Source of the DNA: an uncultured Anaeroplasmataceae bacterium | Lineage (GTDB): Bacteria > Bacillota_I > Bacilli_A > Acholeplasmatales > Anaeroplasmataceae | DNA: 64,000 nt | Reading direction: 5' to 3' | NCBI GenBank assembly: GCA_949840955.1 | Contig: CATKXV010000002.1 | Coordinates: 124,001-188,000, forward strand | In this document: positions 1 to 64,000 of the stretch, one piece after another | Layout: each line of letters opens with the position of its first letter | How positions within the stretch are numbered: the first letter of the stretch is position 1 | The notes under the pieces: generated by a model | Seen by the model: the letters and a program-made list of their open reading frames with translations, nothing else | The model's database searches: none | What the model was told of the DNA's origin: nothing | Made by a program: the position numbers and the translations under genes

Positions 1-170
1 TTTGTGTAATAACACAAGGGAGAACATCATTCCCTTATTTATATTATAGCAGAGTCATCATAAAAGTCAAATTGTTTCCATAAAAAAGATAGCTTCTTCT
101 GTTATAAAAGTAAATTCCTCTAAAAAAATAACAGATAAGAATTTAGCTTTTTAAAATATGTAACAGTTAA

Positions 171-1181
171 TTAGTTTTTAAAATATATAACTTCTTTATT
201 ATTAAATATTAATTCTATATCTTTTTTATGTCTTAATTTTCTAAATGAATATTTAGAATGCTTCATCTTTTTAAAATATCCAAACAAACGAATAAAAGAG
301 AAAAAGAAATGCTTATGTTTATATTGGACAAATATAGAATCCTTGTCCTCTACAAATTCTATTAATGATACTAACAAGTCTTGTTCTTCTATATCGTAAT
401 AAAATTTATCATTTATATATGTTTTATTTCCTACATTCTTAATTATAAAATCATTATGAATTTTTAAAGTGATTTCAAAATCGTTAATAGACACCTTTCC
501 TCTTAACAACTCATTTTCTTCAAAGCATTTAAAATATTCCTTCATATCAAAACTTATATTTATTCTTTTAGCAATTTCGTTACACTGTTTCGTAGAAAGT
601 GCTTTATCAAATTGTTTTTGGAATACTTCTTGAATATATTTTCCTTTTACAAAGTTTGCTTTTTGATTTTTTATTTTTTTAGCAATCATTATTGACTCTT
701 GGAGATATTCATCATTAGGACAATGCATTAATAATAATTCCATTGGATCTACTACATCAATACCATGTTTAATTATTTGAACTTTTTCATCGAATGTAAA
801 ATGACGATAATTTATATATGCATATTTCATAGTAATTGGGCCAAATGTTATTAGGAAATAATCATCTACTATATTTTCCAAAGGAAATTTCTCTTTTGAA
901 CAAGTTTTAATTTTAACACCATTTATTTCTTTTTCCATTTCTTCTTCCATATTACCAATTGCTATATACGCACAATTAAAATATTCAATCTTATTATCTT
1001 TCTTATGATGAAAAGACATTAATTCATATGGCTTTAATGGATTAATCCCAAACGCTCTTAAATAATTACAGATATCCGTTTGCTCAGCGTTAATATGCTT
1101 AACAAAATATCTACAATCTCCACAATTGCAAGGAATATATATATTATAGTATTCCATTGTTTTCTTAATATTAATCTTCAT
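171..1181 (-). CDS. Putative Rhs-associated immunity protein, 336 aa
   Basis: I do not recognise the family with certainty. Near the N-terminus is a CNCGDC cluster (Cys18, Cys20, Cys23), a possible metal site. The protein looks bipartite: a first part to about residue 190, then a second part rich in Phe/Tyr/Lys ending in a basic tail. There is no signal peptide or membrane segment. Its ATG directly follows the TGA of the upstream gene, so the two are probably translationally coupled. It is the last gene of the toxin/immunity array, and an immunity role is inferred only from that position. The coding frame is sound; the function is open. Confidence 0.6.
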   Translation of the reverse strand: MKINIKKTMEYYNIYIPCNCGDCRYFVKHINAEQTDICNYLRAFGINPLKPYELMSFHHKKDNKIEYFNCAYIAIGNMEEEMEKEINGVKIKTCSKEKFPLENIVDDYFLITFGPITMKYAYINYRHFTFDEKVQIIKHGIDVVDPMELLLMHCPNDEYLQESIMIAKKIKNQKANFVKGKYIQEVFQKQFDKALSTKQCNEIAKRINISFDMKEYFKCFEENELLRGKVSINDFEITLKIHNDFIIKNVGNKTYINDKFYYDIEEQDLLVSLIEFVEDKDSIFVQYKHKHFFFSFIRLFGYFKKMKHSKYSFRKLRHKKDIELIFNNKEVIYFKN

Positions 1182-1889
1182 TCAGTCATCCTCTTCTGTA
1201 TAGTTTTTATATTTAGAAACAACAAATTTCCAAAAAGCCGACTTACAAATAATTTTATTAACTGATACATTTCCTTGTTCATCACAAAACATTGCATTAA
1301 ATACAAACAATAATTTGTTATTTATGATTTCTATATTGGAGTCTGCAAAAAAACCATATTTCTTATCTGACGGATAATTCAATTCAATTTCTTCTATATC
1401 ACTAACCTTTAATAGTATATGGCATCCCCATGTGGTATTAAAGTCAACAATTTTATATTCATTATAATTTTCTACTTTGGAAATATAGGCATCATGAAAA
1501 TCAATTGCTACATTTTTTAAGTTCTCTATATCTTCTATGGTTTTCACTTCATTCCATTCATGAATAATAAGATTCTCATATAGTTGTTTTGTAGTATTTA
1601 TACTTTGCAGGGAAAATTTATTTTTTGTAAAAATATTAAGATGTTCAATCTCCCTAATAATCCAATCAAAACCAATCCACTTTTTTGATTGGATCCAATC
1701 TTTAGACTCTTTTAGAATATAAAATGCTCTTTTAGAATAATTATTACTTGATTGCCACATTTTGTCCATTTTGATAGAATGATGAATTGGATCATAGTAT
1801 ATAACCTTCGTTTTCCAACCTGCATATTTTACTGCTAATAAAACAGTATAATAAGATTCATAGTTCTTTTTATTGACATATACAAGCAT
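1182..1889 (-). CDS. Putative immunity protein, about 235 aa
   Basis: A soluble acidic/aromatic protein of unknown family. An in-frame ATG exists at 1913, but the ATG at 1889 has GGAG about 8 nt upstream and is preferred. Upstream, an open frame without its own start (about 1935-2072) ends at TAG shortly before this gene and may be the tail of a lost toxin, although it runs across a terminator-like hairpin. The gene abuts the 336-aa gene downstream. Its place in the Rhs array suggests immunity; that is inference. Confidence 0.55.
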   Translation of the reverse strand: MLVYVNKKNYESYYTVLLAVKYAGWKTKVIYYDPIHHSIKMDKMWQSSNNYSKRAFYILKESKDWIQSKKWIGFDWIIREIEHLNIFTKNKFSLQSINTTKQLYENLIIHEWNEVKTIEDIENLKNVAIDFHDAYISKVENYNEYKIVDFNTTWGCHILLKVSDIEEIELNYPSDKKYGFFADSNIEIINNKLLFVFNAMFCDEQGNVSVNKIICKSAFWKFVVSKYKNYTEEDD

Positions 1890-2022
1890 AATTTCAACTC
1901 CAATCACATTCATATTTTACTAGTTTTAAATTATCTATTCTTTTTGTACAATACCATTTAGATTTTCATAACTACTCGCGACTAGACTTTCACTAGTAAA
2001 ATTTGTGCTATGCTTGACACAC

Positions 2023-2060
2023 AAAAAGAGTGCAACTACCTTATTAAGATAGTTATACTC
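2023..2060 (-). terminator. Probable intrinsic terminator after the 81-aa gene
   Basis: Read on the minus strand, a hairpin pairs GAGT with ACTC and AACTA with TAGTT around a small internal loop. It is followed by TTTTTG at 2023-2027. It lies about 65 nt downstream of the stop at 2125. Confidence 0.5.
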
Positions 2061-2124
2061 CTGCAAGTTTGTGTTAATTATAAATTGTTTTTTATAAAAA
2101 TATTAAAGACATCTAATAAAAGAT

Positions 2125-2370
2125 TTAAATATTTTTTTCATCATTATCATAGTTTTTAATATTTAATTGTGTTAAAAACTTTGCAAATTCTTTCAATTCA
2201 TTTTGAACATACTCATTGCTTACTTTTTCATTTCTCAAAAGCATATCACACAAATCAAAATCAACATGCTCAATATATAATATATTATCGGTATCATCCA
2301 ATTTATACACCAATGGAATTCTAGTTTGTCGAAATTCTTTTATAACTATTTTTTCATTATTTGTAAGCAT
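2125..2370 (-). CDS. Small putative immunity protein, 81 aa
   Basis: A short soluble protein. Its opening pattern (Thr, Glu/Asn-Glu, basic helix, then Ile-Pro-x-x-Tyr/Phe-Lys) resembles the starts of the genes at 5620-5922 and 8687-9013, so the three may form one divergent small family. A frame ending ILSTI-stop closes about 20 nt before the ATG and is joined to an Rhs-core fragment further upstream, the usual toxin-tail-then-immunity order of this locus. The RBS is weak (AGGA). A toxin-neutralising role is inferred from context. Confidence 0.55.
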   Translation of the reverse strand: MLTNNEKIVIKEFRQTRIPLVYKLDDTDNILYIEHVDFDLCDMLLRNEKVSNEYVQNELKEFAKFLTQLNIKNYDNDEKNI

Positions 2371-2760
2371 TAAAGTATCCTAGTATAATTAAATTGTACT
2401 TAAAATTATACAATCTCCTTCTTTAAGAGTTTTATTTTTATAGTTATGAGTACAACATAACTTTTAGATAATAAAAGCTTATTGAATTATATACAAAGCT
2501 ATATAGCATTCCATTCTTATCATCATATGTGATAGGTATACTCTGCTATTTTTGCTATATCATCTTTATCTTGATGCCTACTATATCTTCCTATATATTT
2601 CTTTCGGAAATATAATAAACATTATTATACAAGAATCCAACTACTTTTTCCATAGTGTAAGGATAAAATATGGCTTTTTAGAATCTTGATTACGTTATGA
2701 AACACCTGCTTTGTAGGACAGACTATCAGTTTCGGACATATTACTTGCTTCTATCCCTTA
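2371..2760 (-). pseudogene. Rhs core fragment A plus toxin-tail remnant
   Basis: No intact gene fills this stretch. On the minus strand it translates in broken frames to Rhs-core pieces: ERNI-stop-EDIVGI, DKDDIAKIAEYTYH and NGMLYSFVYNSISFYYLK. These correspond to the conserved part just before the hypervariable tip of Rhs/YD-repeat proteins. The core is then fused to an unrelated short tail ending ILSTI-stop. The section from about 2526 to 2740 is nearly repeated at 9867-10080 and in part at 4631-4765. Confidence 0.7.
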
Positions 2761-2778
2761 TTCTTTGGGTGCCTAAAC

Positions 2779-3225
2779 TTAGTTTTTCCTAAAATTTTCT
2801 CGTATTAATAAGCCCTTTTTCCCATTTGTCTTTATTTCAACTCGCTCATTTTTTTTAAAAAAATGCGGAAACTTTCTGCTGATACTTTCTTTAGTTCGAA
2901 TGATTTTTCCATCTTGTGTTTTGTATTCTAGAACCATTATAGTTCCTATAGAAAACCCTTTTGATTTTGCATCAGATATTTTTACTATCTTTGCTGCTGT
3001 TTTTTCACCCTTTTTTCTTATTTGATTGTCATATACTAAGTTAATTAGATAATAAATAAGTCCGAAAAACAATACAATAACAAAAAACAAATAAATATAA
3101 AAATTTATCATCAATCCATCTACTTGCCATATAGCAAGTAGTCCGGCCAATAAGCAAAGGAATAGTAAAGAATAAACAATTGCGTTTCCTCGATAAAATG
3201 CTCTTTTTCTATTAAATAAAAACAC
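2779..3225 (-). CDS. Membrane immunity-like protein, 148 aa
   Basis: Two hydrophobic segments (about residues 15-35 and 40-65) are followed by a soluble beta-rich domain (about 75-148) containing a TQDGKIIRTKES stretch, reminiscent of DUF3592-type membrane proteins. The start is GTG, overlapping by one base the TAG that closes the toxin-tip remnant upstream, with GGAGG about 9 nt before it. This tight coupling supports a toxin/immunity pair in which the immunity protein sits in the membrane. The family assignment is tentative. Confidence 0.6.
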   Translation of the reverse strand: MFLFNRKRAFYRGNAIVYSLLFLCLLAGLLAIWQVDGLMINFYIYLFFVIVLFFGLIYYLINLVYDNQIRKKGEKTAAKIVKISDAKSKGFSIGTIMVLEYKTQDGKIIRTKESISRKFPHFFKKNERVEIKTNGKKGLLIRENFRKN

Positions 3226-3690
3226 TATAATACTCCTCCTAAAATAGAAATTATTGAACTAAAACCATTAGAAACAAGGTTAGATATAGCTCCATGTCCT
3301 AATTCTCTATATAACGTTTGAACAACATCATCAATACCAAGTTTTCCAACTTTTAAATGTGAAAAACCTGCATTTGCTAATCTTTTATTAATTGCTGAAT
3401 TTTTATTTGATGTCCCCAGTATGCCACTGATTTTGGAAGATGCAAGCTTTCCTGACACAACTTCTCCTATTCCATACGAAATACCAGAGACTACAGCTCC
3501 AATTGAAAATTGTATAAGAAAATCCGAAAAAGAATTTATAGAGCCGTCAAAGAAACCACTAACCGTTTGTGATATTCCTCCAGTGAGAAGCGCGGTTCCA
3601 AGTCATGCATCAAATCCTGAAATTGCACCTGCATAAGCTCCATACGTTGCAGTTGTTGTGCCCTAATTTATCAATACACTTTTCATAAAG
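3225..3690 (-). pseudogene. Orphan hydrophobic Rhs tip with two in-frame stops
   Basis: A single reading frame of about 155 codons is interrupted by TAG near 3665 and TGA near 3605. Its product is rich in Gly, Ala, Ser and Ile, with repeated small-xxx-small patterns such as SIGAVVSGISYGIG, and a hydrophobic end SIISILGGVL. The upstream end continues the segment FGYETVK...GTT-ATYGA shared with the tip at 11202-11310. It is followed at once by the membrane gene at 2779-3225. It is best read as a decayed toxin tip; ATGs after the stops could still give short products. Confidence 0.65.
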
Positions 3691-3758
3691 TTTTTACAGT
3701 TTCATATCCAAAAATATTTGATACAAACACAATAAATAATATTCATCTTCATATAATA

Positions 3759-4307
3759 TTACTTTTTCTTCTTTTCCCATTGAAGTTCTTCAATACTTAT
3801 ATAGGAATTTATTTTTTCTTTCAAATCTTTTGGCACTCTTCTATTTACATAGCATAGGTTGTTTTGCAAAAATTCAAATACATTAGAAATTCTGTTCAAA
3901 TTCATACGAAAGCCTATTGTTTGCTTACTATATAATTTTTTGTTTAAGAGTCTGCCTTCACCTATTTTTTTTATTTCAATTTCAATGGAGCTAATAAACA
4001 AATTATCAGAATTCACATAAAGAAATTTAATATCATTTAAATCTATTTCTTTTAGTGTTTTTTTAAAGTATTTCTCTTTTATTTTTCCATCTTCAATAAT
4101 TACCTTTGAAAACATATATTTTCTTATTGAAAAGAATAAAGCATCCATTAATACGAAAAATAATAGAAAAAATAATCCATATAAATACTCAGATGATTTG
4201 GTTTCCAAATAGCATCCGATGAAAACTAGTAGAAAAAGAATTCCTGCTAAATTTATCACTATTATAGTAGCAATAATCTGTTTAAAATTATTACATTTTA
4301 AATTCAT
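3759..4307 (-). CDS. Membrane immunity-like protein with PH-like domain (copy 1)
   Basis: About 182 aa. Two membrane segments (about residues 10-32 and 43-62) are followed by a bacterial-PH-like section starting at KVIIEDGKIKEKYF. The start is the ATG at 4307 (AAGGAG upstream), matching the start of the paralogue at 11359-11898; the longer frame to 4328 is not favoured. Residues 1 to about 100 and the last ten (LQWEKKKK) are almost identical to the paralogue, while the section between is strongly diverged. It follows an Rhs-core fragment and lies upstream of the hydrophobic tip at 3225-3690. An immunity role is inferred. Confidence 0.65.
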   Translation of the reverse strand: MNLKCNNFKQIIATIIVINLAGILFLLVFIGCYLETKSSEYLYGLFFLLFFVLMDALFFSIRKYMFSKVIIEDGKIKEKYFKKTLKEIDLNDIKFLYVNSDNLFISSIEIEIKKIGEGRLLNKKLYSKQTIGFRMNLNRISNVFEFLQNNLCYVNRRVPKDLKEKINSYISIEELQWEKKKK

Positions 4308-4391
4308 AAATATACATCTCCTTTCCAACTGTTAGTCCAAACTCCAAAACCCATTAAAAGATAAATTTACCCCTCAATTTTAATTTACTGT

Positions 4392-4797
4392 CTACTTTCT
4401 ATTGACTAGTGCATACCACAATAAGCAAATAAATTAAGATCATTTATATCCTCTGGATTTAAATAGGCTAGGTTATCTGCTGTAAGCCATCTTCCCCAAT
4501 ATCTTTTTACAAATACTATAACTCTGTATTTTTTCATAATAGCATTCTCTATTCTTAATAAGATTAATATTTCAAGTTCTCTTCTGCATAGTTAAATGCC
4601 CCATGATTCCTATGGGCATCTTAGATATATTCAACATTATTATACAAGAATTCGACTACTTTTGCCATAGCGTAATGATAAATTATGTCTTTTAAAATAT
4701 TGATTGAGTTATAGAATACCTGCTTTGCAGGACGGGTTATCAATTTCGGACATATTACTATAGCAATACTTGCTTCTATTCTTTATTCTTTGGATGT
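4392..4797 (-). pseudogene. Rhs core fragments B, broken and rejoined
   Basis: This gene-less stretch contains two Rhs-core pieces. At about 4414-4540 a minus-strand frame reads YWGRWLTADNLAY, then LNPEDINDLNLFAYCG, the classical end of the core, but stops before any tip. At about 4631-4797 is a copy of the repeat also seen in fragments A and C, fused to a short unrelated tail (DAHRNHGAFNYAEENLKY-stop). A copy of the LNPEDI-type segment also occurs at about 13,390-13,470. Confidence 0.7.
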
Positions 4798-4802
4798 TTA
4801 CA

Positions 4803-4843
4803 AAAGAAAAAAGAAATGATAATCTTTTAAGGACTATCATTTC
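4803..4843 (-). terminator. Strong intrinsic terminator
   Basis: On the minus strand, GAAATGATA pairs with TATCATTTC (arms at 4813-4821 and 4835-4843). Transcription would then run into TTTTTTCTTTT at 4803-4812. It sits just downstream of the 176-aa membrane gene and would cut the array into separate transcripts. Confidence 0.75.
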
Positions 4844-4859
4844 AAATTTAATAATAATT

Positions 4860-5390
4860 TTACCACTTTTCTTCTATCTTAATATGACTCTGTTTCAGTC
4901 TTTTTTCAAGCAATTCTAAATTGTCATATAATTGTGAAACTATAACTTTTTTATTTTGAAAGTATAATCTTAAAGTTTTGTTGCCATTTATAAATACTTT
5001 TTCTACCCTCCCTATTTCAAGAAATTTTATTTTATATTTTTTCCGAAAAAAACTAATGTATAATAATGCATCATTATGGACAATAATCTTGATGTTAAGA
5101 CAGCCAAAAAACATTAAAATAAAAAACAATACAAACAAATTAGAGAGTGTTGCAGGCAAAAACATAAATTCATCATTATGGAAAAAAATTAGAAAATTAA
5201 GAAGAATATCTAATATGGATAAACTTATTACAAGTACCAATTCAAATATAGTTAATTTTTTGTTCTGCTTTACAACAAATTCTCGTATATTCTCTTCTTT
5301 TTTACTCCAATAAATAAATTTTCTCATTAGAAAAACAGATAATATTGTTGAAAATAAAGGTATAATGCTATACAAAATAATTTTATCCAT
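4860..5390 (-). CDS. Membrane immunity-like protein, 176 aa
   Basis: Hydrophobic segments lie near residues 5-22, 45-68 and 80-100, followed by a soluble C-terminal domain (about 100-176) with the beta-strand pattern IIVHNDALLYISFFRKK seen in bacterial-PH-like domains. AAGGAG stands about 9 nt before the ATG. The stop of an orphan tip lies 21 nt upstream, giving a clear tip-immunity arrangement. It ends in a strong terminator. The membrane topology can be seen; the immunity function is inferred. Confidence 0.65.
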   Translation of the reverse strand: MDKIILYSIIPLFSTILSVFLMRKFIYWSKKEENIREFVVKQNKKLTIFELVLVISLSILDILLNFLIFFHNDEFMFLPATLSNLFVLFFILMFFGCLNIKIIVHNDALLYISFFRKKYKIKFLEIGRVEKVFINGNKTLRLYFQNKKVIVSQLYDNLELLEKRLKQSHIKIEEKW

Positions 5391-5411
5391 ATTTAGCTTT
5401 CTCCTTGTTAT

Positions 5412-5617
5412 TTACCTAAAAATAGTTGCCAAAGTTGATAAAAAAGCAGATGTTATCGAAGAATAACCCCCAACTTTTATCAGCTGGTTTGTATTCAAGA
5501 CTAATTCTTTAACGACACCTAAACTAGTTTGCTTAAATGCGTTTCTATATGCTCCTTTACCTAATTGCTTATTAAAACCAGATACCATTTGCTGAATTGT
5601 TAAAGATTTTTGCTTAT
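5412..5617 (-). pseudogene. Toxin-tail remnant before the 176-aa membrane gene
   Basis: A start-less frame of about 68 codons continues in phase directly after the stop of the gene at 5620. It contains SLTIQQMVSGFNKQLGKGAY and a hydrophobic end SITSAFLSTLATIFR-stop. Its closing pattern (YSSITSAF) recalls the end of the tip at 3225 (FSSIISIL). The stop lies just before the RBS of the membrane gene. An internal ATG (MVSGF) could still be used. Confidence 0.55.
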
Positions 5618-5619
5618 TT

Positions 5620-5922
5620 TTAATAATATTTTTTAATCAATTTTTCTATTTCTAAATAACATTTATAAAAATCATTTGCATTAGCATCTAATTTATCCTC
5701 TTGAATTTTAAAATCGATAGGTATAACTTCCAAAACCATATTATAAAGTTCTTTACTAATCTTTTTATTTTTTATTAAAATATAGCAGACTTCTATTTGA
5801 ATCAGTTCAAAATATTGAAGATATTCTAAGTAGTCTCCTGCTTTAAAAATGAAAGGTATACTATAATTTTGAAATTTTTTTACTATTTTCTGTTCATCTG
5901 GCGTTAAATGATAACCCCTCAT
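5620..5922 (-). CDS. Small putative immunity protein, about 100 aa
   Basis: A soluble protein opening with LTPDEQKIVKKFQNYSIPF, similar in layout to the starts of the genes at 2125 and 8687. The ATG at 5922 is about 9 nt from AAAGG, while the ATG at 5931 directly abuts that RBS; 5922 is therefore preferred. An Rhs end fragment with a very short tip stops 26 nt upstream. A remnant of another toxin tail follows in phase after its stop, marking a recombination joint. Immunity is inferred from context. Confidence 0.55.
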   Translation of the reverse strand: MRGYHLTPDEQKIVKKFQNYSIPFIFKAGDYLEYLQYFELIQIEVCYILIKNKKISKELYNMVLEVIPIDFKIQEDKLDANANDFYKCYLEIEKLIKKYY

Positions 5923-5956
5923 AAATGTCATCCTTTCTTGATTAGAGTGAAATATA

Positions 5957-6090
5957 TCAAAATGCTAAAATTTTACCTGTAGTTATAAATTGTCCATTCA
6001 TTCCAACTTTCCCCCCCCATGTCCAATAAGTACTATTGCACCAACTATCCACCATACCACTAGGATCCACATTTATTACAGGAATATCTT
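5957..6090 (-). pseudogene. Rhs core end with short tip and G8 tract
   Basis: A minus-strand frame reads PVINVDPSGM, the usual end of the Rhs core (compare NPVNYVDPTGH). It then carries a tip of about 30 codons (VDSWCNSTYWTWGGKVGMNG...) and a stop before the gene at 5620. The Trp-Gly-Gly codons are written as a run of eight G (plus-strand C8 at 6011-6018). No start codon is apparent. Confidence 0.6.
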
Positions 6091-6152
6091 CTTATTCTAA
6101 TATATTTCTTATAATAATATCCTAGAATAATCTACATGTTTTTTTAAATATA

Positions 6153-6443
6153 TTATTTCTTGTATTTATTCATTATATTACATACAGCTTTAGTTAATAA
6201 AACTGCAGTTATTAAATCTTTTCCATCAACATTGTCTTTATTAACATCCATTAAAGTATTAATTACTTCTAATTCAAAATCCGTAAAAGGTACAAATTCC
6301 ATCTTAAATCTTTCTCCATGAAGAAATCTTGTTACATATCCAGCAAGATAATCTTCCTCAAGTTCAAATTGATGCTTTAGTAATTTTCTTACTGGCAAAT
6401 TCAAATATGCTACTAATATTTGTTTCTCATAATTCTTAATCAT
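6153..6443 (-). CDS. Small putative immunity protein, 96 aa
   Basis: A helical soluble protein with no recognised family. The frame is open back to 6599, but that part overlaps the frameshifted tip upstream. The ATG at 6443 has AGGAGG about 7 nt before it and is the likely start. The preceding tip is hydrophobic and Gly/Ala/Ser rich. The role is inferred from the tip-then-small-gene order. Confidence 0.55.
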   Translation of the reverse strand: MIKNYEKQILVAYLNLPVRKLLKHQFELEEDYLAGYVTRFLHGERFKMEFVPFTDFELEVINTLMDVNKDNVDGKDLITAVLLTKAVCNIMNKYKK

Positions 6444-6516
6444 ATTTAATTCCTCCTTTAGAACCAGAATTATTTTACCAAGATTTGCAAAATATCCTCC
6501 TACACCATATATATCG

Positions 6517-6860
6517 TTAAAATACCAAGATGCCACCAATGTTAACTGCTGCAGATGCAATGCTAGAACCCATATACAATACAGCATATAACCCTCCACT
6601 AATACCTATATCATTAATCCAATTAGGAATGTACTAATAGCAAAGTGCCCTGTAGGATCAATCTTATTTACTGGGTCATTTCCACAGTATGCATACTGAT
6701 TCATTCCATTAATACTATTAGGATCTAAATACTCAATAGAGTCAGAACCAATAAATCTTCCCCCATTCAGGTACATAATATCTTGATTTACAATAATATA
6801 ATTCTGTGTTCTCATCATAATAATATCCTTTGTATCTATAGTAGTAACCCTCTTTATCAC
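6517..6860 (-). pseudogene. Rhs core C-terminus with frameshifted hydrophobic tip
   Basis: The frame from 6860 reads QDIMYLNGGRFIGSDSIEYL, then INGMNQYAYCGNDPVNKIDP and TGH, a textbook Rhs-core ending. After FAISTFLIG the frame stops. A one-base shift restores an open frame with GISGGLYAVLYMGSS and IASAAVNIGGILVF up to a TAA at 6517. The tip is glycine-rich and hydrophobic. There is no upstream Rhs body, so this is an orphan end piece. Confidence 0.7.
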
Positions 6861-6866
6861 TTTATA

Positions 6867-7277
6867 TTATTCTAAATGGTTTAGAAATTTAATTGTTGCA
6901 TTTTTTCTGTCACTCCATATATCTATAAAAAACTCCTTGTCTTCTATCATCCATAATGGCGCATACACATCCTTTAATAAACACTTATCTTTCCAAAAAT
7001 TTAGTCCATCTGATTCTATTATTTTCTCACTAATAATAGCATTTCTATAAACGAATTTCTCATCTAAAGTATCATCAACAAAAATTAATGCTTCATTTAG
7101 TAAAATGAATGAAAGAAATTTATGCTTGAAAAAGTCCAAATATAATAAAACATATCTTTTGTTTTTTATTCTGACAAATGCATATACTTCATATTCTTTT
7201 TTAATAGTATCATCATTTGTAAAATTTATTGCGTTTGTCTTTTTAAAAATATTCCAATCTATAACTTTTATTCTCAT
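6867..7277 (-). CDS. Putative immunity protein, 136 aa
   Basis: A soluble mixed alpha/beta protein, rich in Phe, Asp and Lys, with no membrane segment. I do not recognise the family. AAAAGGAAG lies 5-6 nt before the ATG. About 28 nt upstream ends a toxin tail containing IEVHHVGN, which may have come from a nuclease-type tip, so this gene would be its antidote. That pairing is inferred from position only. Confidence 0.55.
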   Translation of the reverse strand: MRIKVIDWNIFKKTNAINFTNDDTIKKEYEVYAFVRIKNKRYVLLYLDFFKHKFLSFILLNEALIFVDDTLDEKFVYRNAIISEKIIESDGLNFWKDKCLLKDVYAPLWMIEDKEFFIDIWSDRKNATIKFLNHLE

Positions 7278-7304
7278 ATATCTTCCTTTTATTTTAAAAT
7301 CTGG

Positions 7305-7395
7305 CTATGGAGTAAAAGGATACCATATAGGAAAGAATCTGTTTCCAACATGATGAACTTCTATTCCATTGTCGAGAAAGGTGTATTTTTGCCAT
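7305..7395 (-). pseudogene. Toxin tail with a His-His motif
   Basis: About 30 start-less codons read WQKYTFLDNGIEVHHVGN followed by RFFPIWYPFTP and a stop. The paired histidines recall HNH-type nuclease tips, but too little is left to decide. It is followed by the gene at 6867-7277. Confidence 0.4.
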
Positions 7396-7449
7396 CTAAG
7401 TCAACTTCGCATTTTAGAATCTTTCATTTTAATATTAGGTATTACTTTA

Positions 7450-7860
7450 TTATTTTAACTTTTTGTAATATTTTTTCAAATTAATTCGTCTTTTATAATA
7501 TTTTTCCGAATCAATAGCTAAATAACCCATTTTTTTATAATATGACAACAATTGATTCTTATTAATTGAAAATACATAAGTTAAGAATTCTTCAACATTG
7601 GTAAATATAAATTCATTTAAAACACCATGCGTTTCAATCGTATCAATATTATCTTTAAAGGGATAAAGATTATTAAATGCGATAATAATCGAAGGAATCA
7701 AATTGTCAAATTTACACTCTAAAGACAAAAAATTTAATTCAGCTTCTTTATCCAAAATTCTAAATATACTCTCATTAACAAATGATTGATATACTGCTTC
7801 AAATTCATCATGATTATATTCTCTGAAATTAATTTTTAAATAAAAATCAGCCATTCCCAT
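7450..7860 (-). CDS. Putative immunity protein, 136 aa
   Basis: A soluble protein with an acidic N-terminal half and a very basic C-terminus (KKYYKKLK). The family is not recognised. TAGGAGG stands 8 nt before the ATG. A decayed toxin tail (YNHRVAALRQLGTDMLIFS-stop) ends about 20 nt upstream. The stretch to the next gene downstream holds only the His-His tail remnant. Immunity is inferred. Confidence 0.55.
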   Translation of the reverse strand: MGMADFYLKINFREYNHDEFEAVYQSFVNESIFRILDKEAELNFLSLECKFDNLIPSIIIAFNNLYPFKDNIDTIETHGVLNEFIFTNVEEFLTYVFSINKNQLLSYYKKMGYLAIDSEKYYKRRINLKKYYKKLK

Positions 7861-7880
7861 AATTTTAACCTCCTATAGTA

Positions 7881-8000
7881 CTAAGAAAAAATTAACATGT
7901 CTGTACCCAATTGTCTTAATGCTGCCACCCTATGATTATAGAACGCATATAATTTTCGGACCCACTATCACAAATTCATCCAATGGATTATTAACTATAT
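7881..8000 (-). pseudogene. Toxin-tail remnant with a frameshift
   Basis: Minus-strand frames read IVNNPLDEFVIVGP and, after a one-base shift, YNHRVAALRQLGTDMLIFS-stop. NPLDEFVIVGP may be a last trace of the core/tip junction. It lies between the membrane gene at 8015 and the gene at 7450. Confidence 0.4.
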
Positions 8001-8014
8001 TATTAATATGAGTT

Positions 8015-8527
8015 TTAATGATATAAATTATATTTTTGCTTTTCCACTATATTTCGGTATAACATAAATTCGTTTTTTTCTAATACTTCTATTGGAATTA
8101 AAGAAATTATTTGTTTGTACTTCTTTTTAGTACATTTTATACCACCATAATTGTCGTTCACTAACATTACTTTACCATCATCTTCTACCCAAAGTTCCAA
8201 AGTTAAGTGATTTAAAAGAGGAAAAAATTCACCAATTGAATTATAAAATAATCCTTTTACAAATTCCCATTTATAAAACTTATGGAATTTTCTCTTTTTA
8301 ATTTCCACTCCTTTATCATTAAATAAAGCAGTCCCTTTAGAACTTAATATAAATCCTATTTGAAACAATAACTCAATTAAAAATATGCCACCAAATATAT
8401 AGTTTGATAAACTTAAAAAACCTAAAGTAGTACTTATGACTATCACAATAATTAGAGTACCAGTTAGAATAACTGCTAATAATCTTATAAGTTTTAAATC
8501 ATACACTTTCAATTTGCTTGATGACAT
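8015..8527 (-). CDS. Membrane immunity-like protein, about 170 aa
   Basis: Two hydrophobic segments (about residues 15-38 and 42-62) precede a soluble domain with the pattern TALFNDKGVEIKKRKF HKFYKW, a PH-like opening resembling that of the copies at 3759 and 11359. An in-frame ATG lies at 8545, but AAAGGA is about 8 nt from the ATG at 8527. A hydrophobic tail remnant (IVKTIFTLPGGLLRNNI-stop) ends just upstream. This continues the trend of hydrophobic tips next to membrane partners. The function is inferred. Confidence 0.6.
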   Translation of the reverse strand: MSSSKLKVYDLKLIRLLAVILTGTLIIVIVISTTLGFLSLSNYIFGGIFLIELLFQIGFILSSKGTALFNDKGVEIKKRKFHKFYKWEFVKGLFYNSIGEFFPLLNHLTLELWVEDDGKVMLVNDNYGGIKCTKKKYKQIISLIPIEVLEKNEFMLYRNIVEKQKYNLYH

Positions 8528-8547
8528 TATTTCGTATCCTTTCATTT

Positions 8548-8685
8548 TTATATATTATTTCTAAGTAAACCCCCTGGCAATGTAAATATGGTTTTAACAA
8601 TTACTCTAGTTAATATCTCTTTGTTGTAAATCTCTTAGATAATAATACCTTATTGAATTATATACAAAGTTATATAGCATTCCAT
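8548..8685 (-). pseudogene. Rhs core fragment D plus hydrophobic toxin tail
   Basis: The minus strand reads GMLYNFVYNSIRYYYLRDLQQ in a broken frame, the same core piece seen at about 13,503-13,580 and at 2460-2520. It runs directly into an unrelated 20-codon tail ending LLRNNI-stop. The joint removes the rest of the core and most of the tip. Confidence 0.6.
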
Positions 8686-8686
8686 T

Positions 8687-9013
8687 CTAAATTGAAATAT
8701 CTTTATATTTCGCAATCACTTCAAGCAACTTACTTGCTTTTTCACCAAAATCTTGCTCGATAAAGTTCTTATTCTGTTGTTCAATCAAAAAATAAAGTTC
8801 TTTATTTTTTAAAGCTAATGAAAAATTAGATTCAAGAGGAATATCATCTAGAATACAATGAGCATAATCAAATAATGCTTCATAATATTCCATAGTATCA
8901 ACATTTAAATTATGCTTTTTATTGAATTCTTCATCATAATCATAAATATACTCTGGAATCTTACAATCAATAAAATCTTTTGCAACTTGCTTTTCTTCAT
9001 CCATATAAGTCAT
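8687..9013 (-). CDS. Small putative immunity protein, 108 aa
   Basis: An acidic helical protein. The frame is open to 9109, but that part overlaps a toxin tail in another frame. GGGAGGA lies 5-6 nt before the ATG at 9013, which is preferred. Its N-terminal layout (MDEEKQVAKDFIDCKIPEYI) resembles the genes at 2125 and 5620. It is followed immediately by Rhs fragment D. The role is inferred from context. Confidence 0.55.
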   Translation of the reverse strand: MTYMDEEKQVAKDFIDCKIPEYIYDYDEEFNKKHNLNVDTMEYYEALFDYAHCILDDIPLESNFSLALKNKELYFLIEQQNKNFIEQDFGEKASKLLEVIAKYKDISI

Positions 9014-9029
9014 ATTTATCCTCCCATAT

Positions 9030-9145
9030 TTAGAAAATGTAAATATAGTTCTTGCTAAATTCAAAGATTTCTCCAGCACTATACCTAGCAAAAGATGTTC
9101 TAATAACATAATTACTACTAGTTAAATCTTCAACTGAATCATTCT
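9030..9145 (-). pseudogene. Toxin-tail remnant
   Basis: A start-less minus-strand frame reads NDSVEDLTSSNYVIRTSFAR and then YSAGEIFEFSKNYIYIF-stop, ending 16 nt before the ATG at 9013. Further upstream, to 9282, only a short open frame (MNFKIIVKSAPKVMKFLDYY) is visible; it may be part of the same decayed tip. Confidence 0.45.
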
Positions 9146-9282
9146 ATAATAAATAAGCAAAAGTTCACCGTAATAATCTAAAAATTTCATTACTTTAGGA
9201 GCCGATTTTACTATTATTTTAAAATTCATCTCTATATCTTTTCACTCTTCATTTAATAAAATTTACTTTTAACATTTTATAG

Positions 9283-9684
9283 TTAAATGTCTAAGTCACA
9301 ATCAAATCTATCTATTTGAAATTCAATATAACCATCATTCATTAAAAAATCAAATCCATTTGGGTAGTAATATTCCAGGCTTATGATAAAATCAAAGACT
9401 CTAACTAATGCTTTTTGGTGATTTTCTATAGTGCCACAAACTTTATACTTGAAATAATCAATTTCATCCTTTTGTATATAATAATTTCTATCTTTTGAAA
9501 TAATTAAATCAATGGAATCAGCATATGAAAAAGCATATAACATCTTTACTGGCATTCCAATTTTTGGTTCTTGATCATTAGGAAGAGGCACAGAATTGCA
9601 TATGCATCTTAATTCCCAATTTCCATCAGAAACAAGATATTCTGCATATGAATAAGAATACTCATTAATTTTACTTATTTTCAT
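9283..9684 (-). CDS. Putative immunity protein, 133 aa
   Basis: A soluble, acidic, beta-rich protein ending in FDCDLDI, with no membrane segment. The family is not recognised. AAGAGGAAA stands before the ATG. Upstream, between 9685 and 9850, an Rhs trace (YDSYGKQTLTKT) is fused to a short tail. It may be another antidote of the array; there is no direct evidence of function. Confidence 0.55.
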   Translation of the reverse strand: MKISKINEYSYSYAEYLVSDGNWELRCICNSVPLPNDQEPKIGMPVKMLYAFSYADSIDLIISKDRNYYIQKDEIDYFKYKVCGTIENHQKALVRVFDFIISLEYYYPNGFDFLMNDGYIEFQIDRFDCDLDI

Positions 9685-9789
9685 TTTTAATTTCCTCTTT
9701 TAATATATGGTATAAATATTAACCTCAAGTTAGAATATCTACTAGTAGTATTTTGGAAATTCTAATCATTAAAGATATGGCTAGATGAA

Positions 9790-10082
9790 TAACACTTTTT
9801 CAGATAAGACCCAAAATAGTCATTACAGTTTTAGTGAGTGTTTGTTTACCATAGCTATCATATTTATATCATGTGATAGGTATACTCTGCTATTTTTGCT
9901 AAATCATCTTTTTTATTGATGCCTACTATATCTTCCTATATATTTCTTTCGAAAATATAATCAACATTATTATACAAGAATCCAACTACTTTTTCCATAG
10001 TGCAATGATAAATTATGTCTTTTTAAAAAATTGATTGAGTTATAAAATACCTGCTTTGCAGGACAGACTATCAGTTTCTGAC
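9790..10082 (-). pseudogene. Rhs core fragment C
   Basis: The stretch of roughly 490 bases between 9685 and 10177 carries no intact gene. The minus strand translates to NNVDYIFERNI-stop-EDIVGI, then NKKDDLAKIAEYTYH, then YDSYGKQTLTKT. This is the standard Rhs core order (..I.GDIVGI..DG..VAKYTYDSYGK..), with one stop and one shift. It is the best preserved of fragments A, B and C. Confidence 0.7.
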
Positions 10083-10112
10083 CCTTATTCATTGAAAAAT
10101 TATAGAGAAAAG

Positions 10113-10151
10113 CTGTTAAAACCTAAATTTTGAAAATCCATGTTTTAACAG
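10113..10151 (-). terminator. Possible bidirectional terminator
   Basis: Arms CTGTTAAAAC (10113-10122) and GTTTTAACAG (10142-10151) form a perfect 10-bp stem with a 19-nt loop. On the minus strand it leads into CTTTTCTC, and on the plus strand into TTTTAAA. It lies 27 nt downstream of the gene ending at 10178. Confidence 0.5.
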
Positions 10152-10177
10152 TTTTAAATAATTTATATGTTTAATTG

Positions 10178-10657
10178 CTATTGAAAATTTTTTGATGAAA
10201 TTTCCCAACTCTTAAATTTTTCAGAACCAACTTTGACATAATAATTTTCTTCCAACTCTATTCTAATGTCATCATGTGTAATTAATATATCTATATTTGA
10301 TAATTTTTTTTGTATCGACTTACTCTTTTCTATAATAGCATTATTGATTAAAATTGTATCTAAATCAGTTGCCATATAAATATACTCAACTTCTGTAGGA
10401 AATTCCAAATATGGTTTTATTATACTTAAAAGCCTTCTATTACTATCTATTGTTGGAAAATATACCCAATATATATCATTTCTATTATTTTTTTTGATAA
10501 TTTTACAATTTTCAGACTTTAATACATTTATTAAATTAAAATCAACAACTCTAGTAAAAATCAATAATATATTCCCTTTAATTTCAAGTTGGTCAAGTAA
10601 TTCAGAAACATTATCAAAATTTTTAATAAATTCAAAATGAAATATATATTTTTTCAT
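10178..10657 (-). CDS. Putative immunity protein, 159 aa
   Basis: A soluble alpha/beta protein with several hydrophobic beta strands (GNILLIFTRVVDF) and no membrane helix. The family is unknown. The frame begins at 10678, but the ATG at 10657 follows GAGGTGGG at good distance. The gap to the membrane gene upstream is short and holds at most the last codons of a toxin tail (AKSFHKQNALDNYK-stop). A hairpin terminator follows. Immunity is inferred from position. Confidence 0.55.
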   Translation of the reverse strand: MKKYIFHFEFIKNFDNVSELLDQLEIKGNILLIFTRVVDFNLINVLKSENCKIIKKNNRNDIYWVYFPTIDSNRRLLSIIKPYLEFPTEVEYIYMATDLDTILINNAIIEKSKSIQKKLSNIDILITHDDIRIELEENYYVKVGSEKFKSWEISSKNFQ

Positions 10658-10726
10658 ACATTTACCCACCTCTAACATTTTATCATTTATAATTGTCTAG
10701 TGCATTTTGCTTGTGAAAAGACTTTG

Positions 10727-11191
10727 CTATCTTTTATTCTTTTTGTTTTCTTTTCTAAACTTTCTTAATTGTTTTAATTCTTCCTTTTCTTCTTTAGTGA
10801 ATTTAAACTCGTTATAATCAACAATTTCCCACCAAATAACAATAACAAGGAAGTACAAAATACTAATTCCTAAAATGCATAGCATTAGAATTATAAACAC
10901 TTCTTTAGGAACAGCATTGGTAATAAAATGATTAGTAAATATATCAACAAATAATAAGATTAAACTTAAAATTGCTAATAGTAGAAACACATAAAATGGA
11001 AGGATTTTAAAATAATTGCAAGGATAATGCTCTTTATCTTTAAATTTTATAATCTTTCTAAATATTGAATTATCCTTAACTCTATATTTAGATTTTAATT
11101 TTGTTGACATTGGTCTTCTAGTATCAAGACACATAGCAAATGTTATTAATAAAATTAACCATATCATTCCAACTAAATATAACAATTCCAT
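10727..11191 (-). CDS. Membrane immunity-like protein, 154 aa
   Basis: Four hydrophobic segments (about residues 3-20, 64-85, 93-108 and 110-125) and a highly charged, Lys-rich C-terminal tail. The TAG closing the tip remnant overlaps the RBS itself (TAGGAGG, then ATG), so toxin end and partner are adjacent. It resembles small multi-pass immunity proteins in general design. I cannot name a family. Confidence 0.6.
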   Translation of the reverse strand: MELLYLVGMIWLILLITFAMCLDTRRPMSTKLKSKYRVKDNSIFRKIIKFKDKEHYPCNYFKILPFYVFLLLAILSLILLFVDIFTNHFITNAVPKEVFIILMLCILGISILYFLVIVIWWEIVDYNEFKFTKEEKEELKQLRKFRKENKKNKR

Positions 11192-11201
11192 ATTGTTCCT
11201 C

Positions 11202-11310
11202 CTAGAATCCCCAATTAATTTTTCCTAATCCATAACTTGCACCATATGTTGCAGCTGTTGTGCCCCAAATTTTCAATACACTTTTCATAAAGTTTTTTAC
11301 AGTTTCTTAT
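11202..11310 (-). pseudogene. Hydrophobic toxin-tail remnant
   Basis: A minus-strand frame reads ETVKNFMKSVLKIWGTT, then AATYGASYGLGKINWGF-stop, with a stop just before ETVK. The first half matches the beginning of the tip at 3225-3690. The sequences part after ATYGA, so the two copies were joined to different ends. An ATG (MKSVLK) within it could give a 25-residue peptide. Confidence 0.55.
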
Positions 11311-11905
11311 CCAAAATTGGATACAAATTCAATAAATAATATTCATCTTCATATAATATTACTTTTTCTTCTTTTCCCATTGAAGTTCTTTAATATTCAT
11401 ATAAGAGATGATTTTTTCTTGTATTTCTTTTGGAACTCTATTACTTATGTAACAAAAATCCAATTTTATTGGTTCGAAAATTTCATTAAACCTTGTCAAG
11501 TTCATTCGAAATGTTATGGTCTTTTTATTTCTAACAATAGGAGAAAATTGGTTTATAAATTCTATTTGGGATTCAATAGGACTAACACACAAATTATCAG
11601 CATCAACATAAAGCAACTTGATGTCTATCAGATTAATTTCTTTTAGTGTTTTTTTGAAATAGTTCTCTTTTATTTTTCCATCTTCAATAATTACCTTTGA
11701 AAACATATATTTTCTTATTGAAAAGAATAAAGCATCCATTAATACGAAGAATAATAGAAAAAATAATCCATATAAATTCTCAGATGATTTGGTTTCCAAA
11801 TAGCATCCGATGAAAATTAGTAGAAAAGCAATTCCTGCTAAATTTATCACTATTATAGTAGCAATAATCTGTTTAAAATTATTATATTTTAAATTCATAA
11901 ATATA
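11225..11905 (-). repeat. Duplicated cassette block (other copy about 3640-4315)
   Basis: About 680 bases are shared between 11225-11905 and 3640-4315. The block includes the RBS and start of the membrane gene, its first ~100 codons, its last ~10 codons, the 3' flank (from the ATATTACTTTTTC stretch on), and the first ~35 codons of the next toxin tip. The central part of the gene is far less similar than both flanks. This indicates recent duplication combined with recombination or selection in the middle of the gene. Confidence 0.75.
11359..11898 (-). CDS. Membrane immunity-like protein with PH-like domain (copy 2)
   Basis: 179 aa, paralogous to the gene at 3759-4307. Two membrane segments (about residues 10-32 and 43-62) precede a PH-like section starting KVIIEDGKIKENYF. 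The region about 105-165 differs strongly from the copy, while both ends are almost identical. AAGGAG precedes the ATG. The orphan tip at 11920-12174 ends 21 nt upstream. The diverged middle would be the natural candidate for toxin-specific contact; that is inference. Confidence 0.65.
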   Translation of the reverse strand: MNLKYNNFKQIIATIIVINLAGIAFLLIFIGCYLETKSSENLYGLFFLLFFVLMDALFFSIRKYMFSKVIIEDGKIKENYFKKTLKEINLIDIKLLYVDADNLCVSPIESQIEFINQFSPIVRNKKTITFRMNLTRFNEIFEPIKLDFCYISNRVPKEIQEKIISYMNIKELQWEKKKK

Positions 11906-11919
11906 CATCTCCTTTATAA

Positions 11920-12174
11920 TCACTTTGGATATTGCTTTCTTAAATCGCTAGCTATATCGAAGAACATTCCCACTTGCATAGCAATATAATTATAATATCC
12001 CGATAATACTGGTTTAGCTGGCAAATATCCAGCTGAAGCACCACCTATTATAGATAAAATAATTCCGCCTGGTGATACTTTATTTAAATTGCCATTTGTA
12101 TAAGCTGTTTGCCCCAAATATGATCCTAATGATAATATTGAATTTACCCCCCCCATATGAAAACCCAAATTCAA
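11920..12174 (-). CDS. Orphan hydrophobic Rhs tip, about 84 aa
   Basis: The frame would start at TTG (12174). It is open a little further upstream (from about 12,207; RVSSAEELNLGFHMGG), so it may be a tip that has lost its Rhs body rather than a gene with its own start. The product is glycine-rich and hydrophobic (GGIILSIIGGASAGYL). A run of eight G near 12,138-12,145 lies inside the coding frame; loss of one G would join it to a different upstream frame (TSFFCRGIEFGFSYGG). The stop precedes the membrane gene at 11359-11898. Confidence 0.5.
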   Translation of the reverse strand: MNLGFHMGGVNSILSLGSYLGQTAYTNGNLNKVSPGGIILSIIGGASAGYLPAKPVLSGYYNYIAMQVGMFFDIASDLRKQYPK

Positions 12175-12292
12175 TTCCTCTGCAGAAGAAACTCGTGATT
12201 GGTATTAAATTAGTCTAAGGTCCAATGTATAATTGTATTATTTTTTTAAATTTCATCAATCTTTTGTAGAATTATTTTTTGGAATTTTCCAT

Positions 12293-12835
12293 TTAATAAG
12301 TACTTCCCATTATAGAATGTGAAACTTTAATTTTAAGAACTTTCTTATTTTTAAAAATAATAATAAATTTATCCTTTGCTCTAAAAATCGAGTGTATATC
12401 TTCTTTTTCAAACGATTTGTTTTTGAAAAAATCTTGAGAAAGTTCATCTATCTTTATTAAATTTTTGTATTTTATTTTCACTGTTTTAATATATTTTTTG
12501 AGATTTTCTATTAAATCTAAATTGTAGTCAATTAGCCATCTATTACTTTTTGACTGATTTGTTTTTATTTCAATAAACGGATAATTAATCATTATATGAG
12601 AAATATTGTTTAAAGGAATCTTTTTTTCAAGAAATAAAATGCAATTTTCATTAACAATAACTTTTTTTCCTCCCATTACTGCAACTATTATCCCCATAAC
12701 CATTAATATAATGGGAGACCAAGTTACTATAACAGGAGCCTCGATAATGAATGCGTAGGTTAAAATTAGCACTATACTTATTAGATTTAATGAAATACCA
12801 CTTTTAAATAAAATTTTAGATCTCAATAAAATCAT
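12293..12835 (-). CDS. Membrane immunity-like protein, about 180 aa
   Basis: Two strongly hydrophobic segments (about residues 13-35 and 38-56) precede a PH-like section (KKVIVNENCILFLEKKIPL) and a Lys-rich C-terminal half. The start is uncertain. GGAG directly abuts the ATG at 12835, whereas a TTG three codons later (12826) has good spacing. The stop of the 182-codon hydrophobic tip lies only 6 nt upstream, giving the clearest intact tip-plus-partner pair of the array. Confidence 0.6.
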   Translation of the reverse strand: MILLRSKILFKSGISLNLISIVLILTYAFIIEAPVIVTWSPIILMVMGIIVAVMGGKKVIVNENCILFLEKKIPLNNISHIMINYPFIEIKTNQSKSNRWLIDYNLDLIENLKKYIKTVKIKYKNLIKIDELSQDFFKNKSFEKEDIHSIFRAKDKFIIIFKNKKVLKIKVSHSIMGSTY

Positions 12836-12841
12836 CTCCTA

Positions 12842-13390
12842 TTAATTTCTCTTATTATTGAAATTTGGAATTAGTGAAGAAAGATAAACTCCTACACTTG
12901 CTCCAACTAGTGAAAATTTCAATGCCTCTGCAAAATACAAACTCAGCTTTAATGCTGTACTAATTAAAGGAGCAGCCTTAATAACATAAGAGGATACTGC
13001 TGAAGTAATTCCGTTAAAGAGACCTGTTACAGAAGCAACTTTCCAATCAACATTTCCATAAGAAACTTTCTGTGAATAAGCATTCCCTGCTATACCTGCA
13101 ATAGACCCACCAGCGAAAGATGCTCCTAAACCACAAACTGTTGCTAAAGCCCCGCCACCAAAAGCTAGTGCCCCAATTGTAGCACCTGCAGCTATAGCAA
13201 ATGTTGAAATGGCACCAGTAATTGCACCACCCAAAAAAGCTCCTACAAGATCTTCTCCTGGTTGAGCAGTCATCACTCCCATAGTTCCAGATATTACAGC
13301 ACTTGCTGCAATTAAACCACTAACAAGCCATTGAGCCCATTTAGGCATATGTCCATTAGGACCAACATAATTAATCGGATTATTTCTCAA
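12842..13390 (-). CDS. Orphan Rhs C-terminal tip, hydrophobic, 182 aa
   Basis: It opens with RNNPINYVGPNGH, the end of the Rhs core, and continues into a long Gly/Ala/Ser-rich tip with small-xxx-small repeats (GAFLGGAITGAIS; GATIGALAFGGG) and several membrane-compatible segments. This suggests a membrane-inserting toxin or a translocation domain. The only start is TTG (13390) without an obvious RBS, because the frame continues from the decayed core at 13391-13917. It is followed 6 nt later by a membrane partner. The toxin role is inferred from Rhs architecture. Confidence 0.6.
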   Translation of the reverse strand: MRNNPINYVGPNGHMPKWAQWLVSGLIAASAVISGTMGVMTAQPGEDLVGAFLGGAITGAISTFAIAAGATIGALAFGGGALATVCGLGASFAGGSIAGIAGNAYSQKVSYGNVDWKVASVTGLFNGITSAVSSYVIKAAPLISTALKLSLYFAEALKFSLVGASVGVYLSSLIPNFNNKRN

Positions 13391-13917
13391 TAAGCAAATA
13401 AATTAAGACCACTTATATCCTCTGGATTTAAATAGGCTATGTCATCTGCTGTAAGCCATCTTCCCCATTCAGGTACATAATATCTTGATTTACAATAATA
13501 TAATTCTTTGTTGTAAATCTCTTAGATAATAATACCTTATTGAATTATATTCAAAGCTATATAGCATTCCATTCTCATCATAGATAAAACGGGTGATTTT
13601 CCCATCTGTTTATTCGTATAATAATTTATCTCCCCCATATACATAATTGGTTATCCAATGTGTTCCAACAAGCTTGTTTGTTACTTCCTTTTGGATTCGT
13701 AATCCATTTGGATTATATAGATAGCCTTCTGTAACCTTAGGTCCATCATACTTTATAAGTCTTCTTCCTTCATAGGTATATTTATATTCTTTATCTTCAA
13801 TAAGGGTATACTGAAAAAGTATTCCTTTACATTATAAGCCAAATTTAATGATAAGCTTCCTGCTGTTTCTAAATCTATGGTTTCATAGGTATAGTATGGC
13901 TTCATTCCTTGATTCAT
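13391..13917 (-). pseudogene. 5' end and collapsed core of an Rhs-family gene
   Basis: The ATG at 13917 is 8 nt after GAGGAGG and begins MNQGMKPYYTYETIDLETAG, then SLSLNLAYNVKEYFF. After a frameshift the minus strand reads EYKYTYEGRRLIKYDGPKV, YLYNPNGLRIQKEVTNKL and YVYGGDKLLYE, typical Rhs/YD repeats. After further shifts come FIYDENGMLYSFEYNSI and LNPEDISGLNLFAY. The middle of a normal Rhs protein (over a thousand residues) and part of the core are missing. It is an internally deleted gene that kept its promoter and its tip. Confidence 0.75.
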
Positions 13918-13971
13918 TCATATTACCTCCTCTTTATATGCAATTGCTTAATTATGTGAATTCCTAAGATT

Positions 13972-14000
13972 ATAATATCATTCTCTAACTGAATTGTCAA
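13972..14000 (-). promoter_or_regulatory. Promoter of the Rhs remnant/array
   Basis: Minus-strand TTGACA (14000-13995), a 17-nt spacer and TATTAT (13977-13972). A TATAAT three bases further on would give spacing 20. It lies about 55 nt upstream of the ATG at 13917 and is the only strong promoter I found leading into the array. Confidence 0.65.
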
Positions 14001-14038
14001 TAAAACAAAAAGAAAAGCCTGGAGAATCGAATCCAGGC
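14001..14038 (-). terminator. Terminator of folD-purB
   Basis: Minus-strand GCCTGG (14038-14033) pairs with CCAGGC (14022-14017), followed by TTTTCTTTTTGTTTT. It separates purB from the Rhs promoter directly downstream. Confidence 0.8.
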
Positions 14039-14044
14039 ACAATT

Positions 14045-15337
14045 TTATTTTAAACAACGATTATAAATATATTCAATATTATTAAAGTAATACTCTAAAG
14101 TAAAGCATTCATGAAGCTGTTCTGCTGTTATATGCTGCATCACGGAAGCATTTGCTTTTAATAAGGTCTCATAATCCTTTTTATCATTATAGGCTTCCAT
14201 TGCGATAGGCTGAACTAAATCATAGGCTTCTTCTCTAGAAAGACCTTGCTCTATTAAAGCGTTCATTACTCTTTGAGCAAAAATAACTCCATTGGTTTTA
14301 TAAATATTTTCTAGCATTACATCTTCATAGATAACTAAATTTTTTATTATACCTTCAAATCGATTTAACATATAATCTAATAGCATCGTTGCATCAGGTA
14401 AAATAATTCGTTCAGCTGAGGAATGAGATATATCTCTTTCATGCCATAAGGCAATATTTTCATAGGACGTATGCATATAGCCTCGCATCACTCTTGCACA
14501 TCCACAGATGTTTTCAGAGGAGATTGGATTTCTTTTATGTGGCATTGCCGAAGAGCCCTTTTGTCCTTTACTAAATGCCTCCTCTGCCTCATGGACCTCA
14601 GTACGCTGTAAATGTCTTATTTCTAAAGCCATTTGTTCTAAGGAAGAGGCTATAGTTGCAAGAGTTGCTAGATAGTAAGCATGACGATCTCTTTGTAAAA
14701 CCTGAGTTGAAATGTTGGCAGATTCTAATCCTAAATGCTCACAAACATAATTTTGAATATATGGAGGTATATTAGCAAAATTTCCAACAGCTCCACTCAT
14801 TTTCCCAGTTTCCACTTCTAATCTTGATTCAGAAAATCGTTTTAGGTTCCTTTTCATTTCCTCATGCCAAAGTAAAAATTTTAAACCAAAGGATGTAATA
14901 TCCGCATGGATACCATGTGTTCTTCCAATACAAGGTGTTTTTTTATATTTTATAGCCTGATTCTCTAAAACCTTCATAAATCGAACGATATCCTCGTAAA
15001 GAATATCATTCGCCTGCTTCAATAGATATCCATTGGCTGTATCAACCACATCTGTAGAGGTTAGCCCATAATGAACCCATTTTTTTTCTTTTCCTAGGGT
15101 TTCAGATACAGCTCTAGTAAAAGCAACTACATCATGCTTCGTTTCCCTTTCAATTTCATAAATACGATTTAAATTGAAGCTTGCATTTTTTTCTATTAAA
15201 TTGACATCCTCACTTGGAATATGTCCAATTTCACTCCATGCCCTGCAAGCTAAGATTTCAACCCTTAAATAAGCTTTAAATTTATTTTCATCAGTCCATA
15301 TCTCTCGCATACAGGCTCTACTATAACGATCTATCAT
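14045..15337 (-). CDS. purB: Adenylosuccinate lyase
   Basis: Splits SAICAR and adenylosuccinate with release of fumarate, in purine synthesis. The 430 residues carry the superfamily signature [11 protein letters not shown] (261-271) with its catalytic serine loop, the RTHG motif with His141, and TSTDVVDT (93-100). The length is normal for the bacterial short form. It follows folD by 4 nt, so the two form an operon linking folate one-carbon units to purine synthesis. A strong terminator follows. Confidence 0.95.
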
Positions 15338-15341
15338 AGGT

Positions 15342-16199
15342 TTACTCCTTTACATGCTTTAAAAAGCACTCTATCGTATTTTCCATTAAACAGCATATGG
15401 TCATTGGCCCAACACCACCAGGAACCTTTGTTATATATGAAGCCTTTTCCTTAACCATATCAAAATCTACATCACCACATAGCTTTTTTGTTAAAGAATC
15501 TCTATTCACTCCAACATCAATTACAACTGCCCCGTCCTTTACCATATCCGCTGTTACAAATTTAGGCCTTCCTATCGCAGCAACTAAAATATCTGCTTGA
15601 CTTGTAATCCTTGCTAAATCCTTTGTTTTACTATGACATATTGTCACTGTAGCATTACGATCTAATAGTAATTTAGAAACAGGCATGCCTACAATGTTAC
15701 TTCGACCAATAACACAGGCTTGTTTTCCTTCAATAGGATAATTTATAGAATCTAATAATTCAATGATTCCTTTAGGTGTACAAGAAACAATTCCAGGTTG
15801 TTTTAAATAAATGCTTGCAACATTTTCAAAATGGAAGCCATCTACATCCTTATCCTTTTTTATGGATTGAATTACTTTATCCGAATGGATATGCTTAGGA
15901 AGTGGCAATTGAACCAATATTCCATCAACTGTATCATCATGATTCAAAATATCAATAAGGTCTAACAATTCTTCTTCTTTAATATTATCAGGCTTTTTAA
16001 TTGTTGTATTTAAGATTCCTATTTCCAAACAGGCCTTTTCCTTACCTGTTACATAGGATATACTTCCTGGATCCTCTCCTACTAGTATTACAGCCAAGTG
16101 AGGTAATCTTTTATACTTAGATAAAAATGTACTTACCTCTTCCTTCATCTTAAGTTTTTTCTGTTTTGCTAAATCTCTTCCAGATACAAGTATTGCCAT
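15342..16199 (-). CDS. folD: Methylenetetrahydrofolate dehydrogenase/cyclohydrolase
   Basis: A bifunctional cytosolic enzyme converting 5,10-methylene-THF to 10-formyl-THF with NADP. At 285 aa it has the usual length. Visible hallmarks are SYVTGKEKA with the catalytic Lys53, VQLPLPKH, the NADP-binding section [16 protein letters not shown], and [16 protein letters not shown] near the end. It is the first gene of the folD-purB pair, and fhs, the other 10-formyl-THF enzyme, lies 5 kb away. Confidence 0.96.
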
Positions 16200-16222
16200 A
16201 CTATCACCAAACCTTTTTATGT

Positions 16223-16231
16223 ATTATAACA
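16223..16231 (-). promoter_or_regulatory. Extended -10 promoter for folD-purB
   Basis: Minus-strand TGTTATAAT, an extended -10 element, about 25 nt upstream of the folD ATG. No clear -35 is visible. Confidence 0.45.
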
Positions 16232-16302
16232 TTAAAAATTATAGAAAAAAAGCCTTGGAAAAAAGAATTTTAAATAGAGACTATTTTTCTTAAATTTGGA
16301 CA

Positions 16303-16336
16303 TCAAAAAAGAGCCCTTTATATAAATAGGACTCTT
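16303..16336 (-). terminator. Terminator of the lipoprotein pair
   Basis: Minus-strand AAGAGTCC pairs with GGGCTCTT (arms 16329-16336 and 16309-16316), followed by TTTTTT just after the second lipoprotein gene. Confidence 0.75.
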
Positions 16337-16342
16337 AGTTTT

Positions 16343-17572
16343 TTAATGTAATTTTAAGGTTATTGGATCATTATACTCCACTTCATAAGTGGTTTGCCCT
16401 TTTATAACCTTTAGATAGGATAAAGTAACTTCATATCCATCCTCTGTTTTTTTAATATATTTACTATTCTCATCTATTATAAATTCATAATTCAATTCAC
16501 AACCATTATTTAAAAATGGAAAATATAATTCCATCGTGTCTGGATTATATTTAAAGTAATAAAAATTATCCTCAAACCAACGATCGCTTATTTCTATTGG
16601 AGTAGGAATCTTTGAATTAGGCCAAATATAAAAAGGATAATAATTGTTATAATAAATAACTCCACTATAAAGATTTTCTTCTTTAAATAGTTTAGTTTGT
16701 AAGTTATGACCACTTATGCTAGCTTTTGGACACAAATAAATTGGCGACTTCCTTATTCCCACGGGATTAAGTGCTTTTATTTCCTGACCAATCTCAAAAT
16801 AAGGTGTAACATCAGCATATAGTATATTACCTAGGCTTGGCAAATTATATAAAGAACAGTCTGAAAATAATTTAATATATCTTATTGTTTCTAATTGATA
16901 ACATCCAGTAATTCCCATAGATAAAACTCTAGCATTGGAATTCAGTTCCTCTAAAGAATCACATTTTAAAAATGCATAAGGGTGAATCAATGTATTTCTC
17001 ATCTCATTATCAGTCCCACTTAAAAATGTAATAGACTTCATAGGTGCCCCTGCAAATGCTTTATATCCAATCTGTGTAACAGGAATACCCTCTATTTCTG
17101 TTGGGATTACTACATTTTGAGGTAAATCTTTTGTATATCCTGAAACAATAAAACTAGAAATTAATGAATCTGTAAAATAATCTTTTAAGCGGAAAAAATA
17201 AGCAGATTGTGGTGAGGTGTAAGGATCACAATTGATTAAGAATTCATAAAATGTTTCTGGCCAATATTGATAAATAAAATCATTATAACCTCTAAAAATA
17301 TCCCCCTCAAAGGCATGAATCTCAGGTTGATGGTTAATGTCTGACATATCAAAATAATAATAGTTATAATATGGTTTATATGCCTCCTCATCAACAAATG
17401 GGATTATTTCATTTTTTAACGTTTTTTCATCATAATAGGTATAAATTACACCATTTTGAGTAATTTGATCTCCTTGTTTATACTCCTTGGGCTGTTCAAT
17501 TGGTGTTTTTTTACAAGATATTATACCAAAGGTTAAAAAGAAGCAAGTTAAAATTAAATATACTTTTTTCAT
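16343..17572 (-). CDS. BspA-like leucine-rich-repeat lipoprotein (second of pair)
   Basis: Signal peptide with lipobox ending ISC-K, so probably anchored to the outer face of the membrane. The body carries BspA/LRR_5-type elements (IPVTQIGYKAFAGAPMKSI; HPYAFLKCDSLEEL) between about residues 170 and 260. It is a paralogue of the gene just upstream; both contain the phrase YKQGDQ..QNGVIYTYYDE-type. The ATG at 17572 has GGGAGG 7 nt before it, while an upstream in-frame ATG at 17593 overlaps the previous stop. Ligand or substrate unknown. Confidence 0.75.
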   Translation of the reverse strand: MKKVYLILTCFFLTFGIISCKKTPIEQPKEYKQGDQITQNGVIYTYYDEKTLKNEIIPFVDEEAYKPYYNYYYFDMSDINHQPEIHAFEGDIFRGYNDFIYQYWPETFYEFLINCDPYTSPQSAYFFRLKDYFTDSLISSFIVSGYTKDLPQNVVIPTEIEGIPVTQIGYKAFAGAPMKSITFLSGTDNEMRNTLIHPYAFLKCDSLEELNSNARVLSMGITGCYQLETIRYIKLFSDCSLYNLPSLGNILYADVTPYFEIGQEIKALNPVGIRKSPIYLCPKASISGHNLQTKLFKEENLYSGVIYYNNYYPFYIWPNSKIPTPIEISDRWFEDNFYYFKYNPDTMELYFPFLNNGCELNYEFIIDENSKYIKKTEDGYEVTLSYLKVIKGQTTYEVEYNDPITLKLH

Positions 17573-17589
17573 CATTAAACCTCCCAAAC

Positions 17590-18855
17590 TCATTTATTAA
17601 TTTTCAATGTGATTGGATCATTGAATGTTTTTGACCAATCTGTCATATCCTCTTCAATTTTAGGATAAGAAACAGGAACCTCAAAGTGATTTTCATTTTC
17701 TTCTATTTTCGTACTTTTAGGATCCTTATATAATTCTCCCTTATAATTTAATCCAGTATTTAAATATGGTAAATTCACTTCTAAGGTATCTGGATTATAA
17801 GTTAAAGGAAATCCATATGGAGTTTTAATCGAAAACATCGTATCCAATAACATAATACTATAATCATCAAAAGCATAATAGGGACTACTTCCCATATAAA
17901 CCACATTGAGTCGTTTTGACAATTTTTCTCCTGTTATTTTTCTCAACTTAGGACATAAATATATTGATGATTTTTCAAAACCACACGTTTGATAAAAAGA
18001 GACTGTATGTGGGGAATCATAGTAGCCATTATCATTTTTATATAAATTTTCAAAAAATGGATAAAATGCACTTGTGTCAATATCAATTAACGTTTCTAGT
18101 TCCGGCAAATTATAAAGGGAACAATCCATTGTAGGTCTAACATTTTCCATGCTTTTTAATTTTGGGCAGTTTGAAATACCCATAGATAAGACTCTTGCAT
18201 GGGATTTTAATTCTACAAGATTAGGGCAATTCGAAAATGCAAAGGGATGGATTAATGTAAAATTGAGGTAGTCAACCGCATATTTTGGTGTTTCAAATAT
18301 AAAGGTTTCCATAGGTGCTTCTTCAAAAGCCTTGAATCCAATTTGAGTAACAGGAATATCCTTCAGTTTAGAAGGGACAACAACATCTTTTGGCAAATCT
18401 TTAGTAAATCCTGTTACAATAAATCCATTTGAAATCCGTGTTGGACTAAAATAATCCTTCAACCGATAAAATTGAGCACTATTCGGAGAGTAGATGCGAT
18501 CACACTTCTTCAAATAATTATGAAATACATCTTTGTTAAAACTTCGAATTGCATAAATGTCATATTCGGTATGAACAAGGTCTCCTAAAAAAGGTGTTAT
18601 TTCATCCTTATTCTTATAATCTGACATATCATAATAATAGTAATTATAAAATGATTTATAATTTCCTTCATCTACAAAGGGCATCTCTTCACCAAATAAC
18701 CCTAGCTCATCATAATAGGTATAAATTACTCCATCTTGAATAACTTGATCTCCCTGCTTATATTCTTTAGTTATATCTTCAGTTTCCTTTTGACAAGATG
18801 AGACAATCATAATGAATATACCCATTAAAAATAAGAAATAAATTCTTCTATACAT
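17590..18855 (-). CDS. BspA-like leucine-rich-repeat lipoprotein (first of pair)
   Basis: 421 aa with a signal peptide and lipobox ending SSC-Q. LRR_5-like repeats (IPVTQIGFKAFEEAPMETF; HPFAFSNCPNLVEL) occupy the middle. It shares order and many phrases with the gene downstream, so the pair arose by tandem duplication. BspA-type repeats are widespread on surface proteins of gut bacteria and are thought to bind other proteins; any specific role here is unknown. It is preceded by a good promoter and co-transcribed with its copy. Confidence 0.75.
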   Translation of the reverse strand: MYRRIYFLFLMGIFIMIVSSCQKETEDITKEYKQGDQVIQDGVIYTYYDELGLFGEEMPFVDEGNYKSFYNYYYYDMSDYKNKDEITPFLGDLVHTEYDIYAIRSFNKDVFHNYLKKCDRIYSPNSAQFYRLKDYFSPTRISNGFIVTGFTKDLPKDVVVPSKLKDIPVTQIGFKAFEEAPMETFIFETPKYAVDYLNFTLIHPFAFSNCPNLVELKSHARVLSMGISNCPKLKSMENVRPTMDCSLYNLPELETLIDIDTSAFYPFFENLYKNDNGYYDSPHTVSFYQTCGFEKSSIYLCPKLRKITGEKLSKRLNVVYMGSSPYYAFDDYSIMLLDTMFSIKTPYGFPLTYNPDTLEVNLPYLNTGLNYKGELYKDPKSTKIEENENHFEVPVSYPKIEEDMTDWSKTFNDPITLKINK

Positions 18856-18901
18856 TCTTCTTCACTTCCCATTAATTTTATACTAGATATTTGATAATTT
18901 C

Positions 18902-18929
18902 ATTATATCATTCTCTTCTAAATTGTCAA
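18902..18929 (-). promoter_or_regulatory. Promoter of the lipoprotein pair
   Basis: Minus-strand TTGACA (18929-18924), a 16-nt spacer and TATAAT (18907-18902), about 45 nt upstream of the first lipoprotein ATG. Confidence 0.75.
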
Positions 18930-18954
18930 CCTCTATAAAAATTTCTATCAAATT

Positions 18955-18983
18955 AAAAAACTCCCAAAATATTACTCTTGGGA
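18955..18983 (-). terminator. Terminator of the Xre regulator gene
   Basis: Minus-strand TCCCAA and TTGGGA form a 6-bp stem overlapping the gene's last codons, followed by GTTTTTTAATTT. Confidence 0.6.
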
Positions 18984-19664
18984 ATCTAAAAAATCTTGAA
19001 ATATATAAGGCTTTTTTAATTTTTTTATTGTCAAGCATAAAATGGAATAGGTAAGAGTTAATACTATGATAAATATTCCGCCAACAGCCATTTGCATAAT
19101 GTAAAATAAATTAACGAGCAAGCTAACCAGTAAAGCAATGCTTAAAATAAATCTTATTAAATATAATTTTTTCATAACTTCCTGATTTTGGCAAATACAA
19201 AAGCTCATTGTTATAAGGGGTACACTTAAAATAAGAAAAAACTGAAATAACAACAAATAATTTCCTATAAGATAATAATTACTAAAAATAGTTTGATAAT
19301 AATTGCCTGAAATACCGTTACTTAACCTGACAAAAGGTAAGAAGGCAAACAGAAATAATAAAACAAGGTAGGCTATGCTAATCCAAAATCCATAAATTCT
19401 TTTTTGCCTTAGAAATGAATTAGGTTTCTGTTCTGAAACCTTTATTTCAATTTCTTGCTTTTCCCCTTTTATAATTTCATCAATAGTTACTCCATAAAGA
19501 ATAGATAGCTGCTCTAGAATGGCTATATCTGGTACAGCCTCTCCTCGCTCCCATTTCGATACCGCCTGAAAGGTAACTCCTATTAAATCTGCTAGATTTG
19601 CTTGGGATAATTCTTTTTTCTTTCGAAGTTCTGTTAAATAATTACCCATTTTAATCTTATCCAT
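18972..19664 (-). CDS. Xre-family regulator with membrane domain
   Basis: 230 aa. An HTH_3 domain fills residues 7-62 (LRKKKELSQANLADLIGVTF, then QAVSKWERGEAVPDI). After a charged linker come four predicted membrane helices (about 92-112, 128-150, 165-187 and 190-212). Such membrane-tethered Xre proteins are common in Bacillota; what they sense is usually unknown. It lies 91 nt after the PEPCK-like gene and may be read with it. AAAGGAGG precedes the ATG. Confidence 0.8.
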   Translation of the reverse strand: MDKIKMGNYLTELRKKKELSQANLADLIGVTFQAVSKWERGEAVPDIAILEQLSILYGVTIDEIIKGEKQEIEIKVSEQKPNSFLRQKRIYGFWISIAYLVLLFLFAFLPFVRLSNGISGNYYQTIFSNYYLIGNYLLLFQFFLILSVPLITMSFCICQNQEVMKKLYLIRFILSIALLVSLLVNLFYIMQMAVGGIFIIVLTLTYSILCLTIKKLKKPYIFQDFLDSQE

Positions 19665-19755
19665 TACTTTAACCTCCTTTACCTATTATCTTAGCCTAAA
19701 ACCAACAAAAATACAAGAAACTCATAATTGAAGGTATTCAACTATAGGTTGAATG

Positions 19756-21468
19756 CTAGTTTTCTAAGATTTTAAATAATTCTAAAGCTGCTCCCTTTGG
19801 CCCATCCTGTTGATGTCCCATAAGTCCAAGCTTTGTATAAAGCTCACCTACAGGTATTTTATTTTCAAATAATCTTGAAAAATAAACATCCAAAAGTTTT
19901 CTTGTTTGTTCTTCTCTTTGTACAGGACCAAACGGATTGGCAAAGAAGGATTCTACTAAACCAACCTCCTGGGTTGTTCCTTTAGCAAATCTTGCTCCTC
20001 TTACAAAAGTAGCTAAGGCTGCATCCTTTGAGGTGAACTCCTTTAATTGAATATCTTCATCCTCATAATTATTTGCATATAGAACCATATCTATTTTATA
20101 GCCCTTCATGATTTGATTATAAGTAGCAACTGGAATAACCAAACGTGAATTCACCTTATCTGGATTCATAAATATAGCTCTATCCATTTCTCGATATGCA
20201 TACCCTGAGGCCATGTCATCTAAACGGACAAAGGCACCAATTTCTGTACCATACGCATAAATTTCACCATCCACCAGCTTAAGGGTCCCCATATCATCAA
20301 ATACAGTTAATTGTGAGGATATTTGCTCTCCTGCATATTCATTTAATGCCTCTAAGGATTCGCTTTTTCCAGCTCCACTATCTCCTATAATGACAATATT
20401 TTTGGTTATACCTGTTTTCAAGGTGAGACTTACACATGCACCATGAAGTGGCAAATTCCCATTATCAATCATTTTGACATTATAAAGTGTTAGTAGCATT
20501 TTCTTCATATAACCAAAATAATCGACGCTAACATTCCTTGGAGCAACACCTAAATAAATATCATCTTCCTTGTCATGATAAAAATGGGATTCGCCATCAT
20601 AATTCACACCAAAGATATATAATAAATCTGGCTTTTGATTTAAGCATTTATATAAAGGAACAAATTCGAATAAATTGCAAAGGGTTATCCCCAAAGCTAA
20701 AAAGTCTCTATGAAAATAGACATAGGCTAAAGCACTTCCGACTCTAGCTGCATAGCAATAATATTCATCTGCTTTAAAATTAATAGATATATTTGGAATA
20801 GGATCCTCAAAAACTTCTGGATAGGTTCCTGTTCTCTTGTTTTTAGCTGAATATGTGATAAAAGGAGGGCGGATTAAAACCTGTTCTAAAACAGAAGCTT
20901 TAGCTAAGAAGGAATATTTACTTTCCTTTCCCATCCAATTGTGTCTTGATATCATAAGTCCTGCATTCACACCTGATGGTAAGGAACGATAAATTGAGAA
21001 GGCTTCTCCTAGTACCTTATGGCATATGCTACGATATGTATTTAATATGACATTTGTAAATTGATTCATAATGGAGGTAAAGGAGGCTGTTTCAACTCCA
21101 CTCATTCTACTTTTTGAATAGATTAAACCATATCGTTCTAGCCTTCTCCAGTAATCATAAAAATTTTCAATCAATTCGTATAGAACGTCTGTATGCTCTA
21201 AAATTAATTTAAAATGTGGGCTTAGCTTTTTAATTTCATTAAGCTCAAATTCCAATAATAATTTAAAAAGAATAATATAATCCTTTTTGGGGTTAGGAAG
21301 AATGTCTATAATTTTTAAAACATCCTGCTTTTCTACCTTATAAATATGCTCTAAAAATCTTCCCCATACCTCTTTAAAGCATGCTGAATTTAATACCTCT
21401 ATTTCATTTTTGCAATACTTCTCAGAAAAATTCAAAATAACTTGTCTCTGATTTGTAAAATAATCCAT
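19756..21468 (-). CDS. PEPCK/HPr-kinase-type P-loop protein
   Basis: 570 aa. The C-terminal half holds a P-loop of the HPr kinase/PEP carboxykinase type, GDSGAGKSE (362-370), preceded by LHG (341-343) and followed by DDMG (391-394), which fits the metal/phosphate-binding acidic pair. The N-terminal 230 residues have no motif I recognise. Similar proteins are often labelled phosphoenolpyruvate carboxykinase, but the classical substrate motifs are not evident, so whether it handles PEP or phosphorylates a protein is open. It lies 17 nt downstream of fhs. Confidence 0.6.
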   Translation of the reverse strand: MDYFTNQRQVILNFSEKYCKNEIEVLNSACFKEVWGRFLEHIYKVEKQDVLKIIDILPNPKKDYIILFKLLLEFELNEIKKLSPHFKLILEHTDVLYELIENFYDYWRRLERYGLIYSKSRMSGVETASFTSIMNQFTNVILNTYRSICHKVLGEAFSIYRSLPSGVNAGLMISRHNWMGKESKYSFLAKASVLEQVLIRPPFITYSAKNKRTGTYPEVFEDPIPNISINFKADEYYCYAARVGSALAYVYFHRDFLALGITLCNLFEFVPLYKCLNQKPDLLYIFGVNYDGESHFYHDKEDDIYLGVAPRNVSVDYFGYMKKMLLTLYNVKMIDNGNLPLHGACVSLTLKTGITKNIVIIGDSGAGKSESLEALNEYAGEQISSQLTVFDDMGTLKLVDGEIYAYGTEIGAFVRLDDMASGYAYREMDRAIFMNPDKVNSRLVIPVATYNQIMKGYKIDMVLYANNYEDEDIQLKEFTSKDAALATFVRGARFAKGTTQEVGLVESFFANPFGPVQREEQTRKLLDVYFSRLFENKIPVGELYTKLGLMGHQQDGPKGAALELFKILEN

Positions 21469-21485
21469 TAAAATACCTTCCTTTT

Positions 21486-23150
21486 TTAAAATAGTCCTAC
21501 TGCTTTTCCCTCTACTACATCCATATGCTCTGCAGCTGGTTCCTTAGGAAGACCAGGCATTTTCATAATCTCTCCACATAATGCCACAATAAATCCAGCT
21601 CCAATGGAAGGCTTTACCTCTCTTACTGTAATCTTAAAATCGTGAGGTCTACCAAGAAGCTTAGGATTGTCTGATAAAGAATATTGGGTTTTTGCCATAC
21701 AAATAGGCAAATTGTCCCACCCATTTTTCTTTAATGTTGCCATCTGATTTTTTGCTGCTTGACTAAATTCTACAGCACTAGCTCCATAAATTTCTTTACA
21801 TATCACTGTAATTTTTTCCTTGATGCTTTTGGACGTATCATATAAATACTGAAATTGTCCTTGATCCTGATGAACTATGTCTATAACCTTTTCAGCCAGT
21901 TCCAATCCTCCTGTACTCCCCTGCCCATGAACATTCGAAAGAGCAATCTCATGTCCATTTGCTTTAGCCCATTCGAATAGAGCTTGAATCTCCTGATCTG
22001 TATCACTAGCAAACTGGTTTACAGCAACAACATACCCAACATGAAACTTTTTTATATTTTCAATGTGCTTTTCCAAATTGGAAATTCCTAGCTTAAGTGC
22101 CTCTATATTTTCTTTTGCTAAATTCTCCTTTACTACGCCACCATGCATTTTCAAAGCTCTTATGGTAGCCACAATGACAATACAGGAGGGCTTTATATCC
22201 GCTTGACGACATTTAATATCCAAGAATTTTTCTGCTCCCAAATCGGCACCAAAGCCCGCTTCTGTTATTACATAATCTCCCAATTGCATAGCCATACGAG
22301 TTGCAATGACAGAATTACATCCATGGGCAATATTTGCAAAAGGTCCACCATGAACAATGGCAGGGGTATGCTCTAAAGTCTGTACAAGATTGGGCAATAA
22401 AGCATCCTTCATAATGAGTGTAACTACTCCTGTAGCCTTAATATCATCCACTGTAATAGGCTTTTTATCATAAGTATATGCAATAACCATACGACTTATT
22501 CTTAGCCTAAAATCCTCTAAAGAGCTTGATAAACAAAAAATGGCCATAACCTCTGAAGCAACAGTAATGTCAAAATGATCCTCTCTAGGAACTCCATTAG
22601 CACTTCCACCTAAACCAATAATTACATTTCTTAAGGCTCTATCGTTCATATCAAGACATCTATGATGAATGATTCTAGTTGGATCTATCCCTAAAGTATT
22701 TCCTTGCTGAATATGATTATCTAGCATTGCTGCTATCGCATTATTTGCTGTAGTAATAGCATGTAAATCTCCCGTAAAATGAAGGTTAATATCCTCCATA
22801 GGAACAACCTGTGCATATCCACCACCTGCAGCTCCACCCTTAACACCTAAAACAGGTCCAAAGCTAGGTTCTCTTAAAGCTACAACCACTCTCTTATTTA
22901 ACCGATGTAAGGCATCCGCTAATCCAATGGTAGTTGTTGATTTTCCTTCTCCAGCAGGTGTAGGATTAATTGCTGTAACTAATACTACTTTCCCATTTGT
23001 TTTTTTAGAAACAGAATCGAAATGAATTTTCGCCTTATATTTCCCATATAATTCCAATGCATTACTATCTAAACCCAAGGATTTTGCAATCTCCTCAATT
23101 GGAAGCATTTTGATGTTTTGTGCAATTTCCAAATCTGTTAACATAGACAT
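21486..23150 (-). CDS. fhs: Formate-tetrahydrofolate ligase
   Basis: Makes 10-formyl-THF from formate, THF and ATP in the cytosol. 554 aa, the normal length. The ATP-binding section [17 protein letters not shown] starts at about residue 64, and family blocks such as [20 protein letters not shown] and [13 protein letters not shown] are intact. AAGGAGGA precedes the ATG. Together with folD it makes the one-carbon supply for purines (purB nearby). A TATAAT lies about 28 nt upstream, but the -35 is poor. Confidence 0.96.
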
Positions 23151-23289
23151 CTTCCTCCTTAATAAATATTATTATAATCATACCATAAATTGATGATAAA
23201 TGAAATATTTAAAATCAAAATGTCTCGCCAAAATGCAATGGTTTTTCTTGTTTCTTTTCATACTATATTTCCTATGGTTAAAGAAATAT

Positions 23290-23316
23290 AAAAAACCCAA
23301 AGAACAGATCTTTAGG
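23290..23316 (-). terminator. Terminator of the YjcZ-like gene
   Basis: Minus-strand CCTAAAGA pairs with TCTTTGGG over a 5-nt loop (23296-23316), followed by TTTTTT. Confidence 0.7.
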
Positions 23317-23341
23317 CTTACATTATTAATGGTTTATATTA

Positions 23342-23476
23342 TTAATATGCCCAAGCAGCACCAACAAGAATTACTAAAATAAATAGTACTAAAATAAATG
23401 CAAATCCGCCACCACAAGGTGTATTACAATTATTTGTTGTTGTCGTGTTTGTATTATTACAACAAGTGTTTGCCAT
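23342..23476 (-). CDS. YjcZ-like small membrane protein, 44 aa
   Basis: A tiny gene with ATG at 23476. The first 20 residues are almost all Asn, Thr and Cys (three Cys plus one at residue 21). Then comes GGGFAFILVLFILVILVGAA, one membrane helix after a triple glycine. This is the layout of YjcZ-family proteins of spore formers (Gly-rich or Cys-rich head, GGGFALIVVLFILLIIVG-type helix). GGGGTGAT lies before the ATG and a terminator follows. The role of the family is poorly known. Confidence 0.75.
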   Translation of the reverse strand: MANTCCNNTNTTTTNNCNTPCGGGFAFILVLFILVILVGAAWAY

Positions 23477-23566
23477 GATATCACCCCTATTTTAGTATAT
23501 GTAAAAAGGAAATAGGATTGATAAGACAAATAAAGAAAAAAGCAGAAATTTTTTCTGCTCATCTCT

Positions 23567-24649
23567 TTACTCTAAAATTACGTTAATAGAAATCGTTTTT
23601 TGTTCAGACGGACGATAGACATCTAATACGAATAAATCACCTGCAAGTGATAAATTTAACGCATTGGATAAATCGTTCGCTGTAATGATTTCACTTGAAT
23701 TTGCCATTAAAATAATATCATGAACCAAAAGTCCTGCTTTTTTTGCAGCACCGTCATGAACCGCGGTGACAATGATTCCTTCCTCTATTGTATTTGGAAA
23801 GAAAGAAACATACTCCTCAGCTTCCTTTGAAAGAAGGTACCGATTGACTGGTAATATGGATATCCCCAATAATGGTCTAGTAAGTACTGTTTTCTTATTC
23901 TCAATATCTGTTATACATTTTTTTACAACGGATAAGGAAATGGCATATCCTAGCCCTTCTACTGGAATATCAATCATCACTCCACCTTCATTGCTTTGGG
24001 TATATACTTCCTTTGTTGTGTTAATCCCAATCAATCTTCCAGCAAAATTAAATAAGCCTCCTCCAGAATTCCCTGGATTAATTTCGGCATTGGTTTGTAT
24101 TTCACGTTTTGTTACTCTAGAAACAACTCCCGTAGTTAGCGTATTAAAATTTTCTAGTCCTAAAGGACATCCTATTGCCATAACAGACTGACCTACAGAA
24201 ATAATTTCCTCATCGTAATGAAAGATATCCTGAACATAAACCTCAGCTCCACCAAATAAATCTAAGGAAAACGTAATTACTGCGATATCATTTTTCGGAT
24301 CTGTCCCTATAACGGTAGCCTTATAGTACTTTGATCCACCTCGATATACACGTACATTCTTCATACCTTCTATCACATGATTATTCGTTACAACATAATA
24401 TAATCCACTTTCCTCTTTATAAACAACTCCAGAACCAACAGAACCAGAATCTCCAGAGGTCGCATAGATACCTACACATCCTGTAGAAATCTTTTTATAG
24501 GTTTCTGATACTGTGCTTTCAATTTCAACAATCTCTTTTTCTACTTTTGTAGGCTCCTTATCTGAACTTGTAAATAAACTACAGCCTGTAAATATTCCTA
24601 AACAAAGGATACATAATCCAAGGCTTATCCATTTTTTAAATTTTTTCAT
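23567..24649 (-). CDS. HtrA/DegP-type serine protease, lipoprotein
   Basis: 360 aa. The signal peptide ends in FTGC-S, with lipid-anchored Cys23, unlike the usual N-terminal membrane helix of Bacillus HtrA. The trypsin-like domain shows the triad His91 (TNNHVIEG), Asp121 (PKNDIAVI) and Ser195 (NPGNSGGGLF). A PDZ-like domain follows at about 265-350 (GAAKKAGLLVHDIIL). Expected role: degrading misfolded exported proteins outside the membrane. Its ATG overlaps the tatD stop by 4 nt, so it is translationally coupled. Confidence 0.88.
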   Translation of the reverse strand: MKKFKKWISLGLCILCLGIFTGCSLFTSSDKEPTKVEKEIVEIESTVSETYKKISTGCVGIYATSGDSGSVGSGVVYKEESGLYYVVTNNHVIEGMKNVRVYRGGSKYYKATVIGTDPKNDIAVITFSLDLFGGAEVYVQDIFHYDEEIISVGQSVMAIGCPLGLENFNTLTTGVVSRVTKREIQTNAEINPGNSGGGLFNFAGRLIGINTTKEVYTQSNEGGVMIDIPVEGLGYAISLSVVKKCITDIENKKTVLTRPLLGISILPVNRYLLSKEAEEYVSFFPNTIEEGIIVTAVHDGAAKKAGLLVHDIILMANSSEIITANDLSNALNLSLAGDLFVLDVYRPSEQKTISINVILE

Positions 24650-25416
24650 ATTTCATCCTCCAATGAAAAAAGCTTTATTGCATTCTTTTCTGTAATATCT
24701 TCTACTCTACTTACTTCTATATTTTTTAATTTTGCAATTTCTTTTGCGACTTCAGAAACGTAAGAAGATTCGTTTCTGCTTCCTCGATATGGGGTGGGAG
24801 CTAAATATGGGCAATCTGTTTCAATGAGGAAATGCTTCAAATCAATTTCTTGAGCAATCCTTTTACTTTCCTTTGCATTTTTAAAGGTTACAGGCCCTCC
24901 TAAGGAAATATAAAATCCTAAATCTATAAACTGCTTCGCCATCTCTAAAGAACCACTATAGCAGTGCATTACACCAAAAATTTTACCTTGGTATTCCTTT
25001 AAAATATCATACGTGTCCTGTGTTGCATCACGCATATGAATAATCAAGGGAAGGTTATACTGAATAGATAATTCGATTTGGCCCTTAAACAATGCCTTTT
25101 GTTCCTCAATGAACTCCTTCCCATAATGATAATCTAACCCACATTCTCCAATAGCATAGACCTTATGGTTTTTTACAAAATGATTGAGCTGTGACAAATC
25201 TAAGGCATACTCCTTTGAGGCTTCACATGGATGCAATCCCGCAGTAGGGTAAAATAAATCATATTGCTTTGATAAGTCAAATGCCTTTTGATTGGTTTGA
25301 TGATCAAAACCAACAAGAATTACTTTATTAATATTGGCTAATTTGCATCGTTTGATACATGCCTCTAAATCATGTTGAAAAGCTTCATCAAACATATGAG
25401 AATGTGTATCAATCAT
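24646..25416 (-). CDS. tatD: TatD-family metal-dependent DNase
   Basis: 256 aa, normal length. Metal-ligand motifs in order: DTHSH (3-7), GECGLDYH, HMRDA, HCYSG and ETDCPYLAP. Members are 3'-5' exonucleases and AP nucleases in DNA quality control. It is placed between vanZ-like and htrA-like genes with overlapping or abutting ends, so the three form one operon. Confidence 0.9.
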   Translation of the reverse strand: MIDTHSHMFDEAFQHDLEACIKRCKLANINKVILVGFDHQTNQKAFDLSKQYDLFYPTAGLHPCEASKEYALDLSQLNHFVKNHKVYAIGECGLDYHYGKEFIEEQKALFKGQIELSIQYNLPLIIHMRDATQDTYDILKEYQGKIFGVMHCYSGSLEMAKQFIDLGFYISLGGPVTFKNAKESKRIAQEIDLKHFLIETDCPYLAPTPYRGSRNESSYVSEVAKEIAKLKNIEVSRVEDITEKNAIKLFSLEDEI

Positions 25417-25420
25417 AAAA

Positions 25421-25900
25421 CTACCTCTTCTTTTTTCTTTTCCTGAAATTTATTATACTACATATAAAAAATAACATCGTCAATAGTCCAAAAGAATCAA
25501 TCAAAACATCCTTAAGCATGGGTGATCTTCCTCCAACAAAAGATTGATGAAATTCATCACTTAAAGCATATAAAATTCCTAAGACGCTACTTACACCAAG
25601 TTGTATGCTCTGCCTATCAGTAAATCTAGAAACAGCTAAAAATAACAAAGCCCCTAATACAGCATATTCTGAATAGTGCGCTAGCTTACGGATGATGTAA
25701 GAGGTGTTTGTAAATATTTTGTTTTGTTCTATTGTTGATAAGTTTTCATAATTCGGCACAAAACATTGGATAATATGATCCGTAATTTTCCCACTCATCT
25801 TTGAAGAGGAATCCCCTGTCTGATGTGAAAAGTAAAATATGATTCCCATCCAGCATAAAGCTAAACCGATAAACAGAAATTTATAAATATTCTTTTTCAT
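25421..25900 (-). CDS. VanZ-like membrane protein
   Basis: About 159 aa. The ATG at 25900 (GAGG upstream) is preferred to the one at 25927. A VanZ-type pattern is seen: a first helix, then YFSHQTGDSSSKMSG, then RKLAHYSEYAVLGAL and ALSDEFHQSFVGGRSPMLKD, with a last helix. The conserved His/Glu and Asp-Glu-x-x-Gln motifs are intact. VanZ relatives are tied to cell-envelope stress and glycopeptide tolerance; the exact activity is unknown. Confidence 0.85.
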   Translation of the reverse strand: MKKNIYKFLFIGLALCWMGIIFYFSHQTGDSSSKMSGKITDHIIQCFVPNYENLSTIEQNKIFTNTSYIIRKLAHYSEYAVLGALLFLAVSRFTDRQSIQLGVSSVLGILYALSDEFHQSFVGGRSPMLKDVLIDSFGLLTMLFFICSIINFRKRKKKR

Positions 25901-25915
25901 CTTATGCCTCTTTTC

Positions 25916-25924
25916 ATTATACCA
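25916..25924 (-). promoter_or_regulatory. Extended -10 promoter of vanZ-tatD-htrA
   Basis: Minus-strand TGGTATAAT lies 15 nt upstream of the preferred vanZ ATG, leaving a very short leader. The -35 is poor. Confidence 0.5.
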
Positions 25925-26025
25925 CAAAATTAAATTTTTTATATCTTTTTTAAGATTATGTGAAAAATCACAAAATTATGCTTCCTCCAACCTACAGTCC
26001 TCCATAGATTATCTTTATTATAAAT

Positions 26026-26058
26026 AAAATAAAAAGGCAATGCAAGAAACATCGCCTT
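26026..26058 (-). terminator. Terminator of the str operon
   Basis: Minus-strand AAGGCGATG pairs with CATTGCCTT (one G-T pair) around TTTCTTG, followed by TTTTATTT. It lies 22 nt after tuf. Confidence 0.85.
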
Positions 26059-26079
26059 AATTTTTTACTTTTTCTTTAA

Positions 26080-27264
26080 TTACTCAAGAATGTCAACTAC
26101 AGAACCTGCACCTACAGTATGTCCACCTTCACGGATAGAGAACTTAGTACCTTGTTCCATAGCAATTGGGTGAATTAATTCAACAGTCATTGTTGTATTA
26201 TCACCAGGCATAACCATTTCAGTACCAGCTGCTAAAGTAATGATACCTGTAACGTCAGTTGTACGGAAATAGAATTGAGGACGATAATTTGAGAAGAATG
26301 GTGTATGACGACCACCCTCGTCCTTTGATAATACATAAACCTGAGCAGTAAACTTCTTATGAGGAGTAACTGATTTTGGTTTAGCTAATACTTGACCACG
26401 TTGAACTTGATCACGGTTAATACCACGAAGTAATACTCCGATGTTATCTCCAGCCTCAGCATAGTCTAATAGCTTACGGAACATTTCAACACCAGTAACA
26501 ACTGAAGTTTGAGTTTCCTTAATACCAATGATTTCAACTTGATCACCAACGCGAACTTGTCCACGCTCAACACGTCCAGTAACAACTGTACCACGACCTG
26601 TAATTGTGAATACGTCCTCGATAGGCATTAAGAATGGCTTATCCGTATCACGTACTGGAGTTGGAATATAGTCATCAACAGTTGCCATTAATTCTTCAAT
26701 CTTGCCAACCCAAGTTGCATCACCCTCTAAAGCCTTTAATGCAGAACCACGGATGATAGGAATATCATCACCTGGGAAGTCATACTCGCTTAATAATTCA
26801 CGAGTTTCCATTTCAACTAGGTCGATTAATTCTTCATCATCAACCATATCACACTTATTTAAGAATACAACTAATCTAGGTACACCTACCTGACGAGCAA
26901 GTAAGATGTGCTCACGAGTTTGAGCCATAGGTCCATCAGTTGCAGCGATAACTAAGATACCACCATCCATCTGAGCAGCACCAGTAATCATGTTCTTTAC
27001 ATAGTCGGCATGTCCTGGACAGTCAACGTGTGCATAGTGACGATTTTCAGTCTCATACTCTACGTGTGCAGTATTAATTGTAATACCACGCTCTTTCTCT
27101 TCTGGAGCAGCATCGATCTGTGCATAATCCTTAGCCTGAGCTAAACCCTTCTTTGAAAGAATAGTTGTAATAGCTGCAGTTAAAGTAGTTTTACCATGAT
27201 CTACGTGTCCAATTGTACCAATGTTAACATGTGGTTTGGTACGTACAAATTTTTCCTTTGCCAT
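26080..27264 (-). CDS. tuf: Elongation factor Tu
   Basis: Delivers aminoacyl-tRNA to the ribosome. 394 aa, with G1 GHVDHGKT near residue 19, DCPGH, NKCD and the C-terminal beta-barrel domains complete (ending [12 protein letters not shown]). It is the last gene of the rpsL-rpsG-fusA-tuf operon and additionally has its own promoter in the fusA-tuf gap. AGGAGG precedes the ATG. Confidence 0.99.
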
Positions 27265-27322
27265 TTTATATGGTCCTCCTAATTTTTTATTTTTTTAATT
27301 TTTTTCTTATTTACCAATATAT

Positions 27323-27351
27323 ATTTTACCCTAATTGGCAAGGGTTTGCAA
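27323..27351 (-). promoter_or_regulatory. Internal promoter for tuf
   Basis: Minus-strand TTGCAA (27351-27346), a 17-nt spacer and TAAAAT (27328-27323), about 60 nt upstream of the tuf ATG and just after the fusA stop. A separate tuf promoter would allow EF-Tu to exceed the other operon products. Confidence 0.6.
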
Positions 27352-27367
27352 GTAGAATGTTATAAAA

Positions 27368-29434
27368 TTACGCTCTACTCTTAATAATCTCTTCCTGAAT
27401 GCTTCTAGGAACAGCTTCATAATGATGTGTTTGCATAATGAAGTTACCACGTCCCTGAGAGTTAGAACGAAGAGCTGTTGCATAACCAAACATTTCAGCA
27501 AGTGGAACATAAGCACGAATTTTCATACCATTTCCACGTTTTTCTTGAGAATCCAAACGGCCACGACGGCTAGTTAGGTCTCCAATTACGTTTCCTACAT
27601 ATTCCTCTGGAACAGTAACATCTACTTCCATGATTGGTTCAAGTAATACAGGCTTACATTTTTCCTTTGTAACCTTTAATGCCATTGATGCAGCAATCTT
27701 AAAGGCCATTTCAGAGGAGTCAACCTCATGATAGGATCCATCAAATAGAGTTGCTTTAACATCAATCATAGGATATCCAGCTAAAACACCATTAGGTAGT
27801 GCTTCCTGTAATCCCTTATCAACAACAGGGATATATTCTCTAGGAACTGTACCGCCGACAACCTTGTCAACGAATTCATATCCCTTATCTGGATTTGGTT
27901 CAAATTTAATCCAAACATGACCGTATTGTCCACGACCACCAGACTGACGAATGAATTTACCTTCACAATCAGCAGCCTGAGTAATTGTTTCACGATAAGA
28001 AACCTGTGGAGCACCAACGTTTGCAACAACGTTAAATTCTCTTTTCATACGGTCTACGATAATATCTAGGTGAAGCTCACCCATACCTGCAATAATGGTT
28101 TGTCCTGTTTCAGAATCCGTATAGGTTCTAAATGTTGGATCTTCTTCTGCAAGCTTAGATAAAGCAGTAGACATTTTTTCCTGATCTGCCTTTGTTTTAG
28201 GCTCAACAGCAACATTTATAACTGGCTCTGGGAATACCATCTTTTCTAGAATAACTTCATACTTTTCATCACAAAGCGTATCACCTGTTGTTGTATTCTT
28301 AAAGCCTACTGCAGCAGCTATATCTCCTGCATAAACCTCTTTAATTTCCTCACGGTGATTTGCATGCATCTGAACAATACGTCCTAAACGTTCTTTTGTA
28401 TCCTTTGTCGTATTTCTAATATAAGAACCAGAAGAAATGTGACCTTGGTAAACACGGAAATAGGTTAATCTTCCTACAAATGGGTCGGCAACAACCTTGA
28501 AGGCTAATGCTGCAAAAGGAGCATCATCTGTAGAATGAATATCAATTTCCTCACCATTGTGATCTGTTCCCTTGGTTGCTTCAATATCTGTAGGAGCTGG
28601 TAGATAGTCAATAACACCATCTAGCATCTTCTTAACACCCATATTCTTGAATGCAGATCCACAGAACACAGGGAAGAATTGTACAGCTAATGTAGCCTTA
28701 CGAATTACAGACTTTAATAAATCTGTAGGAATTTCTTCTCCCTCTAGATATAACATAGCTAAATCATCATCAAATTGAGATAGGGTATCAATTAATAATT
28801 CTCTCTTCTCATTTGCTAAATCTACTAAATCTGCTGGAATTTCAGCTTCCTTATAGTTCTCATCTTGACCACCATCATAAAGATATGCTTTCATCTCTAT
28901 TAAGTCAATTTGACCCTTAAACTGATCTTCAGCACCAATTGGCCATTGTACAGCAGCAGCTACTGCACCCAAACGATCATGGATTGTATTTACTGAATAT
29001 TCAAAATCAGCACCAATCTTATCCATCTTATTGACAAATACAATACGAGGTACGTTATAATCTGTTGCCTGACGCCATACAGTTTCTGTTTGTGGCTCAA
29101 CACCAGCCTGACCATCAAGTACTGTAACAGCACCATCTAAAACACGAAGTGAACGAGAAACCTCTACTGTAAAGTCTACGTGTCCTGGAGTATCAATGAT
29201 GTTAACTCTATAATTGTTCCAAATTGCTGTTGTTGCAGCTGAGGTAATGGTAATACCACGCTCCTGCTCCTGAGCCATCCAGTCCATTGTAGATGCACCA
29301 TCATGTGTTTCACCAATTTTATGGATTTTCTTTGTATGGAACAAAATACGTTCCGTAGTCGTCGTCTTACCAGCATCAATGTGAGCCATGATACCGATAT
29401 TACGCGTTTTTTCTAATGTAAATTCTCTTGGCAT
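27368..29434 (-). CDS. fusA: Elongation factor G
   Basis: The GTPase that drives ribosomal translocation. 688 aa. G1 AHIDAGKTT (about 17-25), the switch-region [22 protein letters not shown] and NKMDK are all present, and domains IV-V are complete, including [11 protein letters not shown]. It is third in the str operon, 25 nt after rpsG. Confidence 0.99.
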
Positions 29435-29459
29435 AATTAAATCTCTCCTAAATCCTTAA

Positions 29460-29930
29460 TTACCAACGATAATGTGCAAAGGCTCTATTTGCTTCTGCCA
29501 TCTTATGTGTATCTTCACGCTTCTTACAAGCTCCTCCTACACCATTTGCAGCATCCATGATTTCCTTTGCTAACTTTTCTTCCATAGTTTTATCATTACG
29601 AAGACGAGCATATTTGATTAACCATCTTAAACCAAGGGTTTGTTTTCTTTCAGGTCTAACCTCAACTGGTACCTGATAGTTTTGTCCACCAATACGACGG
29701 CTCTTAACTTCTAAAACTGGCATAATGTTTTCTAGTGCCTTTGTAAATACTTCTAGTGGATCTTGTCCAGTAGCTTCTTTCACACGGTCAAAAGCACCAT
29801 ATAAAATTGTTTGTGCAGTTCCCTTTTTACCATCTAACATAATTGTATTAATAGTTCTTGTAACTACCTTTGAATTATATATTGGATCTGGAAGCACATC
29901 TCTTTTTGCAATATGTCCCTTACGAGGCAT
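29460..29930 (-). CDS. rpsG: 30S ribosomal protein S7
   Basis: 156 aa, the normal length. The S7 pattern is clear ([36 protein letters not shown]). It binds the 3' domain of 16S rRNA and nucleates head assembly. It is second in the str operon, with a 29-nt gap to rpsL. Confidence 0.99.
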
Positions 29931-29959
29931 GAGCGATTCCTCCTTTAAATTTTATTTTC

Positions 29960-30376
29960 TTATTTTTGTTTTGGGCGCTTTGCACCATATTTAGAACGAC
30001 CCTGATTTCTATTAGCTACACCAGTAGTATCTAGGGCACCACGAATAATATGATAACGAACACCTGGTAAATCCTTAACACGTCCACCACGAATTAATAC
30101 AGTACTATGCTCCTGTAAGCTATGACCAATACCAGGAATATAAGCTGTAACTTCCATTCCATTTGTCAAACGCACTCTGGCATATTTACGTAAAGCTGAG
30201 TTTGGCTTCTTAGGTGTCATAGTAGTAACACGGGTACAAACCCCACGCTTTTGAGGTGATGGAAGCTTTGTATATTTCTTTTCTAAGCTGTTAAATCCAA
30301 TACCTAAGCTTGGTGATTTAGACTTAGAAACCTTATCTGTTCTTCCGTTACGTACTAATTGTTCAATAGTTGGCAT
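29960..30376 (-). CDS. rpsL: 30S ribosomal protein S12
   Basis: 138 aa, a decoding-centre protein. Hallmarks [17 protein letters not shown] and [18 protein letters not shown] are present; the residues that mutate in streptomycin resistance sit in the usual context TPKKPNSA. First gene of the str operon. The leader is about 90-150 nt and contains two short hairpins (about 30,392-30,409 and 30,431-30,449). GAAAGGAG precedes the ATG. Confidence 0.99.
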
Positions 30377-30469
30377 ATTGAAAGCTCCTTTCTATCCTCT
30401 TATAGGATATCTTTTATTTATACCAATCCGTATCTTTATAATAAAGATATAATTGACACAGCATTATTG

Positions 30470-30497
30470 ATTATATCAAAAAAAAAAGATAAGTCAA
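30470..30497 (-). promoter_or_regulatory. Proximal str-operon promoter P2
   Basis: Minus-strand TTGACT (30497-30492), a 16-nt spacer with a long T run, and TATAAT (30475-30470). Start would be near 30,463. Confidence 0.75.
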
Positions 30498-30532
30498 TGA
30501 ATTTTTCACTCTTTTTTAAACATTTTTAACCA

Positions 30533-30561
30533 ATTATACAAACACACGAAATCGTGTGCAA
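30533..30561 (-). promoter_or_regulatory. Distal str-operon promoter P1 with palindrome in the spacer
   Basis: Minus-strand TTGCAC (30561-30556), a 17-nt spacer and TATAAT (30538-30533). The inverted repeat at 30543-30558 begins inside the -35 and fills most of the spacer, the position of a repressor operator. No regulator is identified. Confidence 0.65.
30543..30558. repeat. Inverted repeat, copy 1 (in promoter P1)
   Basis: CACACGA and TCGTGTG separated by AA. The same 16 bases recur at 30623-30638, 80 bp away (center to center). Confidence 0.8.
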
Positions 30562-30608
30562 TAAATATGTTGAAATTTCAGCATTTTATGGTATTTGAAA
30601 CATTTTTA

Positions 30609-30640
30609 AATCAAAAAGAAAACACACGAAATCGTGTGTT
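30609..30640 (-). terminator. Inverted repeat, copy 2, with terminator features
   Basis: AACACACG and CGTGTGTT form an 8-bp stem with a 4-nt loop (30621-30640). On the minus strand it runs into TTCTTTTTGATTT, so it may end transcripts coming from the NYN gene. The shared core with copy 1 leaves an operator role equally possible. Confidence 0.5.
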
Positions 30641-30708
30641 AAAATACCCTCTTAAGCTTACCAAATTTATATTTTTTTAGACTATCACTAGCAAAATAGC
30701 TAATATTT

Positions 30709-30717
30709 TGGTATAAT
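30709..30717 (+). promoter_or_regulatory. Extended -10 promoter of the tRNA
   Basis: Plus-strand TGGTATAAT, 11 nt before the tRNA. No good -35 is visible. Confidence 0.5.
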
Positions 30718-30728
30718 ATTACTTGTCT

Positions 30729-30803
30729 GCCTGGTTAGTTAAATGGATATAACGTGATCCTCCTAAGATTAAATTGTGAGTTCGATTCTCGCACCGGGTG
30801 CCA
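30729..30803 (+). tRNA. tRNA-Arg (anticodon CCU), CCA encoded
   Basis: A cloverleaf can be folded by hand. The acceptor stem is GCCTGGT with ACCGGGT (two G-T pairs), the D stem GTTA/TAAC, the anticodon stem TGATC/GATTA with loop CTCCTAA (anticodon CCT, reads AGG), and the T stem GTGAG/CTCGC with loop TTCGATT. The CCA end is encoded. It is the only plus-strand gene I can support and stands alone between two minus-strand operons. Confidence 0.93.
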
Positions 30804-30816
30804 TAGAAAAGATATC

Positions 30817-30840
30817 GGGTGGCTTAAGCCACCCTTCTTT
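30817..30840. terminator. Terminator of the tRNA, possibly also of the NYN gene
   Basis: GGGTGGC-TTAA-GCCACCC (30817-30834), followed on the plus strand by TTCTTTTT. The stem is symmetrical. On the minus strand only a short A/T stretch follows it. Confidence 0.8.
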
Positions 30841-32310
30841 TTATTTTGAACACAATTCCATTTTAAAAAAAGCATGATTGTCTTTTTCCTCAACATGAAT
30901 TCTTAAGCCCTTTTTTAAATATTTATTAAAAAAGGCTTTTTTTTCTGTTTCAATTTGATTTAATGACCCTTGGATATGTGCTTCTTGAAATATAAGATCT
31001 ACTAAAGCATACGGATTCATCGTATCCAAATGCCCCGTCTCATTAAATTCCTTAATCTTTAATTGGAGATTATGATATAAAACGATATCTTTAAAATCCT
31101 GGACAGCGGATTGGGCAAAGGAATCCATATAACAGAACGGTATTTGATTTTCATTAAATTTCTTAAGAATGATCGGAGAGGTTTTATCAGATTCATTAAG
31201 CACCATATATCGAGCTTCTGGAAGGTTTTGAATTAAGCCCCAGAAATCTGAATCAGAGGAGGCTAAAATAAGAGATTCTGTATTTTCTTGATAAAATTCT
31301 TTACAGGCTCCTGTTGCCATAGCTATATCCACAAGAGATTTATTATTCAATAGTCTCTCAATTTCCTCATGCTCAATCGGTAAATGTATCATATTGCTGA
31401 TATAATCCCAGGCATTAGAGGTATGAATATCATCATATAAAATGACTTTTTTAATTTTCTTCAAATTTTCCTCTTCTAAATTTTTAAAAACAGAGGCAAA
31501 GCGATAAGGATCTACATTTTCACAATCCACAAGTATAGCTATATTAATTGCTTCATCAATAAAAGAATAAATGCTTTCCTTATCTTCTTTTGTAGCATCA
31601 ATTACATATTGATTGGCATGAAAGGTTTCATTATATGCTGTGTATAGAATTTTAAGAAATTTTTCATCATTTAATAATATGTTACCATAATAATCCTTCA
31701 TTTTATCCTCAGGCCAATACAAATAAACTCCATACGGATAAAAAGCCTTTGATTCAAAAATAAGCTTTCTCATCTTATGTATCTTTTCATTTACCCTTTT
31801 TGCTTGATCCTTATTTTGTATATTTGAACCATTATGTCCTGCATAACAGCCAGGCATAGTAAATAAGGATTTGATATATTCCCATTTTATCCAAGTCGGT
31901 ATGAGCTCCTTTATTGACTCTATTTTTTCTAAAATTTCCTGATTTAAATAAGCAATATACATGGTTATACTCGTATGAACATGAATTACCTCTATTCTTT
32001 TATCTCTTAGATATTGAATTAAATCAACAGATAAGATATCTGTCATATTTTCAATAGGAATAAGCTCTCTATTTCTTTCTTGAATTTCTTTATGATTTCT
32101 TATAAATTCATATCTTAATATCGACAAGGATCGTATGATCGTAGCATTGACATGGTTTTCTAATTTTTCTAGGATTTCTTTGTTAAATTTTTGTCTTTCA
32201 TTTTCTAATATATACGTTTTTACGCCCAATAAATAGGCTATGGTTGTCACAATCTCTGTACTATAATTTTTATATGCATCACTTGAGCTTTTGTCCAATT
32301 CCTCTTCCAT
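30841..32310 (-). CDS. NYN-domain (PIN-like) protein, 489 aa
   Basis: The C-terminal half contains a NYN ribonuclease fold: INIAILVDCENVDPYRF (Asp262, Glu264), SLVDIAMATG (Asp328) and LASSDSDFWGLI (Asp353, Asp355), i.e. the acidic residues expected to hold metal. The N-terminal ~245 residues look helical and are not recognised; CYAGHNGSN at 155-163 is distinctive. No signal peptide. Known NYN proteins cut RNA or handle tRNA and rRNA, so an RNA substrate is likely but not shown. It stands alone, convergent with the tRNA-Arg gene. Confidence 0.75.
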   Translation of the reverse strand: MEEELDKSSSDAYKNYSTEIVTTIAYLLGVKTYILENERQKFNKEILEKLENHVNATIIRSLSILRYEFIRNHKEIQERNRELIPIENMTDILSVDLIQYLRDKRIEVIHVHTSITMYIAYLNQEILEKIESIKELIPTWIKWEYIKSLFTMPGCYAGHNGSNIQNKDQAKRVNEKIHKMRKLIFESKAFYPYGVYLYWPEDKMKDYYGNILLNDEKFLKILYTAYNETFHANQYVIDATKEDKESIYSFIDEAINIAILVDCENVDPYRFASVFKNLEEENLKKIKKVILYDDIHTSNAWDYISNMIHLPIEHEEIERLLNNKSLVDIAMATGACKEFYQENTESLILASSDSDFWGLIQNLPEARYMVLNESDKTSPIILKKFNENQIPFCYMDSFAQSAVQDFKDIVLYHNLQLKIKEFNETGHLDTMNPYALVDLIFQEAHIQGSLNQIETEKKAFFNKYLKKGLRIHVEEKDNHAFFKMELCSK

Positions 32311-32361
32311 AATTCTTCCTCCTCTCTTTTATAATTATACCAAAGGAATATGAGAAAAAAA

Positions 32362-32433
32362 TAAAAAAAAGTAGAAATGCTAAAATTAGAGTAAAAGAAT
32401 CAAACCTTATTTTCTCTATCTTGCTATTTCTAC
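32362..32433 (-). terminator. Probable terminator of the alpha-amylase gene
   Basis: Minus-strand GTAGAAATAGC (32433-32423) pairs with GCATTTCTAC (32380-32371) with one bulge and a long A/T-rich loop, followed by TTTTTTTTATT. Confidence 0.55.
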
Positions 32434-32470
32434 TAAATTTTATACAGAATTAAAAGCTTCAGCTTATGAA

Positions 32471-33778
32471 TTACTGGATATGTCCAATCAGCTGACCCTT
32501 TAATATGATAGGCTCAGAAGTTATTTCTAGCTTATGATTTTTGATTTCAACCATTTCATCATTGATAATATTAGAATAAAAGCCATCAAATAATAGAGTC
32601 TGGATTACACCTGTTGTATTTCCCACATTAAAAATACATTCTAAAATATCATTTTTCAATTGATAGGTAATATGAACCACTTCTAAATCTGTATCATGGA
32701 TTTTATAAACTCCATCCACTATGATAGGATCCTTTTTAATTTGATAGCATCTTCTTAAAAGCTGAGGCATATCATATTTTCCTAAGGTTGACCAATCCAC
32801 AGGATCTAAATCAAACAGACTTTCAAGCTTTTCTTCACATGCCTCTTGCCCAGCATAAAGAAACGTTGCTCCTTTTAAAAGATACATTAACGCATTTAGA
32901 TTTCTCAAACGAAATTCATCCTTCACAAGCATTGCAGCTCGTGTTCTATCATGATTTTCTAAGCCATGAACCTTTATGTAATTCCTTGGATATCTGCTTT
33001 CTTGATTTCTTAAAGCCCTAACCCAAGCCTTTAGTCCATCCTTGGTTTCCAAATAATGAGCATAGGTTGACCAAATATCATAGTCATATTCCATATCAAA
33101 GGCTTGATATAATTCAGCATCCGAGGAAGCCTCAAATCCTGCATCGCGAATTTCTTTAACAAATCCTAAATCAATGGATTCTGCGAGTAGAATAAAGTTT
33201 GGATTAATTCTTTTCAATTCTTTTCTTACGAGTAGCCAAAAATCAAGAGGAACTAAGGATGCAACATCACAGCGATACCCATCTACTCCAAGCTTTGCCC
33301 AATACTTTAACATACGCAATAGTTCAGTCCATAAGCCCATATTCGAATAATCTAGATCCGCAACATCCCACCAATCTCCGACCTTTCCTCCAAAATCTCC
33401 ATTTTTTTGAAACATCCAGCTTGGATGTGTATTTAATATAAAGGAATCTCTTGAGGTATGATTTAATACGATATCCATCATAATCTTAATATCTCTTTTA
33501 TGCGCTTCTGAAATCAATTCCTTAAAATCTCTTAAAGTCCCCAAATCTGGGTGAATCGTTCGATAATCCTTGATGGAATAAGGACAGCCCAATTTCCCTT
33601 TTTTATTTTTTTCACCTATAGGATGAATGGGTAATAAATATAATATATCAACACCCAATTCCTGTATACGGTCTAAATCCTGGGTCACTCCCTTTAAGTT
33701 TCCCATCTTAGAATGCTGACGTGGAAAAACCTGATAAATCACTTGATTTCTTAAATTTATGTTCGTGTCCTTAGCCAT
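32471..33778 (-). CDS. GH13 alpha-amylase family glycosidase
   Basis: About 435 aa from the ATG at 33778 (AAGGAG upstream; a longer frame to 33802 is unlikely). All GH13 regions are visible: DIVLNH (102-107), GYRCDVAS (167-174, nucleophile Asp171), LLAES (197-201, acid/base Glu200) and LENHDR. No signal peptide, so it acts on imported malto-oligosaccharides or internal glycogen. The compact size and the missing large C-terminal domain fit intracellular maltodextrin-degrading enzymes; substrate specificity cannot be read. Confidence 0.88.
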   Translation of the reverse strand: MAKDTNINLRNQVIYQVFPRQHSKMGNLKGVTQDLDRIQELGVDILYLLPIHPIGEKNKKGKLGCPYSIKDYRTIHPDLGTLRDFKELISEAHKRDIKIMMDIVLNHTSRDSFILNTHPSWMFQKNGDFGGKVGDWWDVADLDYSNMGLWTELLRMLKYWAKLGVDGYRCDVASLVPLDFWLLVRKELKRINPNFILLAESIDLGFVKEIRDAGFEASSDAELYQAFDMEYDYDIWSTYAHYLETKDGLKAWVRALRNQESRYPRNYIKVHGLENHDRTRAAMLVKDEFRLRNLNALMYLLKGATFLYAGQEACEEKLESLFDLDPVDWSTLGKYDMPQLLRRCYQIKKDPIIVDGVYKIHDTDLEVVHITYQLKNDILECIFNVGNTTGVIQTLLFDGFYSNIINDEMVEIKNHKLEITSEPIILKGQLIGHIQ

Positions 33779-33888
33779 ACAAAATTTCTCCTTTTCTTGC
33801 AATATTTTACCATAAAATCATAAAAAAGTAAATTATAGCTAGCAGAATATGTAAGGAAAAGGAATTTGTTAAATAAAATACATAGAAC

Positions 33889-33943
33889 ACAAAAAAAGAG
33901 GCTGTGTTCTTGATATGTAAAACTCAAGCTTTATAGCCTCTTT
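33889..33943. terminator. Bidirectional-looking terminator after the small lipoprotein gene
   Basis: AAAGAGGCT (33895-33903) pairs with AGCCTCTTT (33935-33943), with an inner CTTGA/TCAAG stem. T runs follow on both strands. Confidence 0.8.
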
Positions 33944-33946
33944 TTT

Positions 33947-34423
33947 TTATTCACTTGGATATGTTTCAGGCAAACTCATAGTATAGTTTGGTGATGCAGA
34001 ATCAATAAAATCAAGCTCTACTAATTCTTTTATAACCTTAATCACATTTTCCTTAGTTTTTTCTTTTAAGGTTAATTTGTAAATGTGATAAAAATTTTCA
34101 GGATATTTTCCATCACTATATTGATCAAAAGCATACTCTGTAGTACATTCAATCTTCTCTAATCCCAAATCAGAAAAATCGTCTATTGTATATAAATGAT
34201 TAGAATATTTTTGTTTAATCGTAATGAAAACTACATTTGGTGAAAAATCATCTTCTACACTAGGTAGATTTTTTTCTTCCTTTTCATTGTCCAATTGCTC
34301 CTCGGCATCCAATCCCAGATTATTTTTATCAATATCTTTTAATTGATCTTGAGTACAAGAAACAAAAACTATAGTTAATCCACAAAGCATACTTAATAAA
34401 AGTCCTTTAAAAATGTTTTTCAT
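33947..34423 (-). CDS. Small lipoprotein with protease-prodomain-like fold
   Basis: 158 aa with lipobox VSC-T. After an acidic linker comes a domain of about 95 residues (FSPNVVFITIKQKY through ELDFIDSASPNY). The layout, a strand, two helices and an ending like VEYAEPNY, recalls the N-terminal prodomain of subtilisin/fervidolysin-type proteases, but here no protease follows. It could be a stand-alone inhibitor-like or chaperone-like lipoprotein; this is a pattern match only. Confidence 0.6.
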   Translation of the reverse strand: MKNIFKGLLLSMLCGLTIVFVSCTQDQLKDIDKNNLGLDAEEQLDNEKEEKNLPSVEDDFSPNVVFITIKQKYSNHLYTIDDFSDLGLEKIECTTEYAFDQYSDGKYPENFYHIYKLTLKEKTKENVIKVIKELVELDFIDSASPNYTMSLPETYPSE

Positions 34424-34456
34424 ACTATATTATCCTCCTCTATTAGATGTAATTCT

Positions 34457-34486
34457 ATTTTAACATATAACTATAAAAAATTACAA
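34457..34486 (-). promoter_or_regulatory. Probable promoter of the small lipoprotein gene
   Basis: Minus-strand TTGTAA (34486-34481), an 18-nt spacer and TAAAAT (34462-34457), about 35 nt upstream of the ATG. Confidence 0.5.
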
Positions 34487-34561
34487 GGCTATTGTTAAAA
34501 ATTACATAATTATCATCTTTTATATATTATACGCATTTTCATTCTATATGTATTACTATAG

Positions 34562-34605
34562 CAAAAAGGGGTCCAAGGTGCAAAAGCACAATTGGATACC
34601 CCTTT
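34562..34605 (-). terminator. Terminator of rpoB-rpoC
   Basis: A long minus-strand hairpin: AAAGGGGT, TCCAA and GTGC pair with GCAC, TTGGA and CCCCTTT around TTTT, followed by TTTTTTG. It lies 8 nt after rpoC. Confidence 0.9.
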
Positions 34606-34612
34606 CCTATTT

Positions 34613-37600
34613 TTATTCTTCTTCTACATCTAATGAAGCATCTAATTCATCTAAAAAATCATCAGATACTAACATATCATCAAATTCTTCATCATCAAGA
34701 TTGTCGGCTTCATCCAAAGCCTTTTCCTCTTCAATCTGATCATTGACCTCTTGATAAATATTTTCTTCCTCTGGACGATGTTCACATTCGAATTCGTCTT
34801 CTAGTAGAACTCCTGTACCTGCAGGAATTAAACCACCAATAATTACATTTTCCTTCAAGCCAACCAAAAAGTCTGTTTTAGACTGAATCGCTGCCTGTGT
34901 TAATATTCTTGTAGTTTCCTGGAAGGAGCAAGCAGATAAGAAGGATTGACATGCCAATGCTGCCTTTGTAATACCTAGTAATAATGGCTTAGCTGTAGGT
35001 AGGTTTCCCCCCTCTGCAAACACTTTAGCACATGCATCCTTATATTCGTTGACAGATACATCTCTTCCTGGTAAAAGCTCAGTATCTCCTTCTTGTACAA
35101 CAATAAGCTTTCTCATCATCTGACGTACAATAATTTCGATATGCTTATCAGAAATTTCTACGGATTGAGAACGATATACCTTTTGAACCTCTTCAACAAT
35201 ATACTTTTGAACAGCTTCAGCATCCTTGATTCTCAATAGCTCCTTTGGATGTATAGATCCCTTCATCAGCTTTTCTCCACGATGAATTTCACTTCCAACA
35301 CTAACCAAAAGCTCAGAGGTTGCATCTATAATATAGTTCTTTTCTTCTACATCATTCATAATTGTGATGGCTAATCCATTCTTTGTTTTCTCAATAGAAT
35401 CAACTACACCATCAATTTCTGAAATCGTTGCTTTACCCTTAGGCTTACGTGCCTCAAACAATTCCTGAACACGAGGAAGACCCTGTGTTATATCTGCTGC
35501 TGATGCAACACCACCCGTATGGAATGTACGCATGGTTAGCTGTGTACCTGGCTCACCGATGGACTGAGCAGCAACTGTACCAACAGCCTCTCCAACCTCA
35601 ACAACCTTGTTTGTTGCAAGGTTACGTCCATAGCACATCATACACACACCTGTTCTTGCATCACAGGTTAAATTGGTACGTATAGAAACCTTTTTAATAC
35701 CAGCATCAGCAATGACGCTTGCCATTTCCTCTGTAAATAGTTCATTTCTTCTACAAATTAATTCACCTGTTTCTGGATGAACTAAATCCTTTGCAGCAAA
35801 ACGACCTATAACACGATCAGCAACAGTAACAACAATCTTACCGCCCTCATCAACGATATCCTCAACATACATTACCTTTTCTGTGCCACAGTCCACAGTT
35901 GAAATGATAACATCCTGAGATACATCGACCAAACGACGAGTTAAATATCCAGATTCTGCTGTCTTTAAGGCTGTATCGGTAGAACCCTTTCTTGAACCAT
36001 GGGTAGAAATAAAGAATTCAGATACCGTTAATCCCTCACGGAAGTTTGCTTTAACTGGAACCTCAATAGTTTCACCAGCTGTGTTAGCCATAAGTCCACG
36101 CATACCTGCAAGCTGAGCAAAGTTGGATGCATTACCACGAGATCCTGAATCAGACATCATAAAGATATGATTATCCTTTTGCTTGGATAATTCTGCCCAT
36201 AGACCATCCTGGATTTCATTACGAGCATCACTCCACTCCTTTTCAACAAGCTTCTTACGCTCCTTGTTGGTTAACTGACCCAAATTATACATAAGGGTAA
36301 TCTCATCTATTTTCTTATCTGCAGCAGCAATACGTGTTTGCTTTCCTTGATAATCCAATACGTCGGCTGCCGAAATAGTAAGACCTGCAATCGTAGAATA
36401 TTTAAAGCCTAAATCCTTGATACGATCTAGCATTTTAGAGGTTTCTGTGATTTGGAATCTCTTAAATACCTCTGCAATAATTCTCGCAATATTCTTCTTT
36501 TTAAAAGGTTGAACCTCTTCATGAGCTAGTAATGCCTCATATGTATTTTCTGGATTCTTAGGATCCAAGAAATAACGATTTGGTGTAGCCACACAAAGAT
36601 TTTCCTCAGTAGGCTCATTTAAATAAGGGAATTCATCTGGAAGAATACTATTAAAGATCATCTTACCTAAAGTCGTAAATAGATATTTCCCCTGACCCTT
36701 ATTGTTTGCAAATTTTTCAACTGGTAAATAAGAAGGATCTACAAAAATACGAGTATGTAATGTAATATTATCATTCTTATATGCCATGTAAGCCTCATCA
36801 AAATCCTTATAGAAGTGTCCTTCATTTGGTCTGCCATTTCTTTCAAGAGTAAGATAATAGTTTCCTAAAATCATATCCTGTGAAGGCGTAACAACAGGCT
36901 TTCCATCCTTAGGATTTAGAATATTGTTGGATGCAAGCATTAATAAGCGTGCTTCTGCCTGTGCCTCTAAGGATAAAGGAACATGGACAGCCATCTGGTC
37001 TCCATCAAAGTCAGCATTAAATGGTGTACAAACAAGGGGGTGAAGACGAATGGCCTTACCCTCAATAAGTACAGGCTCAAATGCTTGAATACCTAAACGG
37101 TGAAGCGTAGGCGCACGGTTTAATAAAACTGGATGCTCACGAATTACCTCCTCAAGGATAGACCAAACGCTATCATCCTGATTATCACAAGCCTTAGATG
37201 CTACTGCAATACTATTTCCAGCCTTAATTAATTCTCTTAAAACAAATGGCTTAAATAGGGTTAATGCCATTTCCTTTGGAATACCACATTGATACATCTT
37301 TAAGGATGGACCAACGACAATAACGGAACGTCCAGAGTAATCTACACGTTTTCCTAATAGATTTTGACGGAAGCGTCCCTGCTTACCACGAAGCATATCA
37401 GATAAGCTCTTTAAATGATGGTTCTTTTCAACAACGGCCTTTTTACCACGCTTTGAATTATCAATTAATGCATCTACTGCTTCCTGAAGCATACGCTTTT
37501 CATTTTTCGTTATAAGATGTGGAGCATTTTGCTCAAATTGCTTCTTTAAACGATTGTTACGATTTAGGATACGACGATATAAATCATTTAAATCCGTAGT

Positions 37601-38347
37601 TGCAAAACGACCACCCTCTAATTGAACCATTGGACGTAAATCAGGTGGAATTACTGGTAATACCTCTAATATCATCCATTCTGGCTTATTATCAGATTGT
37701 AAGAAGGATTCAATCACCTCTAAGCGCTTAATTACTCGATCACGACGTTGCTTAGAAGAGGTTTTTAGCTTTCTTCTTAATAATTTTTCTTCTTTTTCTA
37801 AATCAATTTCCTTTAATAGGGTCTTAACAGCTTCTGCTCCTGTTAATGCTTTAAATTTAGAAGGATATTGTTCACTCTTAACAGAATATTCAGCTTCTGT
37901 TAAAATTTGCTTTTTCACTAATCCTGTATCCTTATCTGCTGAAATAACAATATAGGATGCAAGATAAACAATTTCCTCTAGATCCTTAGTCTTAATATCT
38001 AAAAGTGTAGCCAAAGGAGAGGAGCTATTTCTTAAAAACCAAGTATGAACTACTGGGCTTGCAAGTGTAATATGTCCTAGTCTTTCTCTACGAACCTTAG
38101 CTTCTGTAATCTCTACTCCACACTTTTCACAGATTTTTCCCTTATCTGTATTTCTTTTAGATTTACCACAGGCACACTGATAGTCCTTTTGTGGACCAAA
38201 AATTTTCTCACAGAATAATCCATCTGGTTCAGGCTTTAACGTACGATAGTTAATTGTTTCATGCTTTAAAACTTCACCATGGGACCATGATAAAATTTCT
38301 TCTGGAGAGGCTAAACCAATTTTAATATATTTGTATTGTGTACTCAC
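34613..38347 (-). CDS. rpoC: RNA polymerase beta' subunit
   Basis: 1244 aa. The N-terminal zinc site is Cys58, Cys60, Cys73 and Cys76. The catalytic NADFDGD with its three aspartates is at 444-450. The bridge/trigger-loop region ([15 protein letters not shown]) and the second zinc site ([14 protein letters not shown]) are also present. The C-terminus is very acidic. The start is GTG with GGAGGG upstream, 14 nt after rpoB. The length fits Bacillota without large insertions. Confidence 0.99.
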
Positions 38348-38360
38348 TTTATTCCCTCCA

Positions 38361-41300
38361 TTATCGAACCGTTTCTCTTATTTTTAAATCAACAATAGAA
38401 CGATTGACCTCGTTTTCATCTTTTTCGTTCATCAATTCTACATGGATACCTAATGCTTGTAGCTCACGTGTTAATACACGGAAGGACTCTGGAATAGAAG
38501 ACTCTGGAATCGGCTTACCATCAACAATAGCATCAAATACTCTATCTCTACCAACCAAGTCATCTGATTTAACCGTTAGCATTTCACGTAAGGTGTTGGC
38601 AGCACCATATGCCTCAAGTGCCCAAACCTCCATTTCACCGAAACGCTGACCACCGTTTTGAGCCTTACCACCCATTGGCTGTTGTGTTACAAGGGTATAA
38701 GGACCAACATTACGAGCATGAAGCTTATCATCAACCATGTGGCTTAGCTTAACGAAATACATAATTCCAACTGTAATCTTGTTTTCGAAGGCTTCCCCTG
38801 TTCTACCATCATATAGAACTTCTTTTCCATCAGGAGCCATACCAGCTTCTGCCATAATTGCCTCAATATCTTCTATGGTAGCACCATCAAATACAGGAGT
38901 TGCAACCTGAATACCAAGCTTCTTTGCAGCAATACCCAAATGTAATTCAAGTACCTGACCAATATTCATACGAGAAGGCACACCCTGAGGGTTAAGCATA
39001 ATATCAATTGGATGACCATCCGCAGTAAATGGCATATCCTCTAAAGGTAGGATATTTGAAATAACACCCTTATTTCCATGACGGCCAGCCATCTTATCTC
39101 CAACCTGAATTTTACGCTTTTGAACGATATAAATCCGTACAACCTCATTCACACCAGGAGCCAAATCATCTCCCTTAGCCTTAGAGAAGTGTTGGATAGA
39201 TTGAACTACACCACCACCACCATGAGGAACACGTAAGGAGGTATCCCGTACATCTCTACTCTTCTCACCAAAGATAGCAAGTAATAATCTTTCCTCTGGA
39301 GTTGGATCCGTTACACCCTTAGGCGTAATTTTACCAACAAGGATATCGCCTTCCTTAACCTCTGTTCCAGGAATAACAATACCACGTTCATCCAAATTCT
39401 TTTTCGTTTCTTCCTTGACATTAGGAATTTCATAGGTAAACTCTTCTTTTCCTAATTTTGTATCACGACATTCTACAGAAAACTCATCAATATGAATTGA
39501 GGTATACACATCATCATAAACCATCTTTTCACTCATGATAACAGCATCCTCAAAGTTATATCCTTCCCAGGTCATAAAGGCAATACGAACATTACGGCCT
39601 AAGGCAAGCTCTCCATTCTTCATAGACTGTCCATCAGCAATAATATCGCCACGATCAATTCTTTCTCCCGGAACCACGATTGGACGCTGCATGATTGCTG
39701 TAGCAGAGTTAGAACGTAAAAATTGATATAAATCATAGCGATGAAGCTCACCACTATCCTCTTTTACAATAATCTTCTTTGCATCAACATATTGAACAAT
39801 ACCAGGCATAGTAGCAATTAATGCAGACCCACTATCCTTAGCTGCCTTATATTCCATACCTGTACCTACAATCGGACTTTCAGGGTTGATAATAGGCACT
39901 GCCTGACGTTGCATGTTTGCACCCATTAGGGCACGAGTCGCATCATCATGCTCAAGGAATGGAACACATGCAGCAGCAACAGATACAATCTGCTTAGGAG
40001 ATACGTCCATATAATCAACTTCATTAGGATCAACCATTTCAGTTTCTCCATTACGACGACCAATTACCTTTTCATCAATAATATGTCCCTCAGCATCTAG
40101 CTTTGTTGATGCAGAAGCAATAACAAGACCTTCTTCTTTATCTGCTGACAGATAGACCTTTTCATTAGAAACATATCGTTTTCCATCCTTATCCTCTTTT
40201 ACTAGAAAATAAGGTGTTTCAATAAATCCATATTCATTAACCTTAGCATAGGTTGCTAAAGATGTAATCAAACCGATAGATGGACCTTCAGGTGTCTCAA
40301 TCGGACACATACGTCCATAGTGTGAGTTATGAACGTCACGAACCTCTACACCAGCACGATCACGAGCAATACCACCTGTACCTAACGCTGAAATACGACG
40401 CTTTTGTGTAATTTCAGCCAAAGGATTAATCTGATCCATAAACTGAGATAGCTGACTGGAGCCAAAGAATTCCTTTAAAGAGGAGGTCAAAGGCTTAATA
40501 TTAATTAAATTTTGAGGAGTAGCCTCATGAACCTCTACAGTTGACATACGGTCTAAAATGTTTTTCTCTAATTTTGCAAAACCAATTCTAAATTGATTTT
40601 TTAATAATTCTCCAATTAATCTTAAACGACGATTTCCTAAATGGTCAATATCATCTAAGGTACCAACATTTTGATAAAGATTTAAATAGTAGCTTGCTGT
40701 TGCAATAATATCAGACATTGTAATGTGAAGAGAGGTTTCTCTTTGATCATTACCAATAATTTTAACATCTGTTGATTCATCATGACGTACAACGGTAACA
40801 AGCAATACCTCATTATATGGGTCCTCACAAAGCGTATTACCTAAATCTATTTTCTCACGAAATGCAGATCTAGCTAGCTTAAGACGGTCTAAAACCTCAC
40901 CTTGAATGATATCTCCATAGCTAGCAATTTTATCCCCCTTAGAGAATAAAACCTTTCCAGTAGTTTCATCTACTATATCTTCCTTAGCAAGTACATCCTG
41001 TGCCAAGCTTAATCCCTTAGCACGCTGTAAAACATCTAACTTAATATTATATTTGAAACGACCAACCTTTTGTAAATCATATCGACGATCATCAAATAAA
41101 CGTTGAACAATCAAAGCTCGAGCTCCCTCAACAGGAACCTTTTCTCCTTGACGTAGCTTAGAGTAAACCTCGATTGCAGCCTCCTCTGAATTGGTTGTCA
41201 AATCTCTTTCGAAGGTAGCCTGCATACTTTCACTATCGCCAAATAAATCAATAATCTGTTGATTAGTAGATAATCCATAGGAACGAAGAACTGTTGTTAA

Positions 41301-41876
41301 TGGAATCTTTTTAGAACGGTCAAGCTTGCCATATAAAACATTCTTTGAGCCCATTTCATATTCAATCCAAGCACCACGTGTAGGAATAACCGTTCCAGTA
41401 TACTTTGTATCTCCGGTTTTCTTATCAATCTCTTTCGCATAATAAACTCCAGATGAACGAACAATCTGAGAAATAATAACACGCTCAGCACCGTTAATGA
41501 TAAATGTACCAACAGGTGTCATATAAGGAATATCTCCCATAAATAATTCCTGCTCTAAAACCTCACCTGTTTGAGCATTCTCAAGTCGAACATTCACCTT
41601 AAGAGGACGTGCAAAGTTAACATCTCTTAATTTACAATCCACAATAGAAAATTTAGGATTTTCAAAGTGATGCTCACCAAAGGACAGCTTTAAATCACCA
41701 TTGAAGGATGTGATTGGAGAGATATCCTTAAATAGCTCTTCTAAGCCAGCATTCACAAACCAATCAAAGGACTTGGTTTGGATCTCAATAAGATCTGGTA
41801 ATTCTACTTCTGTACGAATTTTTGAATAATTTCTACGGACAGATTTTTTACCGTAGTTTACATTTTTGTAATTCAT
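38361..41876 (-). CDS. rpoB: RNA polymerase beta subunit
   Basis: 1171 aa. Typical blocks are intact: the rifampicin-pocket region [20 protein letters not shown] followed by RISALGTGG, and [13 protein letters not shown] near the active site. AAAGG precedes the ATG. Unlike most bacteria, no rplJ-rplL or other ribosomal genes lie directly upstream; the gene before it encodes a surface lipoprotein and ends at its own terminator. Confidence 0.99.
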
Positions 41877-41886
41877 AAAATACCTT

Positions 41887-41952
41887 TCATTTTTCCTTTC
41901 TAAGTATCAAGACTACCATAAGGCTTCGTATAACGCAATCCGGCTGTCTCAT
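41887..41952 (-). CDS. Possible 21-codon leader ORF before rpoB
   Basis: ATG at 41952 follows AAAGGAAGG by 2 nt and opens MRQPDCVIRSLMVVLILRKE..., ending at a TGA 10 nt before the rpoB ATG, so rpoB translation could be coupled to it. The stop overlaps a further ATG of a 5-codon frame. Such leaders can tune expression, but a short chance ORF cannot be excluded. Confidence 0.3.
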   Translation of the reverse strand: MRQPDCVIRSLMVVLILRKEK

Positions 41953-42072
41953 AACCTTCCTTTGATCCCCACGAAAAATGTATATAAATCGCATAAAGCG
42001 AAGAAAATTCTTATAAAATCATAGATTTTAGTAGCTGAAAAGTGCGTTAAAAGCAACAAATCGCATTTTAAT

Positions 42073-42101
42073 ATTATATATGTATTTTGTCTCAAAGTCA
42101 A
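42073..42101 (-). promoter_or_regulatory. Promoter of rpoB-rpoC
   Basis: Minus-strand TTGACT (42101-42096), a 17-nt spacer and TATAAT (42078-42073). The predicted leader is about 190 nt. Apart from the leader ORF I see no clear attenuator in it. Confidence 0.8.
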
Positions 42102-42180
42102 GATTTTTTTATTTTTTTGTTATTCATCCTCACACAAAAATTAAAAGAGAAATTATAAAAAATATATAGTTCAATCGAAT

Positions 42181-42218
42181 AACAAAAAAAGGATGAAAGC
42201 CAAAGGCTAACATCCTTT
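42181..42218 (-). terminator. Terminator of the two Ig-domain lipoprotein genes
   Basis: Minus-strand AAAGGATG plus AGCC pair with GGCT plus CATCCTTT (arms at 42218-42211 and 42195-42188), followed by TTTTG. Confidence 0.85.
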
Positions 42219-42228
42219 ACATTCTTAT

Positions 42229-43719
42229 TTAATTTGTATAATCTGGAAAGTATTGCTCTCTAGCCCAAAGTGGAAGATATTGGATATAATCTCTAAATTG
42301 GAAAACCTTCGTTTCATGAAGCTTACAATTTTCTTCTCCTGTAACTTTATTTTCCCAATCCTTTAAATCTTCATTCCATACTCCCTTATTATCGGTAAGA
42401 GTTAAATCATAATACCCTTTCATCGTAGGAGATCCACTGAAGGTTACACTATCTTCTCCATAGGATGTAAATTTCATTGTTCCATTTACAGCATTCCAAT
42501 AAACATTTAGGTTCAAGGATATATTTGGAGCCTTATAAATACGCTCAATTGCAGCGGCTGCTGGATGCCCTGAAGCTGCATTTAAATTATAATCCTTTCC
42601 TTTTTGAGGACCACTAGGTTCAATTCCATAGCGATCGGCTCTTGCTGCTGAAATAGCTACTGCTTTCGGATTAATCTTATCTAGAAAATCCTGTGAATTT
42701 GAGCCATGAGATCCATGGTGGGAAGCCTTATAAAGCGTCACCTCTGGTAAGTTCTCATTGCTCATCAATCGTTTTTCAATTTCAGAAGTTAAATCTCCAG
42801 CAGAGAAAAACTTAAAATCCTTATAGGTAAAGATGACTGCTAATGAATTTGGATTTGATGCCGTTGTTTTATCAGAAGTGATGTAATTTCCTGTATTTAA
42901 AATGTCCACATAAAATTCACTAGTTAGATAATAACGATTGGATGCTCCATTGATTTGATTTGCACAATCATAGGCAGAATGATATTGCATTCCCTTTGGA
43001 ATATATTGTGTACGAGCAGCAAGTACATTGCCACCCCCTGTTCCACCATAATCCACCATTAAAGAAATGTTATCAATTCCCTTTAAGGCCTTTGCAATTC
43101 CATCAATGTGATCTCCATCGCTGTGAGATACCATAAATGCATCTAATCTTCTGTCGGCAACCTTCTCCATTAAAACTTGATTGACAAAGGTGCCATCATA
43201 TTCATATCCAGCATCGATTAGAACTTCAACATTCCCCTTTTTAATGAAAATAGAATCTGCATAGATGTGCTGCATTTCAATAAAATATACTTCTATTGGC
43301 TCCTCTTCTCCTTCATTTCCTAAGAAAATCGGATCCTCTGGGGTTAAGCCACTTCCCACACCCAGCTGTTCTACCTTTCTTTTTGAAATGATATAGATAC
43401 TATCACTGATATAAGGATATTTTGTAGCTGTAGCTGTAATAATCGCTGTACCTGACCCTTTAACCTCAACGCTTCCTGTTTCAGAGACACTTGCGATGCT
43501 CGGATTTGAAATAGTCCAGGTAATTTCAGGTTCACTTGTTGGGTTTGCCACCACATTTAAAGAAAACTTATCTCCTACTAAAACATTTAATTCCTCTATC
43601 GTTTGATTTTCTTTAACTATATCTATGCTAGTAAGCTCCACCTCTTCCTTGCTCTTACAAGCAGCAAGGGAAAACATAGCTACTACAAAAAGTAGAAAAA
43701 ATACAATTTTTCTTTTCAT
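42229..43719 (-). CDS. Lipoprotein with Ig-like (Big_2) and ComEC-type MBL domains
   Basis: 496 aa. Lipobox AAC-K (Cys21), a Big_2-like domain at about 30-112 (PSIASVSETGSVEVKGSGTA), then a metallo-beta-lactamase domain with VSHSDGDHIDG (His199, Asp201, Asp203, His204) and ASHHGSHGS further on, as in the ComEC/Rec2 hydrolase part. No ComEC membrane channel is present. It is therefore a surface-anchored hydrolase, perhaps a nuclease or phosphodiesterase; the substrate is unknown. It is co-transcribed with the larger Ig-domain lipoprotein 13 nt upstream. Confidence 0.8.
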   Translation of the reverse strand: MKRKIVFFLLFVVAMFSLAACKSKEEVELTSIDIVKENQTIEELNVLVGDKFSLNVVANPTSEPEITWTISNPSIASVSETGSVEVKGSGTAIITATATKYPYISDSIYIISKRKVEQLGVGSGLTPEDPIFLGNEGEEEPIEVYFIEMQHIYADSIFIKKGNVEVLIDAGYEYDGTFVNQVLMEKVADRRLDAFMVSHSDGDHIDGIAKALKGIDNISLMVDYGGTGGGNVLAARTQYIPKGMQYHSAYDCANQINGASNRYYLTSEFYVDILNTGNYITSDKTTASNPNSLAVIFTYKDFKFFSAGDLTSEIEKRLMSNENLPEVTLYKASHHGSHGSNSQDFLDKINPKAVAISAARADRYGIEPSGPQKGKDYNLNAASGHPAAAAIERIYKAPNISLNLNVYWNAVNGTMKFTSYGEDSVTFSGSPTMKGYYDLTLTDNKGVWNEDLKDWENKVTGEENCKLHETKVFQFRDYIQYLPLWAREQYFPDYTN

Positions 43720-43732
43720 ATAATCTACCTAA

Positions 43733-45781
43733 TTATTTGTAAAGTTCGATATTATCTAAATTTACACGCTTTCCATTTGTACCAATAATATAGATTGCAA
43801 TACGTTTAGATCCCTCAGGTAAAGAAACACGATACAATTCCTTTTCAGCTCCTAATGTAATTGCAGCTCCTGAATCAACCCAAGTCTCTGTTCCGTCCAT
43901 AAGATATTCTACACCGATTACTATTGGATCATCATTTCCATAGATAGCTGCTACAAATTGTACAAAATTATATTCACCAGAAGTTTGAATTTCTACTCTA
44001 CCTGCATTAGCAGCAGTTGCATTGTTTTGCATTCTCAGTCCGAAGTTTCCTTCTGTTTTTGCATCCTTTGCTATTAAGGTATTTCTTAACAACCAGCTAT
44101 ATTTTGGTGTTCCTAATTCTACGATATTTCCTTTTTTATCATCATAGCTTGGCTTTGTTCCAGATGTGCCATATTGTCCTCCCTCAGTTACAGCATCCTC
44201 ACAATCTAAGGTTACTAGTTTTTCATGAGTAAACACAGTACCAAAAACATTTACCTTAAATACCTTTGTATCAGAGACTGTAGTATCCGTCTTATGAGTT
44301 AAGGTCGCTGTTAAAGTGACAATTGTATCTGCCTCAGGATGAACAACAGTACCTGTTACTGCATCAATTACAGCGGCATTATCACTTGCCCAAGATATCG
44401 TTACATTGTCAAAACCACTTACCTTAGAAGGAATTTCTAGCTTTGTAACTCCTGTCCCTAAAGATGTTTTTACAGTTAATGCTCCCTTAGCAGCAGCTAC
44501 TAAATCCTCTGAAGAAGGTTCTTCTATCTTGATATCAGTTGATTTTAAAATTTGAACCTGAGTTGATGCTTTTCCATATCCAAAGGCTGTCATAATTCCC
44601 TTAAATTCTATTTTCACATTAGGTAATGCATTTTTAAATAAGTTGCCAATTGTAGTAAATTCTTCAGGAGATAAACATTTTGGATCAACGCGCAAAGTAG
44701 TAGCTTTTCCATCTGCCGTTACATTGACACTATATGCTTTTTCTGTTGGAACAGGTGTTTTAGTAATAATAGCTTCTGCTGAAATATAGGAATTGTGATA
44801 AGGCTTCATATCATCTAAGGAGGATAAATCCTTTCCTTTTAAATCATTCACTGTATACGTAAGCTTTTCATTACTTTCTTTCAAATATGCTACATTCACA
44901 ATTTCATTGTTTCCTTGATGATATTTTTTAGCACCACCAACCTCATAGCATTTTCCAACCTCAACAGGATATGCTACGGCATTTTGTTCATAAACATAAT
45001 ATCCATCAGCGCCATTTTGAATATAATAAGATACCTTAGCCTCTACTTCAGGGCAAACATAGGTTACAACGCCCTTTACCTTCACTAAAGTGTCATTTTC
45101 TGCTTCCATGAAATCTGCGTGAGATGTTATAGGCATAGATTCATAATCCCCACTAGGAGTAGAGGTTCCTTGAACAACCTTTAGGTTAACAGAGGCTTTT
45201 ACTGTAGAAGCGTCCTTACAAGTAGCTGTAATAGTTACATCTCCTTCTTTAACGCCTGTAACCTCACCACGAGTCGTAACCGTTGCTAAAGCGTCACTAC
45301 TAGATGACCAAACCACTTCCTGAGAAGCCCCCTTAGGAGAAACTACAGTTTCTAAACGTAAGCTTTGTCCAACAGCAACTTCAGTAGCATCATTGGCCAC
45401 TTTAATCTTAACAGAGGTTGGCTGTATAACCTCAGCAGGCTTTTCTTTAACAATTAATGCTAATTTTTGAGAAATGTCTTTATTTTCTTTAGATGTTGCA
45501 ACAACCTCAACATTCCCCTTAGCTAATCCCTTAACAAGACCACTATCACTAACACTCGCAATTTTATCATTGCTTACAGACCATAAAACACCCTTTTCTG
45601 TAGCATTTTCTGGAAATACTGTAGCCGTTAGCTGAAGTGTCTCATCAACTACGATTTCTTGCTTGTTGTCCTTAGAGGTGATCGTTATCCCCTTTACAGA
45701 AGCAGCAGCATCATCACATGCAGCAAGTCCTAATACTGCTGCTAAAGCAACAAAGCACAAAAATAGTTTTCTTATTTTCAT
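43733..45781 (-). CDS. Multidomain Ig-like lipoprotein, 682 aa
   Basis: Lipobox LAAC-D. Two Big_2-like domains (about 28-112 and 118-202, each with a W-S-S/N...VT..GEV/GLV..G core) lead to a section resembling an OB-fold (about 215-310, VKVKGVVTYVCPEVEAKVSYY). Another Ig-like repeat follows (about 440-535), and the C-terminus is jelly-roll-like (VNLDNIELYK). OB and Ig combinations occur in secreted nucleases, but no nuclease motif is visible here. Together with the MBL lipoprotein it may bind and process an extracellular polymer such as DNA. Confidence 0.7.
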   Translation of the reverse strand: MKIRKLFLCFVALAAVLGLAACDDAAASVKGITITSKDNKQEIVVDETLQLTATVFPENATEKGVLWSVSNDKIASVSDSGLVKGLAKGNVEVVATSKENKDISQKLALIVKEKPAEVIQPTSVKIKVANDATEVAVGQSLRLETVVSPKGASQEVVWSSSSDALATVTTRGEVTGVKEGDVTITATCKDASTVKASVNLKVVQGTSTPSGDYESMPITSHADFMEAENDTLVKVKGVVTYVCPEVEAKVSYYIQNGADGYYVYEQNAVAYPVEVGKCYEVGGAKKYHQGNNEIVNVAYLKESNEKLTYTVNDLKGKDLSSLDDMKPYHNSYISAEAIITKTPVPTEKAYSVNVTADGKATTLRVDPKCLSPEEFTTIGNLFKNALPNVKIEFKGIMTAFGYGKASTQVQILKSTDIKIEEPSSEDLVAAAKGALTVKTSLGTGVTKLEIPSKVSGFDNVTISWASDNAAVIDAVTGTVVHPEADTIVTLTATLTHKTDTTVSDTKVFKVNVFGTVFTHEKLVTLDCEDAVTEGGQYGTSGTKPSYDDKKGNIVELGTPKYSWLLRNTLIAKDAKTEGNFGLRMQNNATAANAGRVEIQTSGEYNFVQFVAAIYGNDDPIVIGVEYLMDGTETWVDSGAAITLGAEKELYRVSLPEGSKRIAIYIIGTNGKRVNLDNIELYK

Positions 45782-46024
45782 TTCTCCTTTTTGTATATCT
45801 ATATTGTACTTATAAATATACCTTTCCCTTTCTTATTTTTTAGCAGGTTGTCAGTACAAAACAACATTTCTTACCCATTTTAGGGGGCACGAAAAAAGTG
45901 TCGTAATGTAGCCGTAACTGTTTTTTTATTTCTAGAAAAAATTCTTAAGAAAGGGGTGGCTTAGCTACGCTGTCTACTTTCATCTTGATTATATCAAAAA
46001 ACAAAGTAGAATGGTAGAGGTAAT

Positions 46025-46054
46025 ATAAAAAAATTGACGAATTTTCGCCAATTT
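46025..46054 (-). terminator. Terminator of the HD-GYP gene
   Basis: Minus-strand AAATTGGCGAA pairs with TTCGTCAATTT (one G-T pair), followed by TTTTATA. In the roughly 250 bases from here to the lipoprotein start at 45781 I see no gene and no certain promoter. Confidence 0.75.
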
Positions 46055-46057
46055 CTC

Positions 46058-47848
46058 TTAGAGCTCTTTACAAAAGGCTTTATAGCCAATTTCATGCCTA
46101 CCCTCATTTAAAAAGCTTTCAACCTTATTAAATAACTCCGGATTATCAAATAGCTCAATCACATCCTTAGAATATCTTGTATCCTTAAAATCCTGAAATT
46201 CATTGACCAAATCCCTTAACGTCTTTCTTTTGGCATAGCTTCTACCCAAGAAATCTACCGCTGCATCAATACTATCAGCAATAGATAAGATGTCAATTAA
46301 GGGTTGATTGATTGTTGTTTCCTTAGTTAAGGGATATCCCCCTTGCTGATTATGCCATTTATGATGATAGAGCATAGCGTCTCTTATTGGATCAGGTACC
46401 GAATTTCTTGCCAATCTATATCCACAATACGGATGCTGCTTAATGGTTTGAAATTCAGAATCCTCTAATCTTCTATAATTGATTGAAATCACAGGAATAC
46501 AATAATATTTTCCAATGTCATGCAACAAGCCCATTTGATAGCTTAAATCGCATATTTCCTGCTTATGATTTTTGATATAATCTACATCATAATGATTCAC
46601 AATACCAATAAAGAACTCTGGTTTTTTCTCAAGCATTTCCATCGTTAATATCCTGGAAAGCTCAGCCACAGATAAGGTATGAATTAAGGTAGGGGTATGA
46701 CGCTTTGTTGTTGTTTTAATATAAAATTCTTTTAATTCCTCATAGGGGTAATAGCTTGAAATAATTTGTAAAAAGGATAATATATCAGAATTCATATTTC
46801 TTGTATAATCGGATGGCTTAATAGATCGAATAAATCGTAGAACCTCTTGTACCGTTGGATCAATTTCCTTTTTTATATCCTCAGGATGCTCATACTTATA
46901 TCTTAAGTAGTATATCCAGTACATATTCATCTTAACTATGGCAGACGTCTTTTGTTGCATCGTATAGTTCTCTTTTATTGTTGTTAAATTTTTAAGGCAT
47001 TCTAATAATTCATCAATAGAAATCATTTTTCGGTGGAATCTTATGGCATGATACGTATATTCATAAATCTGATAGATTGGAAGAGATGTATTTTCCGCCT
47101 TAGAAATATTATTATAGATTCTACAGGCGGATTCATAAACCCCCTCTACCAGCTCCTCTGGAACTGATTTATTTTCAGTATCTGCACTTCTTATTACCTC
47201 AATTCCACTACATATATTCTTATCAATGACAAATAGATAGGTATCATAGGGAATGCTTGGATTTGGATCGGTCTGTTGCTTATTTTTAATAAAATTATAA
47301 ATTTCTTTATGTAGCTCAAAGGAGTATTCCTTTGCTAATAGACGATTCCCATAGCATCTTAAAAAATTCTTTTTCCCTTCAAGGCTAAGCTCATCATATC
47401 GATCTATATAATCTAAAATTCTATCCCAAGAACAATTTCTTTCTTCTCTAGGAAATAAGGATTGTAAAACAAATTCATAGTAGGAATAATAATATATTCC
47501 TTCAACAATTAAATCAAGATTATCCTTTGCGATTGCATCATTTAATAGGAGACTGCTTAAACGAAACAAAATGCCATTATCTAAGGATTCAAATCCCTTT
47601 CTTAAATGGTCAAAAAAATAAGTTACATTTTCTCTTTCTTCGTCCGTTAACATCTTTTTTTCTTCGAGTGGCTTTAAAATTTCAGTAAGAATCTGATTAT
47701 TTTGTACTGATAATTCTTGCTTAATTATTGCATGATCTAATAGCCTTTGAAATAATTCCTCCTTTGTAAACTGATGATAATCATTGATATCATCTAAGGA
47801 AATCACTTTATTGAAATTATCCAAATACATTTCGATTTTTTGTTTCAT
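46058..47848 (-). CDS. HD-GYP-type phosphohydrolase with helical N-terminal domain
   Basis: 596 aa. HD motif LLHDIGKYY (His443, Asp444), then His472, His495-His496, GGYP (503-506, the GYP element) and IADSIDAA with Asp525. This is the metal-binding order of HD-GYP proteins, which degrade cyclic di-nucleotides. The N-terminal ~380 residues are helical and unlike common sensor domains; no membrane segment is visible. It follows the ABC exporter pair but is separated from it by a terminator. Confidence 0.82.
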   Translation of the reverse strand: MKQKIEMYLDNFNKVISLDDINDYHQFTKEELFQRLLDHAIIKQELSVQNNQILTEILKPLEEKKMLTDEERENVTYFFDHLRKGFESLDNGILFRLSSLLLNDAIAKDNLDLIVEGIYYYSYYEFVLQSLFPREERNCSWDRILDYIDRYDELSLEGKKNFLRCYGNRLLAKEYSFELHKEIYNFIKNKQQTDPNPSIPYDTYLFVIDKNICSGIEVIRSADTENKSVPEELVEGVYESACRIYNNISKAENTSLPIYQIYEYTYHAIRFHRKMISIDELLECLKNLTTIKENYTMQQKTSAIVKMNMYWIYYLRYKYEHPEDIKKEIDPTVQEVLRFIRSIKPSDYTRNMNSDILSFLQIISSYYPYEELKEFYIKTTTKRHTPTLIHTLSVAELSRILTMEMLEKKPEFFIGIVNHYDVDYIKNHKQEICDLSYQMGLLHDIGKYYCIPVISINYRRLEDSEFQTIKQHPYCGYRLARNSVPDPIRDAMLYHHKWHNQQGGYPLTKETTINQPLIDILSIADSIDAAVDFLGRSYAKRKTLRDLVNEFQDFKDTRYSKDVIELFDNPELFNKVESFLNEGRHEIGYKAFCKEL

Positions 47849-47883
47849 ACATCCTACCTCATTTCCTTTTATTATAGCATAAA

Positions 47884-47916
47884 CAAAAGAAATAGAGTAG
47901 TCCCGCTACTCTATTT
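47884..47916 (-). terminator. Terminator of the ABC exporter pair
   Basis: Minus-strand AAATAGAGTAG pairs with CTACTCTATTT over a 5-nt loop, followed by CTTTTGTTT. Confidence 0.8.
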
Positions 47917-47921
47917 TTCGT

Positions 47922-49775
47922 TTAATTATTCAAAATTTTTTGAAGAGCATCCTCTGCAAATTGATTTTTATAAAGCTCAAAATAATATCCCTTTTTCATT
48001 AAAAGCTCATGATGTGTTCCACTTTCTACTACACACCCATCCTTCATCACTAAAATGACATCGGCATTCACAACTGTTGAAAGCCTATGTGCAATCATAA
48101 AGGTTGTTCTTCCTTCCATAACACGCTCTACAGCCATTTGAATCATATTTTCTGTTTGTGTATCAATAGAGGAGGTTGCTTCATCTAATACTAAGATTTT
48201 AGGATCTGCCACAATAGCTCTAGCAAAGCTAATGAGCTGACGTTCTCCTACCGATAGCTTTGATCCACTTTCACCAACCAATGCCTGATATCCATCATCC
48301 AATTTCGAAATAAATTCATCTGCTGCTACAGTTTTCAATGCCTGAATAACCTCTTCATCCGTTGCATTCAGCTTGCCATAACGCACATTATCCATAATCG
48401 TTCCACTAAATAGCTGAGGGGTTTGTAATACATAGCCTATGTTGGAATGAAGCCAGGTAATACTCCGATCCTTATAGCTATGCCCATCAATGAGAATATC
48501 TCCTGTAGTAGGCTCATAAAATCTACAAATCAGATTGACAATTGTGGATTTCCCACTTCCTGTATGTCCAACCAAGGCAACACTGGAGCCTGCTGGAATA
48601 TGCAAATTAAAATTCTTTAATACCTCTTCTCCTTTAGCATACTTAAAGGTTACATCCTTAAATTCAACCTCACCCACAAGAGGCTCAAAATTTTCATATT
48701 TTGGTTCAAATATGGTACCATATTTTTCAATAACATCCTCACGATCCGTAATTTCAGGCTGTTCTTCTATTAAAGAAATAATTCGTTCAGCTGAGGCTTG
48801 GGCCTGTTGAAAATCACCAATTACACGAGATATAGAAATTACAGGATCAAAAAATTTAATGGTATAGTCTATAAATAAATACAATACAGAGGCCTCCAAT
48901 AAATCCTTTAGTACCAAATTTCCACCATAATATAAGGTAACTCCAACCCCAACGTAGCATAGGATAAAGGTTATAGGTCCAAATATAGCCGAAAAGAATA
49001 CAGCTCGTAAAGAAGCTCTTTTATAAGCATGCGCTTTACTATGAAATTCTTTAGAGCACATATCCTCAATAACCAGGCTTTTGATTGCTTTAGCACCCAT
49101 AAAGCCTTCATTATAGGCTGCTGTAATCTTAGAATTTTCCTTTCTAGCATCTCTATAGCTAGAAAGCATCTTCTTACGAATAAAGAAGGTAATTATTATA
49201 AGAATAGGCAGGATAATAAGAACAATAATAGAAAGCTTGGTATTGGTTACAAGCAATACACCCAATATACCAAACATAGATAGCAATCCCCATAATAAAT
49301 CCACACAGCCCCAGGATATAATTTCACTCAATTTTCGGGAATCTGAGGTTACACGAGCCATAATCCAGCCCTGTGCTGTTTTATCAAAATAGCTAAATGG
49401 GAGCTTTTGTAAATTTAAATAGGCTTCCTTTCTAAGCTCATAAGAGGTTTCCACCTCTACTCTTCCAGCAAAATAAAGGAAGGAAAATACACATACTCCA
49501 TAGGCTAGACTCACGCCTATATAAGCAGAAACCGTTAACCAAATGGTATTAAAACGATTTGGATTATCGCTTTCAAAATAGGTAGCAATAGCATGAGAGT
49601 TTAACAGAGGATAGCATACATCTAGGGTTGCTAGCATAATAACAGAAAGGATCAATCCAATCGCAAGACCCTTATGAAGTAACACTGTCTTAAATATCTT
49701 TTTCCAAGGCCCCTTATTACTAGAGCGATAATCTAGATCATTTAAGGCTTCTTGTTCGTAGTCAAAATCTTCCAT
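47922..49775 (-). CDS. ABC exporter half-transporter (membrane-ATPase), subunit 2
   Basis: 617 aa, six membrane helices then the ATPase. Walker A GHTGSGKST, Walker B plus catalytic Glu ILVLDEATSSID, and H-loop AHRLST are intact. The signature motif is unusual, LSVGERQ instead of LSGGQ. It is paired with the gene 1 nt upstream, whose Walker B ends in Asp. Together they form a heterodimer of the BmrCD/TM287-288 kind with one strong and one weak ATP site. Likely a multidrug or lipid/peptide exporter. Confidence 0.85.
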   Translation of the reverse strand: MEDFDYEQEALNDLDYRSSNKGPWKKIFKTVLLHKGLAIGLILSVIMLATLDVCYPLLNSHAIATYFESDNPNRFNTIWLTVSAYIGVSLAYGVCVFSFLYFAGRVEVETSYELRKEAYLNLQKLPFSYFDKTAQGWIMARVTSDSRKLSEIISWGCVDLLWGLLSMFGILGVLLVTNTKLSIIVLIILPILIIITFFIRKKMLSSYRDARKENSKITAAYNEGFMGAKAIKSLVIEDMCSKEFHSKAHAYKRASLRAVFFSAIFGPITFILCYVGVGVTLYYGGNLVLKDLLEASVLYLFIDYTIKFFDPVISISRVIGDFQQAQASAERIISLIEEQPEITDREDVIEKYGTIFEPKYENFEPLVGEVEFKDVTFKYAKGEEVLKNFNLHIPAGSSVALVGHTGSGKSTIVNLICRFYEPTTGDILIDGHSYKDRSITWLHSNIGYVLQTPQLFSGTIMDNVRYGKLNATDEEVIQALKTVAADEFISKLDDGYQALVGESGSKLSVGERQLISFARAIVADPKILVLDEATSSIDTQTENMIQMAVERVMEGRTTFMIAHRLSTVVNADVILVMKDGCVVESGTHHELLMKKGYYFELYKNQFAEDALQKILNN

Positions 49776-49776
49776 T

Positions 49777-51588
49777 CTAGTTACCCTCCTTTAATACTGA
49801 CATAAATTCATCTTCCAAATCTCCCTGTATTCCCCAAAGCTCCTTATATAAACCATCCTGATGGACAAGTTCCTCATGCTTTCCGATTTGAGCAACAGTG
49901 CCCTTATCTAATACAATAATTTGATCAGCCTCCTTAGCTGTTGAGGAACGATGTGTAATAATAATCATGGTTTGTTCCTTTCGTTTTTGCTTTAGAGCCT
50001 TACGAATCATTAAATCAGTTTTTGTATCTAATGCGGATAAGGAATCATCAAATATAATGACATTAGAGTCATGTACAAGCATACGTGCTATAGCAATTCT
50101 TTGCTTTTGGCCTCCAGATAATGTTGTTCCCTTTTCTCCTACAATTGTTTTATATCCACGCTCAAACTTTTCAATCTCCTGATGTATGGAAGCTGTACGT
50201 GCAGCCTCATAAACTCGTTCTGTAGGTAATTTAGGATCTAAAATAGCAACATTATCATATACCGTTTTAGAAAATAGAAAAGGATCCTGTAGGATGAGCT
50301 TTATATTTTTACGCAAATGCTTCTTTTCTATATCGACTATAGATACTCCATCTAAAAGAATTTCTCCCTCGTTTATTTCAAGCATTCTTGCCAGTAAATT
50401 ACAAATTGTAGATTTCCCACTTCCTGTTTTACCTACAATAGCAATGGTCTGACCCGAATGAATATGAAAGGAAACATTTCTTAGCAAAGGCTTGGAATCA
50501 TCATCAAACTGAAAGGAAACATTTTTAAATTCAATATCCCCTGTAATCTCTGGTGTTTTTGTTCCATCGACCTCATATTCCTCTTGTATAGATAAAACCT
50601 CATCAATACGATTTGCTGCTACACTCGCCTTACCAAAGGAGGCAATAATTCTTCCTAAACCACGCATAGGCCAAATAAGCATACCCATCAATAGCAATGC
50701 AGCAACAATATCCGCTGCACTTAAGGCCTCATCTCTTGCTAAAAAGATACCTACACTCATGGTTAAAGCATATTGAAGAAAAACAAAAAAATCACTTCCA
50801 CCCCAAAAGGCTGCCATCACTGTGTTGAACTTACCATTTCTTTTTGTATATTTTTTATTTGCTTCATCCATTTTTTCAAACTCATATTCCTCATTTGCAA
50901 AGGCACGAACAACACGAGCGCTATTTACATTTTCTTGAATGATAGTAGTCATTTTACTTTCTGCTTCTTCAATTTGCTGAAATTGCTTATTACAATATCT
51001 AAAGTATATAATTGATGCTACTGCATTAAAGGGTGCACTAATTAAGCTTACCCACATTAAAATAGGTGATATCTGGAAAACACGATAGGCACCAATAATC
51101 ACAGTAACAAATATATCAATTAATCCTGGTATCATTCCAGATATAAAAGAGGCTGTTTGATCAACGTCGGATGTAGACCTTTGAATCAAATCTCCAATAT
51201 CAGAATGATTATGATAGGTATAGGATAAATTTAATACATGATCATAGATTTTAAGACGCATGTCATATCCAACATATTGAGCTAAGGCGCCCTGATAATA
51301 GTTATCTAAAAAGCGCATAACGGAACGTACTGCCTGTAAACCAATCATAGTAGCCCCAACCATTAAAAGACATGTCAATGTGTCCTCTATCCCATTATAC
51401 CAATTCAGTATAAATTGCGGTAAATCTGTTTTTTGATCGGTTACAGAGCCTAAGCGTTCAAATGCATATTGAATAAATAGAGGGAGATAGGCATATAGCC
51501 ATTGCAATATAGTCGATAAAACTACAATGAGAATAATGAGCCATATATATCTTTTCCCCCAACTCCATAATTTTTTTATTCCATTCAT
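49777..51588 (-). CDS. ABC exporter half-transporter (membrane-ATPase), subunit 1
   Basis: 603 aa with a six-helix domain and an ATPase domain: Walker A GKTGSGKST, canonical signature LSGGQKQR, and Walker B IIFDDSLSALD, where the catalytic Glu is replaced by Asp. His of the H-loop is present (ITHRSST). In a heterodimer its intact signature completes the partner's functional site, while its own Walker B belongs to the degenerate site. Lies just after an Lrp-type regulator, separated by a terminator. Confidence 0.85.
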   Translation of the reverse strand: MNGIKKLWSWGKRYIWLIILIVVLSTILQWLYAYLPLFIQYAFERLGSVTDQKTDLPQFILNWYNGIEDTLTCLLMVGATMIGLQAVRSVMRFLDNYYQGALAQYVGYDMRLKIYDHVLNLSYTYHNHSDIGDLIQRSTSDVDQTASFISGMIPGLIDIFVTVIIGAYRVFQISPILMWVSLISAPFNAVASIIYFRYCNKQFQQIEEAESKMTTIIQENVNSARVVRAFANEEYEFEKMDEANKKYTKRNGKFNTVMAAFWGGSDFFVFLQYALTMSVGIFLARDEALSAADIVAALLLMGMLIWPMRGLGRIIASFGKASVAANRIDEVLSIQEEYEVDGTKTPEITGDIEFKNVSFQFDDDSKPLLRNVSFHIHSGQTIAIVGKTGSGKSTICNLLARMLEINEGEILLDGVSIVDIEKKHLRKNIKLILQDPFLFSKTVYDNVAILDPKLPTERVYEAARTASIHQEIEKFERGYKTIVGEKGTTLSGGQKQRIAIARMLVHDSNVIIFDDSLSALDTKTDLMIRKALKQKRKEQTMIIITHRSSTAKEADQIIVLDKGTVAQIGKHEELVHQDGLYKELWGIQGDLEDEFMSVLKEGN

Positions 51589-51611
51589 ATAATCTCTCCT
51601 AACTTTTTTCG

Positions 51612-51635
51612 CAAAAAAAGAGCCAAACGGCTCTT
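51612..51635 (-). terminator. Terminator between the Lrp gene and the ABC pair
   Basis: Minus-strand AAGAGCC and GGCTCTT with loop GTTT, followed by TTTTTG. Only about 25 nt remain to the ABC start, so the exporter must be read through it or start very close by. Confidence 0.8.
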
Positions 51636-51643
51636 AAAGTAAT

Positions 51644-52123
51644 TTATTCTAAAGGTATCGTTGTACTTTCCTTTTCGCTGCTTACCACAATAGAGGTATC
51701 TATATTGGTAACATATGGCGCATTTAATAATTTATCAAAAACAAAGTCTCGATAATATTCAAAGCTTTTTGCAACGATTTTTAAAAGGAATGAGGCGTCC
51801 CCAGTAATCGTGTAGCACTCAACAATTTCAGGAATTTTTTTTGCTTCCTCAATAAATGCTTGACAATTTTCACGATTTAATGGTCTAATGTATACCTTCG
51901 CAAAGCATGTAATTTCAAAACCCAATTGTTTTTCATCAACAATAACAGTAAATTGCTTTAAGATTTTTTGTTCTTTTAAATTTTTAACTCGAAGTAAACA
52001 TGAAGATGGCGCAAGACCTATCTTTTTGGATAAATCGATATTACTAATTGAAGAATCCTCTTGGAGTAGTTCTACAATCTTTTTGTCATATTCATCTAAG
52101 CTAACTGTATTCATTTTTCTCAC
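51644..52123 (-). CDS. Lrp/AsnC-family regulator
   Basis: 159 aa. An AsnC-type helix-turn-helix (about residues 8-55, LLQEDSSISNIDLSKKIGLA with PSSCLLRVKNL) is followed by the RAM effector domain (about 75-150, ITGDASFLLKIVAKSFE). Such regulators bind amino acids or other small molecules and often control a neighbouring transporter, which makes the ABC pair downstream the obvious target. Promoter is strong. No operator was identified. Confidence 0.9.
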   Translation of the reverse strand: MRKMNTVSLDEYDKKIVELLQEDSSISNIDLSKKIGLAPSSCLLRVKNLKEQKILKQFTVIVDEKQLGFEITCFAKVYIRPLNRENCQAFIEEAKKIPEIVECYTITGDASFLLKIVAKSFEYYRDFVFDKLLNAPYVTNIDTSIVVSSEKESTTIPLE

Positions 52124-52147
52124 ACTCCTTCCATCGCATCCTTATAG

Positions 52148-52176
52148 ATTATACCATTCTATCTTTTTTTTGTAAA
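52148..52176 (-). promoter_or_regulatory. Promoter of the Lrp gene
   Basis: Minus-strand TTTACA (52176-52171), a 17-nt spacer ending TGG, and TATAAT (52153-52148): -35 plus extended -10. Confidence 0.7.
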
Positions 52177-52240
52177 GAATATTCGATAAAAATATTTATT
52201 TCTTTTATTTTATTCAAAGTTCATTGAATTTTATGTGTTA

Positions 52241-52927
52241 TTAATATTTTGTATAAGCAATAAATTTTGTTTTAGATGAGCATAAGCTCTTTAGTAAAGG
52301 TATAAAATAGGAATCCTTTCTTATACTTGCAATTACCGTTATTGGAGCCTCAGGATTTAAAAAAGACTCTAGAAAAGCATTCATATTTTTATCCTCCAAG
52401 CCATTAAAGCACACAAAAGCTAGAATATCAAAGGTAAAATAATCATAAACGATAATAAAAATGGAATCATAAACGGTAATTAAATCAATAGATAATCGAA
52501 TTTGACCATAATCCTTTAGCATTTGCTCAAATGCCATAGGTATTTTCTTTTTATAATCCATTTGGAGGTATTCCTTATACCTCTTATATAGATTATCGAT
52601 ATTCCGATCTGAAATCTCTATTCCCTTGGTATAAAAGAAATCACATATCTCATCTCGGCTCATATGCCGTTCCTTTAATTTGGCAATCATACAAACAATC
52701 TTTGTAGAATACGTAATCCCTCGTAAAGATATTTTATTTGCTGTTTGAGAAGCATAGATCTTCCCATCACTACATTTAGGACAGCTATATCCTAAATTAT
52801 GTATTTTAACCTGCTTCCCATTGGAATAATAAATTTTCTTATTGGAAATAGCATGACGATAAACAAGACGTGCTTTACATTTGGGACAAGCAAGAATTTC
52901 TGGTTTATAGTATTTAGACGCAATCAT
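52241..52927 (-). CDS. Zinc-ribbon protein resembling the N-terminal half of a DDE transposase
   Basis: 228 aa. Two CPKC pairs (CPKCKARLVYRH; CSCPKC-type) near residues 14-17 and 49-52 suggest a zinc ribbon. A helix-turn-helix-like region follows (about 85-115, SRDEICDFFYTKGIEISD), then a beta-rich part (LSIDLITVYDSIFIIVYD) like the first strands of an RNase-H fold. The second Asp and the Glu of a DDE triad are not seen and no inverted repeats flank it. Its ATG overlaps the ROK stop (ATGA), so it is translated with the kinase rather than being a fresh insertion. Function unknown. Confidence 0.6.
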   Translation of the reverse strand: MIASKYYKPEILACPKCKARLVYRHAISNKKIYYSNGKQVKIHNLGYSCPKCSDGKIYASQTANKISLRGITYSTKIVCMIAKLKERHMSRDEICDFFYTKGIEISDRNIDNLYKRYKEYLQMDYKKKIPMAFEQMLKDYGQIRLSIDLITVYDSIFIIVYDYFTFDILAFVCFNGLEDKNMNAFLESFLNPEAPITVIASIRKDSYFIPLLKSLCSSKTKFIAYTKY

Positions 52928-53808
52928 ATTAATCCTGCGGCACCAAGCATCCCTGCATCATTTAATAATTTTGCAGCTTCTATTTTTACATTCTTAACAG
53001 CATAATGAGATACCTTTTGATAATATTTTTGGATGGTTTGTATTAGAATATCTCCTGCCTTAGAAACACCCCCACCAATATAAAATACCTCTACATCGAC
53101 AGTTACGGCAAGAATAGATAAGCATTTGGCTATATAGTAGCCTACACGATCAACAACAAACAAGCATAAAGGATCTTCCTTTTTTGCTAAATCAAATACA
53201 TCCTTAGCTGTAAATTCATTTTTAAGCTTCGTTTTATATTCATGATAATGATATTTAGCAAGTCGAACAATCCCTGTTGCTGAAGCTACAGTTTCTAGAC
53301 AGCCCTGTAGTCCACAGGAGCATGGAAACCCATAATCATCTGCTATAATCATATGGCCCACCTCTCCAGCAGCACCATGAACTCCCTCTACGATTTTTCC
53401 ATTTAATATAATACCACACCCAACTCCAGTACCAAGAGTCAGCATACAAGCATTTTTATATTCATTATGATAAAGCATTTCTCCTAATGCTGCAACATTT
53501 GCATCATTTTGAGCTAGAAGCTTAACCTCAGGAAAATAGGGCCTAATTGCTTCTTCTAAGGATATATTTTCCAAGCCAATATTTGGTAAATTATGAATAT
53601 AATTCCCTATAACATTCCCAGGAAGTCCAAAGCCAATTCCTTCAATTTGCTCTATATTTTTCTTTTTCATATACTCCTTTAAAAATAGGCATATATCCTG
53701 AAAAAGAGTTTCCTTTTTTGTTGGAATTTCAAATTTATCTATAATTTGATTCTTCTCTACAACACCTATTTTAACTGTAGTTCCCCCTACATCAATACCA
53801 AATTTCAC
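52924..53808 (-). CDS. ROK-family sugar kinase (glucokinase-like)
   Basis: 294 aa from GTG at 53808, with GGAGG before it and the previous stop 1 nt upstream; the longer ORF to 53958 only overlaps the LRAT gene. Phosphate-binding DVGGTT (6-11), TLGTGVGCGI, the GHM...D section and the ROK zinc motif CSCGLQGCLE are all present. No DNA-binding domain, so it is an enzyme and not a NagC-type repressor. Expected to phosphorylate glucose or a related hexose with ATP. Confidence 0.88.
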   Translation of the reverse strand: MKFGIDVGGTTVKIGVVEKNQIIDKFEIPTKKETLFQDICLFLKEYMKKKNIEQIEGIGFGLPGNVIGNYIHNLPNIGLENISLEEAIRPYFPEVKLLAQNDANVAALGEMLYHNEYKNACMLTLGTGVGCGIILNGKIVEGVHGAAGEVGHMIIADDYGFPCSCGLQGCLETVASATGIVRLAKYHYHEYKTKLKNEFTAKDVFDLAKKEDPLCLFVVDRVGYYIAKCLSILAVTVDVEVFYIGGGVSKAGDILIQTIQKYYQKVSHYAVKNVKIEAAKLLNDAGMLGAAGLI

Positions 53809-53809
53809 C

Positions 53810-54208
53810 TTATTTACCTCCAAATAAAAACGAAAATACAGCTTGTACCTGATTGCTTTCCTTTGTACCAAAGGCACAAAGATTTGAAAAATGCTCACAA
53901 TTATTTGAAACAATATCATAATTTCCCTCACCCAAATGAGATTTCGCACACGCAACAATCTCCTTAGGTGAACGCTTCCTCTTTAATTCCTCTTCTGTAT
54001 AGCATCGAACCTGTAAAATTCCTCCCTTTAAAAATTCTTCTAAGGAAGTTTCAATGATACGAGCCTTACTAGGATCTAGAGTTTCCGTGGCTCCAGGAGG
54101 AGCAAAATGAAACACACTATCCTTTGACGCATAGATTCCATGATGAGAATAAAATCCTCGATTTACACGAATTTGATCTCCATAGCTTGGAGTTTTTTCT
54201 ACCCACAT
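53810..54208 (-). CDS. LRAT-domain (NlpC/P60-related) protein
   Basis: 132 aa. The His in SHHGIY (His22/23) and NNCEHFSNL (Cys104) form the permuted papain-like active site of the LRAT family, known from lecithin:retinol acyltransferase and phospholipase/acyltransferase relatives. The family domain fills the protein. No signal peptide. It sits 9 nt after pyrG and 1 nt before the ROK kinase. The bacterial substrate is unknown; lipid acyl transfer or thiol hydrolysis are possible. Confidence 0.8.
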   Translation of the reverse strand: MWVEKTPSYGDQIRVNRGFYSHHGIYASKDSVFHFAPPGATETLDPSKARIIETSLEEFLKGGILQVRCYTEEELKRKRSPKEIVACAKSHLGEGNYDIVSNNCEHFSNLCAFGTKESNQVQAVFSFLFGGK

Positions 54209-54217
54209 ATTCTTCTC

Positions 54218-55921
<1,704 letters not shown>

Positions 55922-55956
55922 TTAAATATTTTTAAATATCTTTTCTGATTTTACTA

Positions 55957-57186
55957 TTATATTGCCCATGTTCCATTTTTAAAGATAGAAACTACCTTGC
56001 CATCATAGGTCTTAGCCTCAATAGATAAATCTGCACTTCCAATCATAAAATCCACATGAATCATAGAAAGATTTAAATCAACCTCTTGAATTTCTTCCTC
56101 TGATTTCGTCTGATAATTTTTAATGCACTCTGTAAATGCTCTTCCTAAGGCCAAATGACAGCATGCATTTTCATCATATAGAGTATTATAAAACAAAAGA
56201 TTGGTTTGATTGATAGGTGAATCAAAAGGAACTAAAGCAACCTCCCCTAGCTGGGCAGCTCCCTCATCTGTAGAAATGAGCTTCGTTAAAACATCCTTAT
56301 ATTCTTCATTATCACAAAGAACCTCAACAACTCTCCCTTTTTCAAAACGGAAGCCAAAATCACTTACCAAAACTCCACGTACAGATAAAGGCTTTGTTGC
56401 CATTACAACACCATTACATGATGTCTTTATAGGAGAAGTAAAGCATTCCTCTGTTGGCATATTGGGATTATAAAATACCCCAGATAATGTTTTTTCTCCA
56501 CCAGCTAAGAAATTCATATCCTGATGAATATCTATGGAAAAATCTGTTCCATTTTTAGAAGAATATGTTAAGGTCTGAATCCCTAAAGCATTTAGCTTTT
56601 CTGTTTTAGAAGCTAGATTTTTATTATGCTCCTCCCAATTTTTTATTGGATCCCCATATACTCTAGTAACCTTTAATATCGCATCCCATAAAGCATCCAT
56701 AGCCTTATCCTTTGATAAATTTGGAAATACTTTTTTTGCCCAAGCTTCGCCAGGAATACCCACAATCGTCCATTGGAACTTATTATCCTTTTGTTCTCTA
56801 AATTTCATCATAATAGGTCCAGTAGCCATTTGAACCTCTAATAGCTTGGATTGGTCAATGCCAGATAAACCATCTGGATCCTCTGAAATAATATGGATCA
56901 TTGCAGGAAGTCTATCAACACGATATTCCTGCTTCTTTAAATACCATTCAGGTAATTCTTTTAGAGTTTCTACATCCTCATACATATATTTTATTTTTGT
57001 AACTGGCTGATAGGACCAATCAATCGTCACCTCACGAGCCCCTGCCTTGTAAGATGCCTCTACAACATATTTTACAAAATAAGCATCTTCTACAGATGCA
57101 GATATAACAACATCCTGATCCTTTTGTACATTTACCCCTGTTGTAACAATAAGCTTTGCATAATTCATTAAAATTTCTTCATTCAT
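55957..57186 (-). CDS. M29-family metallo-aminopeptidase
   Basis: About 409 aa from ATG at 57186 (AAGGGA upstream; the frame to 57210 overlaps the previous gene). The M29 metal/active-site region is visible: LGEVALVPFDSPI (Glu), LYDENACCHLALG (Glu, His) and IHVDFMIGS (His, Asp), as in AmpS/AmpT and PepS. Cytosolic, releases N-terminal residues from peptides. Starts 1 nt after the M24 peptidase, suggesting joint peptide breakdown. Confidence 0.9.
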   Translation of the reverse strand: MNEEILMNYAKLIVTTGVNVQKDQDVVISASVEDAYFVKYVVEASYKAGAREVTIDWSYQPVTKIKYMYEDVETLKELPEWYLKKQEYRVDRLPAMIHIISEDPDGLSGIDQSKLLEVQMATGPIMMKFREQKDNKFQWTIVGIPGEAWAKKVFPNLSKDKAMDALWDAILKVTRVYGDPIKNWEEHNKNLASKTEKLNALGIQTLTYSSKNGTDFSIDIHQDMNFLAGGEKTLSGVFYNPNMPTEECFTSPIKTSCNGVVMATKPLSVRGVLVSDFGFRFEKGRVVEVLCDNEEYKDVLTKLISTDEGAAQLGEVALVPFDSPINQTNLLFYNTLYDENACCHLALGRAFTECIKNYQTKSEEEIQEVDLNLSMIHVDFMIGSADLSIEAKTYDGKVVSIFKNGTWAI

Positions 57187-57187
57187 C

Positions 57188-58411
57188 TTATTTTCCCTTT
57201 CCTTTCGCAATAAATGCTTCTATTTCTTCAACTGTCTTTAGAATACCCTTACTTAAATTCTCACAGCCATTTTCTGTGATTAAAACATCATCCTCTATAC
57301 GAATTCCAATATTTTCCTCGGCAATATATAATCCTGGCTCATTCGAAATAACACACCCTGGTCTTAATGGAGTATATTCACATAAATCATGACAATCTAA
57401 GCCAATATGATGAGAAACCCCATGATAGTAATATTTTGAAACCTCATGATCCTCCTGAATTAATCCAATTCGTTTTAATTCCTTTGCAAAAAATTGAATT
57501 AGTATTTGGTTCAGCTCCTTTGTCGTAATTCCTGGCTTAGCATGCTGGAACACTTCCTCCTGTCCTCTTAGGACAATTTCATAAATTTCCTTTTGACGTG
57601 GAGAAAACCTTCCATTTACTGGAAAGGTTCTAGAAATGTCAGCACAATACATTTGATAGTGTGCTCCTAAATCAAACAAAACCAAATCTCCATCCTTCAT
57701 GAAAGTATTGTTATCCTGATAATGCAGACAGCAGCCATTTTTACCACTTGCCGCAATCGTTGTAAAGGCATAGCCTGTAGCTCCATGATATTTAATTGCT
57801 TGATCAAAATAAGATTCAAGCTGGTATTCCATCATAGGTTCAATATGATTTAATATAGCCTCTATACCCTTTTGTGTGATATCAATGGCTTTTCTCATTT
57901 GTTCTATTTCTTTTTTTGATTTGATGGTACGAGCCTTTGCAAATAAGGGATGAGCATTTCTTATAGAAATCCATGGATTCTTTTCTTTGATTTCCTTAGC
58001 CAGCACTTCCTCTTCGCTTAAATTTGTCTCAGAATCCTGTCTATTAAAATCTAGGTATACCCATGTACATTCTGGCAATAGACGGTATAAAACCTTCTTC
58101 CATTCCTCTAAATAATAAATACTAAAGATTCCCGATTTTATTTTGGCTTCCTCTTTACTTAGATTGGTTCCTACCCATTTTGCCTTATATTCATCATAAG
58201 GATGAACAAAGAGCATTTCTGTAACCTTTTGATTATGCTTATAAAGCATTACAATGTCTTCTTCCTCAATAATTCCTGTAAGGTAATAAAAATTTCGTTG
58301 AACCTCATTTTTGAACTGACTTTTTAAATTAGATAGAATAATCATTAAAGAATTATCCTCCATTTGATTATAAAGCTTTTCTCGATTGCTTATATATTCC
58401 TTACTATCCAT
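57188..58411 (-). CDS. Xaa-Pro aminopeptidase (M24B)
   Basis: About 407 aa from ATG at 58411 (GGAGG 7 nt upstream). N-terminal AMP-N domain (about 1-150), then the pita-bread domain with all five metal ligands: LFDLGAHY and CADISRTF (two Asp), GVSHHIGLDCHD (His), NEPGLY (Glu) and IRIEDDVL (Glu). Removes an N-terminal residue before proline. No signal peptide. In one run with the M29 peptidase and the methyltransferase gene. Confidence 0.92.
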   Translation of the reverse strand: MDSKEYISNREKLYNQMEDNSLMIILSNLKSQFKNEVQRNFYYLTGIIEEEDIVMLYKHNQKVTEMLFVHPYDEYKAKWVGTNLSKEEAKIKSGIFSIYYLEEWKKVLYRLLPECTWVYLDFNRQDSETNLSEEEVLAKEIKEKNPWISIRNAHPLFAKARTIKSKKEIEQMRKAIDITQKGIEAILNHIEPMMEYQLESYFDQAIKYHGATGYAFTTIAASGKNGCCLHYQDNNTFMKDGDLVLFDLGAHYQMYCADISRTFPVNGRFSPRQKEIYEIVLRGQEEVFQHAKPGITTKELNQILIQFFAKELKRIGLIQEDHEVSKYYYHGVSHHIGLDCHDLCEYTPLRPGCVISNEPGLYIAEENIGIRIEDDVLITENGCENLSKGILKTVEEIEAFIAKGKGK

Positions 58412-58430
58412 ATAAATTCCTCCATTTCTC

Positions 58431-59597
58431 TTATACGATACGTAATACAATGCATTTTAAATAAAGCTGCTCCTTACCAGCAAGCAATGCAGGATGATCT
58501 GGAGCCTGTATCCTAAAATCAATAAATTGAATATGACGCTTGGCATCTATTGCTGCTTCCTTAAGCATTTCCATAAAAAGCTCAGGAGTCATATGCTGGC
58601 TACAGGAAAATGTGAGTAAATAGCCACCCCTTTTGATTATTTTCATAGCTTGTAAATTAATTTCCTTATATCCTCGATATGCCTTTTTTATTGTAGTCTT
58701 ATCCTTTGTAAAAGCAGGTGGATCTAAAATGATAACCTCATATTGATCCATAATCTTGGGATTTCTCAAATAATCAAAAACATCTGTACAGATTACATCA
58801 AGCTGATGAAATCCATTTCGTTTAGCATTTTCCTTAATCTCTTCACATGCCAGTTTTGAAATATCACAGGCATCTACATGCTTAGCCCCATACTTACAGG
58901 CATATAGGGCAAAGCCTCCAACATTAGAAAAGCAATCTAGGACAACCTTATCCTGAACATAATACTGAACCATATTACGATTCAGCTTTTGATCTAAAAA
59001 ATAACCTGTTTTCTGTCCATTTTCAACATCTACCATAAAGCGGATTCCATTTTCTATAACCTCAACTCGTGGTTCAAACTGCCCATATAAAATTCCCTTT
59101 ACCTCGGGCAAGCCCTCTTTTTCTCTTGCTTTTGTATCACTTCGCTCATAGATTCCCCTTGGATGAAGCTGTTCTATAAGAATTTCTAAAATCATATTCT
59201 TCATTTTTTCCATTCCCAAGGATAAAAACTGAATCGATAAAATATCCCCATATTGGTCAACAATCAAGCCTGGTAAGAAATCAGCTTCTGAAAAAATTAA
59301 TCTTTTGGCATTACCAAAGCCTAAATTTTCTCTATGCTTTAAGGCATAGATGATTCTTTTTTCAAAAAAATGTCTATCTAAAATCTCATCCTTTTCTAAG
59401 GATAGTATTCTTATCATAAGCTTTGAATTCACATTTAAAAATCCATAGGCAACAAAATCATCCTCAAAGCTATTTACTTGAACAATGGCACCATTTTCTA
59501 TAGCTCCTATAAAGGAGTGAACCTCATTATTATATACCCAAGGAAAGCCTATTTTTATGTTCTTCTCCTCCTTGGGATTTAATTTAACAATTAACAA
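58431..59597 (-). CDS. RlmI/RlmK-type 23S rRNA (cytosine-5)-methyltransferase family protein
   Basis: About 388 aa from a TTG at 59597 (AAGGAGGAGG upstream), overlapping the end of the ABC gene by 14 nt; a longer frame to 59648 is unlikely. An N-terminal PUA-like domain (about 1-75) is followed by a Rossmann methyltransferase with VLDCFSNVGGFALYA (SAM loop) and VILDPPAFTKDK (motif IV). In E. coli RlmI modifies C1962 of 23S rRNA; the same site is likely but not proven here. Confidence 0.85.
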   Translation of the reverse strand: MLIVKLNPKEEKNIKIGFPWVYNNEVHSFIGAIENGAIVQVNSFEDDFVAYGFLNVNSKLMIRILSLEKDEILDRHFFEKRIIYALKHRENLGFGNAKRLIFSEADFLPGLIVDQYGDILSIQFLSLGMEKMKNMILEILIEQLHPRGIYERSDTKAREKEGLPEVKGILYGQFEPRVEVIENGIRFMVDVENGQKTGYFLDQKLNRNMVQYYVQDKVVLDCFSNVGGFALYACKYGAKHVDACDISKLACEEIKENAKRNGFHQLDVICTDVFDYLRNPKIMDQYEVIILDPPAFTKDKTTIKKAYRGYKEINLQAMKIIKRGGYLLTFSCSQHMTPELFMEMLKEAAIDAKRHIQFIDFRIQAPDHPALLAGKEQLYLKCIVLRIV

Positions 59598-61320
59598 GAA
59601 TATCCTCCTCCTTAAATTGCTGCTGATATAGCTTAGCATAAGCTCCATTAGCCTCTAATAATTGCACATGTGTTCCCTGTTCCTCTATAATGCCATTAGC
59701 TACTACATAAATATAATCTGCATTTCGTATCGTAGAAAGACGATGTGCAACAACCAATGTCGTTCTTCCTTTAGCCAGCTCCTCTAATGAGGATTGTATA
59801 TAGCTTTCTGTTACCGTATCTAAGGCACTGGTTGCCTCATCTAATATCAAAATGGGTGGATTTTTTAGAAATACTCTTGCGATAGAAAGACGTTGCTTCT
59901 GTCCACCAGAAAGCTTTATTCCTCTTTCTCCAATTTCAGTATCATAGCCCTTTTCTAAGGATAATATATATTCATGAATCTTTGCTCTTTTAGCAGCCTC
60001 ATAAACCTCTTCATTGGTTGCAGATAGCTTCCCATAGCGAATATTTTCAAGAATCGTTCCAGAAAATAAGAATACATCCTGCTGAACAATACCAATATTT
60101 TTACGCAATACTTCAAAACTGATTTCATTTAAATCATACCCATCAATTCTAATCGTCCCCGTAGAAACTGGATAAAATCTAGGAATTAGGTGACATATGG
60201 TTGTTTTTCCTCCTCCAGAAGGCCCAACAAAAGCAATCGTTTTTCCAATAGGAATATCAAAAGAAACATCGTTTAATACACCCTTCGTCGTTTCATAGTC
60301 AAAGCTAACATGCTCAAACTGAATCTCTCCCTTTAATGCTTTTATAGGAAGTACTACCTCTGCATCCTTTTCTTCTTCTGCATCTAAAATTTCTGTAAAC
60401 CGTTTAAAGCCTGTAACACCCTCTTGATATTGCTCAACAAAATTAATTAAAGTCGTCAATGGATTAATGAATATACCAATAGATACCATAAAGGTGGTTA
60501 AAACAACATAATCTACACCAAAGGCAATATGGATGAAAATAGCTCCAATCACTAAAACAACTAGATTAAATAAATCTGTAACAAAGGCCGTTGAGGATCC
60601 AAACTGACCCATTGCCTTATATGCTTTACTTCTAGCCTGAACAAACTGCTTGTTTCCTACTTCAAATTTTCTTATCTCCTCTTCACTATTATAAAAAGCC
60701 TTGGTTACACGAATTCCTGTAATAGAGGACTCTAAGGCTCCATTAATTTCTGCAACCGATTTTCGAGTTTCCATAAACGCATGATTCATCCTTTTTCTCA
60801 TAAACAGGCTAATAAAAGCTAACAATGGCACACAAGCAAAAATAACTAAGGTCAATGCCCAATTTAAAGTCATCAAATAGGAAAAGGATAAAATGACCGT
60901 CATTCCACAAATAAATATATTTTCAGGTCCATGATGAGCAAGCTCCGAAACGTCCATTAAATCATTTGTCATACGACTCATTATCTTTCCTGTTTCGTGC
61001 TCATCATAATAGGAAAAGGGTAGCTTCTGTAATTTTTTAAACATTTGGCTCCTCATATCAGCCTGCATACGTACACCCATAACATGCCCATAGTACTGAA
61101 CAAAGTATCGAAGGAGCATTCGAATGAAATAACAGCCAAAAAGTACTCCACCTAAAATCACAATCCATTTTAAGTTTTCATTTGGAATAAGCTCCTTTAA
61201 AATATAATTTGTTAATATCGGATATAGCATACCAATTAAGGATATGAATAAAGCTGCAAGCATATCAAGAACAAATATTTTTTTATACGGCTTATAATAC
61301 GAAATAAATCTCTTAAACAT
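59584..61320 (-). CDS. ABC exporter (membrane-ATPase), homodimer type
   Basis: About 578 aa from ATG at 61320 (GGAGGG upstream). Six membrane helices, then an ATPase with GPSGGGKTT, LSGGQKQR, ILILDEATSALD and AHRLST, all canonical, so both sites of a homodimer would work. MsbA/LmrA/YheI-like. Substrate unknown. It heads a run leading into the methyltransferase and peptidase genes. Confidence 0.85.
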   Translation of the reverse strand: MFKRFISYYKPYKKIFVLDMLAALFISLIGMLYPILTNYILKELIPNENLKWIVILGGVLFGCYFIRMLLRYFVQYYGHVMGVRMQADMRSQMFKKLQKLPFSYYDEHETGKIMSRMTNDLMDVSELAHHGPENIFICGMTVILSFSYLMTLNWALTLVIFACVPLLAFISLFMRKRMNHAFMETRKSVAEINGALESSITGIRVTKAFYNSEEEIRKFEVGNKQFVQARSKAYKAMGQFGSSTAFVTDLFNLVVLVIGAIFIHIAFGVDYVVLTTFMVSIGIFINPLTTLINFVEQYQEGVTGFKRFTEILDAEEEKDAEVVLPIKALKGEIQFEHVSFDYETTKGVLNDVSFDIPIGKTIAFVGPSGGGKTTICHLIPRFYPVSTGTIRIDGYDLNEISFEVLRKNIGIVQQDVFLFSGTILENIRYGKLSATNEEVYEAAKRAKIHEYILSLEKGYDTEIGERGIKLSGGQKQRLSIARVFLKNPPILILDEATSALDTVTESYIQSSLEELAKGRTTLVVAHRLSTIRNADYIYVVANGIIEEQGTHVQLLEANGAYAKLYQQQFKEEDILVNC

Positions 61321-61386
61321 AAAGCAACCACCCTCCAATAATTCAAACTGCTTATATTATACACCAAAACGACTTAGTTTCCAAAC

Positions 61387-61427
61387 AAAAATAAAACCAT
61401 AAGATTATTTATACGCTCCTATGGTTT
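61387..61427 (-). terminator. Terminator of the ABC/FtsX genes
   Basis: Minus-strand AAACCATA pairs with TATGGTTT over an 18-nt A/T-rich loop, followed by TATTTTTG. Confidence 0.65.
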
Positions 61428-61438
61428 CAAAGTCTTTT

Positions 61439-63526
61439 TTATTTAATTTCTATTCGAATTGCCTCAGCAGGTGATTTTCTCATTACCTTATATACAGGTA
61501 AAAGAATAGCTATAATCACAGAAATAATCGCAATTAAAAATAATAAAAAATAAGTTAAAAAATGGTAATGATATACTGAAACTAAAATTCCCTCATTTTT
61601 TTGAATATACTGGTTCATCAAAAACAATACTACACTACATCCAATATAGGATAAAAGTAAACTAAAGCCACCAATATATATCCCTTCACTCGAATAAATA
61701 AAGAATATATTCCTTCCTTTAGCCCCTAGGGCTCTTAATATACCCATTTCTTTTTTCTTTGCTTCAATTGTAAAATTTATCAAAGAAAATAAAAGGAATA
61801 TAGAAAAGCACATCAATACACCACCAATAGCTCCCGAAATGGATTGAATTTCATTTAAATTCTTTAGAATTGAATCCATTTGATCATGTATTCCAAATCT
61901 TAATTCATACTTTGAGGTGGCTGTACTTTCTTCATTTAGATAATTCATTAAATAATGAACATCCTTTTTACTTTTTATTGTTGAACCAATTAAGGTTGAA
62001 GATTGATTTTGATAATTTAGTGTAGCTTTTAAAGCACCATTTTTTGTATAAATTGCACTATGCATACTACCATTTTTAATTCTTGTTATTAAATTGGAAT
62101 CATGTAAAACTGATAAAGTGATTTTTTCACTATTTTCTAAATTTTCAAAATATTCGACATCCATTCCTGTATCAAGAATACCACTAATTTTAAAAGGCTT
62201 AGTGCTTTCAGCATTATAGGTTCTAAAATAAATCGTCTTTCCTATAAGATTTTCTTTAGTTACTTCGTTCGGCTCTAGTGTTATTTCTTTATTTTGAAAG
62301 CCATAGCGAACAAAGGTTTGATAATAGTATTCTGTAATTAAAACTTCATCATCAGCTTCTGGAAAAGCTCCAGTCATAATAGAAAAATTTAGATCCTTTA
62401 AATAGTTTCTATCCGCCTCTATAACACCTGATGGATTCCACATATGGATTCCATCATTTGAAGAGACATCAGAATCTATATAATGATGCTCATAAATAAC
62501 CCGATTATGAAGTAAACGATACTCCATTCCACACTCATTTTTTAATTTTTCAATTATTACATCAAGATTCTCTGTCTTTGGATACCAAGTTTCTTTATTC
62601 TTTTCAAAACAACTTATAGTTATTGGGTCAAGAAAATTTGATTTTACAAAGCTGTCATAGACAATATCAATTTTCGAATAAAAGGATAATGAAATACAAA
62701 ATCCTAGTAAAGTAAAGGAAAAAACCATTAAGAAGATACATAATACCAAACGAACAATACTCATTTTTAAATTTGTAAAGCCCATCTTCAATGACGAAAG
62801 TACAGATAACCCCTTCTTATATTCAAAGTCCAATGTCTCCTCTGCTTTCTCCTCTATTCCTTCTGGCTTTTCCACCTGTCTTCCTTCAGATAGTCTTAGA
62901 ATATGCTCTGCATACTTTATTGCATATTCCTCATTATGTGTTACTAATATTACTAAATATTCTTTGGATAGCTCCTTTAATACCTCAAAAATCTCTATAG
63001 CTATTTCTTGATCTAATGATCCTGTAGGCTCATCTGCTATTATAATTCTTGGGTTTTTTATGATAGCTCGTGCTATAGCTACTCTTTGTTTCTGCCCTCC
63101 AGATAGCTCATTGATATTTCGATACATTAAATCTGAGATCCCTACCCGGTTTAATACTTCTTCTATTTCTTGTTCCTCGGCTTGTTTTCCTTGGAGCTCT
63201 AGGGCTAAAGCTACATTCTTGTATACATTGAGATTCTCGAATAAATTGAATTCCTGAAAAACAAATCCCACACATGTATTTCGGTAGGCATCAAAGTCTT
63301 TTCCTTTAAATCGTTTAAAGCTCTTCCCCATAAATTGTATTTCTCCACTGCTTGGCTTATCGAGTCCCGCAATGAGATTTAACAGAGTTGTTTTTCCTGA
63401 ACCACTTTTTCCTAAGATTGCATAAAAGCCTTTATTTTGAAAGCTATAGTCTATATCCTCTAGGGCTTTTACTTCCTTTTTCTTTTTTGTTTGATATACT
63501 TTGGTTACATTCTTTAATTCAAGCAT
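61439..63526 (-). CDS. ABC transporter: fused ATPase and FtsX/MacB-type permease
   Basis: 695 aa in one chain. ATPase at 1-225 (GKSGSGKTT, LSGGQKQR, IIADEPTGSLD). One membrane helix follows at about 258-282, then a large extracytoplasmic domain (about 285-560), and three C-terminal helices with the FtsX motif KKKEMGILRALGA. The type VII/MacB architecture is used for mechanotransmission, e.g. antimicrobial-peptide resistance or lipoprotein release, without pumping through the membrane. No two-component system is seen in the window. RBS GGGAG; 10 nt after the similar upstream gene. Confidence 0.85.
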   Translation of the reverse strand: MLELKNVTKVYQTKKKKEVKALEDIDYSFQNKGFYAILGKSGSGKTTLLNLIAGLDKPSSGEIQFMGKSFKRFKGKDFDAYRNTCVGFVFQEFNLFENLNVYKNVALALELQGKQAEEQEIEEVLNRVGISDLMYRNINELSGGQKQRVAIARAIIKNPRIIIADEPTGSLDQEIAIEIFEVLKELSKEYLVILVTHNEEYAIKYAEHILRLSEGRQVEKPEGIEEKAEETLDFEYKKGLSVLSSLKMGFTNLKMSIVRLVLCIFLMVFSFTLLGFCISLSFYSKIDIVYDSFVKSNFLDPITISCFEKNKETWYPKTENLDVIIEKLKNECGMEYRLLHNRVIYEHHYIDSDVSSNDGIHMWNPSGVIEADRNYLKDLNFSIMTGAFPEADDEVLITEYYYQTFVRYGFQNKEITLEPNEVTKENLIGKTIYFRTYNAESTKPFKISGILDTGMDVEYFENLENSEKITLSVLHDSNLITRIKNGSMHSAIYTKNGALKATLNYQNQSSTLIGSTIKSKKDVHYLMNYLNEESTATSKYELRFGIHDQMDSILKNLNEIQSISGAIGGVLMCFSIFLLFSLINFTIEAKKKEMGILRALGAKGRNIFFIYSSEGIYIGGFSLLLSYIGCSVVLFLMNQYIQKNEGILVSVYHYHFLTYFLLFLIAIISVIIAILLPVYKVMRKSPAEAIRIEIK

Positions 63527-63536
63527 ACTTTACTCC

Positions 63537-64000
63537 CTATTTAATTTCCATACGTATAGCTTTTGCTGGAGATCTTCTAGTAACCTTAAGAACAGGAATA
63601 AATATGGAAAGAACCGTTGCAAAAATAGCAATTAAAAATAGTATAAAAAATTGTAAAAATTCAAAATGATATACCGAAATAATGAGTCCCCAATCCTTTT
63701 TAATTTTAGAATTAAACAAAATTACACATAAGGAACTGCCTAAATACGATAGAATCAAGCTAAATAAGAACACATAAAATCCTTCACTAGAAAAGATGAA
63801 AAATATATTCTTAGGTCTAGCACCTAAAGCTCTTAAAACACCCATCTCTCGTTTTTTACGTTCGATTGTAAAATTAAGCAATGTAAACAGCAAAACTACA
63901 GCAAATACTCCAAATATTCCTCCTGCAATTCCAGAAAAATATTGGTACGCTAATAGCTTAGTATGGAGCTCCTCTTCTTCCTTAGCTATCCCCAAATTTA
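63537..64000 (-). CDS. FtsX/MacB-type permease, C-terminal part (cut by window edge)
   Basis: Only the last ~150 residues are inside the window; the frame is open to base 64000, so the 5' part lies outside. Contains three membrane helices and ERKKREMGVLRALGARPKNI, and ends TRRSPAKAIRMEIK, closely like the end of the next gene (MRKSPAEAIRIEIK). The two are tandem paralogues. Confidence 0.8.
   Translation of the reverse strand, partial: NLGIAKEEEELHTKLLAYQYFSGIAGGIFGVFAVVLLFTLLNFTIERKKREMGVLRALGARPKNIFFIFSSEGFYVFLFSLILSYLGSSLCVILFNSKIKKDWGLIISVYHFEFLQFFILFLIAIFATVLSIFIPVLKVTRRSPAKAIRMEIK

Follow-up and report, generated by a model that had tools for sequence, protein, structure and literature searches.

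Predicted WhiA-type paired operators upstream of the str operon promoter in Anaeroplasmataceae

Two elements, A and B, precede the str operon of an uncultured bacterium of the Anaeroplasmataceae, a family of wall-less gut bacteria, and recur upstream of rpsL in its relatives; very probably they are a conserved operator through which the str promoter is controlled at the DNA level. From sequence comparison, we predict that A and B are paired WhiA-type operators, a reading to which we give somewhat better than even credence.

Results

Elements A and B lie upstream of a conserved str promoter

The DNA analysed, referred to here as the window, was a stretch of 64,000 nt (positions 124,001-188,000, forward strand, of contig CATKXV010000002.1, assembly GCA_949840955.1; full assembly, 2.1 Mb). 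It contains the str operon, whose products are ribosomal proteins S12 and S7 and the two elongation factors EF-G and EF-Tu. Elements A and B are positioned between rpsL and a divergent tRNA-Arg gene, and each holds a copy of the palindrome CACACGAAATCGTGTG (Table 1). A previous sequence-only reading of this DNA had reported two identical palindromes 80 bp apart. Scanning of the window confirmed identical copies 80 bp apart, start to start, and at up to two mismatches it returned these two sites and no more, against 0.01 expected by chance. The exact palindrome had no third copy in the 2.1-Mb assembly, and the genome-wide search proposed in that reading found exact copies confined to the region upstream of rpsL.

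Table 1. Coordinates of the str operon, its promoters and the neighbouring elements in the window
Feature	Position	Strand	Remarks
tuf, str operon	26080-27264	minus	
fusA, str operon	27368-29434	minus	
rpsG, str operon	29460-29930	minus	
rpsL (S12), str operon gene 1	29960-30376	minus	
Conserved str promoter TTGACT-N16-TATAAT (TGATATAAT)	30470-30497	minus	followed by conserved GCTGT
Promoter-like TTGCAC-17-TATAAT	30533-30561	minus	overlaps B; present in this genome alone
Element B, CAAACAC-ACGAAATC-GTGTG	30539-30558	plus	core antisense to rpsL; palindrome 30543-30558 inside
Short inverted repeat ATGTTGAAATTTCAGCAT	30568-30585	none	between A and B, adjoining B
Element A, AAAACAC-ACGAAATC-GTGTG	30619-30638	plus	palindrome 30623-30638 inside
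tRNA-Arg(CCT)	30729-30803	plus	divergent from rpsL, ~90 bp past A
Terminator GGGTGGCTTAAGCCACCC	30817-30834		separate from A and B

The palindrome had also been described as filling the spacer of a promoter. As a description of the sequence this is nearly right, as the copy at B overlaps the last three bases of the -35 hexamer and 13 of the 17 spacer bases of TTGCAC-17-TATAAT. Control of a promoter by such spacer-filling did not hold, because this promoter is confined to the present genome and the element lies 40-41 bp upstream of the conserved one. The TATAAT over B was missing at the corresponding place in all nine genus-mates read (9/9), and TTGCAC-17-TATAAT is probably not the main promoter; as a species-specific sequence, it was rejected in that role in favour of the conserved promoter at 30470-30497. 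The latter, already noted as a second promoter downstream, proved to be real: TG stands ahead of its -10 box, its consensus score is 11/12, and almost every Anaeroplasmataceae and Acholeplasmataceae-like region upstream of rpsL had a counterpart.

The short inverted repeat adjoining B has the form TTGAAATATCAA in the genus, followed by a T-rich run, and several g6 members have a GGCTTAA..TTAAGCC hairpin with a T-run between A and B in place of the ATGTTGAAATTTCAGCAT-type repeat.

The box is conserved as an asymmetric element

We compared the upstream rpsL regions of ten genomes of the genus (g1), including this one, and of other Anaeroplasmataceae genera. Both A and B were kept upstream of rpsL in g1 and in most of g6, and g3 and g4 had a single copy, B. 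The results showed that the family-wide element is GAHACRC-N8-GTGT(A), antisense to rpsL; a frequent form is CACACRAAGTCGTGTGTTTC in g1, and the g6 form is TACAC-N6-CGGTGTWTC. Perfect symmetry of both copies was peculiar to this genome among the rpsL upstream regions compared, and both of its cores are without the first G (AAAACAC in A, CAAACAC in B). The exact palindrome, taken earlier as the functional unit, was therefore rejected as such: relatives keep the asymmetric GAHACRC-N8-GTGT, not the symmetry, which is incidental to this genome. Absence from close relatives had been named as grounds for abandoning the proposal; elements A and B do recur upstream of rpsL there, although the exact palindrome does not, and this conservation supports the suggestion of a dedicated, paired DNA operator at the str operon.

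Genome-wide, the g1 form at two mismatches matched the rpsL sites plus a handful of others, about the level of the reversed-pattern control. The g6 form was found at 22 sites spread over 14 of the 55 family genomes, and in those 14 the reversed pattern matched nowhere; in the loci compared the g6 form lay upstream of rpsL in the same orientation, and one of the two places in genome G075 was on another contig. A genome-wide regulon of the box was rejected, near-matches elsewhere being at about control level.

Spacing was scanned with GAHACRC-Nx-GTKK upstream of rpsL and in rpsJ leaders, with shuffled controls. N8 was dominant upstream of rpsL in Anaeroplasmataceae (28 matches; shuffles near zero) and in the rpsL leaders of further families in the order (f3/f5; 35 matches, both strands being counted as the boxes are nearly symmetric), and it was present in 29 of 30 family rpsJ leaders (shuffles near zero). 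Other spacings were near zero, except for N7 in g4 and extra registers of symmetric boxes; the secondary N10 count in f3/f5 probably reflects a second register of this kind.

Outside Anaeroplasmataceae, families of the order have the box in sense within the rpsL 5' leader, just ahead of the ribosome-binding site (e.g. GAAACACTTGGATATGTGTTTC) and ~100 nt past the same promoter, recognised by TATAATnAAAnCGCTGT; in Anaeroplasmataceae it is antisense and upstream of the conserved promoter. The rpsL leaders of these other families (L206-L245) also carry an attenuator-like hairpin, TTTTGGCT-n-AAGCCAAAA, with a T-run upstream of the box. Core-like boxes were seen ahead of rpsL in Stoquefichus, Coprobacillus, a Clostridium MAG and Aerococcus; with 5 sense matches of 79, versus 0.5 by simple shuffling, this wider spread is suggestive only. 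Two streptococci (L058 and L062) have an antisense GATACACTTGG ~35 bases before rpsL that matches the WhiA core.

Spacing of the elements relative to the promoter and to each other

In 28 of the 34 g1, g3, g4 and g6 sequences, 40 or 41 bp separated the 3' edge of B from the -35 box downstream of it; the other six had 38 bp (two sequences), 26 bp (two), 30 bp and 42 bp. In the 22 sequences with both elements, the A-B distance was either 80-81 or 91-95 bp, with nothing between. Since the two classes are roughly one helical turn apart and both are represented in g1 as well as in g6, the results suggest that A and B must face the same side of the DNA. The earlier remark that the geometry suits DNA looping is borne out in so far as the two classes fit cooperation or looping; with 22 A-B pairs from a shallow tree the sample is modest, and we count the geometry as support, not proof.

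The spacers of A and B match within each genome

The 8-letter spacers of A and B differed by a mean of 1.8 letters within a genome and 4.7 between genomes (permutation p < 1e-4 overall, and <=0.001 inside each genus). Identity between A and B fell to background right at the element edges, so gene conversion carrying the flanks along is a poor fit. The rpsJ spacer did not co-vary with the rpsL spacers between genomes. Matching of A to B may itself be under selection. Because the spacer letters are equal within a genome and differ between species without following the rpsJ site, we put forward, as a possible but doubtful reading, that WhiA or a related protein governs a further ribosomal operon via two promoter-upstream boxes that must match, by homotypic pairing across a DNA loop rather than by independent binding.

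WhiA is the candidate protein

In Mycoplasma gallisepticum, 2024 work found that the HTH domain of WhiA binds the core GAYACRCY and its HEN domain the auxiliary motif GTTGT in the rpsJ promoter region, that WhiA represses rpsJ and responds to ATP, and that its recognition region spans ~20 bp, the 34 bp covered less 8 and 6 (PMC11701221). In acholeplasmas, the WhiA site at rpsJ lies ~40 nt after the start site (PMC11701221). The main text of that paper does not mention rpsL, and nothing relevant to WhiA and rpsL together was found within the literature covered.

The rpsJ leaders of the genomes compared here carry GAYACRC-N8-GTTGT, a WhiA core and auxiliary site whose length of 20 bp agrees with the recognition region. 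In this genome the rpsJ leader has GACACACTGAAGAGCGTTGT, with the core 48 nt past the -10 box and hence ~41 nt past the start, and whiA is present, with HTH and LAGLIDADG domains and related to solved WhiA proteins. Upstream of rpsL, the published core GAYACRCY was exact in eight family boxes from seven sequences (e.g. GATACACCG), with GAAACRC in most others, and in genome G035 box B (GATACACCGATAACCGTTAT) was close to the genome's own rpsJ site (GATACACCGATGGGCGTTGT). At rpsL the auxiliary GT-rich motif was sharply preferred at N8 from the core, both in Anaeroplasmataceae (f1) and in f3/f5, which agrees with rpsJ; its letters were GTGT(A) and not GTTGT. A wholly unknown repressor is not needed, since the box matches the published WhiA core and auxiliary site.

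Four observations keep the assignment to WhiA at the strength given above. The first G of the core is missing here; position 8 of the rpsL box is A in this genome and mostly A in the genus, where WhiA sites have C or T; the spacers do not co-vary with those at rpsJ; and in the phytoplasma-sized genomes whose rpsL region was read, the box was missing where whiA is absent and likewise in g24 genomes with whiA (its HTH domain was undetected in 9 of 17 g24 genomes searched). In addition, the genome-wide N8 pattern recovered rpsJ in this genome and missed A and B, and genome G016 has whiA and the rpsJ site without the rpsL element. Four loci of phytoplasma-sized g24 genomes (L233, L236, L239 and L240) have rpsL closely after a coding region, apparently rpoC, without the usual promoter and leader.

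The rpsJ leader (L189:1813-1914, minus; G000, C2 near 205191) matches Rfam RF03136 (S10-Clostridia). The WhiA core and auxiliary motif fall in an unmodelled apical insertion of that family, so that at rpsJ a DNA operator may share sequence with an RNA leader.

A and B could instead serve another dimeric regulator of the str operon, as yet undescribed, with an ACAC-N8-GTGT inverted repeat as its target. The quasi-palindromic form of the element, perfectly symmetric in this genome, would suit such a protein, as would the extension of the repeat to GAAACAC-N8-GTGTTTC in Acholeplasmataceae-like leaders and the co-variation of the A and B spacers, which the rpsJ spacers do not follow. We nevertheless consider it rather unlikely: both core and spacing coincide with the WhiA site in the rpsJ leaders of the same genomes, several family boxes match the published core exactly, and other genomic targets of the box were not found, which would be unusual for a separate regulator.

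The element very probably acts as a DNA signal

Across the order the box occurred both in sense and in antisense, and both before and after the promoter. Its arms lacked pair covariation, with 77.4% of cells paired versus 76.5% in shuffles, a single double change, and disruption of the three outer pairs in 9 to 16 of the 24 sequences. Both observations point to DNA and not RNA as the signal, and an RNA signal is not expected to survive the change from a sense leader to an antisense position upstream of the promoter. This bears on the reading of the repeats as structural, in which RNA hairpins would act as terminators, an attenuator or a ribosomal-protein binding site, and which we regard as very unlikely. 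Terminator features had been noted at the upstream copy, and in this genome A, read on the minus strand, does give a terminator-like hairpin and T-tract; in other families, a version of the box is itself transcribed as part of the leader, immediately ahead of the ribosome site. The terminator features are not conserved, however. Hairpin energy ranged from -11 to 0 kcal/mol among relatives and was zero in several g4 members that retain the element, a stable hairpin with a T-tract was not kept, and the family's element, antisense to rpsL, precedes the conserved promoter. An Rfam search at A and B gave no match, and a separate terminator is already present at 30817-30834.

The rpsL-leader attenuators (PMC2965389) and RF03136 resemble A and B as regulatory sequences ahead of rpsL or rpsJ, and in the order's rpsL leaders the box is likewise preceded by a hairpin of attenuator type. 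The attenuators and RF03136 are transcribed RNA structures, whereas A and B stand ahead of the conserved promoter and their arms lack pair covariation.

Service to the divergent tRNA-Arg(CCT) gene instead of the str operon, to which the nearness of that gene to A and the sense orientation of the elements relative to it might point, is highly improbable, because many g6 members without a tRNA there keep both elements, the rigid 40-41 bp spacing is to the rpsL promoter, and the rpsL leaders of other families have the box downstream of the promoter. Least probable of all are NrdR boxes. NrdR binds helically phased pairs of ACAC-N8-GTGT-like boxes at a pair spacing of ~31, so that outer letters, inner length and pairing agree with A and B, but the target genes (here rpsL), the spacer composition (CG-containing versus AT-only) and the pair distance (80-95 bp versus ~31) differ; no NrdR was found in 11 genus genomes, each with a single ATP-cone protein whose frame of 726-764 aa is of reductase size, and the ~3-kb loci around the ATP-cone gene were without an ACAC-N6-8-GTGT box.

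Discussion

We propose that A and B would act as WhiA-type operators composed of a GAHACRC core, an 8-bp spacer and an auxiliary GTGT or GTKGT motif. WhiA would bind B in a fixed register ~87 bp before the transcription start, as estimated from the -10 box, and would bind A ~8-9 helical turns above B, probably contacting the protein on B. Occupied together, the two sites would form a repressing loop or allow contact with polymerase from upstream. The str operon would be tuned jointly with the rpsJ/S10 operon, whose site agrees in core, spacer length and auxiliary motif. If M. gallisepticum is a guide, ATP would be the signal and low ATP would bring repression; a site ahead of the promoter also leaves room for activation. 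WhiA as the binding protein, the pairing of A with B, and the sign and signal of the effect are what we infer from these comparisons.

In Streptomyces, where activation by WhiA is also possible, WhiA sites (GACAC) act with WhiB and the housekeeping holoenzyme, and the targets are cell-division genes. The protein family, a GACAC-type core and action at promoters are common to that system and to our reading of A and B; the WhiB partner and the cell-division targets are implied for neither element. The closer likeness is to the WhiA rpsJ operator of Mollicutes (PMC11701221), which shares a GAYACRCY-like core, an N8 spacer to a GT-rich motif, a length of ~20 bp, a ribosomal-protein operon as target and the presence of whiA. 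A and B differ from it in targeting the str operon, in being two antisense copies whose spacers match within a genome, and in their second motif, GTGT(A) in boxes of this type versus GTTGT at rpsJ. The rpsJ operator lies ~40 nt downstream of the start, and characterised mycoplasma WhiA sites are downstream of the start site, whereas A and B are upstream of the promoter.

To our knowledge, little is known of the way in which reduced bacteria without a wall adjust ribosome output to their energy supply. Among ribosomal-protein operons, WhiA binding sites have so far been shown only at rpsJ/S10. If the present reading is true, WhiA would coordinate at least two ribosomal operons, including the genes of EF-G and EF-Tu. 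The shift of a single DNA box from the leader to a place upstream of the promoter within one order is also a clean case of operator relocation.
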